From a virus, in the IMG/VR virus record IMGVR_UViG_3300044729_002069, positions 1-63,089 of that record: DNA of 63,089 nt; one strand, given 5' to 3'. The notes below the pieces were generated by a model. It worked only from the letters and a program-made list of their open reading frames with translations. It was not told where the DNA came from and searched no databases. Positions 1 to 63,089 of this stretch are shown here, piece after piece (the stretch's first letter is position 1; every line of letters begins with the position of its first letter). A program made the translations under genes and the position numbers.

Positions 1-1028
1 CCAAAACCTCCATTACTAACAGAGCTGATTACGACGTTTCTTACAGAACTAGCTGTTAATACATAGGCATCGCTGATGGACCCACTATCAAATCCAGCAA
101 ACCTTCCGTCAGCCGTGCCATATCTAGAGCCGCTTGCCAAAATTGTTCCCTCTGTCTGATTGTAAAACCCACTAAACGCACTGCCCGTGATACTCGCCAC
201 ATCTGCGCTGCGGGTGACGGCTGTGGCGGATGTGGGGATGTAGCTGGTGGGGAAGGCGCCGACTTCTACTTGGGCGCCCCAGAGGAATGCTTTGTCGCCC
301 GTTTGAGCATCCACAACTAAGCCACCTATCCTAAATTCCCACGCTGTATTGTTTCCGCTGGCAACGGTAATGTGAATACGAAACCAACCGTTGGCTAATT
401 CTTGAAAGGTAAATGTGCCAACACCATTAACGCCGGAAAAAGTCTTTGAGCTAAAATTGAAATTTGCAAAAGTATCAATTGTCGTTCCACCACTGAAAAA
501 AGCTCTTACCAAGACTCCATTGATATCATCCGATTTTGCAAATACAGAAAAAGTGTATGTTGTGCTTGTTGCTGCTATACCTGACTGAACTACTCGATTA
601 GGCCCCCCGGCCGCAACAGTAAGGCGATCTGCGGTTGTAGCTCCATTGGGGGCAACAGCTTGATTGGCAGCAATGCTGGCAGTGCCTGCCACTGTCCACG
701 TCGTCTGAAACTCCTCACTCCTGAGCAACAAATTCGTCCGCTGCTCCTCCACCAACAACCCCAAGCTCTCCAGCGTCACCGGGTCGTGATCAAACCTCGG
801 CACGTTCGCCGCAACAATCTCGATCTGACCAGCGCTGTTCACGAACGTTCCGTCGCTCGCCCTAGTGAACGTGATCAGTTGCTGCCCGCTGACCGCATCG
901 ACCAGCGATTTCGACTCAGCGAAGCGCAGGTCCAGGGATGGCACAGCACGGGCGCGGCGCCAGAGGTCGTTCTTGGCCCACGAAGGAACCGCAATCGCTC
1001 CTCTTAGGCTAGGAATGGCTATACTCAT
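1..1028 (-). CDS. Tail fibre / adhesin, C-terminus cut by window edge
   Basis: The reading frame opens at ATG 1028 and runs off the left edge. It begins MSIAIPSLRGAIAVPSW and carries the phage signature FTRASDGTFVNSAGQIE ... PRFDHDP ... LLVEEQRTNLL at about residues 55-105, which in many phage fibre and head-spike proteins precedes a beta-sandwich carbohydrate-binding module. The following Gly/Ser/Thr-rich sequence fits a jelly-roll. The start overlaps the stop of the preceding gene (ATGA), so it is the last visible gene of the tail operon. Function in host surface recognition is inferred. Confidence 0.7.
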   Translation of the reverse strand, partial: MSIAIPSLRGAIAVPSWAKNDLWRRARAVPSLDLRFAESKSLVDAVSGQQLITFTRASDGTFVNSAGQIEIVAANVPRFDHDPVTLESLGLLVEEQRTNLLLRSEEFQTTWTVAGTASIAANQAVAPNGATTADRLTVAAGGPNRVVQSGIAATSTTYTFSVFAKSDDINGVLVRAFFSGGTTIDTFANFNFSSKTFSGVNGVGTFTFQELANGWFRIHITVASGNNTAWEFRIGGLVVDAQTGDKAFLWGAQVEVGAFPTSYIPTSATAVTRSADVASITGSAFSGFYNQTEGTILASGSRYGTADGRFAGFDSGSISDAYVLTASSVRNVVISSVSNGGF

Positions 1029-1414
1029 GCCGTCACCTCCCCGGAAAGGATATAAGCATCAGTGCCAATGGGAAGTAGGGTTGCCACCGCATACCGATAG
1101 GCAGTGCGAGTTGCGTTTAGCGCTGCGTTGATCGTCACCCCAGAAGCACCAGAGGCAATCACTTGCCCAGAACCAGTCTGGACAAACATGCAATCAAAGG
1201 TTGGCGTGAGTCCAGTGGGCACTGTGACGGTTACGTTGGAATTACTGGTAAAACACAGGATCTTGCTGCGGTCAGCTTCTGACAGTGCGTAACTGGTGCC
1301 AGAAATCGTGGCGAAACTGCTTGCGCCTGCAGCGCCTTGCACGCCAGGCAGCGCAACATTAACCTCGGTCTCCCCAGTTTCAATGATCGCTACAACTGCT
1401 TGCTGGAAACTCAT
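1025..1414 (-). CDS. Small tail-fibre-like protein with collagen-type GVQGAAGA motif
   Basis: About 129 residues, beginning MSFQQAVVAIIETGE. It has a short Gly-rich GVQGAAGAS segment near residue 28, then an all-beta Thr/Ser/Val-rich stretch ending in AYILSGEVTA. Start 1414 is preferred over the upstream TTG at 1420 because AGGA lies about 8 bases before it. It overlaps the next fibre gene by ATGA. Position inside the fibre cluster suggests a virion tail-appendage protein; no specific function is recognised. Confidence 0.55.
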   Translation of the reverse strand: MSFQQAVVAIIETGETEVNVALPGVQGAAGASSFATISGTSYALSEADRSKILCFTSNSNVTVTVPTGLTPTFDCMFVQTGSGQVIASGASGVTINAALNATRTAYRYAVATLLPIGTDAYILSGEVTA

Positions 1415-1416
1415 GA

Positions 1417-2019
1417 TCAATTCCTGGAGAACGTCCGTTGAACTGTTGCATCGCCTGAAAGCCAGTAATACCTTTCTCCTCCCGCGCTTGTCAGGCTTAC
1501 ATCATAAGAATAAGAACCCTGGCCAAGCCCAGAAGAAACAGCAGGAGCCATGCTCATTAGGATTTCACCGTTGGCCGCGTCCGTAATTGAGCAAGCAAAA
1601 GTTGCCACTTGCTGCTCGGTAATGGGATTGTAAAGGTCGGCATCAATAATATAGCCATTAAGATCAATGGGTTTGGCAACATAAAACTGCCCAGAAGCAG
1701 TGCCACTTACATTCAGCTCGGTTCCACTAATAGTGGACGCAACCTTGAAAGCGCTTGAGCTAAGCCCTGACGCAATCACAAAGTAAACGCGATTCAATTC
1801 CAGCCCGCAAGGCAATACAACATCTCCTGTCCCAATGGAATCCGCTGTAAATACCACTCGATCATTCGCTACGAGCTTGTGACAAGCCTTGGAAAAAGTA
1901 ACGCCAGAGCCACTAACGGTAACAGCAGTTAAGTCTTGTCGCTCGTTAGTCACACGAAGAGCAGCCTTCCAAGTGGAGTTCTGGAGGATGGTAATGTCGT
2001 AACTGGCTGGGTAGATCAT
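1417..2019 (-). CDS. Baseplate/fibre adaptor-like protein (BppU-N-like start)
   Basis: 200 residues. The N-terminus MIYPASYDITILQNSTWKA matches the pattern of the protein at 3500-3838 (YDIVIYQGATFDLPV), so the two are diverged paralogues. Both begin with the QG/QN-x-x-x-x beta strand typical of receptor-binding-platform adaptor domains. The C-terminus (GERYYWLSGDATVQRTF) also resembles the paralogue's KFYLLEGTAFWNPG. An insertion of about 90 residues distinguishes it. ATGA overlaps at both ends show translational coupling. The adaptor role is inferred. Confidence 0.5.
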   Translation of the reverse strand: MIYPASYDITILQNSTWKAALRVTNERQDLTAVTVSGSGVTFSKACHKLVANDRVVFTADSIGTGDVVLPCGLELNRVYFVIASGLSSSAFKVASTISGTELNVSGTASGQFYVAKPIDLNGYIIDADLYNPITEQQVATFACSITDAANGEILMSMAPAVSSGLGQGSYSYDVSLTSAGGERYYWLSGDATVQRTFSRN

Positions 2020-2582
2020 GCAAGGCCCACCTCTAACGTGCTCATGCGCACTTGATAGGCAGTGCCACTGGCTGGCGTATATGCTCCTCTTGTCTCCAGC
2101 TCCGCAAAGATAGATGTTTGCCCGCTTGCCAACTTCAATTGACGACCAATGTAGTCCACTTGCGCGAAGAGCACGTCTCCCATGTCGATGGGCGTGGGAA
2201 AGTCAACATAGCCCATGTAGGCATTAATCTCTCCGCTTGCCACGTTGAACACTGCATTGTCGGCAACTGCACTGGGGCTGCTATTGAACAAATGCAATCG
2301 GAATCCTGCCATTCCCGATGGCACAACAGTTTTGCCAATCAGCAAAGAAGCACTTTGGGCTAACACTGAACCGCCACTAGGGCCAATTCCGCTGAAAGTG
2401 TGAATGGCAGAAGTCGCCCCACCAACCACGTCACCAGCAGTATATCCAGACGCATTGCCGGGACGATTGAAGCTCACCACTGAACGATATGCCCTGCCGT
2501 CTACACTGATGCTGGCTCCGTCTACATCTCCCCCCAGGAGTACGGCTTGGTACTGCTCACCATTGACAACTCTCTGGGCCAT
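2016..2582 (-). CDS. Virion-associated protein, phage hypothetical
   Basis: 188 residues beginning MAQRVVNGEQYQAVLLGGD. It contains SGYTAGDVVGGATSAIHTF and HLFNSSPSAVADNAVFNVASGE, a pattern seen in minor virion proteins of many tailed phages. Start 2582 has AGGAG about 11 bases upstream; an in-frame TTG at 2591 is too close to that site. It is coupled by ATGA to the next gene. A tail-appendage role is inferred from position only. Confidence 0.55.
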   Translation of the reverse strand: MAQRVVNGEQYQAVLLGGDVDGASISVDGRAYRSVVSFNRPGNASGYTAGDVVGGATSAIHTFSGIGPSGGSVLAQSASLLIGKTVVPSGMAGFRLHLFNSSPSAVADNAVFNVASGEINAYMGYVDFPTPIDMGDVLFAQVDYIGRQLKLASGQTSIFAELETRGAYTPASGTAYQVRMSTLEVGLA

Positions 2583-2621
2583 AATCAGCAAGCTCCTATC
2601 TTTTTATCTTAGTGGCAAAAG

Positions 2622-3497
2622 CTATGGAGAGACGATTGCCTCTAGCGCTGCCACTCTTTGTTCTAAGAGCGTAAGTCTGTCTGTTGGCTCCCAGCGGTTA
2701 ACAGAAGCGTTCCAAGCAAGAGCATCGCCGTCGTCTTTTGAGCCATTGGCTTCCACGTCGTGCAAGTCTTGAAGTCGCCTACCAGTGTCCCAGCGAACAA
2801 AAATGACGCCATTATTAGCTGCATTGACGACAGCAGCCACTGCCAGTTTCAAATTGGGAGCTTGCGGCTCCGTCTTCGTGAAGCCACCAGGAACGCTTGG
2901 GTTGCACCACAGAATGTCGCCGTCAACATAGCTATTAGTGTTGATGCCGCGAATCTTTCCAAACACTGTCACATAGCCATCGCCAGCCCCGCCAATCTCT
3001 TGGTCTGTTACGCCGAAAAAGACATAGCCAGGCAGCGTGCCATCTGCAATCATCGGTGCCACTTTAATGCGCCCACTGTTACCAACAGCTCCAGCAAACC
3101 TTACTGCCGTCCCCTTGGGAATAGGGACCGTATTGCTATTGTTGCGGCACCGCACCATCGTCTCTTGACCAATGTAGTTGCTAATGCCCCCTTTCCCTAG
3201 TTCAAGAGTGCCTTCGTCTGCGTTCCAAGTAATCTCGCCATTACCTACGGCCTCACCTGCCGTTAGGTCAAAACGCAGCTTATCAACGATGGGCTGATCC
3301 GTCCATTCGCTGTCATAATCCTGGCTTGAGCTTTTGACCAGCAGATCATTGGTGTTGCCGCCAGGCGCCATTCCAGGCGCCATTCCAGGCTGCCACACCT
3401 CTAAAGCAACGGGGGACGATGGGGAAACAACAAGGCTAGGTTGTTCCTCTCCAACAACCACTTGCGTTTGTTGCGTGGTTACTGTTACTTGCGTCAT
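2622..3497 (-). CDS. Tail-appendage protein with C-terminal coiled coil
   Basis: 291 residues from MTQVTVTTQQTQVVVGEEQP. A low-complexity N-terminus with the direct repeat GMAPGMAPG leads into a beta-rich core that includes GYVFFGVTDQEIGG and DGYVTVFGKIRGINT (about residues 160-195), then the short C-terminal heptad stretch RLTLLEQRVAALEAIV, which could trimerise. The start lies just after the upstream gene's stop. Likely a structural fibre component; no enzymatic motif is seen. Confidence 0.5.
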   Translation of the reverse strand: MTQVTVTTQQTQVVVGEEQPSLVVSPSSPVALEVWQPGMAPGMAPGGNTNDLLVKSSSQDYDSEWTDQPIVDKLRFDLTAGEAVGNGEITWNADEGTLELGKGGISNYIGQETMVRCRNNSNTVPIPKGTAVRFAGAVGNSGRIKVAPMIADGTLPGYVFFGVTDQEIGGAGDGYVTVFGKIRGINTNSYVDGDILWCNPSVPGGFTKTEPQAPNLKLAVAAVVNAANNGVIFVRWDTGRRLQDLHDVEANGSKDDGDALAWNASVNRWEPTDRLTLLEQRVAALEAIVSP

Positions 3498-3499
3498 AG

Positions 3500-3838
3500 T
3501 CAGCGCCCCGTCAAGCCAGGGTTCCAAAAGGCTGTGCCTTCCAGAAGGTAAAACTTGTCCCCACTGGGCTTTGTCACTAAAATGTCATAGCGCCCTTGTT
3601 CTGTGATGCCACTGGTTACGGAAGCTGCCAGTCGGATCTTAAACATGCCGCTCGCTTGCACTGTCCACGGCAAGTCAAAAGTGGCAATTTTAGTCGTGCC
3701 TGTTCGGTTCCATAGAGTGCCGCTAGTGGTGTAGCCGCTCATGTTAACAGGCGAGCCAGTGCTGTCCTTGTACTGAACGGGCAGATCGAAAGTGGCCCCT
3801 TGGTAGATAACTATGTCGTACGCGCCAGGGGCTGTCAT
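3500..3838 (-). CDS. Baseplate/fibre adaptor-like protein
   Basis: 112 residues, MTAPGAYDIVIYQGATFDLPVQYKD. The YDIxIYQGATF start followed by GSPVNMSGYTTSGTLWNR is the typical form of small tail-adaptor domains in cyanophages and of BppU N-terminal domains. It ends with KFYLLEGTAFWNPGLTGR. It is the shorter paralogue of the gene at 1417-2019. A role linking fibres to the tail tip is inferred. Confidence 0.5.
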   Translation of the reverse strand: MTAPGAYDIVIYQGATFDLPVQYKDSTGSPVNMSGYTTSGTLWNRTGTTKIATFDLPWTVQASGMFKIRLAASVTSGITEQGRYDILVTKPSGDKFYLLEGTAFWNPGLTGR

Positions 3839-3863
3839 CCGTCACGCTACATTGACAATGCCC

Positions 3864-4118
3864 CTATTCTAAGGGTGCAGTGCTGACAACGATCTCGCGA
3901 CGGCGCAAGAAGCCATACTCTTCCTCCATTGCACCGAAGGCATTAAGGATGGTAACGGGCATATAGCCAGTGGCCATTGCAAAGCGAAAGAACGCTTCGC
4001 ACAATGCACGTGCATTGTCGTTGCTGACTGTCATGTTCACTTCCTCATAAGCAGGTCCCATATCAGCTTTTTCAGTGGAGAAGCGGTGGGCAAAGGAAAC
4101 AGTGTTAACGAAAGCCAT
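3864..4118 (-). CDS. Small conserved-looking protein in fibre cluster
   Basis: 84 residues (MAFVNTVSFAHRFSTEK...). Mixed alpha/beta, acidic middle, ends RRREIVVSTAPLE. No recognised domain. The start codon is preceded directly by the pyrimidine tract CTCTTTTCCC rather than a Shine-Dalgarno, a leader type that recurs elsewhere in this window. It sits between the tailspike and adaptor genes. Confidence 0.5.
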   Translation of the reverse strand: MAFVNTVSFAHRFSTEKADMGPAYEEVNMTVSNDNARALCEAFFRFAMATGYMPVTILNAFGAMEEEYGFLRRREIVVSTAPLE

Positions 4119-4163
4119 GGGAAAAGAGCGGGCAGCCCATCCTATCAGCCAGCGCTTGCCTCG

Positions 4164-6176
4164 TCAATACTTCCTAGACACCTCAAGAGTCACGGTGCCG
4201 GTGGCGACGGTCGTTGAGGTAGTGGATTCATTCCGCAGCCACACGTCGATGGCGTCAGTGCGGCATTGACCAAACAGAAATGTAGCGTTAGTGGTGTTTT
4301 TGTCATAAGAAATCTTGTTGATAAAGTCTCCCAGTTTTACCCCAGGGGCTGAGATACTCAGGGTCGCCACATCGTTTGCGGCGATGGTGCCTGGGCTCCA
4401 TGCGGAAGTGAAGGTTGATGGGTCAATACCGGGGGAGTTACGGACCACCGGAGGGAAGTTGTGAGTATCGGAACTCCTTTCTATGATGTTTGTTGGGTTG
4501 TTTAGGGCGTTACAGCCGTCGATTACGACGTTTGTAGGGGTGGCGGCAACCTGAACACCGATACCTGGAATGCCCTCGAAGTCATCGTTATACCAGTCGC
4601 AGTTTCGGATTCGACCAGTGCCGATGGTTATGTCATCAGTTAATCCTATTGCCTCGACTCCAGTAGCTGGCTCAGTCCGTACTCGAATGCCGTACTGAGC
4701 GTTATTCCAGCCGTCGATTATGTAGTTATCAATTAGGATATTTTGTCCTCGCTCTATCAGGATGCCTCCGCGGCCCGAGTTTCTAGCTACGTTGGTGGCT
4801 ATGTTTAAGTTGGTTAGTTGGATGTTGCTTGTACGCAACGAGCTAACCCTAAGAGCGTCTAGCGTGTGACCACCGATTTGTCCTTTTATACTTACACCCC
4901 TTATCGGCCAGCTCTCTGTAGCAGTTGCTCCAGGGCCGGAAATATTGACTCCATACCCATTATTGATGATTTGGAAAGCCGCTCCGCTGAATGTGTATGT
5001 CACCGTGTAGGTGGAGCCCGTAGTTGGTTCGGCTCCAGCAGGCGACCAATCAATGCCGCTTGTTGTTACATTGTAGTCTACTCCTTCCGTGTAGATAGTG
5101 CTCCCTTGCTTGACCTCTTTGACAAGCGTAACCGAGGACTCTGTTAGTAAGTCTGTCCCACCAGATGCGCCTTTTGTAAGTGTATCTGTCTTCTCGTTGA
5201 TGGTCCTCGCTCCACCGCCGGAGATCCACCCATCCCAGAATACACTGGTGATGGTCCCGTTGGTTGCGCTAATGGCCAAGCCCGTCCCAACGCACTTGTC
5301 AGACATGCAGTTCACAAAGGAGACGTTGCCGATAAAGTCTCCGAACTGACTTAGTAGTTGATAGTTGGCATCCTGGGTTCCAGCGATGTGAGCTTGATTG
5401 ACCCAGAGGCCGTCACATCCGATGACCCGAAGACCTACAGACAAAGATGCCCCAGGGAATGGGTTGAGAGATGGACGACTTCCCCATAGGTTAAGGTTGG
5501 AAATATAGTGGTTGGCACCAGGGTAGAACCCAGCAGAGATGGCTCCAATTAAGATGCCAAACCTTCCAGATGGTAGGGCTGGTCTATCTTGAATATCAAT
5601 GTAAAGGTTGTCTGCACGCAGCTCTGCACAGCTCCTGACCTCAATTCCGGCGTTGCCATTTTCGATAAGTATGTCTTTAACATACGGCATCCATATGTGC
5701 CTAAACGAGATGTGGTAGCCGGTTGTCATGGTGTCGGCTGTGGCAACTATTTTGCCATTGATAAGGCCAGTGGGGGAGAATGTATAGCGATAGGTGTCAA
5801 GGCTGGTTATGTCGTAGCCAAAGGTGAACGTCGGTCCATAGTTCGTTGACCTTGCAAGAATTGCTTTGTTTAGGTCGATCAGGATATAGTTTCCTGGGAC
5901 GGTAATTGTTGCCGTTAAGTTGTAAGTGACGCCGTGTTCTAGTTTGACAATGGCAGGGCGGTTGAGTGCTGCCGCTGCATTCACTGCTGCCTGTAGATTC
6001 TGCGTGGGCGTGCCACCAGTGAAGTCCGTGATATTGATTTCTAGCTTGTCAAGGTTGATGTCAATTTCTGGAGTGACCACCTTATCGACAATAGGCTTCT
6101 TCCGCGGCCTTGAAGGTCGAGCATTGTTGTGAACGAAAAGGCTATTGATTGACGCTGGAGGATTAGTGCGGGCCAT
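4164..6176 (-). CDS. Tailspike with right-handed beta-helix (pectate-lyase-like)
   Basis: 670 residues. After a basic N-terminal anchor (PSRPRKKPIVDK) it has the typical start of a pectate-lyase superhelix: NLQAAVNAAAALNRPAIVKL at about residues 60-80, then many short strands (NILIDNYIIDGWNN, ITIGTGRIRNCDW) over about residues 90-580. Such spikes bind or depolymerise surface polysaccharide. The substrate cannot be read from the sequence. A GC hairpin without T-run (6189-6205) sits just before the start. Confidence 0.75.
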   Translation of the reverse strand: MARTNPPASINSLFVHNNARPSRPRKKPIVDKVVTPEIDINLDKLEINITDFTGGTPTQNLQAAVNAAAALNRPAIVKLEHGVTYNLTATITVPGNYILIDLNKAILARSTNYGPTFTFGYDITSLDTYRYTFSPTGLINGKIVATADTMTTGYHISFRHIWMPYVKDILIENGNAGIEVRSCAELRADNLYIDIQDRPALPSGRFGILIGAISAGFYPGANHYISNLNLWGSRPSLNPFPGASLSVGLRVIGCDGLWVNQAHIAGTQDANYQLLSQFGDFIGNVSFVNCMSDKCVGTGLAISATNGTITSVFWDGWISGGGARTINEKTDTLTKGASGGTDLLTESSVTLVKEVKQGSTIYTEGVDYNVTTSGIDWSPAGAEPTTGSTYTVTYTFSGAAFQIINNGYGVNISGPGATATESWPIRGVSIKGQIGGHTLDALRVSSLRTSNIQLTNLNIATNVARNSGRGGILIERGQNILIDNYIIDGWNNAQYGIRVRTEPATGVEAIGLTDDITIGTGRIRNCDWYNDDFEGIPGIGVQVAATPTNVVIDGCNALNNPTNIIERSSDTHNFPPVVRNSPGIDPSTFTSAWSPGTIAANDVATLSISAPGVKLGDFINKISYDKNTTNATFLFGQCRTDAIDVWLRNESTTSTTVATGTVTLEVSRKY

Positions 6177-6188
6177 GGTGGTGACTAG

Positions 6189-6205
6189 GCCCGCACAGTG
6201 CGGGC
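6189..6205 (-). terminator. Hairpin directly upstream of tailspike start
   Basis: GCCCGCA-CAG-TGCGGGC, a perfect 7-bp stem with 3-base loop, lies between the small basic gene and the tailspike ATG at 6176. It lacks a clear T-run, so it may be a processing or attenuation hairpin rather than a full terminator. Confidence 0.4.
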
Positions 6206-6212
6206 GGGATGA

Positions 6213-6353
6213 TTAGCTGCCTTGTCCTCGGCTCAATTTCCTGCCGTGACTCGGTTTACTGTGGGCGCCATTGCCCTGTCGCGTCTTTTTAGGGCGGGAC
6301 ACTGGGCGCTGATTGCGCTGCCCACTGATGCCGGTTTTAGCCTTGACTGCCAT
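6213..6353 (-). CDS. Small very basic protein (46 aa)
   Basis: A short frame reads MAVKAKTGISGQRNQRPVSR and ends KLSRGQGS, rich in Lys, Arg, Gln and Gly with no hydrophobic core. Similar KKTRQGNG...SKP...GRK..RGQG mini-proteins occur in cyanophage virion clusters (recalled, not searched). The ATG is preceded by CTTTCTTTTCCC, the pyrimidine leader seen before several genes here. Possibly a nucleic-acid- or polysaccharide-binding virion protein; this is inference. Confidence 0.6.
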   Translation of the reverse strand: MAVKAKTGISGQRNQRPVSRPKKTRQGNGAHSKPSHGRKLSRGQGS

Positions 6354-6376
6354 GGGAAAAGAAAGAAAGCGACAGT

Positions 6377-9091
6377 CTACTGCTGCTCCAGGGCGGAAAG
6401 GCGAGCTTCAAGGGCTTCAATTTGCGCACGCTGCTCTTGCACTACGTTGACAAGGTGGACAACGTAGCGGTCGTATTGCACGCCATCAGGCGCTCCTTCT
6501 GCATTGTGATGCACAAGACGAGGATCAATCTCTTCCACTTCCTCGGCAATAAAACCCCAGTAACTATTTTCTTTTGGATCGCCCTCGCAAATAGAGCGAT
6601 ACCACACGGGCCTCGTCCCATAGACGATTTCCTCGCTCTGTTCTAGGTTGGCGGTTTCTACGTCTGTCTTGTAACGAATGGAGGAAGTAGAGCGCTGGAT
6701 GCGACCGCCTGAAGTGAGAAAGGCATTGGCCGCAGATGCTGTTGTGTCAGTGATCGTCGTAAGTAGGAACGTGTTGGAAGCCGCGTTCAAATAGAGGGCG
6801 CCATTGCTTGTTGAAATTTCTGTAGTGGCAGCAAACAGCATTCGTCGCCCGCCCGCCGACTGGGAATTACCAAAGTCAAGACGGAACATCTCCACTCCGC
6901 TTGCCGCAATCGCAGGCGTATTAGCAGCAGCCCTGAACATGCCAGTATCTGTGTCGTTCTGCCAAACGAACGACGGCAGTGCAGCAGTGTCAGCGCCTAC
7001 GCCATAGAAACGACTGTTCGTATTGGTTGACTGATCCAATACTTGCACCACGGCATCTTGCGTGTTGGTTGCAGTGATGGTTCCGCTGGGCACAAATGCA
7101 ACGGCAGAAGCAGTTTGCCCCACTGCAGCAGTGCTCAAGTCAATTTCATTCCAAGCGCTACCGTCGCTCAGGATCAAGTCGGGAGGCGCAAGCGCAACGC
7201 CAGGGGCGGGGGAAGTGCCGGTGCCGCCGCTTGATACCACAACATAGAAACCATTGTTTTGATCAGAAGCTGCAGGCAGGCCGCTGCCCACGATCAAGCC
7301 AATAGCATCACCCTGATCTGTGACGGTTGCGACTGTGTTATTGGCGGCGTTGTAAGTACCAGCAAAGATAATGCCTCCAACGCTGATACCAATGGGCTGC
7401 CAGACATTGCCGTCCCACATAAAGAAGCTGCGCTCTAGCGGGTTGAAGAAAAGCTGGCCGGTGTATTCAGCCTGTGGAGCCGTGTTTGCAATTTGAGCAG
7501 TGGAATAGTCAGCTAGTTTTGCGCCGTTGACAGAATCATCGGCAAAGCGTTCTGTCGGGAACTCGCCAGTCTCAATTTGGGAGGCATTAAGTGCTGGAAT
7601 GTCGAGAGTGGTAAGGCCAGTCGCAGCAGAAATATGGCCTTGGCTGTCAAAAGTGAAACCATTGATGGTCGTCCCAGAAACGCTATTAACGTGGTTAATG
7701 ACGCCGCTGGTTACGCTTAAGCCAGTACCAGGGCTCACTGCTCCAACCGTGCCGCTAGTCGCCAGAGGCAGGTCACTAGCCACAAGCGCACGGAACGTAG
7801 GGGCTACGCCACTGCCGCTAGTCGGCCCTGCCCAGACAGTGTTAGCAGACTGCGCACTGCTGCTGACAGTGATGGTGGAACTGAAATTATCTGGATACGA
7901 TGGGGAGAAGCTGAGGGGAGTGCTGCCAGAAAAAGCAAGCGTGGCAATTCCACTGAGGCGCTGCCAAGCAGAGCCAGTCCACGTATATTCAAGGCCCGTG
8001 TTGGTATTGACATGTTGCTGACCAATGAACGCACCACTGGCGACAGGCGCTGCAGTGCCAACTACAACGGCAGAGTTGTCATTGAGCTTGTCAGCCGTTA
8101 CGGCATTATCTCCAAGCTTTGCTACAGTAACTGCCCCGTCCGCAATCTTGGCGGAACTAACCACGCCGCTTGCAATGGTGGCAGCAAACGTGCCACTACC
8201 AGTGCCAGTTACGTCGCCCGTCAGCGTGATCGTTTGATCGCCCGTGTTCGTGCCAGTGCTGGTGCCAGCAAACGTGCTGCCATTTGTCCATGTGCCGTTG
8301 GCAGTGGCAAGCGTGCCCAGGCCGAGCGTTGCACGCTGCGTAGTGGCGTCTGCGTCGTCCAGCAAGGCCCTTCCCGCAGCCGTGCAGGCAATCTCTTCAA
8401 TGGTGCCGCTAGTGGCCGAGCTACGCCCCAGCAGGCGGTCCCCAGAGGACACTGCTTGAATGCGGTCGTAGTTGACAGTGTTAGCAGCCAGGCGAGTGCC
8501 AGTGATTGTGCCAGTGGCAATGTTGCCAGCCAAGATCGTGCCGCTTGCAATTTGCGCAGTCGTGATCGTGCCGCTTGCAATCTTCGCGGCAGACACACTG
8601 CCATCGGCATAGGCAGCAGTGTTCAAGCCAGAAGAAACAATTTGAGCCGTGGTGATCGTGCCACTTGCAATCTTCGTTGCACTGATCGACCCATCGCTAA
8701 TCCCTGAAGCGCCAAGCACTACTTGCTGGTAGCTCGTCCCATTGAAAACTTGCAGGTTGCCAGTGGAGCTATTGAAAAAGCCTCTCCCTTCAAAGTTATC
8801 CCCGCTAGGCGCCGTGGTCTGCACGGCAATGGAACTGTCGTTTGCCAGCTTTGCTGCCGTAATGGCATCATCGGCAATGGAGGCAGTGCCGAGCTTGGTA
8901 GTGCTGTTCTGGTTGAACAGGCCAAGGTTGAGAGTGCCGCTAGGGACCAATGCCACGCCAGCAGCAACCAGCTCGCTAACAGTGGTCTTCTTGGTTTGTG
9001 ACGCCGAAACATCAACAACCGCCAATAAGTCTCCAGATGCTATTGCTGCTAATGGCAGCGCTGGCAGTTGTGAGATTCTTTGGTCAGCCAA
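6377..9091 (-). CDS. Long tail fibre with C-terminal S74-type chaperone domain
   Basis: 904 residues. The N-terminus MADQRISQLPALPLAAIASGDLLAVVDV is a common fibre attachment module. Residues of about 140-330 repeat a KIASGTITTAQI-like 12-15-residue unit, a fibrous shaft. The last 100 residues hold an intramolecular chaperone/peptidase S74 domain: SSIRYKTDVETANLEQ, then GFIAEEVEEIDPRLV and VQYDRYVVHL, ending in a coiled coil. This family trimerises the fibre and then cleaves itself off with a Ser/Lys pair. The start appears to be TTG, with GAGAGG upstream. Confidence 0.8.
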   Translation of the reverse strand: MADQRISQLPALPLAAIASGDLLAVVDVSASQTKKTTVSELVAAGVALVPSGTLNLGLFNQNSTTKLGTASIADDAITAAKLANDSSIAVQTTAPSGDNFEGRGFFNSSTGNLQVFNGTSYQQVVLGASGISDGSISATKIASGTITTAQIVSSGLNTAAYADGSVSAAKIASGTITTAQIASGTILAGNIATGTITGTRLAANTVNYDRIQAVSSGDRLLGRSSATSGTIEEIACTAAGRALLDDADATTQRATLGLGTLATANGTWTNGSTFAGTSTGTNTGDQTITLTGDVTGTGSGTFAATIASGVVSSAKIADGAVTVAKLGDNAVTADKLNDNSAVVVGTAAPVASGAFIGQQHVNTNTGLEYTWTGSAWQRLSGIATLAFSGSTPLSFSPSYPDNFSSTITVSSSAQSANTVWAGPTSGSGVAPTFRALVASDLPLATSGTVGAVSPGTGLSVTSGVINHVNSVSGTTINGFTFDSQGHISAATGLTTLDIPALNASQIETGEFPTERFADDSVNGAKLADYSTAQIANTAPQAEYTGQLFFNPLERSFFMWDGNVWQPIGISVGGIIFAGTYNAANNTVATVTDQGDAIGLIVGSGLPAASDQNNGFYVVVSSGGTGTSPAPGVALAPPDLILSDGSAWNEIDLSTAAVGQTASAVAFVPSGTITATNTQDAVVQVLDQSTNTNSRFYGVGADTAALPSFVWQNDTDTGMFRAAANTPAIAASGVEMFRLDFGNSQSAGGRRMLFAATTEISTSNGALYLNAASNTFLLTTITDTTASAANAFLTSGGRIQRSTSSIRYKTDVETANLEQSEEIVYGTRPVWYRSICEGDPKENSYWGFIAEEVEEIDPRLVHHNAEGAPDGVQYDRYVVHLVNVVQEQRAQIEALEARLSALEQQ

Positions 9092-9121
9092 GGTGGTATC
9101 CTCTCAACAGTTATGCTTAGT

Positions 9122-9997
9122 CTAATCTTCCACTTCTTGCAAGAGGAAGTCTAGCGACTGTTCAAGGCCAATCAAGCCAGCATCTTCTTTCAGGATGTAA
9201 CCCGAAGGCTGGCCAACAAGAAGCTTGATTTCGCCAGTGCTTACGAAGTCAATAGTGCAAGAGACAATGGAGCTATCCTCCACTGTAATTCCTGCCCTTG
9301 TCACCATCGCCCCCACTTCGTAGAAGACGCTACTTGCGCCAGGGGTGGATGTGCCGTCAGTTAAGTAAAGCGCAAGGTCAAACTCGCTGCCAATGTCTAG
9401 TCGTTGAATGAGTTGAAGCATGAGCAAGGGCATTTCCTTTGCTCCGCTGGTCTTGTAGTCAAACAAGCAATCAATGGTGCCATTGCCGCTGATTAAGCCA
9501 GCCGTGTACTGGCTGCGAAACTTGTCCGCAAGACTGGTGGTGTCAATGGCCTCGCGGTCGGTGTTGAACGTATAGCTAGTGACATTGCCAAGCACGTTAT
9601 AGGCCGTGTCCTTCACTTGTATCTCAATGTCAAGAGGCGCGCCAGTAAAAACCTGTAGAGGCACTTCTCTGGCCCTTACGTTGTTTACGGCATCCTCAAA
9701 GCTGCGGAAGAATCGCAAACCGCCTGCTGCGTTCACATTGATGTAGAGGCTCACTTCATCGTTTAACTGGTTGTCAAGCCAAGTCGATGGAGGAAAGCAA
9801 ACGAGCTTTCGCGGATCGCTAGTGAGCATCTCTAGCCGGTCGCCAGTGAGAAGATTGTCAATGGCGCTGTCAAAGCTAAGGCGATTCAGCGACAGATTCA
9901 CGTCGTCTGGTACTATCTGCTCACTCAGTCGCCCATAGCTCAGCTTTAGTCCACGCCGAAGCCGGATGTTCCCTTTGTGCCCAACGAATACTGTCAT
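9122..9997 (-). CDS. Tail tube-like structural protein (larger)
   Basis: 291 residues, MTVFVGHKGNIRLRRGLKLS. All-beta pattern with tube-like blocks (GNGTIDCLFDYK, DLALYLTDGTSTPGASSVFYEV, VTRAGITVEDSSIVSCTIDF). It resembles the 143-residue neighbour, suggesting two proteins of one fold. Position downstream of the tail hub suggests a tail-tip or decoration ring rather than the main tube at 23933-24511. Assignment is inferred. Confidence 0.55.
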   Translation of the reverse strand: MTVFVGHKGNIRLRRGLKLSYGRLSEQIVPDDVNLSLNRLSFDSAIDNLLTGDRLEMLTSDPRKLVCFPPSTWLDNQLNDEVSLYINVNAAGGLRFFRSFEDAVNNVRAREVPLQVFTGAPLDIEIQVKDTAYNVLGNVTSYTFNTDREAIDTTSLADKFRSQYTAGLISGNGTIDCLFDYKTSGAKEMPLLMLQLIQRLDIGSEFDLALYLTDGTSTPGASSVFYEVGAMVTRAGITVEDSSIVSCTIDFVSTGEIKLLVGQPSGYILKEDAGLIGLEQSLDFLLQEVED

Positions 9998-10005
9998 GCT
10001 GTTCC

Positions 10006-10437
10006 TTATTCAATCACTTCAACAAAATCACCATCCATCGTGAACTGAATGGAAACCGTACTGAGTTCTCCAGTGCTGGAGCCAACCTGCGCAGATGTAA
10101 TGTATGCGTCCAGCTTAATATCATCTTCGTCCTTGTTGCCCACATTGAGGATCAAGCGCACTCGATGATTGGTGTTAATCTCACCAATCCTCATGATATT
10201 CCCAAGAAGTTGCGTAAATTGTGTGTACTGACTACTTTCGCCGCTCTCCAGTCGATAGTAAAGCAGTGTTGCGCTACCAGTGGCTCCTTTTACGCCAGGA
10301 GTGAATGTGTTGGCGACACTGCTAATGTCATTAGTGGAAAGAAGCTCTACCGTTGTCTCAAGCGACCAGTCACGGATTTTGGCCACTGAACTGCCGTTGT
10401 ACCTCAGCGATCCAGTGCGGCCAGTATAGAAGCCCAT
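10006..10437 (-). CDS. Tail tube-like structural protein (smaller)
   Basis: 143 residues. MGFYTGRTGSLRYNGSSVAKIRDWSLE followed by LLSTNDISSVANTFTPGVKGATGSATLLYYR has the beta-sandwich tube-monomer pattern (first strand with small-molecule-like loop, then ATGSATL strand). It ends VSIQFTMDGDFVEVIE. The gene ends 9 bases before the 9122-9997 gene starts. Tube fold likely, exact role in tip or tube unknown. Confidence 0.6.
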   Translation of the reverse strand: MGFYTGRTGSLRYNGSSVAKIRDWSLETTVELLSTNDISSVANTFTPGVKGATGSATLLYYRLESGESSQYTQFTQLLGNIMRIGEINTNHRVRLILNVGNKDEDDIKLDAYITSAQVGSSTGELSTVSIQFTMDGDFVEVIE

Positions 10438-10485
10438 ATCACCTATTGTTTTCTATCAGCTTAGCCACTAAGCATCACCAATGCC

Positions 10486-13400
10486 CTATAGCACCTTGAA
10501 TAGGTCGTTGGAGAAATTAGCCACCCTGCTCAGCAGCTTCCCTCCAGAATCCTGGCAGGGGTGCTCCATGGCCTTAACAGTCACTTCTCCTTCCTCGTCC
10601 ATCGCCACCTCTGTCACCCTGAACACACGCTTTCTGTTGTTCTTCACGCCCAGTACGAACATGGCGCCCTCTTTGCTTGAAAGGGAAGCTGCGCTAATGA
10701 CGCCGGTTGTGGCATTATTCACCACAGCCACGCCAGACAAGCTCTCGACTTTCTTCCCTGCTTGATACACAAGCATGTCATAGTTGCTGCTAACGATGGA
10801 GGAGCGTAAGGGGATGTTCAGTTCACCATCCTGCATCACCATGCCAGAGGATATGCGGTCCCAAGTGTTGAGGCCAATGTCCACGTAGATGTAGCTACCA
10901 GGCGACACGGGAGAATCAGTGGGGAATGTCTTGAACTCAACGCCCCGTCTCATCCATCGCCGCTGGTTACACAGCAACTTGCCAAACAGAATCGCTTGGT
11001 CTCGTTGGGTGACAAACTGCGACAAGTCAAGCGTTTGCCTGATTGCTGCGCCTTCTTGCGCGTCGGCCAAGCTCACTTGCACGCTTGCATTGCGTGGAAA
11101 CACGTCTTGTACTTCCGTGTCTCGATAAATGATGGTTGCAATGAGGTCTTGCGAACTGTCGCCATAGTCCACAAACTCTTCCTTGTAGCTGCCTTCAAGG
11201 ATGTTGCCTGCCGTGAACATGGCAGAAATCGTCACTTCCCGATCAGTCTCTCCCCTTCTGTTGGTTGGCACTGCAGGGATGAGGGTTTCCTTGCCGCCAA
11301 TCCTTGCAAGCTCCAGCAGGCTGTAAGGAGCCACTTCCGCCCAGAACTGCCGCCACGATGACAAGTCGGCAATCACGCCGTCCATGAACAAGCGGACGCC
11401 TAAACCATTGTTCTTGCAAAACCGCTTAGCAAGCGCCAAGCTTTCCCAGTCAATGCCTTCTGGCTTGGCATATTTACCAATGCCATTGTCTGTATCAAGA
11501 ACAGTGTCGGCAAAAATGTCAGGCGCATAGCTTGTGGAATTGGCGCTCCTGCTGCGCGTGCCATCTTTCTCGTCTACCACCCAACTTTCCTTGCCTTCTG
11601 TCACATAGGCGGTGATAGATCGCAAATCCTGTACGCCTTTGCCTGAATACACGCCAAGCGCAGCCATGCTCATAGCTTCATACTTACCGCTTGTACCGCC
11701 CACTTGCTGTTCCGTAACAGCAGTAATCTTGAACTCAGGCCCGCCTTCAAAGCTGAATTGTGTGCTGGTATCAGACCGCACAGAGAACAAGTCCCATTCG
11801 TTGGTGTAGAGAGGGCCTCGCTCCTCCAGGGCGTCCTTATTGAGCAGGCCAGCATTTACCAACGATCCTGTCCATTTAATCCTTCCCCCATCGCCCAGCC
11901 CATAACTAGAACGCTTGCCGCTGTTTTCAATGAAAGCAAACTGCGACTGACCGCTATCTTGCGTTTCTGCGCCAATATCACCAATGGGTTCCATCTTGAA
12001 CTCCCACTTAGCTGTAGACGGAGCCTTGAAATCTAGGCCAACGAAGTTGTCTTGATCTGCTGCGCGTCTTACGGCAAAGACAATGGGAATGGCAATATAA
12101 TCACGATTGCCAGTCTTTCTGTAGCTAACAGTGAAGAATGCCATTCGCCCTTGAATGCCATTGTCACTCATCTTGTAACCATCGGGAGCATCCTTCTCTC
12201 CATATTTCTTCTGTCTCCCCTGGATGCGCCGGAACAGTTTGCAGCGCAATGAAAACTTCACATAGTCACAAGCAGTGACAGTTTGATAGGCAGCAGAGTC
12301 TGCCTTGACGAGGCATTTGGTATAGAAGTTATCATCGGCAGCGCCTTGCAAGTCTTCCCAGTTTTTAAGGGCGTAGTCGAGAAAGTTGATCGCTTCTTCT
12401 TTCTCTTTAATTAGGGAGTCCATATAGCCTTTGACGGCTTCTGTACCAATGGCATCAGTGGTGAACTCTCCCTTCAAGTCGGCAACGCGCCTCTTGATAG
12501 CGACAATGCCACCAGTACCATAGCGATTGCCGTCAAGACCAACGAATGGGCTAGTAGTTCTACGAAGGAATTGTGAATAGGCTTTACGTCGCTCAGCAAT
12601 GCTGTCGCTCAAAATGTCGTCTTTGATTTCCCTGCGGCGTTCAATTTGCTTTTCTAGCTCCGCAATTCGCTTGCCACCTACCTCTAGCTTTGTTCCATCA
12701 GTCAGCACTTGAGTGCCGCTAATCTTGGCTGTCTCTGGGGAGAGCTTGTACGCTTCTAAGATGCGCTTTTCCAACTCTTCCTTGAGGCTGTCAATATCTT
12801 TCTTGACAGCTTGAAATGCGGCATTGTTCTTCGCCTCTTTGCGCAATTGCTTGTCGTAGTCGCCTGCCAGTACATCGTCCCTGAGCTGGCGGACTTTCTC
12901 TAGGTCGTCGTCAAGCTCCTTTCGCAGCTTTGCAACAGACAGGCGAGGTTTGTCTGACAAGAAGCGTTCAAGCTCTTTCTTGCTGTTTGCCAGCGATCCT
13001 CCGCGAGTGACAATGTAAGACTGCCTCTCGTCTAGTTCGTCTCTCCATTGGATGGTTTCCGTGCCTTGGAAGGAATAACGCTTGCCTAGAAAGCGAAACT
13101 CAACGTCACCGGATTGCTCCGTGGTGGTGTCATAGTCGTCGCTATTGGTGACCCTCCTGAGGAACGTGGGGATGGCATCGGCGCGAGGGGCCTCGTCCAA
13201 AAGCTTGGGGCCTGTTGTTTCCGCGTCAGAAGCTTTTGCCTTTAGCACCTCTTGAGCGGTTTCTAGGTCTTCTCTGTCCTTGTCATCCCACGTTTTAGCT
13301 TTCGTTTCGTCGTATGGCGTGAGTGGCCTGCGGCCAGGCTCCACACATTCAAAGACGGCCTCCACTTCATTCTTGTCTAGGTTGGTCTCATCACTCACGC

Positions 13401-14382
13401 CAACCAGCTTGAACTTTGCGCTGCCAAGCTTGTAGACAGCAGCTTGGTCAAGTGACGACACCATTTGATAGCGCAAGTTCTTAGCGGCTTCTTGAGCCAC
13501 CTTGTCTTGTCGCCTAAATGCTTTCTCAAAAATAAGCGTGAGCTTATCGCCTTCTTTGTAGCGCACATCGCTGCCCGACTGCCAGCTCCCTCCCTTAATA
13601 CGAATGCCCAAGTCTGCCCAGTCTGGCCGCCCTGACGTGCGACGCTCCTGAATCTCCACGTTCACTGGAATGGGATCGTAAACGCCAATGGAAGTGAGGC
13701 TGCTAGGCGTGAAGGCTTGGCTGTAGCCCTCTAGGCGCTTGTCACCATCTCGCAATTGGCATACGTCAGAAGACGATGGGGCTCCGTCCCTAGTTGGATC
13801 TTTGCCATCACCCAGCACTTTATTGTTGTAGCTGACATTGCCGTTTTGGTTGTAGTAGAGCCAAGTGTTGGCACCACTGAACTGTCCTAATGGAAGCTGG
13901 CCAAATGCCACTCTGTCAAAGTCAATCGTTTTGACTTTCGCTGCGCCTACCAACAAAAGCAGTTGCATGAACTGACTACTGCCATAGCTTTCCACGGCAG
14001 ACCATACGAGCGACGTGGCAACACGCACTGAACCACGGGCGTTGTCTTTGGAGCAGTAGACGAGGTTGACTGGTTGGCCGTATTGCGCAAGCTCTTGGGA
14101 GGAATTGAAGCCAAAGCGTGGACTAAAGCGCTGCTCTCTGGGGCGTCGTTGATTCTGTTCTTCCGGCTTTGGCGCTAACAACGCTGCCGCCACCTGAAAG
14201 ACAATGCCAACAATGGTGAGGATCAGTGCTACCTCGGCCACCCCGTTCTGCGGCTTCTCCAGAATCTGCTCAGGAGACTTTTCGCAGTCTCTCGTTGCCA
14301 TCAAGAAGTCAAGATACTCTTGCTTCGTAATGCCAAGGGCTTCCACCAGTTGGTGTTCGTATGGCAGCAGCGGACGATTCAT
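10486..14382 (-). CDS. Central tail hub / tip attachment protein (J-like)
   Basis: 1298 residues. N-terminus: an acidic helix, then the hydrophobic segment VALILTIVGIVFQVAAALLA (about 50-70), as found in tip proteins that contact membrane. A hub-like beta domain follows (GQPVNLVYCSKDNARGSVRVATSL). The middle (about residues 480-640) is a long charged coiled coil. The C-terminal third has hub/fibronectin-like features (FCKNNGLGVRLFMDGVIADL, LCNQRRWMRRGVEF). Size and position after the NlpC/P60 and tip genes match gpJ-type host-specificity hubs. It overlaps the protease gene by ATGA. Confidence 0.75.
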   Translation of the reverse strand: MNRPLLPYEHQLVEALGITKQEYLDFLMATRDCEKSPEQILEKPQNGVAEVALILTIVGIVFQVAAALLAPKPEEQNQRRPREQRFSPRFGFNSSQELAQYGQPVNLVYCSKDNARGSVRVATSLVWSAVESYGSSQFMQLLLLVGAAKVKTIDFDRVAFGQLPLGQFSGANTWLYYNQNGNVSYNNKVLGDGKDPTRDGAPSSSDVCQLRDGDKRLEGYSQAFTPSSLTSIGVYDPIPVNVEIQERRTSGRPDWADLGIRIKGGSWQSGSDVRYKEGDKLTLIFEKAFRRQDKVAQEAAKNLRYQMVSSLDQAAVYKLGSAKFKLVGVSDETNLDKNEVEAVFECVEPGRRPLTPYDETKAKTWDDKDREDLETAQEVLKAKASDAETTGPKLLDEAPRADAIPTFLRRVTNSDDYDTTTEQSGDVEFRFLGKRYSFQGTETIQWRDELDERQSYIVTRGGSLANSKKELERFLSDKPRLSVAKLRKELDDDLEKVRQLRDDVLAGDYDKQLRKEAKNNAAFQAVKKDIDSLKEELEKRILEAYKLSPETAKISGTQVLTDGTKLEVGGKRIAELEKQIERRREIKDDILSDSIAERRKAYSQFLRRTTSPFVGLDGNRYGTGGIVAIKRRVADLKGEFTTDAIGTEAVKGYMDSLIKEKEEAINFLDYALKNWEDLQGAADDNFYTKCLVKADSAAYQTVTACDYVKFSLRCKLFRRIQGRQKKYGEKDAPDGYKMSDNGIQGRMAFFTVSYRKTGNRDYIAIPIVFAVRRAADQDNFVGLDFKAPSTAKWEFKMEPIGDIGAETQDSGQSQFAFIENSGKRSSYGLGDGGRIKWTGSLVNAGLLNKDALEERGPLYTNEWDLFSVRSDTSTQFSFEGGPEFKITAVTEQQVGGTSGKYEAMSMAALGVYSGKGVQDLRSITAYVTEGKESWVVDEKDGTRSRSANSTSYAPDIFADTVLDTDNGIGKYAKPEGIDWESLALAKRFCKNNGLGVRLFMDGVIADLSSWRQFWAEVAPYSLLELARIGGKETLIPAVPTNRRGETDREVTISAMFTAGNILEGSYKEEFVDYGDSSQDLIATIIYRDTEVQDVFPRNASVQVSLADAQEGAAIRQTLDLSQFVTQRDQAILFGKLLCNQRRWMRRGVEFKTFPTDSPVSPGSYIYVDIGLNTWDRISSGMVMQDGELNIPLRSSIVSSNYDMLVYQAGKKVESLSGVAVVNNATTGVISAASLSSKEGAMFVLGVKNNRKRVFRVTEVAMDEEGEVTVKAMEHPCQDSGGKLLSRVANFSNDLFKVL

Positions 14383-14765
14383 TTGCGCAGTCTAAAATAG
14401 TGGCCAATGGTAGGAGGCATGGGAGCAATCACCACGCCATTCTTTTTGTGAATGTGCAAGATTCGCCCATCATCCATTACTGTCCCCATCGCTCCTCCAT
14501 TCTGCCCCTCCATGAGCACCACGGCATGAGGCTCCGGTCCTTCTAGGCGAGTGCCATTCTTTAGCAGCCATCGAGCCATGAACCACGATGGCAGAGAATC
14601 GTCAGTGTATTGCTCAAACACCCAAGCAAAGTCTGGCGCGTAGTCGTGGTAGCCAAGTCGCTTATGCACTTCCGCAGCGAGCAGGCAGCAATCCACAGTG
14701 CCGCTTCCATCGCCAGGTACTGCGGCCCATGCCCGATTAAGCCCAATCAAGTCGTGGAAGCTCAT
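14379..14765 (-). CDS. NlpC/P60-type tail-tip cysteine peptidase
   Basis: 128 residues. GSGTVDCCLLAAEVHKRLG places the nucleophile Cys at about 25, and HAVVLMEGQNGGAMGTVMDDGRILHIHKKNG supplies the downstream His region of the NlpC/P60 fold. Lambda gpK-type tail proteins of this family cleave peptidoglycan stem peptides or act in tip assembly. It sits, ATGA-coupled, between the small tip protein and the hub, as in lambda (L-K-I-J). Confidence 0.7.
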   Translation of the reverse strand: MSFHDLIGLNRAWAAVPGDGSGTVDCCLLAAEVHKRLGYHDYAPDFAWVFEQYTDDSLPSWFMARWLLKNGTRLEGPEPHAVVLMEGQNGGAMGTVMDDGRILHIHKKNGVVIAPMPPTIGHYFRLRK

Positions 14766-15229
14766 TGCAGATAGAGTTCGGCATTGAGAGGCAAGATGCC
14801 CACATTGTCCACGCTTAGCGTGCGAGCAGGGAACGATGCTCCTACGCTGTCCATTGCGCTCCTGAAGCGAAGTTCCACGGTTTCGTCGCTATAGCTTGCA
14901 CCAATGCCAATGTAGTAGTCAGAGAAGCCTGGTACAAGCTGATCAGAGGCTGTCACCCATGCCGTTGTCAGCTCTAAGGCGCTGAGGCGGTTTCCGTCAG
15001 AAGCTTCCACCATCCGCACGATGATTTCCTCTGCAGGAAACAACACGCGGAATTGTTGGTTTTCGCCATTGAGACTTGCCATGGCGCCGTCCGCTTGGAA
15101 TGGCGCGAAAGTGTAGCCTCGCCCGTTAAAATTTTTGCTCTGGCCAATGAAGTAGTTTTGCAGTCGATATGTAGCAGTTTTGTCTGCACTTGTGTAGTCA
15201 AAGAACTGGCAAAGGCGAATAACTGTCAT
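14762..15229 (-). CDS. Tail-tip assembly protein (gpL-like by position)
   Basis: 155 residues, MTVIRLCQFFDYTSADKTATYRLQ, beta-rich, ending NVGILPLNAELYLQ. It lies between a gpM-like protein and the NlpC/P60 protease, exactly the slot of lambda gpL and DUF1833-type proteins, with ATGA overlaps on both sides. No iron-sulphur cysteine set is evident. The call is by synteny. Confidence 0.55.
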   Translation of the reverse strand: MTVIRLCQFFDYTSADKTATYRLQNYFIGQSKNFNGRGYTFAPFQADGAMASLNGENQQFRVLFPAEEIIVRMVEASDGNRLSALELTTAWVTASDQLVPGFSDYYIGIGASYSDETVELRFRSAMDSVGASFPARTLSVDNVGILPLNAELYLQ

Positions 15230-15615
15230 AGGTCAATGTCACCCTGCAATTCAATGGTTACATTGCTGATTTCTCTATACACTGACTGAATGGTTGGAGG
15301 TCCAACGTATTCCCATTGAATGTCATAGGGAGACTGAATAAAACCCTGTAAATTGTTTGTCATTCCAGCAAAAAGGCCGTTAGGAAGCCTGAAGCGCTCA
15401 AAGCCTCCCGATGTGTCCCTGTAATGACGCAACAATTCAACGGTATCAGGATCGTGGAGGTTCTGGTAGAAAAGGGAGAGCTTGTAGCTGTTGGGCTTAT
15501 TGCCAAAGCTGCGCTTAACTGTCGCACCAGATAGCGCCCGATACGTCTTAATGGGAAACTGCCCAAGCGTGAACTCGCGCTGGGAGGGAACGATGGAGGG
15601 GAATGTTTGACTCAT
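15226..15615 (-). CDS. Minor tail protein (gpM-like by position)
   Basis: 129 residues. Sequence such as VKRSFGNKPNSYKLSLFYQN and LLRHYRDTSGGFERFRLPNGLFAGM looks like the small distal tail proteins that follow the tape measure (phage minor tail protein family). It starts just 3 bases after the tape measure frame on the transcribed strand and couples to the next gene. Role in the tail tip is inferred. Confidence 0.6.
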   Translation of the reverse strand: MSQTFPSIVPSQREFTLGQFPIKTYRALSGATVKRSFGNKPNSYKLSLFYQNLHDPDTVELLRHYRDTSGGFERFRLPNGLFAGMTNNLQGFIQSPYDIQWEYVGPPTIQSVYREISNVTIELQGDIDL

Positions 15616-15617
15616 GA

Positions 15618-18600
15618 TCAGCGCCCTCTCATGCCAATGCGGCTTCTAGTAGCAGGGCTCTGTTGAATCTTATCGAGAGTCATGTTCATCCCACGAAGAG
15701 CACCGTCTTTTGCAGCCTGGCGACGAGTGGAAGCCATTGCTGCCTCTAGTTGATCCCTGCTGACGTATTCTACGCCGCCAATGTTGGTGCTCTCAAACTT
15801 CATGGAAAGAATAGGCGCCATCGCCTGTATTGGGCTCATGGTGTTCATTGCTTCGCGCAGGGAGGCTGATTGATCGTTCATTTTCACGGGGATGGAGCGA
15901 CCGTCAGGCAGGGGCACAATGGCTTCGTTGTAACGACCTTCTCCAACCATTCCGAGCGTGGGGCCATTCACCACTCCACCATTGGCAAAGAACTTCAGTC
16001 CAGTATTGAAGTTCCAAGGAATGCCACTTCCGCCGCTCATCGCAGCAGCACCTCCGCCACCACCAAACAAACCGCCAAGGCCGCCCAGAGCGCTAAAGCC
16101 GCCCAATGCACTGCCCAGGCTCATGGCGATAGAGCCAATGCCGCCAAGCACGCCAGACACGCCACCTTCCTTGATTTGGCTGATGCCTGCCGTAATGCCG
16201 ACAATGGAACTGGCCGCAATGCCCACCGCAGAGACGGTCTTGCCAAGGTTTTGCTGCCAAGTGGTTGTAGCAGTCGCGCCTTTGCGGGCTTCCTCGACAA
16301 GCGATGAAGTGACTGCAGACGTGTTGGCATTGAATTGCTCCATTGCCTGTCCCATGCCTCCCAGTGAATCTGGGAACTGCCATGCCTGTTCAGACGCTTC
16401 TTGCATAGCCTTTCCGCTCATTTCAAAGGCTGGCGCATTTAGTACATCGCCCATCAAAGGCGATGGCAGAGAAGCGTTGCCTCCAAAGGCTTGTCCAGAG
16501 GCGCCAGCAGGGGTGCCTTGCAGTGCTGCCGTATTACGATCAAGGGCTGCAATTTGACGCTCCATAGCTGCAATGGTTTCAGCTCTCTGCTCTTCTTCGT
16601 TGGGCAGGCCAAAGACGTTGAGCAGTTGATCTTTGAAGAACTTTTCAACTGGCTTCATCGAGAAGTCGATGAACATTGTGAACACTTGCTTAGACAGACT
16701 TTCCTGCATCCGCTTAGCAGCTTCTTTAATGTCACCTCCGCTCATAATGTCAACGAACAAGCCCTTGTAGCTTGACAGCACGCCATCAACGGCATCATTC
16801 ACTAAGGCGGCGGCTTCTTCCATAGCCTTCATCGCGTCAGCGTTTTTCAACGCCAAAAGCGAAGCCTCCAGTACTTCTGCGTTGTATGCGGCTTGCTGCG
16901 TCGTTACGGATTCCAGCGCTTTTGTGTGTAACGCGATTCGATCCTGTACTCCCTTTAACTCGGCCTCGTAGAGAGCCTGCATTTCTCCTCCTTTCTTGAC
17001 CTGCTCTGCAAGCGTCTTCTCTTGAACTTCCAACTCTGTAATTTTCTGCCTATAAGTTTCCGCTTGCAATGTGCCAGCAATGTCGGCTCGCGTGATTTGC
17101 TCGCGAGCTTGGATGTACTCCTCTGGAGCGCCTTGCAGAAGGAGGGCATTGCGTTCTTTTAGCAACTGCGCATCAAGACGCAGTTGTTCAACGGGGAAGA
17201 TTTCTCCCACTTGTTGCGCAAGAAGTGCGCGGGTTTGCTCAAGGTCAACCCTCGCCCCATTGACAACTTTCCCTAGCTCAATGGCTAAGACGTTTGCCCT
17301 CTCCATTTCGGCCAGTTCAACGCTGAACTCAGCACCTTGTTCGGCCCTAGCAATAGACTGCCTAGCACCAGAGGCGGGCCTCTTCATGCCACTAAACTCA
17401 ACGTGGCCGCCGTGAGAGCCTGGGTAATCGTGGATGTTCCAGCCATACTGGGCGCCATGTCTTTTAATCCATTCCAAAGACCGCCCATGTATGTCCATTG
17501 CAGTGCCGGCTAGGTGTCGAGAACCCGTGGCACCTCCAACCGCTGCATTTTTACGGGCCGAGCGCTGGGAGCTGGCAATGTCACTTCCCCTTACCTGTCC
17601 ACCGGACGCTGTAATCATCGCCGCAAAGGCTTCTGCTGCCTCCCTGCTGAATACAACAGGACGACCCTGCGCATCTTTAACACCTGGCACCGTATAGCCG
17701 CTTCCCGTTTCAGGATGGATCACTGGCACCGCTACTCCCAGCGTGGCCACAGAAGCAGGCGGGGCTGCGCCAGTCACGGAGGGAAGCACTGGAGCTGCGG
17801 GAGGCGTCAAGAACTGCCTTGCTTGACGTTGAATCTCGGGAGGCTGCGCCTGGCTACCGCCTGGCAGCGATGGCCAAGTGCCTTGGCTCAGGATCGCGTC
17901 AGCATCATCAAACCTTCCCGCGACAATCGCCTCATAAGCGCGTGGCCGATGCCGCTTGATCCACCCTTCAACTGCAGCAGCCGACTCGCTGTAGTTTGCC
18001 GATCTTGAGTTTTTCCCTCCAGAAGCAGCAAGGGCTTCTTGATGGAATGGTCCCTTTGTCTGGAAGTAGCCCATTGCTCCAGACCCTTCCGCATTGGGCA
18101 CGTTCCTGATGCGTGTCTCAAGGAAAGCAAGTCGCCTTAGGTAGTTCTGAACATTACCCTGTCCGCCCATCGCCGCCGCACCTTCTGCGGGCAGCAGTGC
18201 CGCCGCTTGTTGACTTGCCGCCCGCAGCGCCTTGGCCGCATTGATTTTCATGCCAGCTTCCGTGACGCGAGCAGTGGCCTCAGAAAGACGCCTGGTGCTA
18301 CGCATTTGTATTTCAAGAAGCTCTTTTTCATTGCGCTTATTCTTGGCATGTATTTCATTCATGCCAGCCATTTCATAATCAAACTTTGCATCCATGAGCG
18401 ATTTTTCCAGCTCAAAACTTTGCTCTGCTAGTTCGCGCATTTGCTCGTAGCGGAGCTTGTCTTTATCGTTCTGGAACTCAGCAGTTGCAGTGATTAGCTG
18501 TCCTTGTTGTCGAGCATATTGCTCCGCAAGGCGCTGTTGCTCTGCGGCAAGTTTTGCGCGATCTTCTTCAGCTTTTCTGGCTGCCTTGTCTGGATCACCA

Positions 18601-21600
18601 GAAGGCTGTAGGTCAATGGGGGTGAGGGCTTGCTGTTTGCTTTGATTGGCCACTTGAACGGCGGTTTTCAACTCATCCGCTGCGTTTCCTGCGTCACTTA
18701 ACGCTTCACGCCAAGCAATTTCAGCTAGTTGTAAATTGGCACTAGCCTGCTGTTGTGTGATGTCAGGCGATGCCCCGACAAGAGGAACGCCTCCTGCAGC
18801 CCGTTGCACAAAACCGCCGGGGCCACGGGCTAGTCCTGCGGCTAATCCACTGCGTTGAAGCCTGGCGAAATCCTCTTCCGATACCTGCTGAGGGCCTTTC
18901 GCGGCAATCGTCGCCAAGATGTCGCGTGACCTCTTGAAGGACTGCACTCTCTCTTCCGCTTCACCTAGCTTCCGTGTTATAGGCTCAGTCATGCCAGCAA
19001 CGGCCATCTCGTTCAATTCATCACGTGCCTTCCTAGCCCTTGCCGCAGACTCTGCCAGCTTTTGATTTACTCTGTCAATCGAATTGGCGAGTATTTCAAA
19101 AGCAGTCCACACGGCCGCTACGACAATGCCAGCAAGAGCCGCCTTTGCAGCCGCAGACGTGGCAATAAGAACTCTGAGCTTCACAATGGTCGCTTGAGTT
19201 TGAGTGGCAAGCAGGACCAATCCTCTCACCGCTGCCACGATTCCAGCCTTCGCCATAAGCTGAAGTGCGGCAGTTACAAGCGCAACCTTCGCGGCAAAGT
19301 TGGCCAAGAATCCACCAACGGGAGTATTGATGAATCGAGCAATTTGCTCCAATGCGAACAAAATGAACCTGCCCAGCTCCGCAAATGTTGGCGCCAGGCT
19401 CATAATCACATCGCCTAGCGCCCTGCCAATTTCAGTGATCTGCTGGAACACCGTATAAATGGCTAGTGCTTGCCCGCTCAATGCGCCAGCGGGGCCAGCG
19501 TTGCCTTGCGCTGCAGCAGCGAATGCTTGCACTGCTTGCGTTGCACTTGCAACAGCCTCAGAGATCAATGGGAAAGCCTGTTGTGCAACAATGTTTACAA
19601 GCGGCTCAAATGCCTCGTACAGCCTCAGCACGCTATTCTGCATGTCATTCAGCGCACCACGAAGAGTTTTGGCAGCACCAGCCGCACCTTGAGAAAAGTC
19701 TCGATTTAGCAGAATGCCTACATTATTAAGCACTTGCTGCATTGCCTTGCCCCTGAAAGCTCCGTCCTCCATCGCCTTGGAGAACTCAGGAATGTCCATT
19801 TGCGCTGCTTCTGCGAAAAGCGCCAATGCTCCAGGCAGCACGTCGCCCAACTGCCCACGCAGCTCTTCTGCCGTGATCTGCCCCTTGCTCGCCATCTGAG
19901 AAAGGGCGTATGTCACCCTGTCTACCTTGTCGGCACTCAAGCCGAATGTGGCAGCAGCCTTTGACACACCAGTGAACAGGTTTTGGATTTCTTCCGCGCC
20001 AAACCCTGCAGGCGCCATCGAGGCGTACATGCGGGCAAAGCCTTCCCTGATACTTGCCAATGGCACGGCAAAGCGATCCGCCAAATTGTCTAAGAAGGCA
20101 AAGGAACGGTCAGTCTCCGCAGCGGAGCCAGTGATGGCATTGAGCTGGTTGCGGATAGACTGCAGGGCGCTAGAAGCATCCAGCGCCTGACGCGGCAAGT
20201 CCATGATGAACGCCAAGCCCTTGTAAGCAGCGCCATACAGCAACACTTGTTTCGTAGCTTGCCCGAACTCTCCAGCAAGCTCCTCAATAGCACCAGCAAG
20301 CGGCACTCTTGCTTGACGAAGGTAACGGTCAGCTTCTCCTAGCGACTTGGCGAATCGACCACCAGCGAGGTAGCCAGAGGGAAGTGCGGTAGAAGGTCTT
20401 TCCCCGCCTCCTCCGTAAGGCGCAGGAGTCCGACCAACACCAGGGGGAAGTTGAGGTGGGCCGCCTCCACCAACGCCTTCTGCCATCACTGACAAGCCAC
20501 GCGCCGCTGATCTTTGATACGCCTGTGCAATGCGATCTTGCACGGACATACCAGTAGCGGAAGGCAGTAATCCTGCGATCTGCCGACCACCCAACGCTGC
20601 CTGCATGGAAGTGCCAAGATCACGCACGTTTACGGAGCGCACTGCAGCATTCAACTCGGCTTTTATTGAATCGACAAAAGCATTGGCGGCTCCGCGTAGA
20701 GCTTCTTTTAGAGATGGGGAAAGAATGTCGCCAACAAGTCGCTTTTGCTCTGCGAATGACGTGCCGGGTAGTGCTGCAAAGTTTGCGCCAGGCGGCAGCG
20801 CCCTGCCAGTAGAGGATGGGCCAATGGGAGGGCGAGAGCTTGGCGGCACCTGAGCAGGCCAGTTGATCGCAGGAGGGGCAAGCCTCGCTCTTCGTTGTGC
20901 CGCAACCTGCGCCGGGTCCATGCCCAGCATGTGGAAGACGCCCCTGGCAAACGTATCCAACACTCGCTGCACGCCGCTCCTGTCTGGATTGCGCATCACA
21001 GCCTGAGGATCAAGAAACTTCTTGATCATCTCCACCGACGCATCGGCAACAATCTTTTGAATGATGTTGCCCTTGTTTAGTTTGCTAACGCCAGATACAT
21101 TCATCTGCTTAGCAATCTGCCTCAGTTGCTCATTCGTGAAGCCACCAGTCTCTAAGCGGGATTGAAGCTGGGAACGTCGAGCGGCTTCCGTGACGCCGCC
21201 GCCAGCCATTCGTGCCGCACCCATTGCGCTAATGGTTTGCATTCCACGCGCTACCTCGGCATCAATTTCTGCTTGCGTCTTGGCGCCGCCACGAATTGCC
21301 GCTGATTGCAGATTGGCCTTTACGTCAATAGTGGTAGAACCAAGCTTTCTAACTACATCTGCCTTGAACTTGCTCGCGGCACTATCGGACAGTGGCTGCA
21401 GTCCCACGGGAAGCAGTATCTTGCCCCCTTGAGCCATGATGCCTCTGTAGACATCAGCGCGAATCTTGCGGGCTTCACGCTGACTGACTGCTGCCCTGCC
21501 ACTAACAGGAATCTCTAGCTTTGTATCTTGCAGTGCCTCCAGCCTGTCTTTCAGTTTTTCTGCTTTCGCTATGGAAGCGTCAAGCTGAACGTCTTTAATT

Positions 21601-21788
21601 TTCAGCGTGAACGTTTTGCTGTTCAGAAAACGATCAAGAGCCTTGTATTGAGTGACAATCAGGCGCCTGTCAAATTGCGTGCGCAGCGTAATTGGTTGCC
21701 CACCAAGCTGCGTGCCAATGGTTGAAATTTGCTGCCTGAGAAGAGCCAGGTCAAGACCAACTGATAGCCTTAGCTCAGGAGCGGCCAT
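15618..21788 (-). CDS. Tape measure protein with transglycosylase-like and M15-like domains
   Basis: 2056 residues, the longest gene. Coiled-coil N-terminus; tape-measure core at about 555-700 (SFAFLDNLADRFAVPL ... MASKGQITAEELRGQLGD); hydrophobic segments at about 840-910; a lysozyme/SLT-like block near 1215-1320 (LAFLETRIRNVPNAEGSG, AMGYFQTKGPF); then an M15-type metallopeptidase-like block near 1365-1465 (GSRHLAGTAMDIHG ... YPGSHGGHVEFSG). Gly-rich hydrophobic C-terminus at about 1840-1920. It sets tail length and probably enters the wall during DNA injection. Length implies a long, siphovirus-type tail. Confidence 0.9.
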   Translation of the reverse strand: MAAPELRLSVGLDLALLRQQISTIGTQLGGQPITLRTQFDRRLIVTQYKALDRFLNSKTFTLKIKDVQLDASIAKAEKLKDRLEALQDTKLEIPVSGRAAVSQREARKIRADVYRGIMAQGGKILLPVGLQPLSDSAASKFKADVVRKLGSTTIDVKANLQSAAIRGGAKTQAEIDAEVARGMQTISAMGAARMAGGGVTEAARRSQLQSRLETGGFTNEQLRQIAKQMNVSGVSKLNKGNIIQKIVADASVEMIKKFLDPQAVMRNPDRSGVQRVLDTFARGVFHMLGMDPAQVAAQRRARLAPPAINWPAQVPPSSRPPIGPSSTGRALPPGANFAALPGTSFAEQKRLVGDILSPSLKEALRGAANAFVDSIKAELNAAVRSVNVRDLGTSMQAALGGRQIAGLLPSATGMSVQDRIAQAYQRSAARGLSVMAEGVGGGGPPQLPPGVGRTPAPYGGGGERPSTALPSGYLAGGRFAKSLGEADRYLRQARVPLAGAIEELAGEFGQATKQVLLYGAAYKGLAFIMDLPRQALDASSALQSIRNQLNAITGSAAETDRSFAFLDNLADRFAVPLASIREGFARMYASMAPAGFGAEEIQNLFTGVSKAAATFGLSADKVDRVTYALSQMASKGQITAEELRGQLGDVLPGALALFAEAAQMDIPEFSKAMEDGAFRGKAMQQVLNNVGILLNRDFSQGAAGAAKTLRGALNDMQNSVLRLYEAFEPLVNIVAQQAFPLISEAVASATQAVQAFAAAAQGNAGPAGALSGQALAIYTVFQQITEIGRALGDVIMSLAPTFAELGRFILFALEQIARFINTPVGGFLANFAAKVALVTAALQLMAKAGIVAAVRGLVLLATQTQATIVKLRVLIATSAAAKAALAGIVVAAVWTAFEILANSIDRVNQKLAESAARARKARDELNEMAVAGMTEPITRKLGEAEERVQSFKRSRDILATIAAKGPQQVSEEDFARLQRSGLAAGLARGPGGFVQRAAGGVPLVGASPDITQQQASANLQLAEIAWREALSDAGNAADELKTAVQVANQSKQQALTPIDLQPSGDPDKAARKAEEDRAKLAAEQQRLAEQYARQQGQLITATAEFQNDKDKLRYEQMRELAEQSFELEKSLMDAKFDYEMAGMNEIHAKNKRNEKELLEIQMRSTRRLSEATARVTEAGMKINAAKALRAASQQAAALLPAEGAAAMGGQGNVQNYLRRLAFLETRIRNVPNAEGSGAMGYFQTKGPFHQEALAASGGKNSRSANYSESAAAVEGWIKRHRPRAYEAIVAGRFDDADAILSQGTWPSLPGGSQAQPPEIQRQARQFLTPPAAPVLPSVTGAAPPASVATLGVAVPVIHPETGSGYTVPGVKDAQGRPVVFSREAAEAFAAMITASGGQVRGSDIASSQRSARKNAAVGGATGSRHLAGTAMDIHGRSLEWIKRHGAQYGWNIHDYPGSHGGHVEFSGMKRPASGARQSIARAEQGAEFSVELAEMERANVLAIELGKVVNGARVDLEQTRALLAQQVGEIFPVEQLRLDAQLLKERNALLLQGAPEEYIQAREQITRADIAGTLQAETYRQKITELEVQEKTLAEQVKKGGEMQALYEAELKGVQDRIALHTKALESVTTQQAAYNAEVLEASLLALKNADAMKAMEEAAALVNDAVDGVLSSYKGLFVDIMSGGDIKEAAKRMQESLSKQVFTMFIDFSMKPVEKFFKDQLLNVFGLPNEEEQRAETIAAMERQIAALDRNTAALQGTPAGASGQAFGGNASLPSPLMGDVLNAPAFEMSGKAMQEASEQAWQFPDSLGGMGQAMEQFNANTSAVTSSLVEEARKGATATTTWQQNLGKTVSAVGIAASSIVGITAGISQIKEGGVSGVLGGIGSIAMSLGSALGGFSALGGLGGLFGGGGGAAAMSGGSGIPWNFNTGLKFFANGGVVNGPTLGMVGEGRYNEAIVPLPDGRSIPVKMNDQSASLREAMNTMSPIQAMAPILSMKFESTNIGGVEYVSRDQLEAAMASTRRQAAKDGALRGMNMTLDKIQQSPATRSRIGMRGR

Positions 21789-21826
21789 ATCGCAGCAACA
21801 TGCCTATTATCACTTAGCTTAACGAA

Positions 21827-22294
21827 CTATTCTGCATTCTCACGCGAGGATGCAGTCTTGATCTCTTCTGCCAACATACCAATCAGTCTTCCATCCATCC
21901 GTCGAGTTTTGAGCAATTGACGCAAAATACGCAGGCTCTCTTCCGTCACGCCCGTATCCTTCTGCATCTTGCGCGTATCAAACGGCAGGAAGTCAGCAGG
22001 GCTCACTCTTGCCTTCTTGCCACCCAGCGCACCAACCACCACTGCGCCAAGTTTGGCAGTAGCAATGTTGTCGATGTTATGGCGATTCACGTCATGGCGC
22101 TCAATCCACTTCAGCGCCTTCACCACGTCCTTAGTTCTTTGCAAGCCAAAGTTACGCGCTGACCAACGATCATCCCGGTATTCCGATGCGGAAAGTCGGA
22201 AGTAAATGTCGTCCCAGCGCGTAAGATTCTTTAGCGTGCGTCTAGCTTGCTTTTCTAAGCGTTCGACGGGGCTTAAGCCTTCGTCGTCTTCGCT
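21827..22294 (-). CDS. Tail assembly chaperone, frameshifted extension (GT-like)
   Basis: This frame has no good start of its own. It is open from the A-run at 22294-22300 through SEDDEGLSPVERLEKQARR ... DDIYFRLSASEYRDDRWSARN ... TKDVVKALKWIERHDVNRHN to the stop at 21827. It is in the -1 frame relative to the upstream chaperone, so it should be made only as a fusion, as lambda gpGT. About 155 residues are added. The C-terminal basic/helical part would bind the tape measure. Confidence 0.8.
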   Translation of the reverse strand, partial: SEDDEGLSPVERLEKQARRTLKNLTRWDDIYFRLSASEYRDDRWSARNFGLQRTKDVVKALKWIERHDVNRHNIDNIATAKLGAVVVGALGGKKARVSPADFLPFDTRKMQKDTGVTEESLRILRQLLKTRRMDGRLIGMLAEEIKTASSRENAE

Positions 22295-22800
22295 TTTTTT
22301 GCTGCTCCAGCCTCCGCGAGTTCAGCTTGCTGCTCGTCAGCAATAAACTCAAGCGTGGCAGCAATCAGCTTGCGCCCCATTGCCTTTGTGTCGTCCAGCG
22401 ACCAGTCTTCAGTGCGCTGCCACTCGCCGTCCATCATCGCCTCACCACGGCACCGCATGAAAGTGGTGACAATGCGAGCATTGCTCACTTCCACGCTGCC
22501 CACGCTGTTCAGCATCCCCAGCGTCTCTTCCGTGAAGTCGCTGAGCAAATCCATCTCTCCCATGCTTGCACCGCCCTGCAGCATGTCAAAGGCTTCCTCA
22601 AGGCTCACGCCTTTACTGGCGGAAATCTTCTTGGCCAGTTGCACAGCGCGGATGGTGGCCTGTGACTGAGCACGGCTTGCTTCCTCTTGTTCAATGGATT
22701 CGGCAACAAGCCAGCCGCCATACTTGCGCAATCGCAACCCAGGCAGCAGCTCAAAGTATTCAGGCTCTTCCCCTTGAAGCAGGAAACTATACTTGCTCAT
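22273..22800 (-). CDS. Tail assembly chaperone (gpG-like)
   Basis: 175 residues, MSKYSFLLQGEEPEYFELLPGLRLRKYGG, largely helical, ending in the Lys/Ala tail GAAKKAKTTKA that contains the slippery site. It directly precedes the tape measure, the defining context of tail assembly chaperones. Ribosomes that do not shift make this short form; those that shift make the long form that coats the tape measure. Confidence 0.8.
   Translation of the reverse strand: MSKYSFLLQGEEPEYFELLPGLRLRKYGGWLVAESIEQEEASRAQSQATIRAVQLAKKISASKGVSLEEAFDMLQGGASMGEMDLLSDFTEETLGMLNSVGSVEVSNARIVTTFMRCRGEAMMDGEWQRTEDWSLDDTKAMGRKLIAATLEFIADEQQAELAEAGAAKKAKTTKA
22294..22300 (-). promoter_or_regulatory. Programmed -1 ribosomal frameshift site A-AAA-AAA-G
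   Basis: On the coding strand the upstream frame reads GCA AAA AAA GCG. The heptamer A_AAA_AAA is a classic slippery sequence. A -1 slip moves ribosomes from the 22273-22800 frame into the 21827 frame, which stays open for about 155 codons. The upstream frame's own stop follows only 7 codons after the site. Confidence 0.85.
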
Positions 22801-23026
22801 GACTGAGGATGTTCAGGGTAACGTTGAAAGCCTTGACGCGCTCACTAGAGGAACGACATTCAGGAGGCACTTCCACCAAGAAACGGTGGCTGTCATTGCA
22901 GATTGTAGCCGTGTCGCCATGAAAGGAAACAAGACAGAGAATACCCGCTTCTAAGCTTGCCGCCTCTTGAGTGCAGTTAATGGCATGAACCCTGCCATCT
23001 TCGCTGGCCAAGTAATCAACGTGCAT
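22787..23026 (-). CDS. Small protein upstream of tail chaperone
   Basis: 79 residues, MHVDYLASEDGRVHAINCTQEA, with a beta pattern and ECRSSSERVKAFNVTLNILSHEQV at the end. It overlaps both neighbours (11 and 14 bases), so it is translationally coupled in the tail operon. No domain recognised; possibly a tail accessory or assembly factor. Confidence 0.55.
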   Translation of the reverse strand: MHVDYLASEDGRVHAINCTQEAASLEAGILCLVSFHGDTATICNDSHRFLVEVPPECRSSSERVKAFNVTLNILSHEQV

Positions 23027-23477
23027 TGATCTTGTTCAGCTCATCCTGTACTCGCAATTGTAAAGCCTTGCCAGGCGCCTTTCTGAAGAATGACGATGCA
23101 ATAGAAATGTCATCAGTGAATGGCCTTCCTGGCATCTTCCTTGTGCCTTCATGCACATACCAAGCGTATTCTTCACCACTGCTGTTCGTTGCGTCCCAGT
23201 GCCAATTAGCCTCAGCTCCGGCAGTTGTACGATTGAGCTTAAAGCTCTTTACGCCACTTTCGTACAGGTCGCCAAGGTCGTAAATGTCTCGCGGACTACC
23301 GACCACTTCGCCATTTTTTCGCCTCGTCTCTCCATCCCATTCCCATTGTTCCATGTCGCGGAACTGATCATCCCAGTGGGCATCGTTAATATCCTCTTCG
23401 GCCCACTTCTCAAAAGCATCAAGCAATGCCTTCTCAATTTGCTTCGCGCCAATGATCCTCGCGGAAATGATTGCCAT
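23016..23477 (-). CDS. Tail completion / neck protein (HK97 gp10-like)
   Basis: 153 residues. A helical N-terminus (KQIEKALLDAFEKWAEED) leads into WYVHEGTRKMPGRPFTDD, the HxGT...xPxRPF signature of HK97 gp10/tail-completion proteins. Its position between the head-tail connectors and the tail chaperone agrees. It would cap or connect the tail tube to the head. Confidence 0.65.
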   Translation of the reverse strand: MAIISARIIGAKQIEKALLDAFEKWAEEDINDAHWDDQFRDMEQWEWDGETRRKNGEVVGSPRDIYDLGDLYESGVKSFKLNRTTAGAEANWHWDATNSSGEEYAWYVHEGTRKMPGRPFTDDISIASSFFRKAPGKALQLRVQDELNKINAR

Positions 23478-23881
23478 TATCGAATGATGGTGCGAACTTC
23501 TCTGTCGGGAATGATGACACGGCAGCGCTCATAAGCCACGTCGTTTCCAGGTAGGTAGCGGAAAGTCGCATCAGGAAAACGTCTCGTCATTCTCTCCATT
23601 GCCTCCGCAATCTGTCTTCCATCAGGATTGTATTGCACTAGCACTACTTCCCATTGCTTCAACAGGTCAACAATGCCCACGCCTGCCGTTGGTAACAGTT
23701 CGGGATACTGGCGCATTGTCACTTCCAGCCCATCGGCTTTCCATTCACTAGGCACGCCTGTCTGTCCTGCCACGTACACGGCAGGAATAGTCTTGCCATC
23801 AGGCAGTGTATAACTGCCAATCAAGTCGGGCTGCGTTGTCAGCAGCGTGGTAATAATGTCGCGGAGTTGAGCGATGTTCAC
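23477..23881 (-). CDS. Tail terminator-like protein
   Basis: 134 residues. The alpha/beta arrangement with MRQYPELLPTAGVGIVDLLKQWEVVLVQYNPDGRQI and terminal VAYERCRVIIPDRE is compatible with tail terminators (gpU-like), which stop tube growth. Start is GTG at 23881. A terminator hairpin ends about 3-7 bases upstream of that start, so expression likely depends on readthrough or re-initiation. TAATG coupling to the next gene. Confidence 0.55.
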   Translation of the reverse strand: MNIAQLRDIITTLLTTQPDLIGSYTLPDGKTIPAVYVAGQTGVPSEWKADGLEVTMRQYPELLPTAGVGIVDLLKQWEVVLVQYNPDGRQIAEAMERMTRRFPDATFRYLPGNDVAYERCRVIIPDREVRTIIR

Positions 23882-23910
23882 AATAAAAAGCCTCCCCGTA
23901 AGGAGAGGCT
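23882..23910 (-). terminator. Terminator after tail tube gene, abutting next start
   Basis: On the minus strand the stem AGCCTC-x-CC / GG-x-GAGGCT with a 4-base loop is followed by TTTTTATT and then immediately by the GTG start of the tail-terminator gene. It would reduce transcription after the abundant tube protein. Confidence 0.75.
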
Positions 23911-23932
23911 AACAGAGCTATGGGAGAGAAGG

Positions 23933-24511
23933 TCAGTTGGGGGCAACAGGAATGATGCTGCCAGAACTGGTGGCACTCTGATGGATGCCAATGCGGCTGC
24001 GGCTGACGAGATCAAAGGTGACTTCCACAAGGTTGTCAGCAGGGTAGTTCTCGTTGTAGTTCATCACGGCAGCGCAGAAAGCCACACGGTCGTAATAGAA
24101 AGTGGTGCCACTCACGCCAAGCTGCTTGTTGATTTCGACATACACCTCATGGGTCTTGTCGTAACGTGAAGCGCTGATCACTTGGAACGCTTCATCAAAG
24201 CTGTTGGGCAGGAACACCGTGCCATCAACGTCCTTCTGGAAGTAGGAGGTAATAGAGGCAGTGGCTTGACTGGTGACGATCACGCTGTCAGCGAAACCGC
24301 CGCCGCCAAGCAGGTAGAACTCTTGGTTGCCATCGTTGAAGGCCACAGAAGCCGTGGTGGCAGCCTGCAGGGTGAAGAGGGTGGGAGCCCCGCTCACGGT
24401 GAACGTAGCGCCGCTCTGCGTGATCACAGGACGACCAGAGGCCAGGGGAATAGCGCCAACACGTACGATAACGTCTTGGCTCTTAACCAATTCAGTGGGG
24501 TGGTAGAGCAT
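23933..24511 (-). CDS. Major tail tube protein
   Basis: 192 residues, MLYHPTELVKSQDVIVRVGAIPLASG. All-beta sequence with GGGGFADSVIVTSQATASITSYFQKDVDGTVF and ending RSRIGIHQSATSSGSIIPV. It lies between the head-tail connectors and the tail terminator, and is followed by a strong terminator as expected for an abundant product. It forms the hexameric rings of the tail tube; this identity is by fold pattern and position. Confidence 0.65.
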   Translation of the reverse strand: MLYHPTELVKSQDVIVRVGAIPLASGRPVITQSGATFTVSGAPTLFTLQAATTASVAFNDGNQEFYLLGGGGFADSVIVTSQATASITSYFQKDVDGTVFLPNSFDEAFQVISASRYDKTHEVYVEINKQLGVSGTTFYYDRVAFCAAVMNYNENYPADNLVEVTFDLVSRSRIGIHQSATSSGSIIPVAPN

Positions 24512-24548
24512 TTGAAAATCCTCAATGGAAAGAGAAAGTGGTTAAGCG

Positions 24549-24938
24549 TCAGACGTTCTGTACGCTTCCTTTGCCAACCAGTCTAAAAATGCCCCTGATT
24601 GGCGTGCCCAAGAACTGCCAGCAGTGTTCGGCAATGTGTTCATTGGGCAATAGCTCAAACCGTCCTTCCCTTCCATTGATCGTTGCAGCAGCCGAACTCC
24701 CAGGAGTGATGCCAGACAATGCCAGAGGCCCTGTCAGCCTGCCTTCCATGTACACTGCCGTATTGTCAGCGCCTAGAAGGTAGTCATACCGTGGATTGTT
24801 CTTTTGCTTGAGACTGGCATAGTACGTGACGCCTGATGACAGACCAACGTAGTTGCCAGTTTCTTCGTCCAGAGCATAGCCCGAAGCCACTTGCCAAACC
24901 AGGGTGGCATTAGCGAGTGGCGACAGACCGTTGATCAT
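24549..24938 (-). CDS. Head closure / connector protein
   Basis: 129 residues, MINGLSPLANATLVWQVASGYALDEETGNYV. Beta-barrel pattern with HIAEHCWQFLGTPIRGIFRLVGKGSV at the end. It follows the adaptor gene (ATGA overlap) and precedes the tube gene, the usual place of head-closure stoppers. The domain is not positively recognised. Confidence 0.5.
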   Translation of the reverse strand: MINGLSPLANATLVWQVASGYALDEETGNYVGLSSGVTYYASLKQKNNPRYDYLLGADNTAVYMEGRLTGPLALSGITPGSSAAATINGREGRFELLPNEHIAEHCWQFLGTPIRGIFRLVGKGSVQNV

Positions 24939-25249
24939 GCGACGAAGCCAATAGAAGTGGAACCAGCGACGGTTTCAAGCATTCGTTTGAACTCTTGGCC
25001 ATATTGCGTGGCCTCAAGCCCTTTGCCATAAACCTTGCCTTCAGTGGCACCAATTTGGATGCCCATTTGCGCAAGTTGAATGGCAATAATGTGAGCCGCA
25101 AGGTGCTTGATGGCGCGGTCGGTTTGACTGCCAAAAATGTCCTCGCTTACATCCGCCGATGCTTCAGTAATGGCTCCATTAACGATCCCCGATGGATGGG
25201 GTTCAAACTCAGGAAACCGCTCCAAAAAGCCAGATGCAGTGACGGCCAT
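24935..25249 (-). CDS. Head-tail adaptor (DUF4054/gp6-like)
   Basis: 104 residues. TASGFLERFPEFEPHPSGIVNGAITEASADV followed by DRAIKHLAAHIIAIQLAQMG is the helical signature of head-tail adaptors (FPEF... and LAAHxxA). These proteins ring the portal and receive the closure protein. Its position two genes after the capsid protein is typical. Confidence 0.75.
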   Translation of the reverse strand: MAVTASGFLERFPEFEPHPSGIVNGAITEASADVSEDIFGSQTDRAIKHLAAHIIAIQLAQMGIQIGATEGKVYGKGLEATQYGQEFKRMLETVAGSTSIGFVA

Positions 25250-25251
25250 GG

Positions 25252-25638
25252 TTATGCCTTCCCTGTTTTAATGGCTTCGATGCGGCGGGCGATGGCGTTG
25301 CGGATGCGGATGCGGCCTTCAATCTTCTTCCAGTCAAGAAGTTGCTCTTCGTCGTGCATAATCTCGATCATGCTGAGAGCATCGCGCTGTGCAAGCTGAG
25401 ACAGGGTTTCCACGCTTTGCGGAATGTCTTGCACAGTAGGCATGTCCTTCATCTCTTCAATGGCACCAATGGCCATCAAGCGCTTCACTTGTCGGTTTTG
25501 ACGAGCCTCTGCCCATTTGGACTCAGGCACGTCTGCATTGACGCCAGGAGTGAGCTGAATAATCCCGGCATTGGTGATCACGCCAAAGCCCCCTTCACGC
25601 GGCGGATTTTCCAGTTCAGGGCGATAAGCAATAAGCAT
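25252..25638 (-). CDS. Head-region protein of unknown function
   Basis: 128 residues, MLIAYRPELENPPREGGFGVITNAGIIQLTPGVNADV. The first half is an N-terminal extended segment with PESKWAEARQNRQVKRLMAIGAIEEM, the second half charged helices (LDWKKIEGRIRIRNAIARRIEA). Lying between capsid and adaptor genes, it may be a head completion or minor capsid protein. Not recognised. Confidence 0.5.
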   Translation of the reverse strand: MLIAYRPELENPPREGGFGVITNAGIIQLTPGVNADVPESKWAEARQNRQVKRLMAIGAIEEMKDMPTVQDIPQSVETLSQLAQRDALSMIEIMHDEEQLLDWKKIEGRIRIRNAIARRIEAIKTGKA

Positions 25639-25689
25639 TGGTTCAACTAGGAACTGCCGCCAAGCCTAACGCCCTAAACTTTCTCATCC

Positions 25690-26595
25690 TCAGTTGTTTT
25701 GAACGTAGATGACGCTCTTGGGGAAGTAGATGGCCACACCACCCACGCGAGCGTGAGCAGGCACCACGAACTCCAGACCACGTTGCTGAGGCGGGAACAG
25801 CTCAAGCGGTTGCGGAATGTGCAGTTGCACCTTCTGCGGGTCACGCTTGTAAACCACCATGCGATTGGTGTTCAGTACGCTGTTGTCTGCATCGAGCTGA
25901 TTGATCGGCTCAATGGATGTGATGTAGGGGTTGGTGCGCAGGAAGTATTCCAGCACAGTCACGTCCGAGGAATCGGAGTTGCGCTGGGTGGAGATCACGC
26001 GGAAGTCCTCATAGGCAATGAGGATGGTGTCAGGCGTTTCCTTCATCTTGGAGCCGTTGACAATGGCAGTCACGCCATAGTTCAGCAGCTCAAGCATTTC
26101 CTCAGAAGTGGTGCCGGAGTCGGTGAACCACTTGTCAGCCTGCAGCACGTCAACCGTGGAGTTGTTGAAGAAACCAGCCAGCGAAGCAGAAGCCTCACCG
26201 AACATGGCAATCTCTTCTACTTTCTCCTCGTAGGCACGACGCACGGCAGCAGCACGACGCTGCTCCAGGGCGATGTTGGCCATTTGAGCAGCCCGCAGTT
26301 CCTGCACGGTGTAGCCGAAGCTGCCACCAAAGGAGCGGATGTTGATGCTCTTCTCCACTTGGCTAATGTCAGCCCGTGGCAGGTCATCAGCAGCGTCGGC
26401 CAGCAGGCGGAAGTCGCCAGTGCTGTTCATCACGCGGTAGGTGAAGGTTTGCGCTGCGTTACCGGCTTCGGCAGTCACAGGCAGAATGGTGGGGTATTTG
26501 ATGTCCGCGTAGACGGTCTCAAACACTTGGGGGCGGATGTACTCAAGCTGACGCTCAAGAAACAGGCCCGCCTCATCCATACGAAATTCAGACAT
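25690..26595 (-). CDS. Major capsid protein (HK97 fold, DUF2184-like)
   Basis: 301 residues. MDEAGLFLERQLEYIRPQVFETVYADIKYPTILPV, then the E-loop/A-domain pattern (SFGGSFGYTVQELRAAQMANI, VYKRDPQKVQLHIPQPLE) and ARVGGVAIYFPKSVIYV at the end fit major capsid proteins of the DUF2184 type. A strong AGGAGG site lies about 9 bases before the ATG. It follows the decoration and protease-scaffold genes in standard order. Confidence 0.85.
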   Translation of the reverse strand: MSEFRMDEAGLFLERQLEYIRPQVFETVYADIKYPTILPVTAEAGNAAQTFTYRVMNSTGDFRLLADAADDLPRADISQVEKSINIRSFGGSFGYTVQELRAAQMANIALEQRRAAAVRRAYEEKVEEIAMFGEASASLAGFFNNSTVDVLQADKWFTDSGTTSEEMLELLNYGVTAIVNGSKMKETPDTILIAYEDFRVISTQRNSDSSDVTVLEYFLRTNPYITSIEPINQLDADNSVLNTNRMVVYKRDPQKVQLHIPQPLELFPPQQRGLEFVVPAHARVGGVAIYFPKSVIYVQNN

Positions 26596-26610
26596 TGGTA
26601 GGGCCTCCTA

Positions 26611-27177
26611 TCAAGCAGTGGTGGTGTCAGCGGTGAGCGTGAACGAGGGACCGTTCAGCTCAAGGATTGCCAGCCCCGAAGCAGCGCTAGTCAGATAGCG
26701 AGCATTGGAGAGCACAGCAGTACGGCCAGAGATGGACGTGGCGTGGAACTGACCGGCATACTTGACGCCAGTAGCAGTGTGAATCACGCGCACAGCCGAG
26801 GCAGGGGTGACAGAACCATGCACGTAGACGGCCACAGCGCCTTCGTTCATGACGTTGAGAGCTTGGTTGACTTTCACGCCAGGACGGCTGTTACCATCAA
26901 GCGCAGTCTCGTCAACGTAGGTGAGGACATTGATGCCCACCACGGTTTCAGAAGTGCCAGAAATGGTCTTGGCAGAGTTGTCAACAGTGCCACCGCTGGC
27001 GTAGCTGAGCACGTTGCCGAAAGCAAGCACGCCAGCAGTCTCATTGACATAGGTGCCAATGGTGTTGTCGCGCATGTCGGAAAGCTGGCCTTCCAGCAGG
27101 GGATCATGCTGCAGGGCATAAGCCTGCTGCACGCCACCAGTGACGCCAGTTGCAGTTTGAGTGAAGGTGACGGCCAT
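26611..27177 (-). CDS. Capsid decoration / cement protein
   Basis: 188 residues of beta-rich, Thr/Ala/Val-rich sequence (GVLAFGNVLSYASGGTVDNSAKT; NVMNEGAVAVYVHGSVTPASAV; YAGQFHATSISGRTAVLSNARYL). This is the usual look of head cement or spike proteins encoded just before the capsid protein. Role inferred from order (protease-scaffold, decoration, capsid). Confidence 0.65.
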   Translation of the reverse strand: MAVTFTQTATGVTGGVQQAYALQHDPLLEGQLSDMRDNTIGTYVNETAGVLAFGNVLSYASGGTVDNSAKTISGTSETVVGINVLTYVDETALDGNSRPGVKVNQALNVMNEGAVAVYVHGSVTPASAVRVIHTATGVKYAGQFHATSISGRTAVLSNARYLTSAASGLAILELNGPSFTLTADTTTA

Positions 27178-27179
27178 GA

Positions 27180-28370
27180 TCAGCGCTTCTCCTTAGTAAC
27201 GGAAAGGGGGGTTTTCCAACCGTTCTGCAGACGCTCCATGTAGGAAGACGGTGCAGCCACAGGCGCGGCGATAGAAGCCACAGCCTTGCGGAGGTTGTCA
27301 GTCGAAGCCGAATCCTTGCGGGCGGTTTCCGACAGGGTGTCGAACATGGCCATCACGTAATCGTCGGAACGCTCCGACAGGTCAGAATCGCCACGTACAG
27401 CCTTGATAGAGGCTTCCATGATTTCCCGAGCAGTCTTGCCGGAGAAGTCAAACTCGCTGTCCAGGGTGGTGCGAGCCTTGTCGATGAGAGCGATGCGCTC
27501 GTCTACAAGCGAATCAACGTTCACTTGCTTGGCGGCTTCAAGATCAGCCTTGGCGGCTTCAAGCTCTTGGGCAAGGGCATCGGCGCGGCCTTCGGCAGCG
27601 TCCATCTTCCCTTTCATCTCCTTCTCCATTGCGTCCATTTCTTCTTTCATCTTGGACGCTTCGGCCATCATGCCGTCGTGCATCTTCTTCATATCCTCGT
27701 AGGACTTCTTGGCATCCTCTCGTTCTTTGGTGACCGCCAGAGCAACGCTCTCGCTCACCTCAAACTCAGCGCCATCGAAATTGACTTTCGCAGTCATAGA
27801 TGGTTCCTCGTAATTGAGTAGGGTTGGGTTTGCTGCATCAAGGCGATCAAGATGCAGCTTCACTTGCGGGCCTGCGCGGCCACGCCTGACAACGGCCACA
27901 TGGTTGCCACTAATTGAACGTTGAACGCCGTCATAGTGCTCGCCGTCGTCGGTAACGCCAGGTGTCGAGTCGTATTCAACCCTGTAACCCGCGCTCACCT
28001 CTTGAACATCTTTCCGCAGGATCTTCTCAATGGCATCTTTGTCAGTGATAGTCATGACAGCACGGACAAATCCGTTGTCATAAACCACTTTTGTACCAGT
28101 GAAACCAATTTGGTGTTCTTTGGTATTGTTGCTATCAAGAAGGACGGATGGGTGTTCAAACGTGATTGCCTTGCCCGCAAATGAAGCAAGGCTTTCTGCT
28201 GAGCCAACTTCTTCCGCTGGACGATATTCCTTACGAATGGAACCATCGGCGTCAGTGTACAGTTGCACACCAGTACGCGCAATGGTCGCCCAAGCACGAA
28301 GGTAGCCTTCCGGCGTCACCTCGTACTTGTCAATGGGGGATACGTCGTAACGAAAAGAAGTTTCGCTCAT
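27180..28370 (-). CDS. Prohead protease-scaffold fusion (DUF2213)
   Basis: 396 residues. N-terminal 190 residues: EGYLRAWATIARTGVQLY, AGKAITFEHPSV, KDVQEVSAGYRVEYD and SGNHVAVVRRGRAGPQVKL, the conserved DUF2213 blocks with the invariant His. Residues of about 220-290 form a long coiled coil rich in Lys/Glu/Met (scaffold), and the C-terminus is basic. The protease would mature the prohead and degrade the scaffold. It begins the head operon that reads away from the XRE gene. Confidence 0.8.
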   Translation of the reverse strand: MSETSFRYDVSPIDKYEVTPEGYLRAWATIARTGVQLYTDADGSIRKEYRPAEEVGSAESLASFAGKAITFEHPSVLLDSNNTKEHQIGFTGTKVVYDNGFVRAVMTITDKDAIEKILRKDVQEVSAGYRVEYDSTPGVTDDGEHYDGVQRSISGNHVAVVRRGRAGPQVKLHLDRLDAANPTLLNYEEPSMTAKVNFDGAEFEVSESVALAVTKEREDAKKSYEDMKKMHDGMMAEASKMKEEMDAMEKEMKGKMDAAEGRADALAQELEAAKADLEAAKQVNVDSLVDERIALIDKARTTLDSEFDFSGKTAREIMEASIKAVRGDSDLSERSDDYVMAMFDTLSETARKDSASTDNLRKAVASIAAPVAAPSSYMERLQNGWKTPLSVTKEKR

Positions 28371-28470
28371 GAAACAACACTAACGAATGGAGCTGTCTAT
28401 ACTGCAATTCTTGTGCCAGAGATGAAACACCATGCGCTACCTAGTTAGCAGCACAATTAGCGCTGCACGG

Positions 28471-28734
28471 ATGCCCCATCACCAGCGCAAGCTAGTCGTT
28501 GCGGAAAGAATGAAAGAAGCCCGCCTTAATAGCGGGCTCAGTCAGCGTGACGTTGCCAAAGAGCTGCACATAGGGGCTTCCACTTATTGCCGCATGGAAA
28601 GAGCCGAAACAGAACCATCCGCAGTGCAATTGGCAACACTTAGCGGACTTTACACCCTTTCCGTGCTTTGGTTTTTAGGGATACCTAGTTATGTCGTTGA
28701 TGCTCAATCGTCGTCATCATCGTCCATACCCTGA
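28471..28734 (+). CDS. XRE-family helix-turn-helix regulator
   Basis: About 87 residues from MPHHQRKLVVAERMKEARLN; an in-frame ATG at 28432 would add 13 residues. LNSGLSQRDVAKELHIGASTYCRMERAETEPSAVQLATLSGLY is a canonical Cro/CI-type helix-turn-helix. The C-terminus is hydrophobic (TLSVLWFLGIPSYVV) and ends in six Ser. It is the only plus-strand gene inside the minus-strand virion block, so it may be a late-gene repressor or a transferred cassette. Its end overlaps the opposing gene by 31 bases. Confidence 0.8.
   Translation: MPHHQRKLVVAERMKEARLNSGLSQRDVAKELHIGASTYCRMERAETEPSAVQLATLSGLYTLSVLWFLGIPSYVVDAQSSSSSSIP
28513..28537 (-). terminator. Minus-strand terminator embedded in the XRE gene
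   Basis: Read on the minus strand: GCCCGC-TATTAAG-GCGGGC followed by TTCTTT. It lies inside the helix-turn-helix coding region and would stop transcripts from the 29 kb genes before they enter the head operon starting at 28370. Confidence 0.55.
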
Positions 28735-29027
28735 CCCCTGATTGCCCTCACCTGGCTTTCCACGCCAGCCATGACATACGCCTTGGCAATAGCCTCCGCT
28801 TCAAACACCAGCATCTTCACAGGCACGCAGTCCTCATGCGGCTTCTCGTAGTAGTTTTCTACGAACATGTGGGTTTCGTCGTGCCGCCCATTTTTGAAAT
28901 GTTGCCGCTCAACTAGCCGCCAATGGGGAGTGTCTCGATGCTCATGCGCCGACAGGATGGAGAGGGCTTGCATGATGCCAATGCCATCATCATCCTCGTC
29001 TTCCATCGTGTGAACGTGCTCGTTCAT
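28704..29027 (-). CDS. Small acidic protein, unknown
   Basis: 107 residues, His/Asp/Glu-rich (MNEHVHTMEDEDDDGIG), with MFVENYYEKPHEDCVPVKMLVFEAEAIAKAYV and a C-terminal run of seven Asp. Not recognised. Overlaps the convergent XRE gene at its 3' end and is ATGA-coupled to the upstream gene. Confidence 0.6.
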   Translation of the reverse strand: MNEHVHTMEDEDDDGIGIMQALSILSAHEHRDTPHWRLVERQHFKNGRHDETHMFVENYYEKPHEDCVPVKMLVFEAEAIAKAYVMAGVESQVRAIRGQGMDDDDDD

Positions 29028-29599
29028 TGCTTTTTGCGGCGACTCTCAACCATCTTAATGATGCGACTTGCCCACGCCCTACCCGCGTCCGATCCCCAGA
29101 GCAACCAAGCGATTCGGCCAGCATCATCCTCGCCTCCGCTCTTGTTCTTTTCGTGCCGAGAGAAGAATGCCGCCATGCGCTTGATCGTTTCGTAGCTCAC
29201 TGCCTCTCCGTTGGCCAAGCTTGTCGCCCTAGCCACACCACTACCAATGCCTTGCTTGCCTGCCTCTTGCGTGGTCAGACCACCTTTACCGTGCTTCTTG
29301 CGCAGCTCCAGTCCTCTGCGAGCAGCAGAGCGAACAGACGATGGAGGGGAAAATGATTCAGAGTCGCCCCTGCCGTCTTCTTCATAGTCATCATCTCCGC
29401 CAAGCTCCTTCATGAAGGCGAGGTAGTATTCATCGCCCATGTCTTTTTTGGACTTGCGCGACATGCCAGCTTCTGAGAGGGCAATGGCGAGAGCGCGTCG
29501 GGGGTCAACAACCTTCTCCCCACTGCTGCTTTTGAGCTTGCCGCTTTTGAACTCACGCAAAACAAGCCGAATCTTGGCTTGCTGCTTTTTGTCAGCCAT
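29024..29599 (-). CDS. Phage protein with DUF6496-like N-terminus
   Basis: 191 residues. KIRLVLREFKSGKLKSSSG...VVDPRRALAIALSEAGMS is the short basic motif of DUF6496-type phage/bacterial proteins. A second block, ARRGLELRKKHGKGGLTTQEAGKQGIGSGVARA ... MAAFFSRHEKNK ... GRIAWLLWGSDAGRAWA, recurs in phage structural regions, often fused to portal or protease. ATG 29599 is preferred to GTG 29605. Function unknown; a DNA- or RNA-binding virion role is possible. Confidence 0.65.
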   Translation of the reverse strand: MADKKQQAKIRLVLREFKSGKLKSSSGEKVVDPRRALAIALSEAGMSRKSKKDMGDEYYLAFMKELGGDDDYEEDGRGDSESFSPPSSVRSAARRGLELRKKHGKGGLTTQEAGKQGIGSGVARATSLANGEAVSYETIKRMAAFFSRHEKNKSGGEDDAGRIAWLLWGSDAGRAWASRIIKMVESRRKKQ

Positions 29600-29601
29600 T
29601 G

Positions 29602-30228
29602 TCACACCCAGTCATAAAGCGCCACCTTTGACCTGGCGCAGTCTTCCACAATCGTAGCTTTGGTCTGCAGAATCTCGTTGTGACGTGACTTACCTTGCCA
29701 GAAGCGATCATGCCACTCAACATAAATTGTTTTCACCCATCGCCCCACATTTTCGACTTCCAGCAAACGCGGCAATACAGTAAACTCTGCTCCCTCAATG
29801 TCGCACTTGATATAGATGGTCGCTTCGTCGTCCGCGTCGATGATTTCTTGCACCACTCGCTTTACGTCCATTGACTCCACGTAAAGCTCTTGGCATTGGT
29901 GCCGCTCGATTTCCGCCAGTGGCTCCATCACGCAAGTAGACGCAGCGCTATAACCAGGCAGCCACTTGAAAGTGATTAGGGCATCTTCTGTGCCAATAGC
30001 AGCATGAAAAGCCTGAAACGAAAGAAAGCGTTTTTCAAGGGAGGGAATGGCGGACTTATTTGCCTGTACTGCATGAGCAGACGGCTCAAACGTGAGAACA
30101 TGCCAGTCATAGGGAGGCTCCTTGCCAAAAAATAGTTGCTTTTCAAACGTAAGCAAGCCGCTTTCGCAACCTGAATACTTCCCGCCATTGTCTAGGTAGT
30201 GGGTGCCAAGGTCCAGAAAGTATTTCAC
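29602..30228 (-). CDS. FkbM-family SAM methyltransferase
   Basis: 208 residues. The SAM-fold start MKYFLDLGTHYLDNGG, the motif LTFEPSAHAV (about 45-55) and IYIKCDIEGAEFTVLPRLL (about 140-160) are diagnostic for FkbM-type methyltransferases, which O-methylate sugars or peptides. It is coupled to two glycosyltransferases (ATGA), so it probably methylates the glycan they build. Whether the target is a virion protein or host surface glycan is not visible. Confidence 0.8.
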   Translation of the reverse strand: MKYFLDLGTHYLDNGGKYSGCESGLLTFEKQLFFGKEPPYDWHVLTFEPSAHAVQANKSAIPSLEKRFLSFQAFHAAIGTEDALITFKWLPGYSAASTCVMEPLAEIERHQCQELYVESMDVKRVVQEIIDADDEATIYIKCDIEGAEFTVLPRLLEVENVGRWVKTIYVEWHDRFWQGKSRHNEILQTKATIVEDCARSKVALYDWV

Positions 30229-30935
30229 TGGTAAATCTGCCGATCTTGCCAGAGTTGATTGTAGTTGTTCGTACCCTTAGCCCCAAAAGCGGACAAGTCG
30301 CCACCTCCCGCAGGTTTGCCCCATGCAAGAATAGTTCCGTCTGGCAGAACGAAAGCAGTGTTCGTCTTGCTGTGAGTGGGTGTTAGCTGCAGGAAGTCGC
30401 CATAGACAAACGATGCCTGCTCGCCATTTTTTGCCAATGCTTGCCCTAGCACGGGAGTAGCAGTAGGGGACAATGGCGTGATGCCATAGTACCTGGTGGC
30501 CCAATTCTCCACCACTTGATCAATGGCATTAAGAAGCGCAGGATTGCCAGGCTTGGAAAACAATACTGCAGTCATGCACGCCCAGCAAGTGCCAGTAAAC
30601 TTCTGAATCTCGCGGAACGCAAGGAAGTCAATGCGGTCGGCAAGCTCCACTGGTGAATGGAGCCTGATGGCAATGTCAAAGTACCAACCACCAACTGCGT
30701 AGAGGATGCAATAACGGCCAAGGTCAGCCTTGTTGGAATAGGAGCGAAGGCCGTCATAAGCCTTGACAACATTCCCTCCAAAGCGCTTAACAATGAACTC
30801 TCTCAGTGTTTCGTTGTTGTAGCGAACATAGTCCGCACCAAGAAAGCCCTGTTGAACTGTGCTTGTCAATTGCTCCAGCGCAGGAGGCAGTTCTTTGCCG
30901 CCTTCATCAGTCAGAAAGATTTGCGAAACCTGCAT
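30225..30935 (-). CDS. Glycosyltransferase, OCH1/GT32-like
   Basis: 236 residues. GLRSYSNKADLGRYCILYAVGGWYFDIAIRLHSP matches the DxxRYxxLYxxGGxYxD motif of the Gly_transf_sug (DXD) family, with FDIA in place of the usual DxD. It lies between the GT4 and FkbM genes. ATG 30935 is chosen because AAGG lies upstream; TTG 30941 is alternative. Likely adds a sugar to a glycoprotein or surface glycan. Confidence 0.7.
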   Translation of the reverse strand: MQVSQIFLTDEGGKELPPALEQLTSTVQQGFLGADYVRYNNETLREFIVKRFGGNVVKAYDGLRSYSNKADLGRYCILYAVGGWYFDIAIRLHSPVELADRIDFLAFREIQKFTGTCWACMTAVLFSKPGNPALLNAIDQVVENWATRYYGITPLSPTATPVLGQALAKNGEQASFVYGDFLQLTPTHSKTNTAFVLPDGTILAWGKPAGGGDLSAFGAKGTNNYNQLWQDRQIYQ

Positions 30936-30937
30936 GA

Positions 30938-32161
30938 TCAATTCACCTTCACTGGAGCGCCAAAACCTTTGAACTCAGGAGCTGCAACGGCAGGCTTGAG
31001 CAATTCATTGATATAGCCCAGCATCTTGTTAGTGACATGCTCCCAAGAGAATTGATCCTCATGAATGCGTGAATAGCACCACGCGCCATCATCGTTCATC
31101 TTGTCTCGATCTTCGTAGTATTCCGTGAGCAGTTCGGCAAGGTGATTGGGTGATACTTGCCCGCGCTCCAGTCCATAGTTCCTGTCGGTTTCCCAGCTTT
31201 CAATGCGAATGCGAGGCACGTCGCTAAAGATTTCCTTCAGGCTTGTGTGGTCTGGCACTAGCTGCGGACGGCCAGTGGCGGCATGTTCAGTGTTGACCAA
31301 GCCCCAGCCCTCACCCAAGCAAGTGTTGATACCCACGTCCACTGCGTTATACACCTTGTTGAGCTGCTCAATGGGAAGACAGTTATGCGTGGAGAAATTC
31401 GGGCTGGTGAGAATGAGCTTGCCCGCAGGGTCGTAGCCTGCGTCCCTAGCCACACGTTTGAACAAAGGGATCAGTTCCCAGCCCATATCTTTGGCTCCCA
31501 TGTTGAGCCACAGGCGAGCATCAGGCTTGTCTTTTGCAAACTTGATAAAGCCCTTGATGGTCAAGTCAATGCGTTTACGAGGCTGGTTCCTGTTGCCATT
31601 GAATACAATGAACGCATCATCTGGCACGCCAACATCCTTCCGGCATTGCTGCTTGTCAATGGGGAAGAACTTGGTAAAGTCCGTGCCATGGCCCACAATT
31701 CCAACGGGACGCTCATAGCCCATCTTCACAATTTCGCCCTTGGCAAACTCTGTGTAGGTGACGAGCTTTTCCCATTTGTTCAGGGCAGGAAGTAGCTCAG
31801 GGAATAGTCCGTAGGAGTCGATGGGAGTGTAGACGCAGGTTTTGAAGCCTAGCTTCTCTTTCAGTGGCTCGATCTTATCAACAAGCGTGACCGCCACCCA
31901 AATGTCATTGACAATAAACACCACGTCAGGCTGAATGGTTTGCACCAGTTCAGCAATGCGATGGGAACCGAATGGGTCGGAGCCATGCGCCATCGCCGGA
32001 AACATCTGACAATGCTGCTGCATTGGGGAAGGGTCCCCGTGATGATTGACGCACAGTGCAAACACGTCATGATCTTTGGCGAGGGCGGGAATGAGATATT
32101 CGGCCACCCTGCCGAAGCCCGTCTGTACGCCAACGTCTCCGCAGTAGAGGATTCGTGTCAC
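30938..32161 (-). CDS. Glycosyltransferase family 4 (GT-B)
   Basis: 407 residues. N-terminal Rossmann half starts ILYCGDVGVQTGFGRVAEYLIPAL with the Gly-rich acceptor loop. The C-terminal half carries VFNGNRNQPRKRIDLTIKGF and the nucleotide-sugar site LGEGWGLVNTEHAATGRPQLV (E-x7-E type). First of a three-gene glycan cassette placed between the MuF-like and protease genes. Confidence 0.85.
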   Translation of the reverse strand: MTRILYCGDVGVQTGFGRVAEYLIPALAKDHDVFALCVNHHGDPSPMQQHCQMFPAMAHGSDPFGSHRIAELVQTIQPDVVFIVNDIWVAVTLVDKIEPLKEKLGFKTCVYTPIDSYGLFPELLPALNKWEKLVTYTEFAKGEIVKMGYERPVGIVGHGTDFTKFFPIDKQQCRKDVGVPDDAFIVFNGNRNQPRKRIDLTIKGFIKFAKDKPDARLWLNMGAKDMGWELIPLFKRVARDAGYDPAGKLILTSPNFSTHNCLPIEQLNKVYNAVDVGINTCLGEGWGLVNTEHAATGRPQLVPDHTSLKEIFSDVPRIRIESWETDRNYGLERGQVSPNHLAELLTEYYEDRDKMNDDGAWCYSRIHEDQFSWEHVTNKMLGYINELLKPAVAAPEFKGFGAPVKVN

Positions 32162-32196
32162 TGAAAGAAAGAAGCTCGCTAGATACTAGGGCCTCT

Positions 32197-32874
32197 TCAC
32201 ACGGGAGCATTAGGCGCTTGCTGACGGTAGAACTCCACTCGGCATTTGCACCGTGCCCTGCATTGACAACGCTGCCCTGGCATCGGGAGGGTGCCGATGG
32301 GGACAAGGCCGCGAGCTGCGTAGGCTGGGCAATCAGCGCAGTGCCGGGCTTGTGGGTCGAGGATGCGGCGCATCAGTCCATAGCCTTCCGCTTGCTTCCG
32401 AAGCTCCAAACCCTGCCAGTAAGAGCCACGTACACTTTCAGCGTACAAGCTGATACGAGCAACAGCCATGGCAGGACTAGCGCGGCCAGCCAGAACGTCA
32501 TTAGCAAAGTCCTGTAGATAAGCGTATTCTGCACGAAGCCTTTGACCGATGCGGCCATATTCGACACTGCCCATACTGTCCTTTCCGCCATGGCCAATGA
32601 TTGCTGTCTGAATGTGAGCTGCCTTGATGGCTTCCCTGACGCTGCCTTGCCATTGCTCCAGCGTGATGCTGCCATCGGCCATCATCTTTGTAACGCGCCT
32701 GAGCGTAGTGTCCAGCCTGCCAATGCGGCCATCTACTAAGGCTTCAACAGCCTTCTGGCTCATGAACCGTCCTTTCTCGTTGCGGTAGCGTCCAGTACGT
32801 TGGTCGTAAGCCCACGCAGCGTCCAGCCTAGTGGCCAGCACGGCTTGAGACAGCCCGCTTAGGTCATTCAGCAT
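32197..32874 (-). CDS. MuF-like minor head protein
   Basis: 225 residues. Helical N-terminal part with GRIGRLDTTLRRVTKMMADGSITLEQWQ, followed by a C-terminal cysteine cluster (CADCPAYAARG ... GQRCQCRARCKC) typical of minor capsid proteins encoded after the portal. It overlaps the portal stop by 11 bases. Probably injected or portal-associated; may bind zinc. Confidence 0.65.
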   Translation of the reverse strand: MLNDLSGLSQAVLATRLDAAWAYDQRTGRYRNEKGRFMSQKAVEALVDGRIGRLDTTLRRVTKMMADGSITLEQWQGSVREAIKAAHIQTAIIGHGGKDSMGSVEYGRIGQRLRAEYAYLQDFANDVLAGRASPAMAVARISLYAESVRGSYWQGLELRKQAEGYGLMRRILDPQARHCADCPAYAARGLVPIGTLPMPGQRCQCRARCKCRVEFYRQQAPNAPV

Positions 32875-34693
32875 TGTCGGCCTCTAGCAGCTCTTTGAAC
32901 TGGGCTGGAGCCTCTGCTTTCCATTGCTGCAGGGCCTCGGCAATGTCCTCTTCAGAAATGAGAGCCGCTTCGTCAACGCCGCCCAGTACCAAGCCACTTG
33001 CCTTGATTGCTTCTGCATCTTCCTTGAAATACTCGGCAGTGGTCTTCTTGCCTTTGAAAGCTTTTTCCATGGAGCCGTGCTTGCGCTTGTAAAGCTCCTT
33101 GTACTTGCGCGTCACATAGGCTCCCGCCACTGCGCTGGGCCAAGTCTTGAATTTGCTCTTGGCGGCGGCAATCGCCTGTTGGTGAAGCTCTTTGTCCGTA
33201 AATTCCACGTCGCCGCGTTCATGCTCTAGGTCGCCTTCCAGAAATAGTCCAGCAGCGTCTTGGACTTCTCTGGAGCCGTCCATTGGCAGTGTGCCATTCT
33301 CTTGATTTAATGGATCGCGTCCGCCAGGAGGCACAGCACCTCCCACTTTGGGAGCAAGCATTGCATCGTTGGCCTTGAGCGATGGGTCAAGGGCGGTTTC
33401 CATTGACCACTCAGAGCCCCCGTAACGTGCCTCTCGCACTTCTTGTGGATGGAGCACTCCCAGTTGCAGCATCCTGCCGTCCACGGCTGCCACGCGGGCT
33501 CTCACGTCGGCCTTTTCACGCTCATTCAGTTCAAACAAGTCATTGAAGGAGATTCTCCACGATTCGGGCAGTTCGCCATTGGTCGGCCCATTCTTGCTCA
33601 GCATGATCATTTCCATCAGCTTCTGCAAAGGCCGCTTGTAATGCGCTGCCTGGTAATCACCAAGGAACTTTGCAAAGTCTCGCTCTTCGCTTCTACCAGT
33701 GGCACCAAGGCCGCTTGGGCTCTCGCCAAAGAGAATCGTATGGGGAATCTGTGAGGCGCCAATAATGTCAATGCGCAGCTTTTCCAGCACGTCGCCAATG
33801 CCGCTTAAGTTGCGTGTAACGTAATCAAGTTCCTCGCGCTCGGCGTCAATCGCATAGCCGCGATAGATGCTCTTGCTCATGTCATTCAGCACTAAACGCT
33901 GCCTGACATCACTCTCCTTTCCCGCAGCAAGCATTGTGCTCAGGCCGCGCAGCTTATGCACAAACACGTCAAACTCAACCAGCACTGTCGCCGCAGAATT
34001 GAGGCCAGTCCAATAGTGCCGGAAGCTGTCGTAGATGGTCTGCAAGCTGCTCATTCCCCACCCATAGTTCCTTTGCCTGATGCGATAGGGCAACCATTCG
34101 CCGTCGAAGCGCAGAATCCTATCCTTGTGGATCTTTTGCAACTGCGGCTGTTGAATGAGATCACCTGAGATGATTTGGTAGTACGTCGCCTTGGAGTAGT
34201 CGTATAGGTTTTCCTCGCTGATAACTGGCGCAATCTGCCAGCGATCAAGCACTTCCATTCCTTCAATGGCGCGAATGTTGCGCTTGTCTACTGGCTGATT
34301 CTCCTCTCGCCCATCGTCAATGTAGAGCAGAATCACCGAGCCGCCATACAGCCTGGCGTTCTTGCTGGCAAGCATGAAGTGCTCAAGAATGTAAAGGTCT
34401 TCGATGGTTTGCTCGATGCCCGCTACTTCCTCTGCTCTAGCGCCATCACCACCAAACAACACTTTGTAGCCTTTGCGCGTAGATTGCTCTGCTACTACGT
34501 CAATGACGCGCCTGCATATCCACTCTCCATAGAGATTTTCTAGTTCCTCCTGTGCGAGGAATACGATGGGCTGGGTAGAAGTGTGGCGGCTTTTATCTCG
34601 GCTCGTCCCCATCCCAGTTAAGACGTTCGCCAGTGAATCGGCCCTAAGCCCGTTTTCCGTGGCGTGTCCAAGATCAACTACGTCGTCTGCCAT
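32864..34693 (-). CDS. Portal protein (DUF1073-like) with extra C-terminal domain
   Basis: 609 residues. WICRRVIDVVAEQSTRKGYKVLF, NARLYGGSVILLYIDDG, IHKDRILRFDGEWLPYR and QIPHTILFGESPSGLGATG are the conserved blocks of DUF1073-type portals. After about residue 500 a second domain appears (AIAAAKSKFKTWPSAVAGAYVTRKYKELYKRKHGSM), a basic helix motif found as a stand-alone phage protein elsewhere. It starts the minus-strand head operon, divergent from terminase. Confidence 0.85.
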   Translation of the reverse strand: MADDVVDLGHATENGLRADSLANVLTGMGTSRDKSRHTSTQPIVFLAQEELENLYGEWICRRVIDVVAEQSTRKGYKVLFGGDGARAEEVAGIEQTIEDLYILEHFMLASKNARLYGGSVILLYIDDGREENQPVDKRNIRAIEGMEVLDRWQIAPVISEENLYDYSKATYYQIISGDLIQQPQLQKIHKDRILRFDGEWLPYRIRQRNYGWGMSSLQTIYDSFRHYWTGLNSAATVLVEFDVFVHKLRGLSTMLAAGKESDVRQRLVLNDMSKSIYRGYAIDAEREELDYVTRNLSGIGDVLEKLRIDIIGASQIPHTILFGESPSGLGATGRSEERDFAKFLGDYQAAHYKRPLQKLMEMIMLSKNGPTNGELPESWRISFNDLFELNEREKADVRARVAAVDGRMLQLGVLHPQEVREARYGGSEWSMETALDPSLKANDAMLAPKVGGAVPPGGRDPLNQENGTLPMDGSREVQDAAGLFLEGDLEHERGDVEFTDKELHQQAIAAAKSKFKTWPSAVAGAYVTRKYKELYKRKHGSMEKAFKGKKTTAEYFKEDAEAIKASGLVLGGVDEAALISEEDIAEALQQWKAEAPAQFKELLEADNAE

Positions 34694-34757
34694 TGATTCC
34701 CGCGGCTAGTCTCCCCATTCTAATAGTGGTTATCATGGCGACGATACCCACGCTTTT

Positions 34758-35246
34758 ATGGCCCCCACTCCCATTCTTTTCACATTCACTGGCGAAGAGC
34801 GGCAACTAGCGATGGAGGAAGGCCATCGCAGGCAGGCTGTGAACGAAGCAAAGGGGCTGAGAGGCCGGAACAAGGGGCCAAGGCTTGGCGATGAAGCATT
34901 GAAAGTGCATTTGCTTGGTGCGGCAGGGGAAGTCGCAGTGGCCTCTTTCTTAGGGCTAAAGCATGAGCTGTTCAAAGAGACTGAGGCAAAGCGCGGCAGT
35001 GAGGATCTGCCAGGTATAGATGTCAAAACCCGGTCGAAAAGTTATTACGATTTGATTGTGCAAAAGGGAGAATGCCCTGAGCGAAAGTTTGTGCTTGTGA
35101 CTATTGATAGTGGCGAGACGCTGCTTCATGGCTGGTGCTATGGAGAAGAAGCCATGCAAGATAAGTTTTGGGCTGATCCTGCGCGAGGCAGGCCAGCTTT
35201 TTTTGTACCCCAGTCGTCGCTGCGACCTATGAAGACCCTGCGATGA
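34758..35246 (+). CDS. PD-(D/E)XK-type nuclease-like protein
   Basis: 162 residues. GAAGEVAVASFLGLKHEL supplies the first acidic residue (E58) on a helix, and LPGIDVKTRSK supplies D88-x-K90, the D-x-K pair of the PD-(D/E)XK fold. Length fits Hjc/Vsr-like single-domain nucleases. It is ATGA-coupled to terminase, so a job in DNA end processing or packaging is inferred. The catalytic Asp-x-Lys rather than Glu-x-Lys is as seen in some members. Confidence 0.6.
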   Translation: MAPTPILFTFTGEERQLAMEEGHRRQAVNEAKGLRGRNKGPRLGDEALKVHLLGAAGEVAVASFLGLKHELFKETEAKRGSEDLPGIDVKTRSKSYYDLIVQKGECPERKFVLVTIDSGETLLHGWCYGEEAMQDKFWADPARGRPAFFVPQSSLRPMKTLR

Positions 35247-36619
35247 CGCTTTCTTGTTCAGATTTTGCGCAGCACGCGCTCGGCCTTTCTCTTTGGGACA
35301 AGCAAAAAGAAATCCTTGACGAGCTGTTTGAGGATAAGATCAACCATGCTGTCTGGTGTCTCGGCAGGCGCAGCGGCAAATCGACCATGGCGGCGGTTGC
35401 GGCTGTCTATATGGCGCTTTGCCAAGATGACTACTTCAAAAAGAGGGTTCGTAAAGGCGAAAACTACTACGTGGTGACGATTGCCAACGACCTCAAGCAG
35501 GCAAAGATTGCTCTTGACTTTATCCGACAGCTCTTAGTCAACAGTCCATTCGAGCAAGAGATTGTGAGAGAAACAGCCCTAGAGATTGAGCTGTCAAATA
35601 AGTGTATCTTCCAGGCAATCCCTGCTTCTGCAAGGGCTTCGCGGGGTAAGGCTGTGGCCTTGGCAGTTTTTGACGAAGTTGCCTTCAGTTTAGATACAGA
35701 CGCCAATAGAGGCGCAAGGGCGCTATTTGATGCCCTTTCTCCTGCCATTGCTCAGTTTGCTCCTTATAGCAAAATCCTTGAACTTTCTTCCCCTTGGCTC
35801 GCAGATGGCGTCTTTCATGAACATTTTATGCAGGCCAAAAGCGGCGAGTTTAAGGGCATGGCGGCGCGCCAAATTCCCACATGGGCTATAAACCCAGGGC
35901 TCAAGTGGGGCTGTGATTTTCTAGAAAATGCACGCAAGAAAGATCCTGAAACGTTTGCTGTAGAGTTTGGCGCCGAGTTCAGGAATAACAACTCAACGCT
36001 CGTTGCCCCAGAAGTGATTGATGCCGCAGTCAACAAGGATCGCACTACGCTCGTTCCCCAGCGTGAACTGATGGGGACTTACGTGTTGGCCCTTGACCCG
36101 GCGCGAGGAGGCAAAGGGCGGGATGACTACGTGGCTTGCATTGTTCACTATGAAGGCGACAGACTTGTAGTTGATAAATTCCACGAATTTGAAGCCAATT
36201 TTGAGATTGCAGGAAAGATGGAAGTAAACATTGCGGAAGTGGAGTATTGGATTGCTGAACAACACAGAATGTACGACTTTGAAAGCATTGCGCTTGACCA
36301 ATACAACAGCGCATCAACCATTCAATCTCTATCTAAGTCATTCCCAATCTGCGAGCTTACGTGGAGTGTTTCAACAAAAATGAAGGCTTTTGGTAAACTA
36401 AAAGAACTGCTAAATTCTGGCCTAATTGAATTGCCCAACCACAAGAAAGCTATTTCTCAGCTCAAAAACCTGGGAGTAATTTACAGGGCAAGTGGACAAT
36501 GGACGGTGACTGGTGGTAAAGAATCGAGCATTGATGACTATTGCTTCTGCCTGGCCGCTGCTATTCTTCAGGCAACAAAAGAGGATTCCATCGACTGGTT
36601 AAACTCGCTTATCCGATAA
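35243..36619 (+). CDS. terL: Terminase large subunit
   Basis: 458 residues. Walker A CLGRRSGKST (41-48), Walker B LAVFDEVAF (D144, E145), and the RNase H-like nuclease acids D285 (VLALDPARGG), D352 (IALDQYNSAS) and D431/D432 (ESSIDDYCF). It pumps DNA into the prohead and cuts concatemers. Unusually it is transcribed away from the portal and head genes and follows a small nuclease. Confidence 0.92.
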   Translation: MTLSCSDFAQHALGLSLWDKQKEILDELFEDKINHAVWCLGRRSGKSTMAAVAAVYMALCQDDYFKKRVRKGENYYVVTIANDLKQAKIALDFIRQLLVNSPFEQEIVRETALEIELSNKCIFQAIPASARASRGKAVALAVFDEVAFSLDTDANRGARALFDALSPAIAQFAPYSKILELSSPWLADGVFHEHFMQAKSGEFKGMAARQIPTWAINPGLKWGCDFLENARKKDPETFAVEFGAEFRNNNSTLVAPEVIDAAVNKDRTTLVPQRELMGTYVLALDPARGGKGRDDYVACIVHYEGDRLVVDKFHEFEANFEIAGKMEVNIAEVEYWIAEQHRMYDFESIALDQYNSASTIQSLSKSFPICELTWSVSTKMKAFGKLKELLNSGLIELPNHKKAISQLKNLGVIYRASGQWTVTGGKESSIDDYCFCLAAAILQATKEDSIDWLNSLIR

Positions 36620-36675
36620 CCTCCGCTACAATTTTCACAAATGCGCCTTTTTCGCTTTTCCTGAAAATCCCAGCA

Positions 36676-36840
36676 ATGAACATCTCTCTTTCTCTTAAAG
36701 AAGCAACCTTTCTGGTTGCATTGCTGGAAGCGGACAGGCAGACTGCCTTGCAGCTCTTGGCTGCAGAGCACTTTTACCAGCCAGAATTGCTACCGAAACT
36801 GCGCAAGCTAGAACGAACGCTAAAGAAAGCGGAAGGCTGA
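36676..36840 (+). CDS. Small helical protein (54 aa)
   Basis: From ATG 36676 it reads MNISLSLKEATFLVALLEAD and ends LPKLRKLERTLKKAEG, two predicted helices. A longer frame from 36541 overlaps terminase and is unlikely. TGATG couples it to the next small gene. Unknown function. Confidence 0.55.
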   Translation: MNISLSLKEATFLVALLEADRQTALQLLAAEHFYQPELLPKLRKLERTLKKAEG

Positions 36841-36968
36841 TGGTCAAGCTTTGTTTTTCCCGGTGCGGCATTTGTCGGGAAATCGTTGTGCCTTTTGTCG
36901 AGGCCAGGCGCGTAAACAAGAGGCTATGGGAAGAGGGCGCAGCAGTGTTCTGGACGGAAAGACTGTGA
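36840..36968 (+). CDS. Cys-containing microprotein (42 aa)
   Basis: Starts inside the preceding stop (TGATG). MVKLCFSRCGICREIVVPF gives Cys at 5, 9 and 12, a possible partial metal knuckle, followed by a basic, Trp-containing tail. Start-stop coupling is the main support. Function unknown. Confidence 0.45.
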   Translation: MVKLCFSRCGICREIVVPFVEARRVNKRLWEEGAAVFWTERL

Positions 36969-37042
36969 TATGCTGACGAGGCTTCCTGCAGGAGCCCGTT
37001 GGCCAACGGTTAAGGGATTCCGTTCCCCAGTATCAAGAGGGA

Positions 37043-37061
37043 GCAGGGCCAACCCTGCTTT
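37043..37061 (+). terminator. Terminator candidate after the terminase operon
   Basis: GCAGGG-CCAA-CCCTGC, a perfect 6-bp stem with tetraloop, followed by TTTAAT on the plus strand. The rest of 36969-37147 holds further small hairpins (around AGAGG...CCTCT at 37075-37095) but no gene that I can support. It separates convergent transcription units. Confidence 0.45.
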
Positions 37062-37147
37062 AATCGTCGTACAAAGAGGCTTGAAGAACCTCTCGACACC
37101 CTTTTGCTCTGCTGCCATTGCTCGCCATTCGCAAACAGCGAACAGCC

Positions 37148-37348
37148 CTATTGTCTTTCCTGCTCGATCAGCCAGTCTTTCAGCTCTGCAACGTAGGCCC
37201 TGAGCACAGCAGCCTTCTGCTCATGCCACTGCAGTCCCGTTTGTACGTACAAGGCAGTGTGATTATCAATGGCACGAAGGCATTGATGAATGCAGGCGTT
37301 CCATGGCTCCCTAAGGGGAGTATTGAAAGTGCGCCTTTCGGAAGTCAC
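37148..37348 (-). CDS. Small protein downstream of phosphoesterase
   Basis: 66 residues, MTSERRTFNTPLREPWNACIHQCLRAIDNH, ending LRAYVAELKDWLIEQERQ. Helical, no recognised domain. Coupled to the phosphoesterase by ATGA and is the last gene of this minus-strand operon. Confidence 0.55.
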   Translation of the reverse strand: MTSERRTFNTPLREPWNACIHQCLRAIDNHTALYVQTGLQWHEQKAAVLRAYVAELKDWLIEQERQ

Positions 37349-37863
37349 TGCCCAAAGTAAGCCCTGATCTTCTCCAATGGTACAGGGGTGAAATCGTTGC
37401 GCTCCAGGCAGCTATTAAAAAACCGCCTGTCTACTTGCCCATCGTCCGTGTAAACCAAATGGCTATGCAAGTGGCCATGTACGTTGCCGACGTAACGCCC
37501 AGACAGGTTGCACGGATGCACGGGAATATGCGTATAGATCAAGCCTTCACGAAAGAATGCTCCGCGAATGTCGTGGAAATACGGCAAGTAGTCCTGAAGA
37601 CGGTAAATGTCGTGATTACCGCGCACCAATACCTTGCTCCCATTGAACCGATCTAGGAGCTTTAGCGCTGAACGAGGGATTGCCACGTCGCCCAAGATGT
37701 AAATGCGATCCTTTGTGTTGACCATTTTGTTCCAGCGATCAATCAAGGTTTCGTGCATTTCTTCAAGTGAAGAAAACGGGCGCACCGAAGATCCATCAGG
37801 ATTGATAAACTCAAGAATCTTGGAATGGCCTAGATGAAGGTCTGATGTGACAAAAGCGCTCAT
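37345..37863 (-). CDS. Calcineurin-like metallophosphoesterase
   Basis: 172 residues with all metal-site blocks in order: SDLHLGH (D8, H10), LGDV (D59), RGNHD (82-85), THIPVHP (H112, H116) and NVHGHLH (129-133). This di-metal enzyme family hydrolyses phosphodiesters or monoesters; the substrate is unknown. Similar small phosphoesterases are common in phages and might act on nucleotide signals. Confidence 0.88.
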   Translation of the reverse strand: MSAFVTSDLHLGHSKILEFINPDGSSVRPFSSLEEMHETLIDRWNKMVNTKDRIYILGDVAIPRSALKLLDRFNGSKVLVRGNHDIYRLQDYLPYFHDIRGAFFREGLIYTHIPVHPCNLSGRYVGNVHGHLHSHLVYTDDGQVDRRFFNSCLERNDFTPVPLEKIRAYFGQ

Positions 37864-38093
37864 GGGTTGCGAGGTGGTGGGTTGGGCATGCCTTGCTGCG
37901 AAAGTGGCTGATAGCCGGAGCGCCGGAGCTTAAGCGGCGGCGGCCCGCTCGGCCTCTTGGTGTTTTCGTGGTTGAAGCTGCGGCGCCAGTCAGGATCTTG
38001 GTCACGAGGAAGAGGTTTGCCGAGGATTCGCCCCCAGAACATGCCAACGCCTAGTCCAATAGCAAATCCAGAGAAGTAAGACGAAACGCTCAT
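37860..38093 (-). CDS. Small membrane-anchored protein
   Basis: 77 residues. MSVSSYFSGFAIGLGVGMFWGRILG is a Gly-rich transmembrane segment, followed by a basic, Pro-rich cytoplasmic or periplasmic tail. It is ATGA-coupled at both ends. It could be lysis-related or a membrane adaptor, but nothing proves this. Confidence 0.6.
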   Translation of the reverse strand: MSVSSYFSGFAIGLGVGMFWGRILGKPLPRDQDPDWRRSFNHENTKRPSGPPPLKLRRSGYQPLSQQGMPNPPPRNP

Positions 38094-38398
38094 GACAGTT
38101 TGCTAGAAAACTTGTAACGGCCTCCGTTCATGCGTTTAATGAACTCTCGGCTAGGAATGAAGGATGGCACCACATGCGCGGGCACTTTAATGATGCGTCT
38201 TGTGACGGGCAGTTCGTACTGCCTTGGTTGATGAAGGCGAGGAATGAACGAGCCAAAGCCAGGAAGGCTCACGCGATGCTCTTTTGCCATCATCGCCTCA
38301 ACAATCACTTCAAAGAACGTGTCAGTGATCAGGATGGCACGATGGTAGGGAATGTCGCATCTTGCAGCGACGAGACTAGCCACTCTTGTCCTGTTCAT
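38090..38398 (-). CDS. HU/IHF-like DNA-binding protein
   Basis: 102 residues from MNRTRVASLVAARCDIPY. ITDTFFEVIVEAMMAKEHRVSLPGFGSFIPRL and the arm region PVTRRIIKVPAHVVPSFIPSREFIKRMN match the HU family (GFGSF, then P-x-F-x-P). Start 38398 overlaps the upstream stop (ATGA), ruling out the longer frame. It would bend or compact DNA during replication or packaging. Confidence 0.85.
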   Translation of the reverse strand: MNRTRVASLVAARCDIPYHRAILITDTFFEVIVEAMMAKEHRVSLPGFGSFIPRLHQPRQYELPVTRRIIKVPAHVVPSFIPSREFIKRMNGGRYKFSSKLS

Positions 38399-38604
38399 CG
38401 CTCGCTCTCCCACACCACTTCTCGCTTGATTGGAGGCATGTCCTCTTTTTCCTTGCACTCGTCAACGTAAGCCTTGGCACCTTCAAGAGTCAAGTAAACG
38501 TTAACCCATGTCCAAATAAATGGCCACGAAAAGCGCTCTACGTCGTAAGTGGCTGTCTCGGGATACTTGACACTTGGACGACGAACAATGCGGTAGCGGG
38601 CCAT
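38395..38604 (-). CDS. Small protein upstream of HU gene
   Basis: 69 residues, MARYRIVRRPSVKYPETATYDVERF, rich in aromatic residues (WPFIWTWVNVYLTLEGAKAY), resembling small phage proteins with one beta sheet and helix. Coupled to HU. A TATAGT box about 25 bases upstream may be its promoter. Confidence 0.6.
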   Translation of the reverse strand: MARYRIVRRPSVKYPETATYDVERFSWPFIWTWVNVYLTLEGAKAYVDECKEKEDMPPIKREVVWESER

Positions 38605-38638
38605 GATGAGGGTCTGGTTGCTGCCACTATACCAGAAG

Positions 38639-38718
38639 GGGAAAGGACGGAATCGAACCGTCTACGCTAAGGAGATTTAGCCCCCTCAGCAGCCAGAGCC
38701 CGGTCTGGCATCTTTCCC
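38639..38718 (-). tRNA. tRNA-like element with irregular anticodon arm
   Basis: Minus strand: a perfect 7-bp acceptor (GGGAAAG / CTTTCCC), a perfect T arm (GACGG-TTCGATT-CCGTC) and a D arm (GCCAG...CTGGC with GG in the loop). The anticodon region instead folds as GCTGAGG...CCTTAGC, a 7-bp stem with an 11-base loop; no standard 5-bp stem/7-base loop with U33 is found. 80 bases. It may be a degenerate tRNA or a tRNA mimic. Confidence 0.5.
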
Positions 38719-38722
38719 GAAG

Positions 38723-38763
38723 GCCCCAAGTTTGCGCATCGTTGAGAGGCGCAAACCTGGGGC
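38723..38763 (-). ncRNA. 15-bp hairpin next to tRNA-like element
   Basis: The two arms starting GCCCCAAGTTTGCGC and GCGCAAACCTGGGGC pair at 14 of 15 positions around an 11-base loop. There is no T-run, so it is not an ordinary terminator. It lies 5 bases from the tRNA-like fold in a gene-free stretch and may belong to one structured RNA. Confidence 0.5.
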
Positions 38764-38813
38764 GCCGCAGGAGGCGATCAACCCTCCTGGCCTGCCGAAG
38801 CAGGACTTGAGGC

Positions 38814-38858
38814 CCGATGCCGAAGCAGAGCGGGATCCGATGCCGAGGCAGAGCGGGA
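38814..38858. repeat. Tandem 22-base repeat (2 copies plus partial)
   Basis: CCGATGCCGAAGCAGAGCGG and CCGATGCCGAGGCAGAGCGG are spaced 23 bases apart with a single difference. A partial copy (TGCCGAAGCAGGAC) lies at about 38793. Between the two tRNA-like elements in the 38605-39245 gene-free stretch, which I otherwise find to hold only hairpins (for example GGCTTGC...GCAAGCC near 39060). Confidence 0.6.
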
Positions 38859-39115
38859 ACACAACCCGGAGATTCCTACTATCGCGTCTAGCGCGGATTC
38901 AGAACCAAAGAAAGGGTTGTGGGCGAGGGTGGGTAGCCCGAAAGTGGCAATTTGAAATTACCGGACAGGCATCCACCCCCATTTCCGACGTTTGCTAGGT
39001 TTTCCGGTTGCAACGTTGGCCAACTCCCCGGAAACCGCCTTGCTGCTAGAGCAGGGGCTTGCGACAGTACCGGCAGGCAAGCCCGTCGCATCTGTCGCTT
39101 GAAACTATAGCACAA

Positions 39116-39215
39116 AGCCCAGGAGGGACTTGAACCCCCATCGCTGTCAGTACTTCCACTAGCGTCCTAGGGAGAGGTGCTGGAGCCGCCTTATCCAATT
39201 GGTTCGCACTGGGCT
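39116..39215 (-). tRNA. tRNA-like element with long variable arm
   Basis: Minus strand: perfect acceptor (AGCCCAG / CTGGGCT), canonical T arm (GGGGG-TTCAAGT-CCCTC with one G-T pair), a D-loop-like AATTGGATAA segment and a class-II-like variable arm (CGCT...AGCG). The anticodon arm cannot be drawn normally. 100 bases, longer than Leu/Ser tRNAs. A 67-codon GTG frame (39046-39249) overlaps it and is not counted as a gene. Confidence 0.5.
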
Positions 39216-39245
39216 GGAAGCCCTGCAAAGTAGGGCGCGGCCTAT

Positions 39246-39974
39246 TCACCTACCGTAGGCAGGCAAATTTAGCGCATTCGTTTCAAAGAAACTTGGCATT
39301 ACGCTTGCTTTCGTCTCATTCAATTCAGGCGCTTTTCCATGGAAGAATAGGCTATCGCTTTGACGAAGCCAGAAGTCTTTGTCCAAGTATTTGTTGGACG
39401 ACTTGCCTAGCTTGTCGTAAATCCACAATGCAGTCATCTTGCGGAGCTTGTTCAGGCTTTCGCCATACTTTTCTCCTGCTTCTTTGCAGATTTCCGTATG
39501 ACAGAAAGCGTGACAAATCTCATCTCTTGAAATGTCGGACGCAACAGTTCGCAGCCCTTTGTCACCATTGAAACGAAAGAACGGCAGGATCGTGAAGAAC
39601 AAGCTCCGCTCAAGAACAGCCACCTTGGCAATGGGGTGGGCAGGATGATCAATCCATGCTTGACGAATCTTCATCGCCTCTGCTTCAGCTTTCTCGTCCA
39701 CGCCATGTGCAGCGGCCACGTAATTCAACGCAATGTCATGGCGCTCCTCGTCGAGAATGTTGCTCTCAATGCTTTCAATAAGGCCAGGCGTGCTCGGCAG
39801 ATCGCGGTTGAGTCCTTCCAAGAGCATGTCCTTCACGGGAAGCTCTAGGTGGCGGATTGCAAGGGCACGGAAGATGGTTTCTTCAGAGCCAGGTACAAGA
39901 TTGCCTTTGGTAACGGGCACGGCCTGCCAGGGGCGCTTGCGGGCAACGGCAGAGAAGTAGTCAAGAACGGCCAT
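39246..39974 (-). CDS. nrdB: Ribonucleotide reductase class I small (beta) subunit
   Basis: 242 residues, short for the family. Ferritin-like helices supply metal ligands E44 (HLELP), E76/H79 (DEERHD), E122 (VLERS) and E152/H155 (DEICHAF). The position of the radical Tyr of E. coli NrdB (7 after the first ExxH Glu) is Leu83, so a tyrosyl radical as in class Ia is unlikely. It agrees with published reannotation of cyanophage RNRs as class I. It works with the NrdA at 40059-41492 and supplies dNTPs. Confidence 0.82.
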   Translation of the reverse strand: MAVLDYFSAVARKRPWQAVPVTKGNLVPGSEETIFRALAIRHLELPVKDMLLEGLNRDLPSTPGLIESIESNILDEERHDIALNYVAAAHGVDEKAEAEAMKIRQAWIDHPAHPIAKVAVLERSLFFTILPFFRFNGDKGLRTVASDISRDEICHAFCHTEICKEAGEKYGESLNKLRKMTALWIYDKLGKSSNKYLDKDFWLRQSDSLFFHGKAPELNETKASVMPSFFETNALNLPAYGR

Positions 39975-40013
39975 CGTTAATCAATGCGAGGAAAAGAAAA
40001 GACAGAAAACAAA

Positions 40014-40031
40014 GGGCCGACACTTCGGCCC
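40014..40031 (-). terminator. Terminator after nrdA
   Basis: Minus strand: GGGCCGA-AGTG-TCGGCCC (allowing the end pairs) followed by TTTGTTTTC. It lies between the nrdA stop and the nrdB start, so the two subunits may be transcribed at different levels. Confidence 0.65.
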
Positions 40032-40058
40032 CATGGTCATTGAGAAGGTGGTTGAAGA

Positions 40059-41492
40059 TCATTCTGCGCAACTCGCGCAGAAACCTCCGTCAATCGAGCA
40101 AGATGCTTGCTCCTCTTCACTGTCCAAGCTAAAGAACTCGGTCAGACTCTCTTCCAAGTCTACTCCAACATCATCCTTGGCTTGAGTGCCACTTTGCACT
40201 TGCAAGGCGTAGTAGAGAGAGGTTTGCGGACTTTCCAGCCATTCCTTCAGGAAGTCTTCGTCGCAAACCACCATGTCAGACCACCAGTTAAGGGAGTAGC
40301 CGTGCAGGAGGCCAGTGCGCTCCATGAGTCGCATGATGCCATCTGCCACTTTGCGGAAGGCTTCCCAGCCCACTTCCTCGGCAATCTCCACTTCACCGTA
40401 GTAAAAACGCTCTACACCCATCGTTTCGCTGTCACGATCAACGACACGGGCAATAGGAGGAGCAATTTCAGGGGCGGTGGTAAAGCCGCGAGAGTCGAGG
40501 TAGCGGTAGGAGCAAGAGGCGGTGGGAGCAATGGCAAAGGCGCGTTCCATATTGTACGAGCGTGCCACCTCTGCAGCAGATTCAATTGCATTGTCAAAGG
40601 CGCTTACGGCATCGCCAGCCTTTGTCTCATACCAATAATCCCATTGCTCCGTGCCAAGCGTGTAGCTCTCTAGGGCGTTACCAAAATCTTCGTAAGAAAT
40701 GCCATGAATGGAAAGGAAGTTGGCAAGGCCAAGAATACCTAGGCCCACCTGTCTGTCCTCTTCAGGCGGGAGATATTCACTGGTGCGACCCACTCCAGTA
40801 CGAGCATGAAGCTCGCAAACCTCTTTCATGCCAGCAGTAAACGCCTTCTCTAAATCATCAATGCCACATGCACCTGCGTTAATATGTTCAAGGAGGCAAG
40901 TTCCCCGAGACGGCATAGCCACTTCGAGACAAACCTGGAAGAAAACTCTACTCCCAAAACGATCATACTTCTTTTTGACAAGCCACACGTCCCCATTGGA
41001 GATCGCCTGAATTAGTTTAGTTCTAAACTCAGGCGTGGTGCGCTCAAAAAAGTACTCGTCTACGTTGATCGCACGTTTTGCCCATTGCAGCTCTTGTCGT
41101 GTCATGGAAATAAATTCCATAGCATCGGGATGGTCGTAGTCAAGATGAAGCACTACAGCCCCATTCTTAAACTTGCCACCGCGACGAAGAATCTCATTGA
41201 GCGTTGAATAGATTTTGCCAAAAGAGCATGGTCCTGAAGCAGTAAGCCCTTTGCCGTTCTGTTCACCTCGCGGACGCAAGTTAGACAAATGCACTGCCAC
41301 GCCAGCGCCATTACGAAGACCATGGGAAGTGAATCGCCAAGATGCTTCAATGCCATCACGGCCTTCCATTGAATCTTCAACGACAATTACTGCACAGCTA
41401 ACCGGCAAGCGCCCCTCAGGGTCTTCCATCCAGCTTTCCACTCGTCCAGTGCGGGCAATCTTGTCGCAACGTGCCTTGTCCTTTAGCGCCAT
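40059..41492 (-). CDS. nrdA: Ribonucleotide reductase class I large (alpha) subunit
   Basis: 477 residues, lacking the N-terminal ATP-cone region. C33 (LPVSCAVIV) and C199 (SRGTCLLEHIN) are the redox pair; C188 in QVCLEV is the thiyl position with E190; the adjacent Tyr pair Y427-Y428 (SLYYAL) is the radical relay of class I; C472/C475 (FCASCAE) are the C-terminal shuttle. Tyr pair, tail and a neighbouring beta subunit argue against class II. A terminator T-run ends 5 bases before its ATG. Confidence 0.88.
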   Translation of the reverse strand: MALKDKARCDKIARTGRVESWMEDPEGRLPVSCAVIVVEDSMEGRDGIEASWRFTSHGLRNGAGVAVHLSNLRPRGEQNGKGLTASGPCSFGKIYSTLNEILRRGGKFKNGAVVLHLDYDHPDAMEFISMTRQELQWAKRAINVDEYFFERTTPEFRTKLIQAISNGDVWLVKKKYDRFGSRVFFQVCLEVAMPSRGTCLLEHINAGACGIDDLEKAFTAGMKEVCELHARTGVGRTSEYLPPEEDRQVGLGILGLANFLSIHGISYEDFGNALESYTLGTEQWDYWYETKAGDAVSAFDNAIESAAEVARSYNMERAFAIAPTASCSYRYLDSRGFTTAPEIAPPIARVVDRDSETMGVERFYYGEVEIAEEVGWEAFRKVADGIMRLMERTGLLHGYSLNWWSDMVVCDEDFLKEWLESPQTSLYYALQVQSGTQAKDDVGVDLEESLTEFFSLDSEEEQASCSIDGGFCASCAE

Positions 41493-41497
41493 AGACG

Positions 41498-41518
41498 AAA
41501 AAGCCCGCGCAAGCGGGC
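41498..41518 (-). terminator. Terminator abutting the nrdA start codon
   Basis: Minus strand: GCCCGC-TTGC-GCGGGC followed by TTTTT and, 5 bases later, the nrdA ATG at 41492. A perfect 6-bp GC stem with tetraloop. Confidence 0.75.
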
Positions 41519-41565
41519 GAGAATCAACAGAGGCAGACTAGCGCAGGACAGGGCTTCTTAACGGC

Positions 41566-41760
41566 TCAATCGCATAAGCCTTCACGATCTTCGACAGAGC
41601 AGCGGTCTTTCGCAAACAGGATGGCATCGTTGCGACTGCGGAAGTAGTGCGGGCGTCCTTCCCAAGCGATGAACCATTGAAAACCAGGCCGACTGGCGCA
41701 AGGCCACACCTTGATCGCAGACACCATAAATGGCGCGGGAAGGTCATCAAACATGCCCAT
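41566..41760 (-). CDS. Small protein upstream of nrdA
   Basis: 64 residues, MGMFDDLPAPFMVSAIKVWP, then GFQWFIAWEGRPHYFRSRNDAILFAKDRC. Compact alpha/beta pattern similar to small phage accessory proteins. A terminator-like hairpin T-run touches its ATG. An alternative frame (41538-41750) is less protein-like. Confidence 0.55.
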   Translation of the reverse strand: MGMFDDLPAPFMVSAIKVWPCASRPGFQWFIAWEGRPHYFRSRNDAILFAKDRCSVEDREGLCD

Positions 41761-41793
41761 AAAAGAAGCCCCTAGTCAGTTAAGGCTAGGGGC
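41761..41793 (-). terminator. Terminator directly touching the start of 41566-41760
   Basis: Minus strand: GCCCCTAG-10-base loop-CTAGGGGC (8-bp perfect stem), then TTCTTTT immediately followed by ATG. No space for a ribosome-binding site outside the hairpin tail. Confidence 0.7.
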
Positions 41794-41823
41794 GATGGAA
41801 GGGAAGTGGTTGTTCGTTGTGAG

Positions 41824-41922
41824 CTATTTGCGTCTAAGACGATGAGGAGAACAAATGCCGCCGTTGCCGTAGCCGTAGCCGGAGCCGTGGCCGTAGCCTA
41901 CGGGACGAAATATAGCGGTCAT
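41824..41922 (-). CDS. Gly/Tyr-rich microprotein (32 aa)
   Basis: The ATG lies in the stop of the upstream gene (TGATG). The peptide MTAIFRPVGYGHGSGYGYGN ends in the basic CSPHRLRRK. Alternating Gly-Tyr/His sequence resembles eukaryotic and bacterial Gly-Tyr-rich assembly peptides; function unknown. Start-stop coupling supports translation. Confidence 0.45.
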   Translation of the reverse strand: MTAIFRPVGYGHGSGYGYGNGGICSPHRLRRK

Positions 41923-42242
41923 CACAGCCCCCAGTTGTCGCTTACCGGCACGCAGAAAATTTCTGCGCCTTCGGGCATGTCCACATCCGCCATTGGGCGA
42001 ATGTCGGCGTTGCTGGGGTTTTCAATGACCTTGGCAAAGCCGCAGCTTTCCCAGCGGAACACCCACACAGCACGACTGATCCTGATGCGGCCATTCTCAC
42101 GGGTGATGTCACCAGCAAAAATCCAACCACGATCAACAACAATTACAGCGCGGTTGCCATTGGGTTTGGCTGCAGGAATAGAATCGGCCCTGACGTATTC
42201 CACGCCATTAACAGAAATGGAAGGCAGTTCAGCGGAAGTCAT
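41922..42242 (-). CDS. Small accessory protein
   Basis: 106 residues from MTSAELPSISVNGVEYVRAD. AAKPNGNRAVIVVDRGWIFAGDITRENGRIRISRAVWVFRW is a beta-rich block known from many small phage proteins of unknown role. The start is preceded by CTCTTTTCTC, a pyrimidine leader. Coupled to the Gly/Tyr microprotein. Confidence 0.65.
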   Translation of the reverse strand: MTSAELPSISVNGVEYVRADSIPAAKPNGNRAVIVVDRGWIFAGDITRENGRIRISRAVWVFRWESCGFAKVIENPSNADIRPMADVDMPEGAEIFCVPVSDNWGL

Positions 42243-42299
42243 GAGAAAAGAGCGATGGGGAATGAGGCAAGGCAAGGATAGAGCAGGCTTGTTGCCTTG

Positions 42300-42674
42300 T
42301 CAAGCGTCCGTTGGCGGAAGATAACTGGAGAATGCATCACTGAGGGCTTCATGGCCAATGCCAGGTACTTTCTCCAGCCATTGATAAACTGCTCCAAAGA
42401 GCTTGTCGGCAGAATGTTCAAGATCATGCACGCCTTCGGAGTAGCCTTCAAGAACAGTGCATACGTCATCGTAGATGGTGGGAGGCTGTTCCCAAGGTTC
42501 CTTTTCTTTGGCTTCTTCTTTTGCAAGAAGATAACCAAAGGCTGCAGCAGCACTTTTCGTTGCGCATAGATCAAAAGGCTCAAAGCGCTCTACAAGCAGC
42601 TTGAACTCTGGCAATGGCGCGTGCTGCATGGCGAGGCCGATTAGACGGTTTTTGGTGGAGAAATGGTCAGTCAT
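42300..42674 (-). CDS. Small hypothetical protein
   Basis: 124 residues from MTDHFSTKNRLIGLAMQHAP. Helical and acidic, with PWEQPPTIYDDVCTVLEGYSEGVHDLEHSADKLFG. The start overlaps the upstream stop (ATGACTGA). No recognised domain. Part of a three-gene set (42300-43462) joined by overlaps. Confidence 0.6.
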   Translation of the reverse strand: MTDHFSTKNRLIGLAMQHAPLPEFKLLVERFEPFDLCATKSAAAAFGYLLAKEEAKEKEPWEQPPTIYDDVCTVLEGYSEGVHDLEHSADKLFGAVYQWLEKVPGIGHEALSDAFSSYLPPTDA

Positions 42675-43005
42675 TGGGCAAAGCCTCCAATGCGCGGCGG
42701 ACGGTGTCAACATGCGCCTTTAGTTCATCGTGGACAGTGTATGCTTTGAGTTGGTCAATAGCGTAGCCGTCGATTTCATCGAGAGCGGACAACGCCTGTT
42801 GTTTTACGCTTGGCGGCTTGGGGCGGCGGGTGGCGCGGAGGTGGTTGCTTGTTTGATAGAAACCGCAGCGATTGAGCCACTCACAGCACGCCTCCAGCTC
42901 CTGATCTGCGCCAGCTTGGAATGCCGTTTCTATCGCGCACATTGGAGGCAGTCCGTTCAATTCCTTTATCAGCTCTGCTTGCATTTTCGCAGGATGATCA
43001 GTCAT
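42667..43005 (-). CDS. Small Cys-containing hypothetical protein
   Basis: 112 residues from MTDHPAKMQAELIKELNGLP. AFQAGADQELEACCEWLNRCGFYQ and RATRRPKPPSVKQQALSALDEI look like a compact helical protein; similar short proteins with ACCEWL are frequent in phages of aquatic bacteria. Its start overlaps the preceding stop in the same ATGACTGA arrangement as its downstream neighbour. Confidence 0.6.
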   Translation of the reverse strand: MTDHPAKMQAELIKELNGLPPMCAIETAFQAGADQELEACCEWLNRCGFYQTSNHLRATRRPKPPSVKQQALSALDEIDGYAIDQLKAYTVHDELKAHVDTVRRALEALPND

Positions 43006-43462
43006 TATTCTTCTCGTAGTAGCCAGCGGCATCCACCCAGCCCAGCAGGAGATCACTGTCGGACGGTGAAAGATCAATGGTTCCATTGCTGCGCTTTTTC
43101 CAGTAAGCAACTCCTTGATCGGTTTCACTCCAGGCAAATGCTCCCATAAGTTTGTAGCAGTCACCGTTAAGAGCTTCCACTGTGGCGGCCTTGTCAAATG
43201 CAATTTTGTTCAAGAACTTTTCAGTCACTGCAGGCTTGAAAGCCTCCTTCTTTAACGCTCTATTTGCAAGCAGCCTTTCCACTGCCTGGACAATCAGAGG
43301 CCACTCTTCAATGTCAATGGGAAGTTCGGTGTCAATTTCTTCAACTCGTAGCAAGATACATTTATCTTCTCCCCCCTCGTTTTCAATGGTGACGCGGGTG
43401 GAATAGGAGTGTTCGTCGCTGGGTACGGTTTCGTAGCCAAGGTTGCGAAGCGTGTAAGGCAT
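42998..43462 (-). CDS. Hypothetical protein
   Basis: 154 residues, MPYTLRNLGYETVPSDEHSY. Beta-rich N-terminal half (RVTIENEGGEDKCILLRVEEI), helical middle, and LLLGWVDAAGYYEKNND at the end. Not recognised. First gene of the overlapping trio. Only a weak AAGG lies upstream. Confidence 0.6.
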   Translation of the reverse strand: MPYTLRNLGYETVPSDEHSYSTRVTIENEGGEDKCILLRVEEIDTELPIDIEEWPLIVQAVERLLANRALKKEAFKPAVTEKFLNKIAFDKAATVEALNGDCYKLMGAFAWSETDQGVAYWKKRSNGTIDLSPSDSDLLLGWVDAAGYYEKNND

Positions 43463-43516
43463 GGTTGAGCCTTAAGGAACCTGCCTAGCATAAGCCTCTG
43501 CCTGCCCTCGTCAATC

Positions 43517-43540
43517 AGTCTCAACTGTCGCTTTGAGACT
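43517..43540. promoter_or_regulatory. 8-bp inverted repeat AGTCTCAA...TTGAGACT
   Basis: A perfect 8-bp dyad with an 8-base spacer lies between the genes at 42998-43462 and 43575-43811. With no T-run it is more likely an operator or processing hairpin than a terminator. Confidence 0.4.
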
Positions 43541-43574
43541 CAGCACGACAGCATTCCCTTGACTGCGCCAGTAG

Positions 43575-43811
43575 TCACCATTCCGGCCAGGAGCCATCTA
43601 GGTCTAATTCTTCCATGGAAGTGCGTAGGACTGTGGCAGCATGGCCAGTCTTGCCCGTGAGCGTAGGAGCGTAGCTGCCTTTCACGGAAGGCTGGAGCAA
43701 AGCCTTGAGCTTGCGGACTAGCTGGTTGTGCGTGCGCTTCTTGGCAATAGTGACTGACCAAATGGCTTCAAAGCGAAGCAAGGTGCGGGAAGGCTCAGAG
43801 CGTACGGTCAT
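43575..43811 (-). CDS. Small protein next to the winged-helix gene
   Basis: 78 residues from MTVRSEPSRTLLRFEAIWSV. TIAKKRTHNQLVRKLKALLQPSVKGSYAPTLTGKTG is basic and may bind nucleic acid. ATG 43811 lies just after the upstream stop, so earlier in-frame Met codons are rejected. Unknown function. Confidence 0.5.
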   Translation of the reverse strand: MTVRSEPSRTLLRFEAIWSVTIAKKRTHNQLVRKLKALLQPSVKGSYAPTLTGKTGHAATVLRTSMEELDLDGSWPEW

Positions 43812-43815
43812 GGGG

Positions 43816-44433
43816 CTACGGGCGAAGAGATCGAACGCTTTTACGAGGACGAGGCTGCGCTGCAAGCTTCCTGTAGAGAGTCATGCCAGCTTCCGTGAGT
43901 GCATACAGCCCTCTCTCTGGGCGCCAAGTCAAACCTTCATTCGCCATCCTGCTCAGCGTGTTGTAGATGGTCTGCTGAGGAATGGTAACGCTAGGCAGTC
44001 GGTGGATGCTTTCAGGAGACAGTGGCACAGGCGATGATCCCAAGGCTTCAATGATGATTTCCCTGGCGGGGCGTGAACCGTTGCTGCCAATCCTCCAAAG
44101 CAAGCGATTCTTGTAGTTGCCAATGGCGCACCGAGCTTCTCTTGTCTGACAAGGCAATCTCCTGACGAACTCCCGCAGCAGTGCATTGTTTGGCCTCCAT
44201 GAAGGAGCTGACAATGTGGCCATGGGAGCAATGGCGTCCAGGCGGGCAGTGATGGCCAGTTCGTCGTTGACAGACGCTGCTACCACCTTGAGCACAACAA
44301 GACGATGGGGAGAGTACCAGAGGAGGTCGAGCAAGCCCTGCTTAAAGGCTTCTGGAGTGGTTCGCCATGAGCAGTAGACAAAATCTGGATCGTTTTCCCA
44401 TTGAGCGACAAAAAAGCGACCGTCGTAGTCCAT
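43816..44433 (-). CDS. Protein with C-terminal winged helix
   Basis: 205 residues. The first 100 are unfamiliar (FVAQWENDPDFVYCSWRTTPEAFKQGLLDLLWY). The C-terminal 80 look like a winged helix: PLSPESIHRLPSVTIPQQTIYNTLSRMANEGLTWRPERGLYALTEAGM, as in PadR/ArsR-like regulators. It is the first gene after the divergent region and may regulate it. Confidence 0.6.
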   Translation of the reverse strand: MDYDGRFFVAQWENDPDFVYCSWRTTPEAFKQGLLDLLWYSPHRLVVLKVVAASVNDELAITARLDAIAPMATLSAPSWRPNNALLREFVRRLPCQTREARCAIGNYKNRLLWRIGSNGSRPAREIIIEALGSSPVPLSPESIHRLPSVTIPQQTIYNTLSRMANEGLTWRPERGLYALTEAGMTLYRKLAAQPRPRKSVRSLRP

Positions 44434-44598
44434 GAAAGACAGGATTGACTTACCAGAAGCACCTTACCACTTACCACTTTTGCTTGCAAGCCCTGTCGTA
44501 GCAATGCCCTCGCACTTACCACCACCCATCGTTTACAATAGCGTTATGCGCAGCGTGTGTCTACGAGCAGTTGACGTGCCAACGCGCAGTGGTGCGAG

Positions 44599-44626
44599 CT
44601 GAACTGAGCGGTTACGAGCAGTTCAG
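44599..44626 (-). ncRNA. Hairpin with CTCGTA loop
   Basis: CTGAACTG...CAGTTCAG, a perfect 8-bp stem around a 12-base loop that reads CTCGTAACCGCT on the minus strand. It shares the CTGCTCGTA motif with the neighbouring elements and with a further 5-bp hairpin near 44545-44585. Confidence 0.5.
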
Positions 44627-44671
44627 GAACCTCCGCGAGCCGCTACGAGCGGGAGCCCCAAGCGTTCCTGA
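44623..44671 (-). ncRNA. Leader hairpin element, copy 3
   Basis: Minus strand: stem TCAGGAAC / GTTCCTGA (8 bp) encloses GCTTGGGGCTCCCGCTCGTA and a GCGG...CCGC-like segment. It shares the CGCTTGGGGCTC and GCTCGTA blocks with copies at 44725, 61181 and 61280 but has an unrelated stem. Confidence 0.6.
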
Positions 44672-44724
44672 CTAAGCGGCTCTGCTCTACCACTCCCTCT
44701 CAACTACCTTCTTCTTCCAGAAGC

Positions 44725-44778
44725 AGAAGGACGCGGCGAGAGGGAAGCCCCAAAGCGAACGTTCTTAAGCGTCCTTCT
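44725..44778 (-). ncRNA. Leader hairpin element, copy 4
   Basis: Minus strand: 10-bp perfect stem AGAAGGACGC / GCGTCCTTCT encloses TTCGCTTTGGGGCTTCCC and CTCTCGC. One base longer in the core than copy 3. Located upstream of the minus-strand operon that begins at 44433. Confidence 0.6.
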
Positions 44779-44808
44779 TTACGATGCTTTCCTAAGTAAC
44801 CTTCGCTA

Positions 44809-44853
44809 GGAGCCGAACGAGCAGAGCCACCAGCGTTTCGTACATAAGGCTCC
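44809..44853 (-). ncRNA. Leader hairpin element, copy 5 (divergent)
   Basis: Minus strand: 6-bp stem GGAGCC / GGCTCC encloses GAAACGCTGGTGGCTC then TGCTCGTTC. The core deviates (TGGTGGCTC for TTGGGGCTC) but block order and spacing are kept. Confidence 0.5.
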
Positions 44854-44975
44854 CTCTCCACCACCAATCATCAATCTTCCTTCTTCTGGCGTGAGCGTTG
44901 AGTCTATGGGGAAGGTGTGCTTGCGTGGGGCTGGATAAAGAAAAGAGTTCAATACTATACAAAGAAGAAGAAAAC

Positions 44976-45025
44976 AGCACCGTACTGATCAACGCTCTTG
45001 GGGAGCTACCCGCTCAAACGGTGCT
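44976..45025 (+). ncRNA. Leader hairpin element, copy 6
   Basis: Plus strand: 8-bp perfect stem AGCACCGT / ACGGTGCT encloses CAACGCTCTTGGGGAGC and CCCGCTC. An AATACTATACA box just upstream may be its promoter. It reads toward the HNH gene, whereas copies 3-5 read the other way, as expected for leaders of divergent units. The remainder of 44434-45438 holds no gene that I can support. Confidence 0.55.
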
Positions 45026-45100
45026 TCCTGCGCGAGAGAACAATGGGAAAGGAAAGGCGGCAAGACATCCCTAATTCCAGAACAAAGCCTTTTCTTAGAG

Positions 45101-45120
45101 CGTATATACAACGTATCTAC
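45101..45120. repeat. Left inverted repeat flanking the HNH cassette
   Basis: CGTATATACAACGTATCTAC. Its reverse complement matches 46125-46144 at 18 of 20 bases. Each repeat is itself a tandem of GTAKATAC units with 11-base period. Directly after it, two 21-base near-direct repeats (AACTATCAGGAA... and AATTATCAGGAA...) lie at 45126 and 45152. Confidence 0.65.
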
Positions 45121-45438
45121 ACAATAACTATCAGGAAAACAACTAACTGGTAATTATCAGGAATGCAACTAAAAGAAACAATCGGCCTCTTGAACAATCG
45201 CTAGGGCTACTTCTCGTTCGGCCTGCTACGAACAATCTTATGACCTCACTCCAGCTCGCTCATTGAAGATCGTTCGGTCAGTGACGACTAGCTTCTGACG
45301 GAGTATTGGCACGATGGGCAATGCTTGCTCAGTATTGGCTCTTTCCCATGGTCAGGCAATACTTCATTGTGGGGATGAACCTAGCTATTCCTTTCACTTG
45401 AGAGGGGATTAGCATGTGACATTGACAATTCAAAAGCT

Positions 45439-46008
45439 ATGGAAAAGCAGTGCTCCAAATGCCGTCTCGTAAAACCACATGAGCTTTTCTCCTTGAACAA
45501 AAGGTCTCATGATGGTTTTAACAACTGGTGTAAAGAGTGCTACAAAGAGTACTACTACGCCAATGCTTCCAAAATCAATAATCAGGCTAAAGCAAGAAGA
45601 CTAACAAATCTGCAGCCCTATACTGAATACCGCCGTCAATACGACAAAGAAAGAGAGAAGGGAGTAACGGGAAAGCTGAGGTCTATGTTGCGATCATCTA
45701 GGAAAAGAGCCAAAGAGAAAGGGCTTGAACATACCCTTAAGCTTGAAGACTTACAAGGATTGATGGTCTCTCATTGCCCCATCAGGCTCAAGAAGTTGTC
45801 ATGGGAAGATTCGGGCACTCAACTGCGCCAGTACGATCCTGATGCACCTTCACTAGACAGGATTGACTCCGCAAAAGGATACATACAAGGTAACGTCCAA
45901 ATTATTTCGCACCAAGCCAACACATGGAAAAATAGCATGACATTGGAACAGGCTCGCATGATTGTCAGATACATAGAAGCTCACTGCGACTGTGGGGATG
46001 AAGATTGA
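45439..46008 (+). CDS. HNH-type endonuclease with N-terminal zinc knuckle
   Basis: 189 residues. Zn motif C5-x2-C8 ... C31-x2-C34 (CSKCRLVKPHELF, NWCKECYKEY), a basic helix, then HCPIRLKKLSW and SLDRIDSAKGYIQGNVQIIS with the D-R-I-D and G-N-V residues of phage HNH/homing enzymes, plus N161. Plus-strand gene between inverted repeats, so it looks like a mobile cassette. Its cleavage site is unknown. Confidence 0.78.
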   Translation: MEKQCSKCRLVKPHELFSLNKRSHDGFNNWCKECYKEYYYANASKINNQAKARRLTNLQPYTEYRRQYDKEREKGVTGKLRSMLRSSRKRAKEKGLEHTLKLEDLQGLMVSHCPIRLKKLSWEDSGTQLRQYDPDAPSLDRIDSAKGYIQGNVQIISHQANTWKNSMTLEQARMIVRYIEAHCDCGDED

Positions 46009-46124
46009 AAACTGCATCGAAATCCCGTTCCGTTTGGGAGGAGATACCCCGAGCAAACCAGCGCGAGGCTGGCTGTTACTGCTCCCTACGCTGTAGCGTG
46101 TGATACAGTTTCACACTTTGTAAC

Positions 46125-46144
46125 GTAGATACATTGTAGATACG
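46125..46144. repeat. Right inverted repeat flanking the HNH cassette
   Basis: GTAGATACATTGTAGATACG, an internal tandem of GTAGATAC with 11-base period, 18/20 identical to the reverse complement of 45101-45120. Just upstream are three small hairpins (CCAGC...GCTGG, ACGCT..AGCGT, GTGTGA...TCACAC). Confidence 0.65.
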
Positions 46145-46153
46145 GGCGAAAAT

Positions 46154-46166
46154 GAGAATGATTCTC
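46154..46166. promoter_or_regulatory. Perfect palindrome GAGAATGATTCTC (Fur-box-like)
   Basis: A 13-base palindrome preceded by AAAAT, strongly reminiscent of the core of bacterial Fur boxes (AATGAGAATGATTCTC type). It lies 10 bases beyond the right inverted repeat and downstream of the clamp operon. Fur binding is only a resemblance-based suggestion. Confidence 0.4.
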
Positions 46167-46225
46167 CCTTTCCCAAAAGAAAAAGCCCACCAACACTCAG
46201 TCAGCAGGCAGGCAAGCACTAACGG

Positions 46226-46417
46226 TCAGAAGCCCTGAAAGCCCTTCCTAAGGGCTTCCGTTGCGCTTCTGAAAGGGGAGCAAGGGGAAGCTTGGCAAAG
46301 CTTGCCAGAAGCGCTGCTAAGGGCTTCCTGCAGGCTTTCGGGAGCTTCTTCCTGCAGGCTTTCTGCAGCAAGCAAAAGAGCGAAAGCCTCAGAAGGGCTA
46401 AGGGAAAGTTTGATCAA
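46226..46417 (-). CDS. Small Ser/Ala/Leu-rich protein in composition island
   Basis: 63 residues from TTG 46417: MIKLSLSPSEAFALLLAAES. The start overlaps the preceding stop (TTGA). Extreme Ala/Ser/Glu/Leu content as in the two upstream genes. No recognised fold. Existence rests on coupling and shared composition. Confidence 0.4.
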   Translation of the reverse strand: MIKLSLSPSEAFALLLAAESLQEEAPESLQEALSSASGKLCQASPCSPFRSATEALRKGFQGF

Positions 46418-48330
46418 GCTTCCCCTTCTGCGGACTTCCTGTTAGGAAGAGAAAGCCATAGGCTTTTGCCTTCATAGTGTTCACTGTATGGGAGACAAGA
46501 AGAAAGGAAGCGTTCTTCCCCTAGGCTTTCCGCAAGCGGGAAAGCCTCACAAAAGAAAGGGAAAAGCCAGGACAGAAGCTCTTTCTGGAAAACCTCAAAA
46601 GCTTCCAAGCGTTCCCAACCTTGCGGCATCTTGTCTAAGCTTTCAGGCCGATAGAACGTTTCAGGATAGACAAAGTAGCCTTGTTGGGAGCAAAGCGAAA
46701 CAAGATGAGAAGCCCTTAAGGTTTCAGGTTTTCTGAAAAGAAGCCCGAACGTAGCACCGCCACCAACAAAAGGGGACAATGTGGCAAGGGCTTTCACTGA
46801 GGGAAGCTCAGCAGAAGCGAAAGAGGGAAGCGAAAGAGAAGGGGAAAGCATGGCAGAAAAGAGGGAAAGGAAAAAGGGAAGCTCAGCGAGAAAGACAGAA
46901 AGCCTGGAAAGCGTCAAGAAAGAGGAAGAAATCTTCTTCTGACTGATGATTTCCGGCACTTTCAGCGAAAGCATTAAGGGCCTGCAAGGCATATTGCGCT
47001 TCCTTTCTATTGAGAAAAGAGAAGGAAGCGGGAAAGCCGGGATCTTCCATGGGGAAAGAAAGAGGGAAAGAGGGAAGCCCGAAAGCTTCCCCATAGGATT
47101 ACTTGCGCTTCTGTACTGGCATCAACAAAGCTCTTTCCTTTCCTTCTGAAAAGGTGATAGGAGCAATGCTATAGGTCCATCCCAGTTCAATCCTTTCCCC
47201 TGAAAAGCTTTTAAGAAGCTTCTCCAAAAAGAAAGCGTTAACCACAAAAGCGCTTTCTTTTTCGCAGGCTTCCTTTGCCGCTTCCTGGTCCTTTTCTTTC
47301 AGCTCCCAGAAGCCGTCGGAAAGCTCGGGCTTTTGCGGGAAAGCCCGAAAGGAAGCCCTTACGCTTGCTTCCTGGCTTCCTATGGGGGCAAGGTCTGGAC
47401 TGTACTTGCTTCCCTTGCCAGTATCTGCCATCAACTCAGCAGAAAGGAAGATTTCCCCTATGGCGCCGTCTGTTGTGATCTGGACGTGGGGATTTCCAGC
47501 GCTTCCTTTCAGGGCAGAAAGCAAAGGGGAAAGAGCAGACAGAAGGGCTTTCCTGTCAACTGACAGTTTGTGCTTTTGTTCAGGGAAGAGCTGTTGATAG
47601 TTGGGGAAGCTTCCGCAAAGGGGAAAGCGCAACGCTACGAAAGAAGAAAGCCCGAAAGAGAAGCGCAAGAAGCCCGCTTCCCGCTTTTCTTGCCAGAAGC
47701 CCAAAAGCTTTTCCCGCTCTTTCTTGACTGTGCAAGCTTCCAGCAAGGGAAGAACAAAAGCGGGAAGCCAGGCAGAAGCCGGGAAGCTTTCGGCTTTCCA
47801 ATAGGAGGGAAGGTCTGCGGGAGCTTCCCTCAGACAGAAACCATCAGTAGCGCAAAAGCTCTTCTCAGAAAAGCCAATCCCACTAAGAGCAAGCTTTGCT
47901 TCGTCTCTTGAGGGAAGCCCTTTCAGGCTGAAAAGCGGAGCAAGCGGGAAGCCTTCCAAAAGCCCTTCCGCTTTCAGGAAAGGAAGCAAGGGAAGCTCTT
48001 TCTCATACAGTTCGTCCTGTTCTGAAAGCTCAAAAGCTTCAGCAGAAAGCGCAATCTTCCCGCCCTTGTCATCACAAAAGCTTTCACCGTTGAAAGATAC
48101 TGTCCCTTTTCCTTTTGTGGCTTTCAGGAAAGAAAGCAAGGGGAAGAAGGGAAAAGAAAGCCGTTTGGCTTCTCCATGGAAAGGAGATAGTTCAGTAGGA
48201 AGCCAGGCAGCGAAAGCGCTTTTGCCTGCAAAAGCTTCCACCAAAAGCCCGGCGCCATCAGCAGAAAGGAAAAGCCGGTCGCCAGTGATCCCGTAAGTTT
48301 GAGCTTTTCTGAAAGCTTCTGCCGCTTTTG
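46261..48330. repeat. AAGCTT-saturated composition island
   Basis: I count 17 AAGCTT palindromes here; one per 4 kb is expected in random sequence. GAAAGC, GGAAGC and their complements occur about every 15-20 bases on both strands, across three genes. The plus strand is purine-rich throughout. Confidence 0.8.
46414..47094 (-). CDS. Leu/Ser/Phe-rich protein downstream of sliding clamp
   Basis: 226 residues, MGKLSGFPLSLFLSPWKIPA. The first half is unusually hydrophobic and Ser/Leu/Phe/Pro-rich; the second half looks globular (VYPETFYRPESLDKMPQGWERLEAFEVFQKELL). It starts 4 bases after the clamp stop, so the two are co-translated. Restricted amino-acid use parallels the clamp. Function unknown. 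Confidence 0.5.
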   Translation of the reverse strand: MGKLSGFPLSLFLSPWKIPAFPLPSLFSIERKRNMPCRPLMLSLKVPEIISQKKISSSFLTLSRLSVFLAELPFFLSLFSAMLSPSLSLPSFASAELPSVKALATLSPFVGGGATFGLLFRKPETLRASHLVSLCSQQGYFVYPETFYRPESLDKMPQGWERLEAFEVFQKELLSWLFPFFCEAFPLAESLGEERFLSSCLPYSEHYEGKSLWLSLPNRKSAEGEA

Positions 48331-48430
48331 CCACGGCCAGAAGCTCAAAAGAAGAGGCAACAAAAGAAAGCATGGGAGCAGAAGCGGGGGAAGCGGGAAG
48401 TGTGGAAAGGGAAAGAGAAGGGGAAGCCAT
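47099..48430 (-). CDS. dnaN: Divergent DNA polymerase III beta sliding clamp
   Basis: 443 residues. Domain II: ALSGIGFSEKSFCATDGFCLRE and FPLCGSFPNYQQLFP, equivalents of the ATDGxRL and FPxYxxxxP motifs. Domain III: KLSVDRKALLSALSPLL and the C-terminal signature VVNAFFLEKLLKSF ... APITFSEGKERALLMPVQKR (family: P-x-x-I ... LMPVR). It would tether a polymerase to DNA. Low Val/Thr/Asp/Asn, high Ser/Ala/Phe/Leu. A polypyrimidine stretch of about 35 bases precedes the ATG. Confidence 0.75.
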   Translation of the reverse strand: MASPSLSLSTLPASPASAPMLSFVASSFELLAVAKAAEAFRKAQTYGITGDRLFLSADGAGLLVEAFAGKSAFAAWLPTELSPFHGEAKRLSFPFFPLLSFLKATKGKGTVSFNGESFCDDKGGKIALSAEAFELSEQDELYEKELPLLPFLKAEGLLEGFPLAPLFSLKGLPSRDEAKLALSGIGFSEKSFCATDGFCLREAPADLPSYWKAESFPASAWLPAFVLPLLEACTVKKEREKLLGFWQEKREAGFLRFSFGLSSFVALRFPLCGSFPNYQQLFPEQKHKLSVDRKALLSALSPLLSALKGSAGNPHVQITTDGAIGEIFLSAELMADTGKGSKYSPDLAPIGSQEASVRASFRAFPQKPELSDGFWELKEKDQEAAKEACEKESAFVVNAFFLEKLLKSFSGERIELGWTYSIAPITFSEGKERALLMPVQKRK

Positions 48431-48468
48431 GGGAAAAAGGGAAAGAGGGAAGGAAGGGGAGAGAAGCC

Positions 48469-48660
48469 TTAAAAGGGGTTACTCCAGTTAAATGCTTGCG
48501 TATCGGTTACTAGGCCCGATTTATTTAAGGCATCCACGTAGTTGTTAAAAGCCTCCCTTTTGGCAGTGACATCCCCTCTCCACTGAGGGGCATTCTCTAA
48601 GTGTTCCCTCCATGCTTGGCGGAAGTTTGCTAACACTTGGGCTTTAGTTAGTTTTTTCAT
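48469..48660 (-). CDS. Small protein upstream of clamp gene
   Basis: 63 residues, MKKLTKAQVLANFRQAWREHLENAPQWRGD, ending DTQAFNWSNPF. Helical. It has normal composition, marking the right border of the island. Similar mini-proteins starting with an (M)KKLTKAQ..(A)NFRxAW motif are known in phage accessory regions (recalled). Confidence 0.6.
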   Translation of the reverse strand: MKKLTKAQVLANFRQAWREHLENAPQWRGDVTAKREAFNNYVDALNKSGLVTDTQAFNWSNPF

Positions 48661-48693
48661 GATGGGAGGCCAAACAGGATAAATAACAGCGAT

Positions 48694-49062
48694 CTAGCAA
48701 CAGGCAAGCGCCACACTTGAATAACACTGGTCAATAGGGAACCCGCGACCGGCCAAGTCCGATTCGCGGTAAAAATACAACGCGCAACCCCTAGGGTCGG
48801 CTTGGTGATAGATTAGCCCGCCGCACTTAGCGGCTAAATCTGCCGCTTCTTTAAGTAGCTTTGCCTCCTGATTGGAGATAATGCCACCTTTAAGAGTGCA
48901 GTTGCCGTAACGGTCAAGATAGTAACGGCGAGGGATTGTGCATTCTGCATCGTCCCATTGGATAGCGCCGTTGCATTCAGCCTCTGCCCACTTATGCAGA
49001 CGGCGTTGGATGGCGCACAAGCGGCTGAAAACGGAAGCCGGTAAATCTTTTTTTGTTGTCAT
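48694..49062 (-). CDS. Hypothetical protein
   Basis: 122 residues, MTTKKDLPASVFSRLCAIQRRLHKWAEAECNG, with IPRRYYLDRYGNCTLKGGIISNQEAKLLKEAADLAAKCGGLIYHQADPRGCALYF. Compact alpha/beta protein seen in phage accessory regions; six Cys. Leader is CTCTTCCTTTTCC before ATG. Function unknown. Confidence 0.6.
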   Translation of the reverse strand: MTTKKDLPASVFSRLCAIQRRLHKWAEAECNGAIQWDDAECTIPRRYYLDRYGNCTLKGGIISNQEAKLLKEAADLAAKCGGLIYHQADPRGCALYFYRESDLAGRGFPIDQCYSSVALACC

Positions 49063-49108
49063 GGAAAAGGAAGAGAAGGGAAAGCCTCACGGTCGCCCGT
49101 GAGGGAAG

Positions 49109-49158
49109 CCGTCGCCCGGGATCGAACCGGAACAAAGCGCCACCAAGCGCAACGACAG
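49109..49158 (-). ncRNA. Mini tRNA-like fold lacking an anticodon arm
   Basis: Minus strand: CTGTCG / CGACGG acceptor-like stem, a GCGC-TTGGTG-GCGC hairpin and a T-arm-like TCCGG-TTCGATC-CCGGG. It follows a terminator. It could be a tRNA remnant or chance similarity. Confidence 0.3.
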
Positions 49159-49159
49159 G

Positions 49160-49186
49160 AAAAAGGGAAAGGCTTTCGCCTTTCCC
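49160..49186 (-). terminator. Strong minus-strand terminator
   Basis: GGGAAAGG-CGAAAG-CCTTTCCC (8-bp perfect stem) followed by TTTTT on the minus strand. It would end transcripts coming from the iteron region or the methyltransferase gene before they reach the 48694-49062 gene. Confidence 0.75.
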
Positions 49187-49439
49187 CCTGGAAGTCGGTT
49201 TATCAAGTTTTCTAGGTTCGCTTGCAAGCGTACCACCGATAAAGGCCATCGCCAGCCCATCGGCTCCACTGATCAGCAGCTCCGATGGGAACGGCCAAAA
49301 TCGCCGCATTCCCATAGGCTGAGCTTGTGCATTAGCTGAGCTTCTGTGATCTGCGCGTTCTGGGATTTTATGATCAGCCTGGCTTATGGGAGCCTGGCAA
49401 GCGTTGGCCACCTAGCATGGCCTGGCGACGTTTCGACGT

Positions 49440-49590
49440 TCCGTTACATTCCGTCACAATGCGCAGCCCATAACGGCAGCATCATATGGGCATGGCTGAC
49501 GCAAGCGTTCGTTACGTTCCGTCACATAACAGCAGCATGTTATGGGCATTGCCAGGTCAAGCCTGCTGTAACATTCCGTAACATTCCGCC
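49440..49590. repeat. Iteron family 1 (GTTACATTCCGTCACA type)
   Basis: CGTTACATTCCGTCACA at about 49442, CGTTACGTTCCGTCACA at about 49512, and TGTAACATTCCGTAACATTCC at about 49570. The first two copies are each followed by a GCAGC...CATAA / TTATGGGC-like block. Gene-free; the overlapping plus-strand frame is a repeat artefact. Confidence 0.65.
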
Positions 49591-49596
49591 CGATAG

Positions 49597-49826
49597 TACG
49601 CCTGTACTGCAGTACACCTGTACCATCAGCCAGGCTTATGGCAAGCATAAGCTTCCCTTATGGTACGCCTGTACTATAGGCTCGGCTTATGTTACAGATA
49701 GGCTCAGCTTATGGTACGTCTGTACGCTAGTACGCTTGTTCCATGGTACGCCTGTACCATTAGCGCAGCTCATGGGAGGCATAAGCCAGGCTTATGGTAC
49801 GCCTGTACTAGAGTACGTCTGTACTA
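49597..49826. repeat. Iteron family 2: eight RGTACGYCTGTACY copies
   Basis: Copies begin near 49597, 49614, 49664, 49715, 49731, 49747, 49797 and 49813. Several are spaced 16-17 bases. Each is GTAC-N4-GTAC, a near palindrome. GGCTTATGG boxes are interspersed (about 49634, 49686, 49709, 49790). An AT-rich segment with a duplicated ATATGCCG follows at 49836-49880. Confidence 0.75.
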
Positions 49827-49875
49827 TTATGCGGCTTAAAGCATATGCCGATAAAGAAATATGCCGGTAGGAGCA

Positions 49876-50104
49876 TAAAAAGCTGGTTCTAGCCTGTCCT
49901 CAAGAAGCTGGTTCTGGCCGGTTCTGAAAAAGCTGGTTCTGGCCTGTCCTCGACAAGCTGCTTCTGGCCGGTTCTAAAAACGATCTTGCCCTGCCCTGTC
50001 CTCAGCCAGTTCTCGTTTCAGCCTGTCATCAAGAAGCCGCCTCTGGCCGGTTCTGAAACGATCCTGTCCTGTCCTGTCCTTAACAAGCTGGTGCTGGCTA
50101 GTCC
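49876..50104. repeat. Iteron family 3: AAGCTGGTTCTGGCC units
   Basis: Six or seven degenerate copies of a 26-29-base unit (AAGCTGGTTCTGGCC followed by KGTYCT) run from about 49878 up to the methyltransferase stop; some units are shortened to CCTGTCCTGTCCT. No gene is supported on either strand. Confidence 0.7.
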
Positions 50105-50680
50105 TCAGCTTCCCCATTGTTCTGCCATTGCTTGAGCAATGCCAAGGTAAGTTGCGCTTCTTATCTTCCACCTATCCTCACTTGGCCCCAGTTTATTTTG
50201 CCCGCTTGGTGTTTGATTGTTCCATCTTCCCGATGGTGACAATTCAAGAATGTCAGTAGGTTGAAGAAGAGGGAGATTCTTTAACCACAGACAAGTTGCT
50301 TTTGCTTCAGCGTGACCAAACTGCCAAGGTTGCACAATTTGATCTGGCTTTCTGATGCGAGAGGAAATAATGCTCACTGGATTTTCTAGGGCAATGCGTT
50401 CAATGGGAGCATTAAGCAGTAGCCGCACAAATTCAAGAGCTTCTGCCTGCTCTTTTTGCTTGTCCTTAAACCATCGTGCTCCACTAACGGCCAAGTGCGT
50501 ACATGGAGGATGAGCAATCATTAAATCCCACCCATCGCTCAAGATGTCGCACACATCTCCTTGATAGTGCGGCCCAGGCTTGTCAGTAGGCAACAAATCA
50601 CAGCTCATTGCTTCGTGACCAGCCGCAATAAAAGCATCACGAACAGTGCCAGAATACTCGCAAGCAACCAATACTTTCAT
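50105..50680 (-). CDS. Orphan DNA methyltransferase-like protein
   Basis: 191 residues from MKVLVACEYSGTVRDAFIAAG. The SAM-binding loop CEYSG, the acidic DLLPTD, and IAHPPCTHLAVSGARW (the PPC motif of cytosine methyltransferases), LENPVSIIS and QPWQFGHAEAKATCLWLKNLP match a phage family usually annotated as DNA cytosine methyltransferase. No restriction partner is present. Pyrimidine leader CTTCCCTTCCC before ATG; a 38-codon upstream extension exists but looks unreal. Confidence 0.72.
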   Translation of the reverse strand: MKVLVACEYSGTVRDAFIAAGHEAMSCDLLPTDKPGPHYQGDVCDILSDGWDLMIAHPPCTHLAVSGARWFKDKQKEQAEALEFVRLLLNAPIERIALENPVSIISSRIRKPDQIVQPWQFGHAEAKATCLWLKNLPLLQPTDILELSPSGRWNNQTPSGQNKLGPSEDRWKIRSATYLGIAQAMAEQWGS

Positions 50681-50819
50681 GGGAAGGGAAGATAGTTGTT
50701 CAACAAGAAAAGGTATTTGCAAAGAGCAATAGGCATCAAACAAGCCATTTCTTTGCTCAGTGGAACTGGCGTAATCTTCTGTGCCATCAGGCAAATGAAA
50801 AGTGCCAAAGCATTGTCAC

Positions 50820-51026
50820 TTAGCTTTTTTGGATTGCGTAGGCATCTTTGACAAAGGTTTTGATAGTGGTGAGGCTGGAGTCAATAATAGTGCCGCCACC
50901 GCCAAGAGCATCAGTTGTCCACCCATAGCGCAAGTGACAGCACCATTCTTTGCTGAATGGTTCACGTTCTAACGACTTCACTCCAGGGAAGGAAAGAATG
51001 GCCTGAGCGAGCTTAGGGAGAGGCAT
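50820..51026 (-). CDS. Small hypothetical protein
   Basis: 68 residues from MPLPKLAQAILSFPGVKSLE. CCHLRYGWTTDALGGGGTIIDSSLTTIKTFV suggests a small beta/alpha protein. An in-frame upstream Met (51110) overlaps the next gene and is not used. Unknown. Confidence 0.5.
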   Translation of the reverse strand: MPLPKLAQAILSFPGVKSLEREPFSKEWCCHLRYGWTTDALGGGGTIIDSSLTTIKTFVKDAYAIQKS

Positions 51027-51076
51027 GGCTGTGGAGAGCGAGTTGCAAGCAAGAATAGCAGAAGATTGGTTAGTCC

Positions 51077-51334
51077 TCAAAAGCAGTCGAAGGTGTCCTC
51101 CACTGTCCACTCAGGCCCATAGTCTTCCAGCCATTGCTTCTGCTCTGTTTCCGTCTCTGGCCAGTCCTCAGGCTCTGTGAGCACCACGGCAGTACATAGT
51201 GCTGGAGCCCATTCCTCAGGTTCCCAGCGGCTTGCGGGGCACACACAGCGCATGTCATCAACAATGGCCTCCACGCGCACGGTGCCCCTGTCTGGGTTGC
51301 CTTGCCAACTTTCAATGGAGAGAATCGCCATCAT
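51077..51334 (-). CDS. Small acidic hypothetical protein
   Basis: 85 residues from MMAILSIESWQGNPDRGTVR. Contains a conserved-looking CVCPASRWEPEEWAPALCTAVV and an acidic Trp-rich tail (EDWPETETEQKQWLEDYGPEW). Starts within the upstream stop (TGATG). Unknown. Confidence 0.55.
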   Translation of the reverse strand: MMAILSIESWQGNPDRGTVRVEAIVDDMRCVCPASRWEPEEWAPALCTAVVLTEPEDWPETETEQKQWLEDYGPEWTVEDTFDCF

Positions 51335-51639
51335 CAAGCCCTCTTGAACTTGGAAAGGCACAGTTGCCACAATTCTTCGCTCATGCTGCCAGGGCGATAG
51401 AGCCTGTAAGCCCGTGGCGCATAAAACCAGCCGCCTTCGCCATCAGGCTCTGGCTCTCCTTCATCCTGCCAAATGCCTTTACATTCTCCATTGTCGTCAA
51501 ACAAGCCGATTTGATACTCACCATCGGCCATACATTGACGAATGTGGCGAATTGCATCAGTGAGAGAATTGGCTTGATACACGCCTTGCGTGGGTGGGAA
51601 GTAGGGACCGTTGCTGTCGTAGCTGCGGATGATTGCCAT
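51334..51639 (-). CDS. Small hypothetical protein
   Basis: 101 residues from MAIIRSYDSNGPYFPPTQGV. QIGLFDDNGECKGIWQDEGEPEPDGEGGWFYAPRAYRLY looks like a beta-sheet domain. Start preceded by the pyrimidine leader CTCTTTTCCTCCCC. Coupled by TGATG to the next gene. Confidence 0.6.
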   Translation of the reverse strand: MAIIRSYDSNGPYFPPTQGVYQANSLTDAIRHIRQCMADGEYQIGLFDDNGECKGIWQDEGEPEPDGEGGWFYAPRAYRLYRPGSMSEELWQLCLSKFKRA

Positions 51640-51687
51640 GGGGAGGAAAAGAGGGGCAGAAGAGAGGCCCTGGCGGACCATGGAGAA

Positions 51688-51903
51688 TCAGGTTTTAGAC
51701 CAGCGGATCAGTCGGTCCACAATGTCATCACTGGTTTCATTAAACAGGGAAGTGGCAATGCCATTGTGCTGGAGGTGCAGCCTGCCGTTCTCGTCTTTCC
51801 AAAGATCAGTGCAGAAAGGCAATGCAAGCGACTGGCCAGGAGTGGCACGAACAAAGAACCGAGCAATGGTAGAACGCAGGGCTTCAGCTTGAGAAGTGGT
51901 CAT
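51688..51903 (-). CDS. Small hypothetical protein
   Basis: 71 residues from MTTSQAEALRSTIARFFVRA. PFCTDLWKDENGRLHLQHNGIATSLFNETSDDIVDRLIRW suggests a compact fold. An upstream in-frame extension to 51981 is possible but lacks a leader. Unknown. Confidence 0.5.
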   Translation of the reverse strand: MTTSQAEALRSTIARFFVRATPGQSLALPFCTDLWKDENGRLHLQHNGIATSLFNETSDDIVDRLIRWSKT

Positions 51904-51987
51904 GGCTAGTAGCGAAGGAGAGGCTCTCGCCCCGTTGAACCAACAATACAGTACTTCCTCCCCACCATCGCCTCTTGTCACAAGCGT

Positions 51988-52200
51988 TCACAAAACAGGC
52001 TTCCACGGGGGAGGCTCCAGCCCATCCACCACGGCAATGCGCCTGCGGTTGACGGCTCCAATGCGCAAAAGCGACCGCGCCTGGCGTTCTAGCGCTTGCC
52101 TGTCCGGTCCTGAGTCAAGCAGCTCCCAGTGAGCAGCGGGATCAGGCAAGAGCCTGCTCAGCCACAAGCTATGACCCAACGGGCGCTCAACGATGGCCAC
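51988..52200 (-). CDS. Small hypothetical protein
   Basis: 70 residues, MAIVERPLGHSLWLSRLLPD, then Arg-rich helices (RQALERQARSLLRIGAVNRRRIAVVDG). Overlaps the upstream membrane-protein gene by 14 bases. Unknown; basic character may mean nucleic-acid binding. Confidence 0.5.
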   Translation of the reverse strand: MAIVERPLGHSLWLSRLLPDPAAHWELLDSGPDRQALERQARSLLRIGAVNRRRIAVVDGLEPPPWKPVL

Positions 52201-52387
52201 GGGCCTGCTCCTGGGCGACGGTGGCTGGAAGGTGCGTTAAACGGCAGTATTTTTGCGGATGGAGCTTTATGCAGGCTGCGTAGTCTGTTCGCCTATCTTC
52301 TGCAACAGGCGAATAGACGACAATAGCAATGGCTGCCAGCCAAGGAGCGATGGCAGCAGCAATAGTGAGAAAGCGAAGGGGGTGCAT
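52187..52387 (-). CDS. Small membrane protein
   Basis: 66 residues. MHPLRFLTIAAAIAPWLAAI AIVVY is one transmembrane helix or signal anchor (residues 5-26), followed by a Cys-containing hydrophilic tail (YAACIKLHPQKYCRLTHLP). Could be a lysis accessory protein; no direct evidence. Confidence 0.55.
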   Translation of the reverse strand: MHPLRFLTIAAAIAPWLAAIAIVVYSPVAEDRRTDYAACIKLHPQKYCRLTHLPATVAQEQARGHR

Positions 52388-52417
52388 GGACTTGAGGGCG
52401 AAGGTGAGTGAACAAAA

Positions 52418-53011
52418 TCAGACCAAGGATTCGCGCAACGCTTTCACCCAGGCCGTTTGCTCAGCAGCCCGTTTCACTTCCTTTGCATAGTGCTCTCTGT
52501 GGTAAGAAAGAGCACCCTCGCAACCTTTGATTTTCCGCTGTAGCCATTCTTCTCCAGACAATCGCTCACAAGGCTTGCTGCAATGCTCTGTTGAGCAGTC
52601 AAAACGGATGCTTTCTGTGATTTGCTCACGCATAAACTTCTTAAGCTCATGGTGATCGTCTGTGGGCGGATTCCATCGCTCCACTTGGTTAAGCATGTCT
52701 TCATAAGAAGCCCGCAATGCAAGTGCCCTTTGCAGACGCTCCAATCGGCTTACTTCAGCCTGTTCCCATTCTTGATTGGCTGCACGGGTGCAGTCTGCTG
52801 CAGACATCTTGGAAAGGCGTTCCAGTTCAGTCCTGGTGCGGTCAATGGCCTTAAGGTGATAGTCGCTGGGCTCAAAGGCATCAGGAATTTGCTCACCACC
52901 GCCGGGCTCATCCCTCAAGGTGATGCAGGCGCCAAAAGCGCGAGCGCAATCAAGGGCGAACTGCTGAAAGGTGATTCTTTTTGCAATAGGGGCAGTGTAT
53001 CCAGAAGGCAT
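52418..53011 (-). CDS. Conserved phage hypothetical protein
   Basis: 197 residues. MPSGYTAPIAKRITFQQFAL DCARAFGACITLRDEP, EPSDYHLKAIDRTRTELERL and a middle helical region recall a protein family widespread in phages of proteobacteria and cyanobacteria, of unknown role. Cys clusters (DCSTEHCSKPCERL) might bind metal. Confidence 0.7.
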   Translation of the reverse strand: MPSGYTAPIAKRITFQQFALDCARAFGACITLRDEPGGGEQIPDAFEPSDYHLKAIDRTRTELERLSKMSAADCTRAANQEWEQAEVSRLERLQRALALRASYEDMLNQVERWNPPTDDHHELKKFMREQITESIRFDCSTEHCSKPCERLSGEEWLQRKIKGCEGALSYHREHYAKEVKRAAEQTAWVKALRESLV

Positions 53012-53123
53012 GGCGTGATAGAGGGATCAACAGGGCCACAATAGCCTTACGAGCCTGGCCTGTCCAGCTCTGTGACAATGCTTCACAAGCCTGTGTCCTG
53101 CGCTACAGTTGCGCCAAGGCAAG

Positions 53124-53146
53124 AAAAAGCGCCCCTTGCGGAGCGC
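53124..53146 (-). terminator. Terminator after the KOW-like gene
   Basis: Minus strand: GCGCTCC-GCAA-GGGGCGC (7 bp with one G-T) followed by TTTTTCTT. Confidence 0.75.
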
Positions 53147-53229
53147 CTTGAACTGTTCTCTCCCCTATCTTGCCTGCCCCATTGCCCCTTGTGAAGCCTT
53201 TGTCAGCAAAGGCGGATAGGCACTTACGC

Positions 53230-53439
53230 CTAGGGCTTCAGGCTTGCAACGGAGAATTGCGGCAGCCTGCCCATACGCAAGCGACTAGGACTGACAAATT
53301 GCTGCGAGCCAGTCTTGAGGTTTTTGATCTTGACCAGTTCTGTTTGCACCTTACTGGCCACTACGACGTAGCTTCCTCGCCAGCCAAACAGGGCATCGTT
53401 CAAATCAACAACTGCTCCTGGCGCCCATTGCTGCAGCAT
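53230..53439 (-). CDS. Small SH3/KOW-like protein
   Basis: 69 residues. WAPGAVVDLNDALFGWRGSYVVVASKVQTELVKIKNLKTGSQQFVSPSRLRM has the beta pattern of KOW/SH3-like nucleic-acid-binding domains. A TATAAT box in AGCTATAATTAAAG lies about 25 bases before the start, and terminators lie on both sides, so this is a monocistronic unit. Confidence 0.6.
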   Translation of the reverse strand: MLQQWAPGAVVDLNDALFGWRGSYVVVASKVQTELVKIKNLKTGSQQFVSPSRLRMGRLPQFSVASLKP

Positions 53440-53465
53440 TTTCTGACGATTATGGTTCAGCTTTA

Positions 53466-53475
53466 ATTATAGCTG
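53466..53475 (-). promoter_or_regulatory. Probable -10 box (TATAAT) for 53230-53439
   Basis: Minus strand AGCTATAATTAAAG; TATAAT is a perfect -10 hexamer just after the upstream terminator. No clear -35 hexamer is seen at 17 bases. Confidence 0.4.
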
Positions 53476-53490
53476 GCTCCTAAGCGCAAT

Positions 53491-53511
53491 AAAAAAGGCG
53501 CCAATGGCGCC
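53491..53511 (-). terminator. Terminator after the RlpA-like gene
   Basis: Minus strand: GGCGCC-ATT-GGCGCC followed by TTTTTT. A perfect 6-bp GC stem. Confidence 0.8.
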
Positions 53512-53538
53512 CTCTTGTGTTCCTCACACCATCAGACT

Positions 53539-53895
53539 CTACACCAGCCGGTAGCACACCCTAGCAATGCCTTGAGACGGGCTTGCAATGCGACTGAATG
53601 CACCAGCACTCAGGTCGAGAATGCGCCCACCGGCATAAGGCCCGCGATCAGTCACAACCACTTGTATGCTCCGGCTATTGTCTTGATTGACAACCAGCAA
53701 GCGGGTGCCAAAAGGCAGCGAGCGATGGGCAGTGATCGAAGCGGAAGGATTCATTGGCTGGCCATTCGCCATTGTTCGGCCTGCAAAACCATCCCCGCGC
53801 CCATAGAAGCTGGCATCACCACAACGAGCAGCGTGAGCAGGAGCAGGAGCTGCGGCAAGGGCAGCAATGGTCAAAAAAGAAAGGAAACGAAGCAT
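53539..53895 (-). CDS. Secreted RlpA-like peptidoglycan transglycosylase
   Basis: 118 residues with signal peptide (LRFLSFLTIAALAAAPAPAHA, 2-22). Double-psi beta barrel: DASFYGRGDGFAGRTMANG, SITAHRSLPFGTRLLVVN, VVVTDRGPYAGGRILDLS. H57 and D83 are 26 residues apart, matching the spacing of the catalytic His/Asp of P. aeruginosa RlpA (H131/D157). It probably cleaves glycan strands in the periplasm and could aid lysis. No SPOR domain. Host-derived origin is likely. Confidence 0.8.
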   Translation of the reverse strand: MLRFLSFLTIAALAAAPAPAHAARCGDASFYGRGDGFAGRTMANGQPMNPSASITAHRSLPFGTRLLVVNQDNSRSIQVVVTDRGPYAGGRILDLSAGAFSRIASPSQGIARVCYRLV

Positions 53896-54000
53896 CAGAA
53901 AGAAAGTAAGTAGCTAGAGGGGCCAGTCGCCTGGCAGGCTCAGGATTGAGCAATGCCCACCGTAGCAGAACGAACAATGCCCTTGCGTCGTGGTATGCTT

Positions 54001-54197
54001 TGTAGGCAATTCGCCCCTGAGGCTTAATCGCCTCCATCGCTGATGCCGTGAGGGTGGGAGAGTCCGGTTGGTTTTGCACTATCGAAAGAAGTGCAGCCGA
54101 GCGCATGGGTCGGTGAGGGCGACCAACCAGCTTCGGGAATGAAGCAGGGCTTATCGGAGGATTGCAAGAGGAGAGCCCCGTAAGGGGCTTTCTTTTT
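54001..54197 (+). ncRNA. Unidentified structured RNA with its own terminator
   Basis: Nested pairings: TCCG (54063)/CGGA (54155) closing stem; GTTGGT (54067)/ACCAAC (54122); inside it TGCACT (54075)/AGTGCA (54090) and CCGA (54097)/TCGG (54110); then GCTTC (54130)/GAAGC (54141). It ends in a terminator. A TATGCT box lies at about 53994. No match to riboswitch or ribozyme consensus that I remember. Lies between divergently placed minus-strand genes, so it is an independent plus-strand unit. Confidence 0.65.
54171..54197 (+). terminator. Terminator of the structured RNA
   Basis: GAGAGCCCC-GTAA-GGGGCTTTC followed by TTTTT on the plus strand. Confidence 0.85.
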
Positions 54198-54208
54198 GTC
54201 TATGCTTG

Positions 54209-54268
54209 TAGCGGGATGTAGGGCGAGTGTTTCTTCGCGCTTGTGAGCAATCAGCTCTCTGCCCGCTA
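54209..54268. ncRNA. 60-base hairpin domain after the structured RNA
   Basis: TAGCGGG / CCCGCTA (7-bp perfect stem) encloses a sub-hairpin GAGC-AATCA-GCTC. Between two terminators; strand unknown. Confidence 0.4.
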
Positions 54269-54284
54269 GGCGATTCTCGTCATT

Positions 54285-54314
54285 AAAAAGGCCCCGAAAG
54301 GGGCCTGTTCTTTT
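54285..54314. terminator. Bidirectional terminator
   Basis: GGCCCC-GAAA-GGGGCC flanked by TTTTT on the minus-strand reading and TGTTCTTTT on the plus reading. It ends the minus-strand small-gene operon (54324-56941) and insulates the structured RNA. Confidence 0.85.
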
Positions 54315-54323
54315 GCTTGTTGT

Positions 54324-54488
54324 TCAATCTATCGCTCCTGCGCAGTACGCGCCATTGCCCCAGGCGATGGCGCACATGCGCCGAACGTGCTCAGCATGGT
54401 CTTCTTCTTTGCGGGGAGGCATTCCACTTCCCTCGTTAAACCACCAGCGATCAAACGCTTCCATGGCTTCCTTTTGTGTTGTTTTCAT
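54324..54488 (-). CDS. Small Trp/Cys-containing protein (54 aa)
   Basis: A short frame reads MKTTQKEAMEAFDRWWFNEG and RRMCAIAWGNGAYCAGAID. The (F)DxWWxxxGSGxxP pattern resembles small phage proteins of unknown role. It is the last gene of the operon, before the bidirectional terminator. Confidence 0.6.
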   Translation of the reverse strand: MKTTQKEAMEAFDRWWFNEGSGMPPRKEEDHAEHVRRMCAIAWGNGAYCAGAID

Positions 54489-54516
54489 TTAAGGTTTCCA
54501 GGGTAATGATGAAATG

Positions 54517-54660
54517 CTACCAATCGCCTTGTCTGGCAATGCGCAACACTCTTGCGCCAGGGCCTGCCAGCTCAAGAGCAGTCGTAACGGCTTGAGCGGC
54601 GCTGATTGCCATTACGGTCCATGGGCCAAGCGTTGTATGCACAATGTAAGCACAGGGCAT
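54517..54660 (-). CDS. Small hypothetical protein (47 aa)
   Basis: Starts within the upstream stop (TAATG): MPCAYIVHTTLGPWTVMAIS, then AAQAVTTALELAGPGARVLRIARQGDW. A beta-alpha-beta pattern common to tiny phage proteins. Coupling supports the start. Confidence 0.55.
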   Translation of the reverse strand: MPCAYIVHTTLGPWTVMAISAAQAVTTALELAGPGARVLRIARQGDW

Positions 54661-54983
54661 TAGCGAGACACGCGGACAATGGCTAGAGGATGTTCCGTGC
54701 AAGCCTTGAGGTAGGAGCAACAGAAATCATACAGGGCTTCCCAATCGCCCCAACCATTAGGCGGGTTGTCTAGTTCGCAGATGTGGCGGTGCATCGCTAA
54801 GAATGCAATGCCCTTTGAGATCGGTTCAATTAGCTGGTGAGCAGTTGTAATGCCAATCTCTTCAAGACGCCATAAGCATTCGTAGATTCCAGCGGTGCCA
54901 GCCATCTTGTTTAGGTTGTGGGTGATGTTGCGCCAGTAAAGATCATTGCCGTTTTCGTCTTCAAGGTGAACGTCAAGACTCAT
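54660..54983 (-). CDS. Conserved phage hypothetical protein
   Basis: 107 residues. MSLDVHLEDENGNDLYWRNI THNLNKMAGTAGIYECLWRLEEIGIT, then QLIEPISKGIAFLAMHRH and PPNGWGDWEALYDFCCSYLKACTEHPLAIVRVSR belong to a family found in many unrelated phages (NITHNLNxMAxxAGIYxxLWRPxEI). Function unknown. Confidence 0.75.
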   Translation of the reverse strand: MSLDVHLEDENGNDLYWRNITHNLNKMAGTAGIYECLWRLEEIGITTAHQLIEPISKGIAFLAMHRHICELDNPPNGWGDWEALYDFCCSYLKACTEHPLAIVRVSR

Positions 54984-55183
54984 TAGTGGTTCTCCAGTTC
55001 GGTGGCGATGTCATCTAGCCAGTCGTCAGCGGAATCAACGTATTCTTCGTTGGCATATGCTTCGCGAAGCTGATCCGCTGCAGCGATTAGCACAGCTACT
55101 CCTACATCTACAAACGAGTTCCCGTCTTGAGCGTCAATGGCATCCATCACCGCCTGCGCGGCGGGGGATAGGGGTGTGGTCAT
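54983..55183 (-). CDS. MTTPLxPAAQAV-family small protein
   Basis: 66 residues, MTTPLSPAAQAVMDAIDAQD, IAAADQLREAY, ending LDDIATELENH. Paralogue of 55427-55621 and probably of 55824-56171. Such proteins occur repeatedly in Synechococcus and cyanophage genomes (recalled). Function unknown. Confidence 0.65.
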   Translation of the reverse strand: MTTPLSPAAQAVMDAIDAQDGNSFVDVGVAVLIAAADQLREAYANEEYVDSADDWLDDIATELENH

Positions 55184-55190
55184 TGCGGGA

Positions 55191-55430
55191 TTAGAGGTGC
55201 TTGAGGTGTTTTTTAAGCGTTTGCATTAGCCGTTTGCGGGCACGGTCACGCTCGGATTCGGTGATTACGCCTCGGATGGCGAGGCGCGTAACTTCGTCAA
55301 TGTCACGCTGGAGAAGCTGCCTGCCCATGGGGTCGAGGTCGAGGTTTAAGCCTTGATTGCGGAGTTGCTCACCTAAGGGTGGGCAGAGGGCGCCGAATTT
55401 GATATTGAAGGATTTGGACTTTGGGGTCAT
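55191..55430 (-). CDS. Small basic hypothetical protein
   Basis: 79 residues, MTPKSKSFNIKFGALCPPLG, then RQLLQRDIDEVTRLAIRGVITESERDRARKRLMQTLKKHL. Charged helices. ATGA-coupled to its upstream neighbour. Unknown. Confidence 0.6.
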   Translation of the reverse strand: MTPKSKSFNIKFGALCPPLGEQLRNQGLNLDLDPMGRQLLQRDIDEVTRLAIRGVITESERDRARKRLMQTLKKHLKHL

Positions 55431-55621
55431 GGTGTGGGGTCCAGTTCGGTGGCGATGGCAGCGAGTTGGCGGCGATCGTGTGTCAGATGATGCGCAGCGG
55501 CATGAAGGGCGGCGGTGATGCAGACTTCCTGCCAGTTGTCCTCCAGGGGACCCAGCAGCTCGTAGCGATCGTCGAACGCGGCCACGACGGCCTGAGCCGC
55601 TGGGGTGAGTGGTGTGGTCAT
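55427..55621 (-). CDS. MTTPLxPAAQAV-family small protein
   Basis: 64 residues, MTTPLTPAAQAVVAAFDDRY, ALHAAAHHLTHDRRQL, ending AIATELDPTP. Clear paralogue of 54983-55183 (shared first 12 residues and IATEL near the end). ATGA overlaps on both sides. Confidence 0.65.
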   Translation of the reverse strand: MTTPLTPAAQAVVAAFDDRYELLGPLEDNWQEVCITAALHAAAHHLTHDRRQLAAIATELDPTP

Positions 55622-55827
55622 GGGACTACCTCGTTATGTTTCTTGGCATGTTGTTTGCAATACAAGCCATCAGGCCCGTGCCCTCGCTTGCGGCAGCATT
55701 GATGAGGGATCCATGCGCTCGACGTTGGCCAGACTTCTTCGATGCACTTAGTTGCATCTTCTGCAGTTCCGTTTGGGCAGCCCCCCCAGCAGCCGTAGAG
55801 ACGTTCTCCATTGATGGTGCGTTTCAT
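55618..55827 (-). CDS. Cys-rich small protein
   Basis: 69 residues. MKRTINGERLYGCWGGCPNG, CCRKRGHGPDGLYCKQHAKKH. The CCRKRGHGPxGLYCxQHAKK end is a small zinc-binding-like motif frequent in phage proteins. Coupled to neighbours by ATGA. Confidence 0.65.
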   Translation of the reverse strand: MKRTINGERLYGCWGGCPNGTAEDATKCIEEVWPTSSAWIPHQCCRKRGHGPDGLYCKQHAKKHNEVVP

Positions 55828-56171
55828 GGTGTGGGGTCGAGTTCGGCGGCGTCCAACGCAATCAGCCGGTCGAGCTTGTCTTGCTGGGCGGCTTCTAGCG
55901 CTTCAATTCGCTCGCGAAGTGCGTGCATTCCAGAACGGACCATCGCCCAGCAGTTTGCGTCTTCTTTGTCGTATGCCTCCAGCGTCTCCACCCGCCGAAC
56001 GATGGCATCAGTGCAGAACCGACCGCTCTCGGCTTGCTCTAGCTGGTCGGCCTCTAGGGCTTCGATGCGGTCGCGGAGTTCGAGGATGCAGGAAGTCATC
56101 TCCAGCCCTGCTTCTGTCCGTTCGTGCATGTAAGCCCACTGTTCAGGCGTGGCGCGGTGTGGTGTGGTCAT
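55824..56171 (-). CDS. Coiled-coil protein related to the MTTP family
   Basis: 115 residues from [20 protein letters not shown]. Three heptad stretches (ILELRDRIEALEADQLEQA; VRRVETLEAYD; LRERIEALEAAQQDKLDRL). Ends DAAELDPTP, the same tail as 55427-55621. Start 56171 overlaps the pentapeptide gene's stop (ATGA). Confidence 0.65.
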   Translation of the reverse strand: MTTPHRATPEQWAYMHERTEAGLEMTSCILELRDRIEALEADQLEQAESGRFCTDAIVRRVETLEAYDKEDANCWAMVRSGMHALRERIEALEAAQQDKLDRLIALDAAELDPTP

Positions 56172-56941
56172 GCCGCCTCCTGTGCAACAGACTGCAGCCA
56201 CGCAATCGCATCATCATTGCTGTCGTAAAAGTGCGCAGCAGCATTAGCGCCTAACAACAGCAATCCAGCCATGTATGGGCCATGAAGTTTCTCCAAGACT
56301 TCACCTAATGTTCCAGCCTGGTGAATAGCCCACCCTGCCAAGCAATGAGTAGTACCGCACTCGCTATGCCAGCTTTTCATCTGCAGGATTTGGGGGTGAT
56401 CCAATACATGGCTGGCAACCGCACGCAGACGTTGCTGGGCATCTGCAGCAATTGGCAACCCGTTGGCGCCGTCCAGAATGGCGTAGCTCAGAATGGCGCC
56501 GTGCAGAATGGCGCCGCGCAGAATGGCGTAGCTCAGATTGGCGCCGCGCAGATTGGCGCCGTTCAGAATGGCGTGGCTCAGATTGGCGCCGCTCAGATTG
56601 GCGCCGCGCAGAATGGCGTAGCTCAGATTGGCGCCGCGCAGATTGGCGCCGTTCAGAATGGCGCCGCGCAGATTGGCGCCGCGCAGATTGGCGCCGCGCA
56701 GATTGGCGTAGCTCAGATTGGCGCGGCTCAGAATGGCGCCGTTCAGAATGGCGCCGCGCAGATTAGCGCCGCGCAGATTGGCGCCGTTCAGATTGGCGCC
56801 GTGCAGATTGGCGCCGTGCAGATTGGCGCCGTGCAGATTGGCGTAGCTCAGATTGGCGCGGACGCCAGCAGGATCGCCGGCAAGCCATAGCGTGTGCAGG
56901 CGAAGCGTCTCGCTGATGTTGACTGTTTGGCTGTCAGTCAT
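56168..56941 (-). CDS. Pentapeptide-repeat protein with C-terminal CGTTHC domain
   Basis: 257 residues. About 24 tandem A(N/I)LxG/xA units between residues 30 and 155 form a right-handed quadrilateral beta-helix, coded by a 15-base DNA repeat. The C-terminal domain ([27 protein letters not shown] ... [12 protein letters not shown]) occurs in bacterial proteins with such repeats. Such helices can mimic DNA (gyrase inhibition), but function here is unknown. A run of ten G lies just upstream. Confidence 0.85.
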
Positions 56942-56976
56942 GGACGTGTCTCTGTGGTGGGGGGGGGGAGTGTTAG

Positions 56977-57369
56977 TCAGAAATCCTGGTCTTGCAGGTC
57001 TTCAAGCTGTTGCTTCGTGTGCGCCAGCTCAGTTCGCAGGCGCTTGATCTCGGCGTCCTTCGCGTCGATCATCTTTTTGTTGGAGATCCTGACTTCAGGC
57101 GCCTCCTTCACAAACGAGTCGTCGAGAACACTGGTGCTGTCTGGCACCAGGATCACCAACTCGCCATCGCCGTTTTCCATAGAGATTTTGTCGCCTAGCT
57201 GGATCGACATCTCAGGCACACGGGTTTCAAGCGTGCTGTAACCCTTGCTGACGAATACTGCGTTTTTCTCAAGCATCCCCACAAGCGCGGGAATTGTCTT
57301 GTCAGCCCCGTCGTGGGGGATGTTGGTGGCGATGTAGGTGGCGCCTTTGGTGTCGATAAGAGCGAGCAT
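56977..57369 (-). CDS. Protein with C-terminal coiled coil
   Basis: 130 residues, MLALIDTKGATYIATNIPHD, beta-rich middle (ISMENGDGELVILVPDS), then heptads KKMIDAKDAEIKRLRTELAHTKQQLEDLQDQDF. First gene before the pentapeptide operon. Unknown. Confidence 0.6.
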   Translation of the reverse strand: MLALIDTKGATYIATNIPHDGADKTIPALVGMLEKNAVFVSKGYSTLETRVPEMSIQLGDKISMENGDGELVILVPDSTSVLDDSFVKEAPEVRISNKKMIDAKDAEIKRLRTELAHTKQQLEDLQDQDF

Positions 57370-57448
57370 GGGCGTTGAAGTGGGGATCAGTGAAGGGGTG
57401 CTGCCGGATTGGGTGCGGCTCCGGCGGGCCGTGGCGCTCAGGCTGCTA

Positions 57449-57910
57449 CTAGCCGTCGCGCCGTGGTCTGCGAGCAGCCGAGGCGCTCAGCAATGGCGCG
57501 GTGTTGGTTGGCCATGCCAGCCCTCCATTGCCAATGGCAGCAGCATAAGCAGCCAGATAGGCAATTTGGTCGTCAGCAGTAGGAGCTTCAGTCACCACTT
57601 CATGGTGCTGTTCAACGTGGTGGCCATGCGCGGCTTTCAGCGAACAGAGCAAACAAATAAGATCGCTGCAATGAGGATTGCCGGGATTCTCGTCTAGCAC
57701 CGTCTCAAGCGTTGTCATCCAACGCTCCAAATCAACAATGCGAAAAGACCACGCAACAGTTGGCTGGTTCATAGTCATCACCAAGCGGCCTTCCTTGGTG
57801 AAAGCACTGGTGCCAAGCGAATCGCGACTGATGGAAGCAGTCATGGTTACTGTCTGAGGGACTCCTCCATTGTGGGGACGATGGCGGCAAAGGTCAATGG
57901 GAAAGGCCAT
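57449..57910 (-). CDS. Hypothetical protein
   Basis: 153 residues if started at 57910; ATG 57844 (MTASISRDSLG) is an alternative. Core QPTVAWSFRIVDLERWMTTLETVLDENPGNPHCSDLICLLCSLKAAHG and an acidic helix then an Arg-rich C-terminus. Not recognised. Confidence 0.5.
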   Translation of the reverse strand: MAFPIDLCRHRPHNGGVPQTVTMTASISRDSLGTSAFTKEGRLVMTMNQPTVAWSFRIVDLERWMTTLETVLDENPGNPHCSDLICLLCSLKAAHGHHVEQHHEVVTEAPTADDQIAYLAAYAAAIGNGGLAWPTNTAPLLSASAARRPRRDG

Positions 57911-57919
57911 TAGCGCTGC

Positions 57920-58348
57920 TTATACCAGCAGCTTCCCGCCTCCGCTTACCACCTTCCCCATGCCAAGCCTTGTCTGCCGCCAGCCGGAGGCAATGATGTG
58001 GCACGGCCCCAGAGGCTCCAGAATGGCCCATTGAGCGGCCCTAGCGACTACTGCCTGATAGCCCTGCCGCTGTGCTTTCGTGAGCGGTCCTGGGGGCTCC
58101 ACTAGGGCTGTTCTAGCCCAGTCAGCCACCTCCTCAATGTCCTCCAGTTCGTTGGTGGCAATGACAAAATGCCTGCCTCGCTGCTCCAGTTTGCGCCATG
58201 CAGGGTGAGGGCATTCTGCAGCAGTGGCTTCAAATGCCTCCCTAAGGATAGGCGGCAGGCAAATCCGCACTTTTGGCGGAAGCCTGGGTTCCGCTGGAGG
58301 CAGCATTTGTTCAATTCCAACAGAAAGCTGGATCATCTTGATGCTCAT
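57920..58348 (-). CDS. Hypothetical protein
   Basis: 142 residues from MSIKMIQLSVGIEQMLPPAE. HPAWRKLEQRGRHFVIATNELEDIEEVADWARTALVEPPGPLTKAQRQGYQAVVARAA is a helical pattern with an LEDIEEVADWARxAL motif, seen in small phage proteins. Earlier in-frame Met codons (58405, 58372) are possible. Confidence 0.55.
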   Translation of the reverse strand: MSIKMIQLSVGIEQMLPPAEPRLPPKVRICLPPILREAFEATAAECPHPAWRKLEQRGRHFVIATNELEDIEEVADWARTALVEPPGPLTKAQRQGYQAVVARAAQWAILEPLGPCHIIASGWRQTRLGMGKVVSGGGKLLV

Positions 58349-58486
58349 AGACAAACAAAATGGACGTTCCATCAGGAAGCTGCCGCTGAAACAATAACCA
58401 AGCAAGGTTAAGGCTTGTGGCGCTCAGGCTTGTCTGTCTACCATCGCTCAGTCGTGCGTGGTACAAGCTCATTGCGTTACCCCTTA

Positions 58487-58942
58487 TCATCCTTCTGCTC
58501 CATGAAGAGGGTCGTAGCCAAGCTCCTCCATGTCTTCTAAGACAGCCTGTCCCAAGTCTTTTTTGAGCATGGCCCGCCAGTCATCATCACCCCCGAAACT
58601 GCCCACGTCTGCAATGGTGCGCAGGCCAGTGGCAAGCTTTGCCAAGTCGCCAGCAGTGAGGGCAATGGAGTGGGCGTCGTTGGTGATGAAGCGCTGGTCA
58701 AGAATACGCTGATGGATTTGTGTCCACCGGCCAATAGCCCATAAAGCAATGGAACGGAGAGCTTCATCGCCATAGCGTTCAATCAAACCGTCAATAGTTC
58801 GGGACAGCTCTGCAGGGATGCCAATGCAATCAGGATCTTCAAGGTGATCTTTTAGGTCGTCGTCCACGGCTTGACGCTTACTTGCCTTTGCCTCGCGTAC
58901 GGCTTTCAGGAAGTCGTTAACGCTGTCAGAAGAGAAGGTCAC
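58487..58942 (-). CDS. Hypothetical helical protein
   Basis: 151 residues from GTG 58942, MTFSSDSVNDFLKAVREAKA. Mostly helical (IDGLIERYGDEALRSIALWAIGRWTQIHQRIL), acidic C-terminus. Located just after the TerS-like gene and its tandem repeat. The start is preceded by CTCTCATTTCCCATT. Possibly DNA-metabolism related; unknown. Confidence 0.55.
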   Translation of the reverse strand: MTFSSDSVNDFLKAVREAKASKRQAVDDDLKDHLEDPDCIGIPAELSRTIDGLIERYGDEALRSIALWAIGRWTQIHQRILDQRFITNDAHSIALTAGDLAKLATGLRTIADVGSFGGDDDWRAMLKKDLGQAVLEDMEELGYDPLHGAEG

Positions 58943-58977
58943 AATGGGAAATGAGAGACAAGAGAAGTCTGCTCGTT

Positions 58978-59065
58978 CCCTTTGCCATTGTCAACCCTCC
59001 CCTTTGCCATTGTCAACCCTCCCCTTTGCCATTGTCAACCCTCCCCTTTGCCATTGTCAACCCTC
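58978..59065. repeat. Four perfect 22-base tandem repeats
   Basis: The unit CCCTTTGCCATTGTCAACCC + TC occurs four times with 22-base period. It includes the stop codon of the TerS-like gene. On the minus strand every unit contains TTGACA, a perfect -35 hexamer. Confidence 0.9.
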
Positions 59066-59830
59066 GTCGTCTTGCTCTTCATCGTCAGTAGCAGGCAGCA
59101 TTGGCCTGCTATTGCCAACAGGTTCGCCATTGTCGTCCAGTTCTGCCTCTGCAGTGGTGTCGATGGCTCCGGCACGGTCTTGAGCAGCAGCTTCCGCCTT
59201 GCCAATCTTCTTCACCTCTGCGCTCAAATTGGCGAGGAATTTCTTGTAGCTCTTTTCGTCGTTGTCGTCGTTCTTGGGCTTGTTATCAAACAAGCCAAGC
59301 AGGCGAGCTTGCTGCTCCAAGCAGCCTTTGGCAACAGTGAGAAAACTGCTTTCACCAGCAGAATTGTATTCTTCAACGGTGATAACATCCTCTCCGTGAC
59401 GCTGCTGCACACGCTTGACAGTGCGTCTTTTGCTTTGTTCAAAGCTTTCCATCGCCTTTGCCTTTAGCTCACCTTGCTCGTCTAAGAGCTTGGCTCGCCA
59501 TTGGTCTGCAGTGGCGAGAATGCCGTCCACGTAGGCTTGCTTGATTAGCTGTCTGTCAGCATTCACTACAGCCTTGCTCTGCTTAAACACCTTGGCAATT
59601 TGCGAGTTGCTAAGGTTGGCAGCAAGAAGCTCAGCAGTGGCATAGCGTCTAAGACGAGTGCTTTCCTTGTCAAACATCTCGCCTGGCTCTGCCCTATTGC
59701 GAAGCCTGTCCACTTGCTCAACAGTTAAACCTGCTTTGGTCAATACTTCCAAGCCATATTTCAGCAAGCTTGCTTCGTCCTCAAAGCTATGCTCAGGGAC
59801 ACTGCGGTTCTTTCTATGAGAAGGAGCCAT
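59057..59830 (-). CDS. Terminase small subunit-like protein
   Basis: 257 residues. A helix-turn-helix (LSNSQIAKVFKQSKAVVNADRQLIKQAY, about 72-100) is followed by charged helices and FLTVAKGCLEQQARLLGLFD (about 165-185), a pattern like the xxALKxxExxxKLLGLD of many small terminases. Acidic C-terminal tail. The large subunit is 23 kb away, so packaging genes would be split. A transcription factor is the alternative. Confidence 0.5.
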   Translation of the reverse strand: MAPSHRKNRSVPEHSFEDEASLLKYGLEVLTKAGLTVEQVDRLRNRAEPGEMFDKESTRLRRYATAELLAANLSNSQIAKVFKQSKAVVNADRQLIKQAYVDGILATADQWRAKLLDEQGELKAKAMESFEQSKRRTVKRVQQRHGEDVITVEEYNSAGESSFLTVAKGCLEQQARLLGLFDNKPKNDDNDEKSYKKFLANLSAEVKKIGKAEAAAQDRAGAIDTTAEAELDDNGEPVGNSRPMLPATDDEEQDDEG

Positions 59831-60144
59831 TAGCTTTTAGGAAGAGAAAACACAATGCTTGCTTTCTGAGACAGCACAGTAAAGTCTCCCATGTCGTCAG
59901 CTAGCTTCTTGCGTTCTTTAAGAGCAATCTCCAACTCCCTGATTTCTTCCCCATAGTCCTTCTCTGCACGCTTTTGAATGTGAGCCTTGCCCTCGTCAAG
60001 GGAAATGCTTTCTAGTCCTTCATTGCGCATTGCTTCTATCAGGGTAGCCTTCAGCTCTTCTTCTTGAGCTTCAAGCTTTTTCTTCTGTGCAACGATTTGA
60101 GACAGCTCGTTCATCAAATCGTAAATGATGCTAGTGGGTTCCAT
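59830..60144 (-). CDS. Gp157-like coiled-coil protein
   Basis: 104 residues from MEPTSIIYDLMNELSQIVAQ. KKKLEAQEEELKATLIEAMRNEGLESISLDEGKAHIQKRAEKDY resembles siphovirus Gp157-type proteins (helical hairpin then small beta domain). The upstream in-frame Met is less likely; CTTTCTCCC leader before 60144. The stop overlaps the TerS-like start. Confidence 0.6.
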   Translation of the reverse strand: MEPTSIIYDLMNELSQIVAQKKKLEAQEEELKATLIEAMRNEGLESISLDEGKAHIQKRAEKDYGEEIRELEIALKERKKLADDMGDFTVLSQKASIVFSLPKS

Positions 60145-60163
60145 GGGAGAAAGAGGAAGTCCG

Positions 60164-60400
60164 TCAATTATCGCCTGTAGCGAAGCCCTTGTCAATAAGG
60201 CTCACCATTTCTTCGTAGCTGCCTCGCCAGTGGCGTTCACCATCAGCAGGATTCCTGGCGCCATAGAGCATACGGGCCTGAGGGAGAGGGCCTCTTGCTG
60301 GGGTAACGAAGCCGTGATGCTGCAACACTTCAATGAAGATGTCGTTGTGCTCCAAGGAGGGAAGCCTGTCGGGAGCGTGCGGACGGGAAGGCTTGAGCAT
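60164..60400 (-). CDS. Small hypothetical protein
   Basis: 78 residues, MLKPSRPHAPDRLPSLEHND IFIEVLQHHGFVTPARGPLPQARMLYGARNP. Small alpha/beta protein. Unknown. Confidence 0.5.
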   Translation of the reverse strand: MLKPSRPHAPDRLPSLEHNDIFIEVLQHHGFVTPARGPLPQARMLYGARNPADGERHWRGSYEEMVSLIDKGFATGDN

Positions 60401-60424
60401 GAGCCGAAATTATACCCCTGCAGT

Positions 60425-61117
60425 TTAGAGGGCTTCTAGGGCAATGGCAAAGTCACGAAAGTCAGTCTTAATGCCTCCTAGGGCATTGCCATAGAAACCA
60501 AACTTTGGCTTGACGGTATCAGCCAGTGTTTGTCCTGCTTGTGATCCTGCATTTATTGTTCCATTCCTTGAACCAATAAGCTTGCCAGTAGTATCATCAA
60601 TAATGCGAATGAAACCATTGTCCCCTGCCTTGAATTGCAATTGCCAATCGTACCATTTCCTCTTCTCTAGTTCCATTGACAATGCACTTCCAGCACTTCT
60701 TGATACTACTGCCAGTGTTCCATTTTGTATGCGAATACCAGCAATAGGGCTAACAATTGGCTGCCAGAATTGCAAAACATAACCAGTTACTTTGTCATAG
60801 TTCCTTCCTTTTACGCGAAATTCTAAGTCAATGTTAATCTGTCTTCCAAAGGCAAAGTTCTTCGGTACTGCTAATTCTGAGCGGTCAGGATAACGAGGAT
60901 CATCAGTTGCGAAGAAGTTAATAAAGTCTTTGCGTTGGCGAATGAAGCTTCCCTCTGTTGCTTTTCCACTAAGTCGTGGAAATAGCATTTTCTCCCTATC
61001 TTTCTTTGCGGGAATATAGTTACCACCTTCGCCCATGCTATTTGTTGCGTCACCAACGATTCTTCCCGTGATGGGGTCGAGATCAAACACTGGACGCATA
61101 CGTGGCTTTTTACTCAT
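60425..61117 (-). CDS. Jelly-roll protein resembling polysaccharide lyases
   Basis: 230 residues. Beta-sandwich signature: FGRQINIDLEFRVKGRN, YVLQFWQPIVSPIAGIRIQNGTLAVVS, KRKWYDWQLQFKAGDNGFIRIIDDTTGKLI, PKFGFYGNALG. This is the layout of heparin-lyase I / alginate-lyase-7-like concanavalin A folds (W-x-D-W and GIYxx). No signal peptide. Catalytic residues are not certain. It could be a host-glycan-degrading enzyme or virion adhesin. AAGGA precedes the ATG. Confidence 0.55.
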   Translation of the reverse strand: MSKKPRMRPVFDLDPITGRIVGDATNSMGEGGNYIPAKKDREKMLFPRLSGKATEGSFIRQRKDFINFFATDDPRYPDRSELAVPKNFAFGRQINIDLEFRVKGRNYDKVTGYVLQFWQPIVSPIAGIRIQNGTLAVVSRSAGSALSMELEKRKWYDWQLQFKAGDNGFIRIIDDTTGKLIGSRNGTINAGSQAGQTLADTVKPKFGFYGNALGGIKTDFRDFAIALEAL

Positions 61118-61180
61118 GCCAAGAATCCTTTATAGGACGCCGTTGGATGGTGTCTTAAAGAGTCTAAGCAAAGGAAAGTG

Positions 61181-61239
61181 AAAGAAAGCACCGTCGAAAA
61201 AGCTCGCTTGGGGCTCGCCTGCGCGTCGGTGCTTTCTTT
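61181..61239 (+). ncRNA. Leader hairpin element, copy A
   Basis: A 13-bp perfect stem (AAAGAAAGCACCG / CGGTGCTTTCTTT) encloses GAAAAAGCTCGCTTGGGG then CTCGCCTGCGCG. Upstream of the plus-strand operon at 61618. Confidence 0.65.
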
Positions 61240-61279
61240 GCGAAGGTTTATGAAGAAAGTAGTTTGTAAAGTATGGTTA

Positions 61280-61332
61280 AGAAGCGCTCTGAAAAAGCTC
61301 GCTTGGGGCTCGCTTGCTCGTATCGCGCTTCT
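61280..61332 (+). ncRNA. Leader hairpin element, copy B
   Basis: An 8-bp perfect stem (AGAAGCGC / GCGCTTCT) encloses the same GAAAAAGCTCGCTTGGGG core as copy A, then CTCGCTTGCTCGTATC. The stem sequence is unrelated to copy A, so pairing, not primary sequence, is conserved. The rest of 61118-61617 has a weaker related hairpin near 61392-61433 and no gene that I can support. Confidence 0.65.
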
Positions 61333-61617
61333 GCGAAAGGGCATGGTGAACTGCTGCTCAACATTCCCTTTCCCATCGAAGCCACCTTCTCGTCAGGAGC
61401 GCCGCAGGGCGTAGATGCCTGAGCTGCTCGTTGACGTTCCGCAGTCCCCCAGGCGCGTTTCTGTGCGAGGGCCTGCTCAGGAAGAGGGTAAAGGGGTGGA
61501 GAGCAAAAGTCAATGGGGTCGTCCACCACTTTGATGACTGTCACCACTAGAGGAAAAGGAGCGGTTGGCAATGGGCTGGTTTGTGGGTATGATGCTCAAG
61601 TCCCTCGACCAGTCCCC

Positions 61618-61878
61618 ATGCGCTTCATGCTTCTGGCCCTTGCCTTGGCCCCTCTAGGGGCCTCTGCTCAGACCATCCTTCCCTACTCAGCAGCCAACAC
61701 CTACTGCGCCCTCAGGAACGGTGGAGCATCGTCTGAGAGCGCCCTGCGCGTTGCCTTCTACGACTCTTACGTGAGGACAGCGCCAACAATGGTGGAAATC
61801 AATGGCAAGCAAGTGGACAGCAACCTTGTGCTGTTCCACAATGCTGCTCGTTCCCTTTGCCCTTCTCTTCTGCCATGA
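61618..61878 (+). CDS. Small secreted protein
   Basis: 86 residues from MRFMLLALALAPLGASAQTI. Cleavable signal peptide (about 1-18), then AANTYCALRNGGASSESALRVAFYD and FHNAARSLCPSLLP with two Cys for a disulfide. Similar small exported proteins are found in cyanobacteria. First gene of the plus-strand operon. ATGA overlap with the next gene. Confidence 0.65.
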   Translation: MRFMLLALALAPLGASAQTILPYSAANTYCALRNGGASSESALRVAFYDSYVRTAPTMVEINGKQVDSNLVLFHNAARSLCPSLLP

Positions 61879-62168
61879 CACAAGCATCAGCCCACCAATG
61901 GGAGCGCGTGCAAAGCGTTGCTGGTAATGCAGCGCATCCCGATAATTACCTGGCAGCCTGCCTGCTGGAGCTAAGGGAAAATGCCGTCTCTAAGCAGCAG
62001 CTCCCTGCAAGCCCATGCCGCGAGTCGGTTGACATTGCTAAACAACCTCCTCTCCCCATCGCTTCTGACGATGAAATCCACGCCGCTTACAACAACCCGT
62101 ATATCAGCACCACCACGGAAGCCCTCAGGACCGTCTACCTCCTCGGGAGATATCATGGTTCTCTCTGA
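61875..62168 (+). CDS. Hypothetical protein
   Basis: 97 residues from MTQASAHQWERVQSVAGNAA. C-terminal IASDDEIHAAYNNPYISTTTEALRTVYLLGRYHGSL resembles a motif in phage accessory proteins. Start 61875 overlaps the upstream stop. Unknown. Confidence 0.6.
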   Translation: MTQASAHQWERVQSVAGNAAHPDNYLAACLLELRENAVSKQQLPASPCRESVDIAKQPPLPIASDDEIHAAYNNPYISTTTEALRTVYLLGRYHGSL

Positions 62169-62286
62169 CTGCTGCAAGGCGCCATGCTCTGTTGCAGGCC
62201 GCACCACGCACTACTACGTTTGCAAGACTTACAACAAGCCTTGTGACACGATCCCCGCTAGAGAGGAGGACTACGACTGTGGCTGA
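62155..62286 (+). CDS. Cys-rich zinc-ribbon-like microprotein (43 aa)
   Basis: MVLSDCCKAPCSVAGRTTHY then YVCKTYNKPCDTIPAREEDY; six Cys. The SDCCxAx...TxYYVCxxxxxPCD pattern is close to small zinc ribbons of phages, with the usual CxxC partly altered (CKTYNKPC). Overlaps the upstream gene by 14 bases and the next by 8. Confidence 0.65.
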   Translation: MVLSDCCKAPCSVAGRTTHYYVCKTYNKPCDTIPAREEDYDCG

Positions 62287-62506
62287 GATTATTCGGCGGC
62301 ACGCAATGGATGACTTCTGCGCTCTGATGACTGCGGAAGGCATGGAGGCCGCAGGTTGCTACGTCTTCTCCATCACTTACGTCTCTGACGCTCATCCCAT
62401 GCGACGTTGGATCGTTTGGGGACGCTTTCACCCAACCGAGGCAACCATCGAAGAAATTGACAAGAGCATAGCAAGACGAGTGTTCCCCACAAGTGAAGGA
62501 GACTAA
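62279..62506 (+). CDS. Small hypothetical protein, GTG start
   Basis: 75 residues, MAEIIRRHAMDDFCALMTAE, beta strands (CYVFSITYVSDAHPMRRWIVWGRF), ends PTSEGD. Start GTG 62279 is set by a strong AGAGGAGGA about 9 bases upstream, inside the zinc-ribbon gene. Unknown. Confidence 0.6.
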   Translation: MAEIIRRHAMDDFCALMTAEGMEAAGCYVFSITYVSDAHPMRRWIVWGRFHPTEATIEEIDKSIARRVFPTSEGD

Positions 62507-62512
62507 TCACCC

Positions 62513-62791
62513 ATGAAAATTTACTGCCTGTTCGCCCAGCAAAAGTGCTCCTACAAGGATGAGTACGCTCCTGATCTCAGGGCTGCCATTGATGAGTGGG
62601 GCAATAGCGACAACCCTGATTACCTGAACGAAGAAGAAGACAAACTGCGAAAAGACGGCAGCATTGCATTCTGGCGGCGCATCACCATTGACGTTGACGA
62701 TGCCCAATTTGATCGCCTTTTCTATCCGCCTTCAGAAATGCTCAAGCCTACAAACCTCAGCCGCACAAGTGAAGGAGACTTAGATGCCTGA
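62513..62791 (+). CDS. Hypothetical protein
   Basis: 92 residues, MKIYCLFAQQKCSYKDEYAP, acidic (NPDYLNEEEDKLRKDGSIAF), ending RTSEGDLDA. GAAGGAGAC ribosome-binding site in the 3' end of the preceding gene. The same 16 bases (ACAAGTGAAGGAGACT) recur at its own 3' end to serve the next gene. Unknown. Confidence 0.65.
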   Translation: MKIYCLFAQQKCSYKDEYAPDLRAAIDEWGNSDNPDYLNEEEDKLRKDGSIAFWRRITIDVDDAQFDRLFYPPSEMLKPTNLSRTSEGDLDA

Positions 62792-63089
62792 CCCCGACTA
62801 CCGCGCCCTGTGCGCTGAGCTGCTGACCGCAATTCAGCTCTACACAAAGCTGAATCCTGCGTCTAGCGAAATGTCAGCCTTTGAGCTAACGGAGAAACTA
62901 ATGGACGCTATGGCTGCGACTAATGCCGCCCTGGCCCAGCTCGAACCGGAGGGGGATGAGGGAATAGATGATCTGGTTGCCTGGCTGTGGTCAATGCGCG
63001 ATCTGGCGGGGGAATGCAACCCTGATGAGCAACGCCGGTATGGACTGGCCGCCACATTGCTGGGGCAGAAAGCCGCCGAAACTACTCAC
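62784..63089 (+). CDS. Cyanophage-type hypothetical protein, cut by right edge
   Basis: At least 102 residues. MPDPDYRALCAELLTAIQLY, helical, then EGDEGIDDLVAWLWSMRDLAG. This MPDPDYRALCAEL start is common in Synechococcus and cyanophage hypothetical proteins (recalled). Overlaps the upstream gene by 8 bases. The frame is open at the window end. Confidence 0.7.
   Translation, partial: MPDPDYRALCAELLTAIQLYTKLNPASSEMSAFELTEKLMDAMAATNAALAQLEPEGDEGIDDLVAWLWSMRDLAGECNPDEQRRYGLAATLLGQKAAETTH

Follow-up and report, generated by a model that had tools for sequence, protein, structure and literature searches.

A set of hairpins with differing stems separates the early genes of this virus from its operon of ribonucleotide-reductase (RNR) and structural genes, which raises the question of whether they act as folded RNA, for example as the 5' leaders that the original prediction took them for, or in some other form. 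The window, that is the whole 63,089-base virus record, carries such hairpins at two loci. Locus 1, between the early genes and the RNR/structural operon, contains three minus-strand units (B1-B3) with a tail hairpin and one plus-strand unit (A), while locus 2 (61181-61331) contains two plus-strand units. Literature searches returned no description of such hairpin arrays. They look like an undescribed functional nucleic-acid element, which is most likely an RNA.

The window is colinear in gene order with the cyanosiphovirus S-CBS4 from the RNR genes to the structural genes; the portal proteins of the two are 67% identical and the RNR subunits 58-62%. Based on S-CBS4, the freshwater virus group that bears the hairpins probably infects cyanobacteria. 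S-CBS4 is the only isolate among the relatives used, all others being metagenome contigs, and the covariance model gave no match above chance in this nearest isolate. The GC skew of the window showed no clear origin. Elsewhere, an intergenic stretch of 35 bases (57397-57431) is identical to Synechococcus phage S-H1 (MK105819.1:13380-13414) and is the sole near match of window positions 42-63 kb in the phage collection.

Hairpin units in the window

Four hairpins with perfect stems around a shared core had been claimed for locus 1. Perfect stems around a related core are present, but the core is exact in only one of the four. On the minus strand, B1 (44809-44853) has the outer stem GGAGCC/GGCTCC, the divergent core CGCTGGTGGCTC and the tail CTGCTCGTTC (E 2e-3 with covariance model R2); a regular core occupies its position in two relatives (L003/L009). 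B2 (44725-44778, minus strand) has an outer stem that is a perfect 10-bp inverted repeat, AGAAGGACGC/GCGTCCTTCT, around the core GCTTTGGGGC (E 8.5e-9). For B3 (44637-44682, minus strand; core CGCTTGGGGCTC, tail CCGCTCGTA, E 5.8e-12) the stem first proposed at 44623, TCAGGAAC/GTTCCTGA, turned out to be an alternative not common to the relatives, the conserved stem being GAGCCGCT/AGCGGCTC. The predicted fifth hairpin is indeed there, as an 8-bp tail hairpin at 44599-44626 (minus strand; CTGAACTG/CAGTTCAG) with CTCGTA in its loop, and its GAACTGCTCGTA part comes after the last unit in several relatives. The A unit (44976-45025, plus strand) combines the outer stem AGCACCGT/ACGGTGCT with the inner hairpin GCTC-TTGGG-GAGC (E 5e-3), and A-type units with different stems occupy the same place in relatives. 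At locus 2, both on the plus strand and again with perfect stems and a related core, unit 1 (61181-61239) has the outer stem AAAGAAAGCACCG/CGGTGCTTTCTTT (E 3.8e-9; fold z -3.3) and unit 2 (61281-61331) the outer stem AGAAGCGC/GCGCTTCT (E 1.3e-8). R2 thus recovers all six window units with E-values from 6e-12 to 5e-3, which, like the others from the home-made models used here, are rough.

The exact core CGCTTGGGGCTC occurs in the window only at 44653, 61205 and 61300, once at locus 1, where the variants CGCTTTGGGGCTT, CGCTGGTGGCTC and CGCTCTTGGGGAGC stand at 44725, 44809 and 44976. The core alone, with two mismatches allowed, is no rarer than chance (8 occurrences in the window against 8.7 expected). 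The signal above chance is the combination of core and stem, with stems of 6-13 bp in the family and 2-7 bp at chance occurrences of the core.

Fold, loop and homologues

All units follow one plan, in which an outer stem of 6-13 bp with free sequence encloses an inner hairpin of 2-6 bp capped by UUNRG, mostly UUGGG, and the 3' strand resembles CUGCUCGUA. The inner stem varies in both length and sequence (GC, GCC, GCTC, GCTCC, GCCC, GCGC, GGC) around this one loop. In a scan made without regard to the loop, UUNRG capped 119 of 284 hairpins of the same plan, and other loops outside the group appeared at most four times each. The third base of the loop is free (G, T, A or C) and the fourth is G or A only. 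UUNRG includes the UNR consensus of U-turns, and judged by its base pattern the loop fits that consensus.

That the changed stems reflect selection on the folded strand had been proposed from the window and is borne out by covariation in two partly overlapping sets. In 69 distinct copies, 99.0% of stem cells were paired and 10 of 11 pairs had two-sided changes (166 such changes against 39 in shuffles); sliding the structure by 1-3 columns left 34-52% paired. Loci collected via the RNR protein, which share some contigs with the first set, were 97.7% paired, with 104 two-sided changes against 29 in shuffles; an alignment fitted to a model has a lean toward that model. In a set of 61 distinct units, 27 different sequences are found at the six innermost stem pairs, the 100% pairing of this set holding by construction as its members were picked for having stems. 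Together with the homologues in many virus contigs and the lack of an Rfam match, the covariation strongly supports selection on the folding of the single strand. A candidate extra helix, GGA/UCC, between the inner and outer stems (P about 0.01) was kept out of the model.

Further homologues, as anticipated, are present in dozens of virus contigs. Model R1, built from six real units, gave 103 matches in 59 sources, and of the pattern scans of IMG/VR the first gave 41 matches, about 26 of them family contigs, and the third gave 35, most of which belonged to the family. Core matches in these family contigs have perfect stems of 6-13 bp, with exceptions of poor stem that include L010, L017, L018, L029 and L033; some viral core matches were due to chance (e.g. 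L011, L014, L030) and were excluded. In sister lineages missed by the model (L221, L226, L236, L238, L242, L245, L223), reading by eye found UUNRG hairpins at the same first site, which differ in stems, linkers and tails. A host origin of the element was rejected, since the core pattern across 84,980 host genomes returned only chance matches, in unrelated bacteria without stems; 35 chance core matches in bacterial genomes had stems of 2-7 bp, mostly 3-4 bp.

The view that the core belongs to no named RNA family held up. No Rfam 15 family reached its gathering threshold in the window, and looser searches, run on 44400-45400 and on five relatives, turned up unrelated families at chance level only, the one exception being a tRNA elsewhere in L004. 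A glutamine riboswitch or other known tandem riboswitch was likewise rejected for lack of an Rfam match. The manA, wcaG and PhotoRC-II motifs are also structured RNAs of cyanophages, but they are marine and lie upstream of metabolic or photosynthesis genes (PMC2864571), whereas the arrays described here are freshwater elements. Forward-strand intrinsic terminators were discarded, as the units have no U-tract and are followed by GCGAAGG-type sequence. Small protein-coding ORFs were discarded on reading by hand: several units have an open frame, but differences in inner-stem length alter the frame, which also varies from unit to unit, so that no single frame is kept through the core.

Placement and surroundings of the arrays

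Each genome has its arrays, of one to four units, at the same two sites. In the eight genomes compared in detail, the B array (1-4 units) precedes the genes that lead up to RNR and runs in their direction; the single A unit, where found, points the opposite way, and locus 2 lies beside the early genes and is directed away from them. The consistent orientation that had been claimed thus stands: every B unit faces the RNR operon, and every locus-2 unit faces away from the early operon. The orientation agrees with the downstream operon in 8/8 genomes and at all loci fetched through neighbour proteins, where every match lay between the early genes and the RNR/late operon or divergent beside the first early gene. 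Two sets of loci, fetched by protein baits irrespective of the hairpin element, confirm this placement. When the bait was the TerS-like/'RNase E' early protein, 59/59 matches fell in its 5' flank on the opposite strand; matches were present in 40 of 75 loci having enough sequence, in 27 of 29 at identities of at least 47% and in 0 of 12 below 41%. When it was RNR beta, all matches were upstream, with B units in forward and A units in reverse orientation. The gene at 59057-59830 (minus strand), labelled 'RNase E' both by PHROGs and in S-CBS4, has a sequence that looks helix-turn-helix or small-terminase-like.

Neighbouring genes are less constant. Behind the A unit a co-directional gene is often missing, and the HNH gene that it had been seen to precede is incidental, given that the A unit has no downstream HNH gene in G006, G009 and G016. 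The first gene of the RNR operon in the window (43816-44433, minus strand) combines a T5orf172-like N-terminus, degenerate here, with a winged-helix-like end. Its homologues come after the array in many relatives, not all, and it was rejected as an obligatory array partner, being absent at several array-bearing loci.

The promoter-like sequences do not bear out the step from orientation to a 5' leader. A promoter-like TAGACA-17-TATTGT (44535-44563, minus strand) lies in a conserved block between the array and the RNR operon, and this block, GCTGCGC..CTATYRTAA with a -10-like sequence, stands downstream of the B array across relatives. At locus 2, a sigma70-like promoter TTGGCA-17-TATGAT (61565-61593, plus strand) lies about 230 nt downstream of the units. 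Between the units and this promoter, in most locus-2 relatives, is a second conserved hairpin-like motif GCGCC..GGCGC (61399-61456, plus strand), which reads AGCGCCGCAGGG...CCCCAGGCGCGTAGATGC with a variable inner part. Upstream of the units no consistent promoter was identified, and in several phages some 23-70 nt separate the first locus-2 unit from the divergent start codon, which leaves little room for one. The palindrome GTCTCATGAGAC often follows the -10-like block; together with related GAGTCTCA repeats it is found at the putative RNR-operon promoter of L004, L005, L009, L026 and L028, at L112:24521 and in S-CBS4, and these repeats are likely a repressor operator. Between the A and B units (e.g. 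in L118 and L127) the spacer contains a conserved TGTGCGATCACA-like palindrome and then TTTCAGCGGCTTC, a possible regulator site.

Candidate roles of the arrays

The reading preferred here, tentatively and at a level short of probable, is that of a structured RNA of modular build that acts on transcription entering the main operons and resembles put only in its logic. The modules, each a free-sequence outer stem with a UUNRG-capped inner hairpin, would be transcribed on the strand given above, at locus 1 into the RNR/late operon and at locus 2 into the operon that diverges from the early genes. Through its one to four copies, an array could display the loop repeatedly, either to RNA polymerase or to an RNA-binding protein of the host or phage, and may in this way alter elongation or readthrough into the downstream operons in the manner of lambdoid put or nut.

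HK022 put comprises two RNAs that act in cis, one downstream of PL and one downstream of PR (PMC9378689). It suppresses pausing and termination by way of the zinc-binding domain of RNAP beta'. The putL and putR RNAs share with the arrays that they are phage cis elements at two loci per genome, with several hairpins pointed into major transcripts. Membership was rejected, as put is a two-stem RNA of about 70 nt just downstream of early promoters, while the arrays have one to four units of about 50 nt, spaced by about 76-99 nt, with UUNRG loops and a promoter-like block downstream. Lambda nut sites (boxA/boxB) likewise have a hairpin with a conserved pentaloop and a free stem near the start of major operons. 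In lambda the boxB loop is GNRNA-like and boxA precedes boxB; as the loop of the arrays is UUNRG, nut boxB was rejected as well. Against the put-like reading stand the promoter-like block downstream of the arrays, the little promoter room at locus 2, the A unit often without a co-directional gene, and stems almost without G-U pairs.

This last feature bears on the choice between RNA and DNA. Stems are nearly all Watson-Crick and almost free of G-U pairs despite their freely changing sequence, which is unusual for an RNA. Alternatively, hairpins extruded from one DNA strand could serve as replication, priming or packaging sites, comparable to single-strand initiation sites or the N4 hairpin promoters, and the two intergenic loci that flank the early module in inverted orientation would suit this. 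However, unit spacing varies continuously between about 89 and 99 nt (76-79 nt in some cases) and shows no helical phasing, a loop whose third base is free and whose fourth is always a purine suits an RNA U-turn, and a non-exhaustive look recognised no initiator or HUH protein nearby. In two phages, L009/L054 and L118 (G002:52.6 kb), a full unit and a small hairpin sit cleanly inside the UUGGG loop of another unit, in L009 that of B2, and in the sister lineage L226 a long stem encloses two units, both of which are natural for a folded RNA. Loop constraint, lack of phasing, nesting and the enclosing stem favour RNA, while the near absence of G-U pairs and the lack of a consistent upstream promoter at locus 2 make a DNA role possible, if somewhat unlikely.

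If the element is RNA, it might also be released as a separate small RNA acting in trans, for example as a protein sponge or decoy. Several binding sites would be provided by the repeated units, the linkers are purine-rich and C-poor (70% purine and 10% C in the main lineage, not so in sister lineages), and each array lies between the reverse complement of A, which is a terminator-like hairpin, and the next promoter. No terminator was found at the 3' ends of arrays in the sequences inspected or in terminator scans, however, and the strict synteny upstream of operons suggests a role in cis, so that a trans-acting RNA is unlikely. Transcription of the reverse strand, which would place the hairpins in the leader of the early operon and at its 3' end, is more doubtful still. 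Locus 2 does lie directly 5' of the first early gene, and reverse A, the only form with a T-rich tail, scans as terminator-like at the early-operon end, but the B array would be left without a transcript in phages that have no HNH gene, and forward-strand G-U pairs exceed A-C pairs (13 vs 0, mostly from one ambiguous pair). Least probable of all are selfish hairpin elements akin to the mitochondrial double-hairpin elements, which are dispersed and mobile hairpins of intergenic DNA: clean insertion into loops and varying copy number recall these, but membership was rejected since the arrays keep to two fixed loci in fixed orientation across divergent phages and retain their form with new sequence in sister lineages.

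Within the preferred reading of an RNA acting on transcription, a self-nesting RNA of interchangeable UUNRG-capped modules could even be a protein-free device for readthrough of host RNA polymerase into the late operon, a speculative and decidedly unlikely variant; the hosts of such a device, to our knowledge, lack Rho.

For cyanophages of this siphovirus lineage, no description of the control of the early-to-late switch was found in the literature. An element that covaries so strongly, keeps to two fixed sites and has been re-invented with new sequence by sister lineages offers a direct way into this switch, and the alignment and model supply the rule by which to search for it, a free outer stem around an inner hairpin capped by UUNRG.
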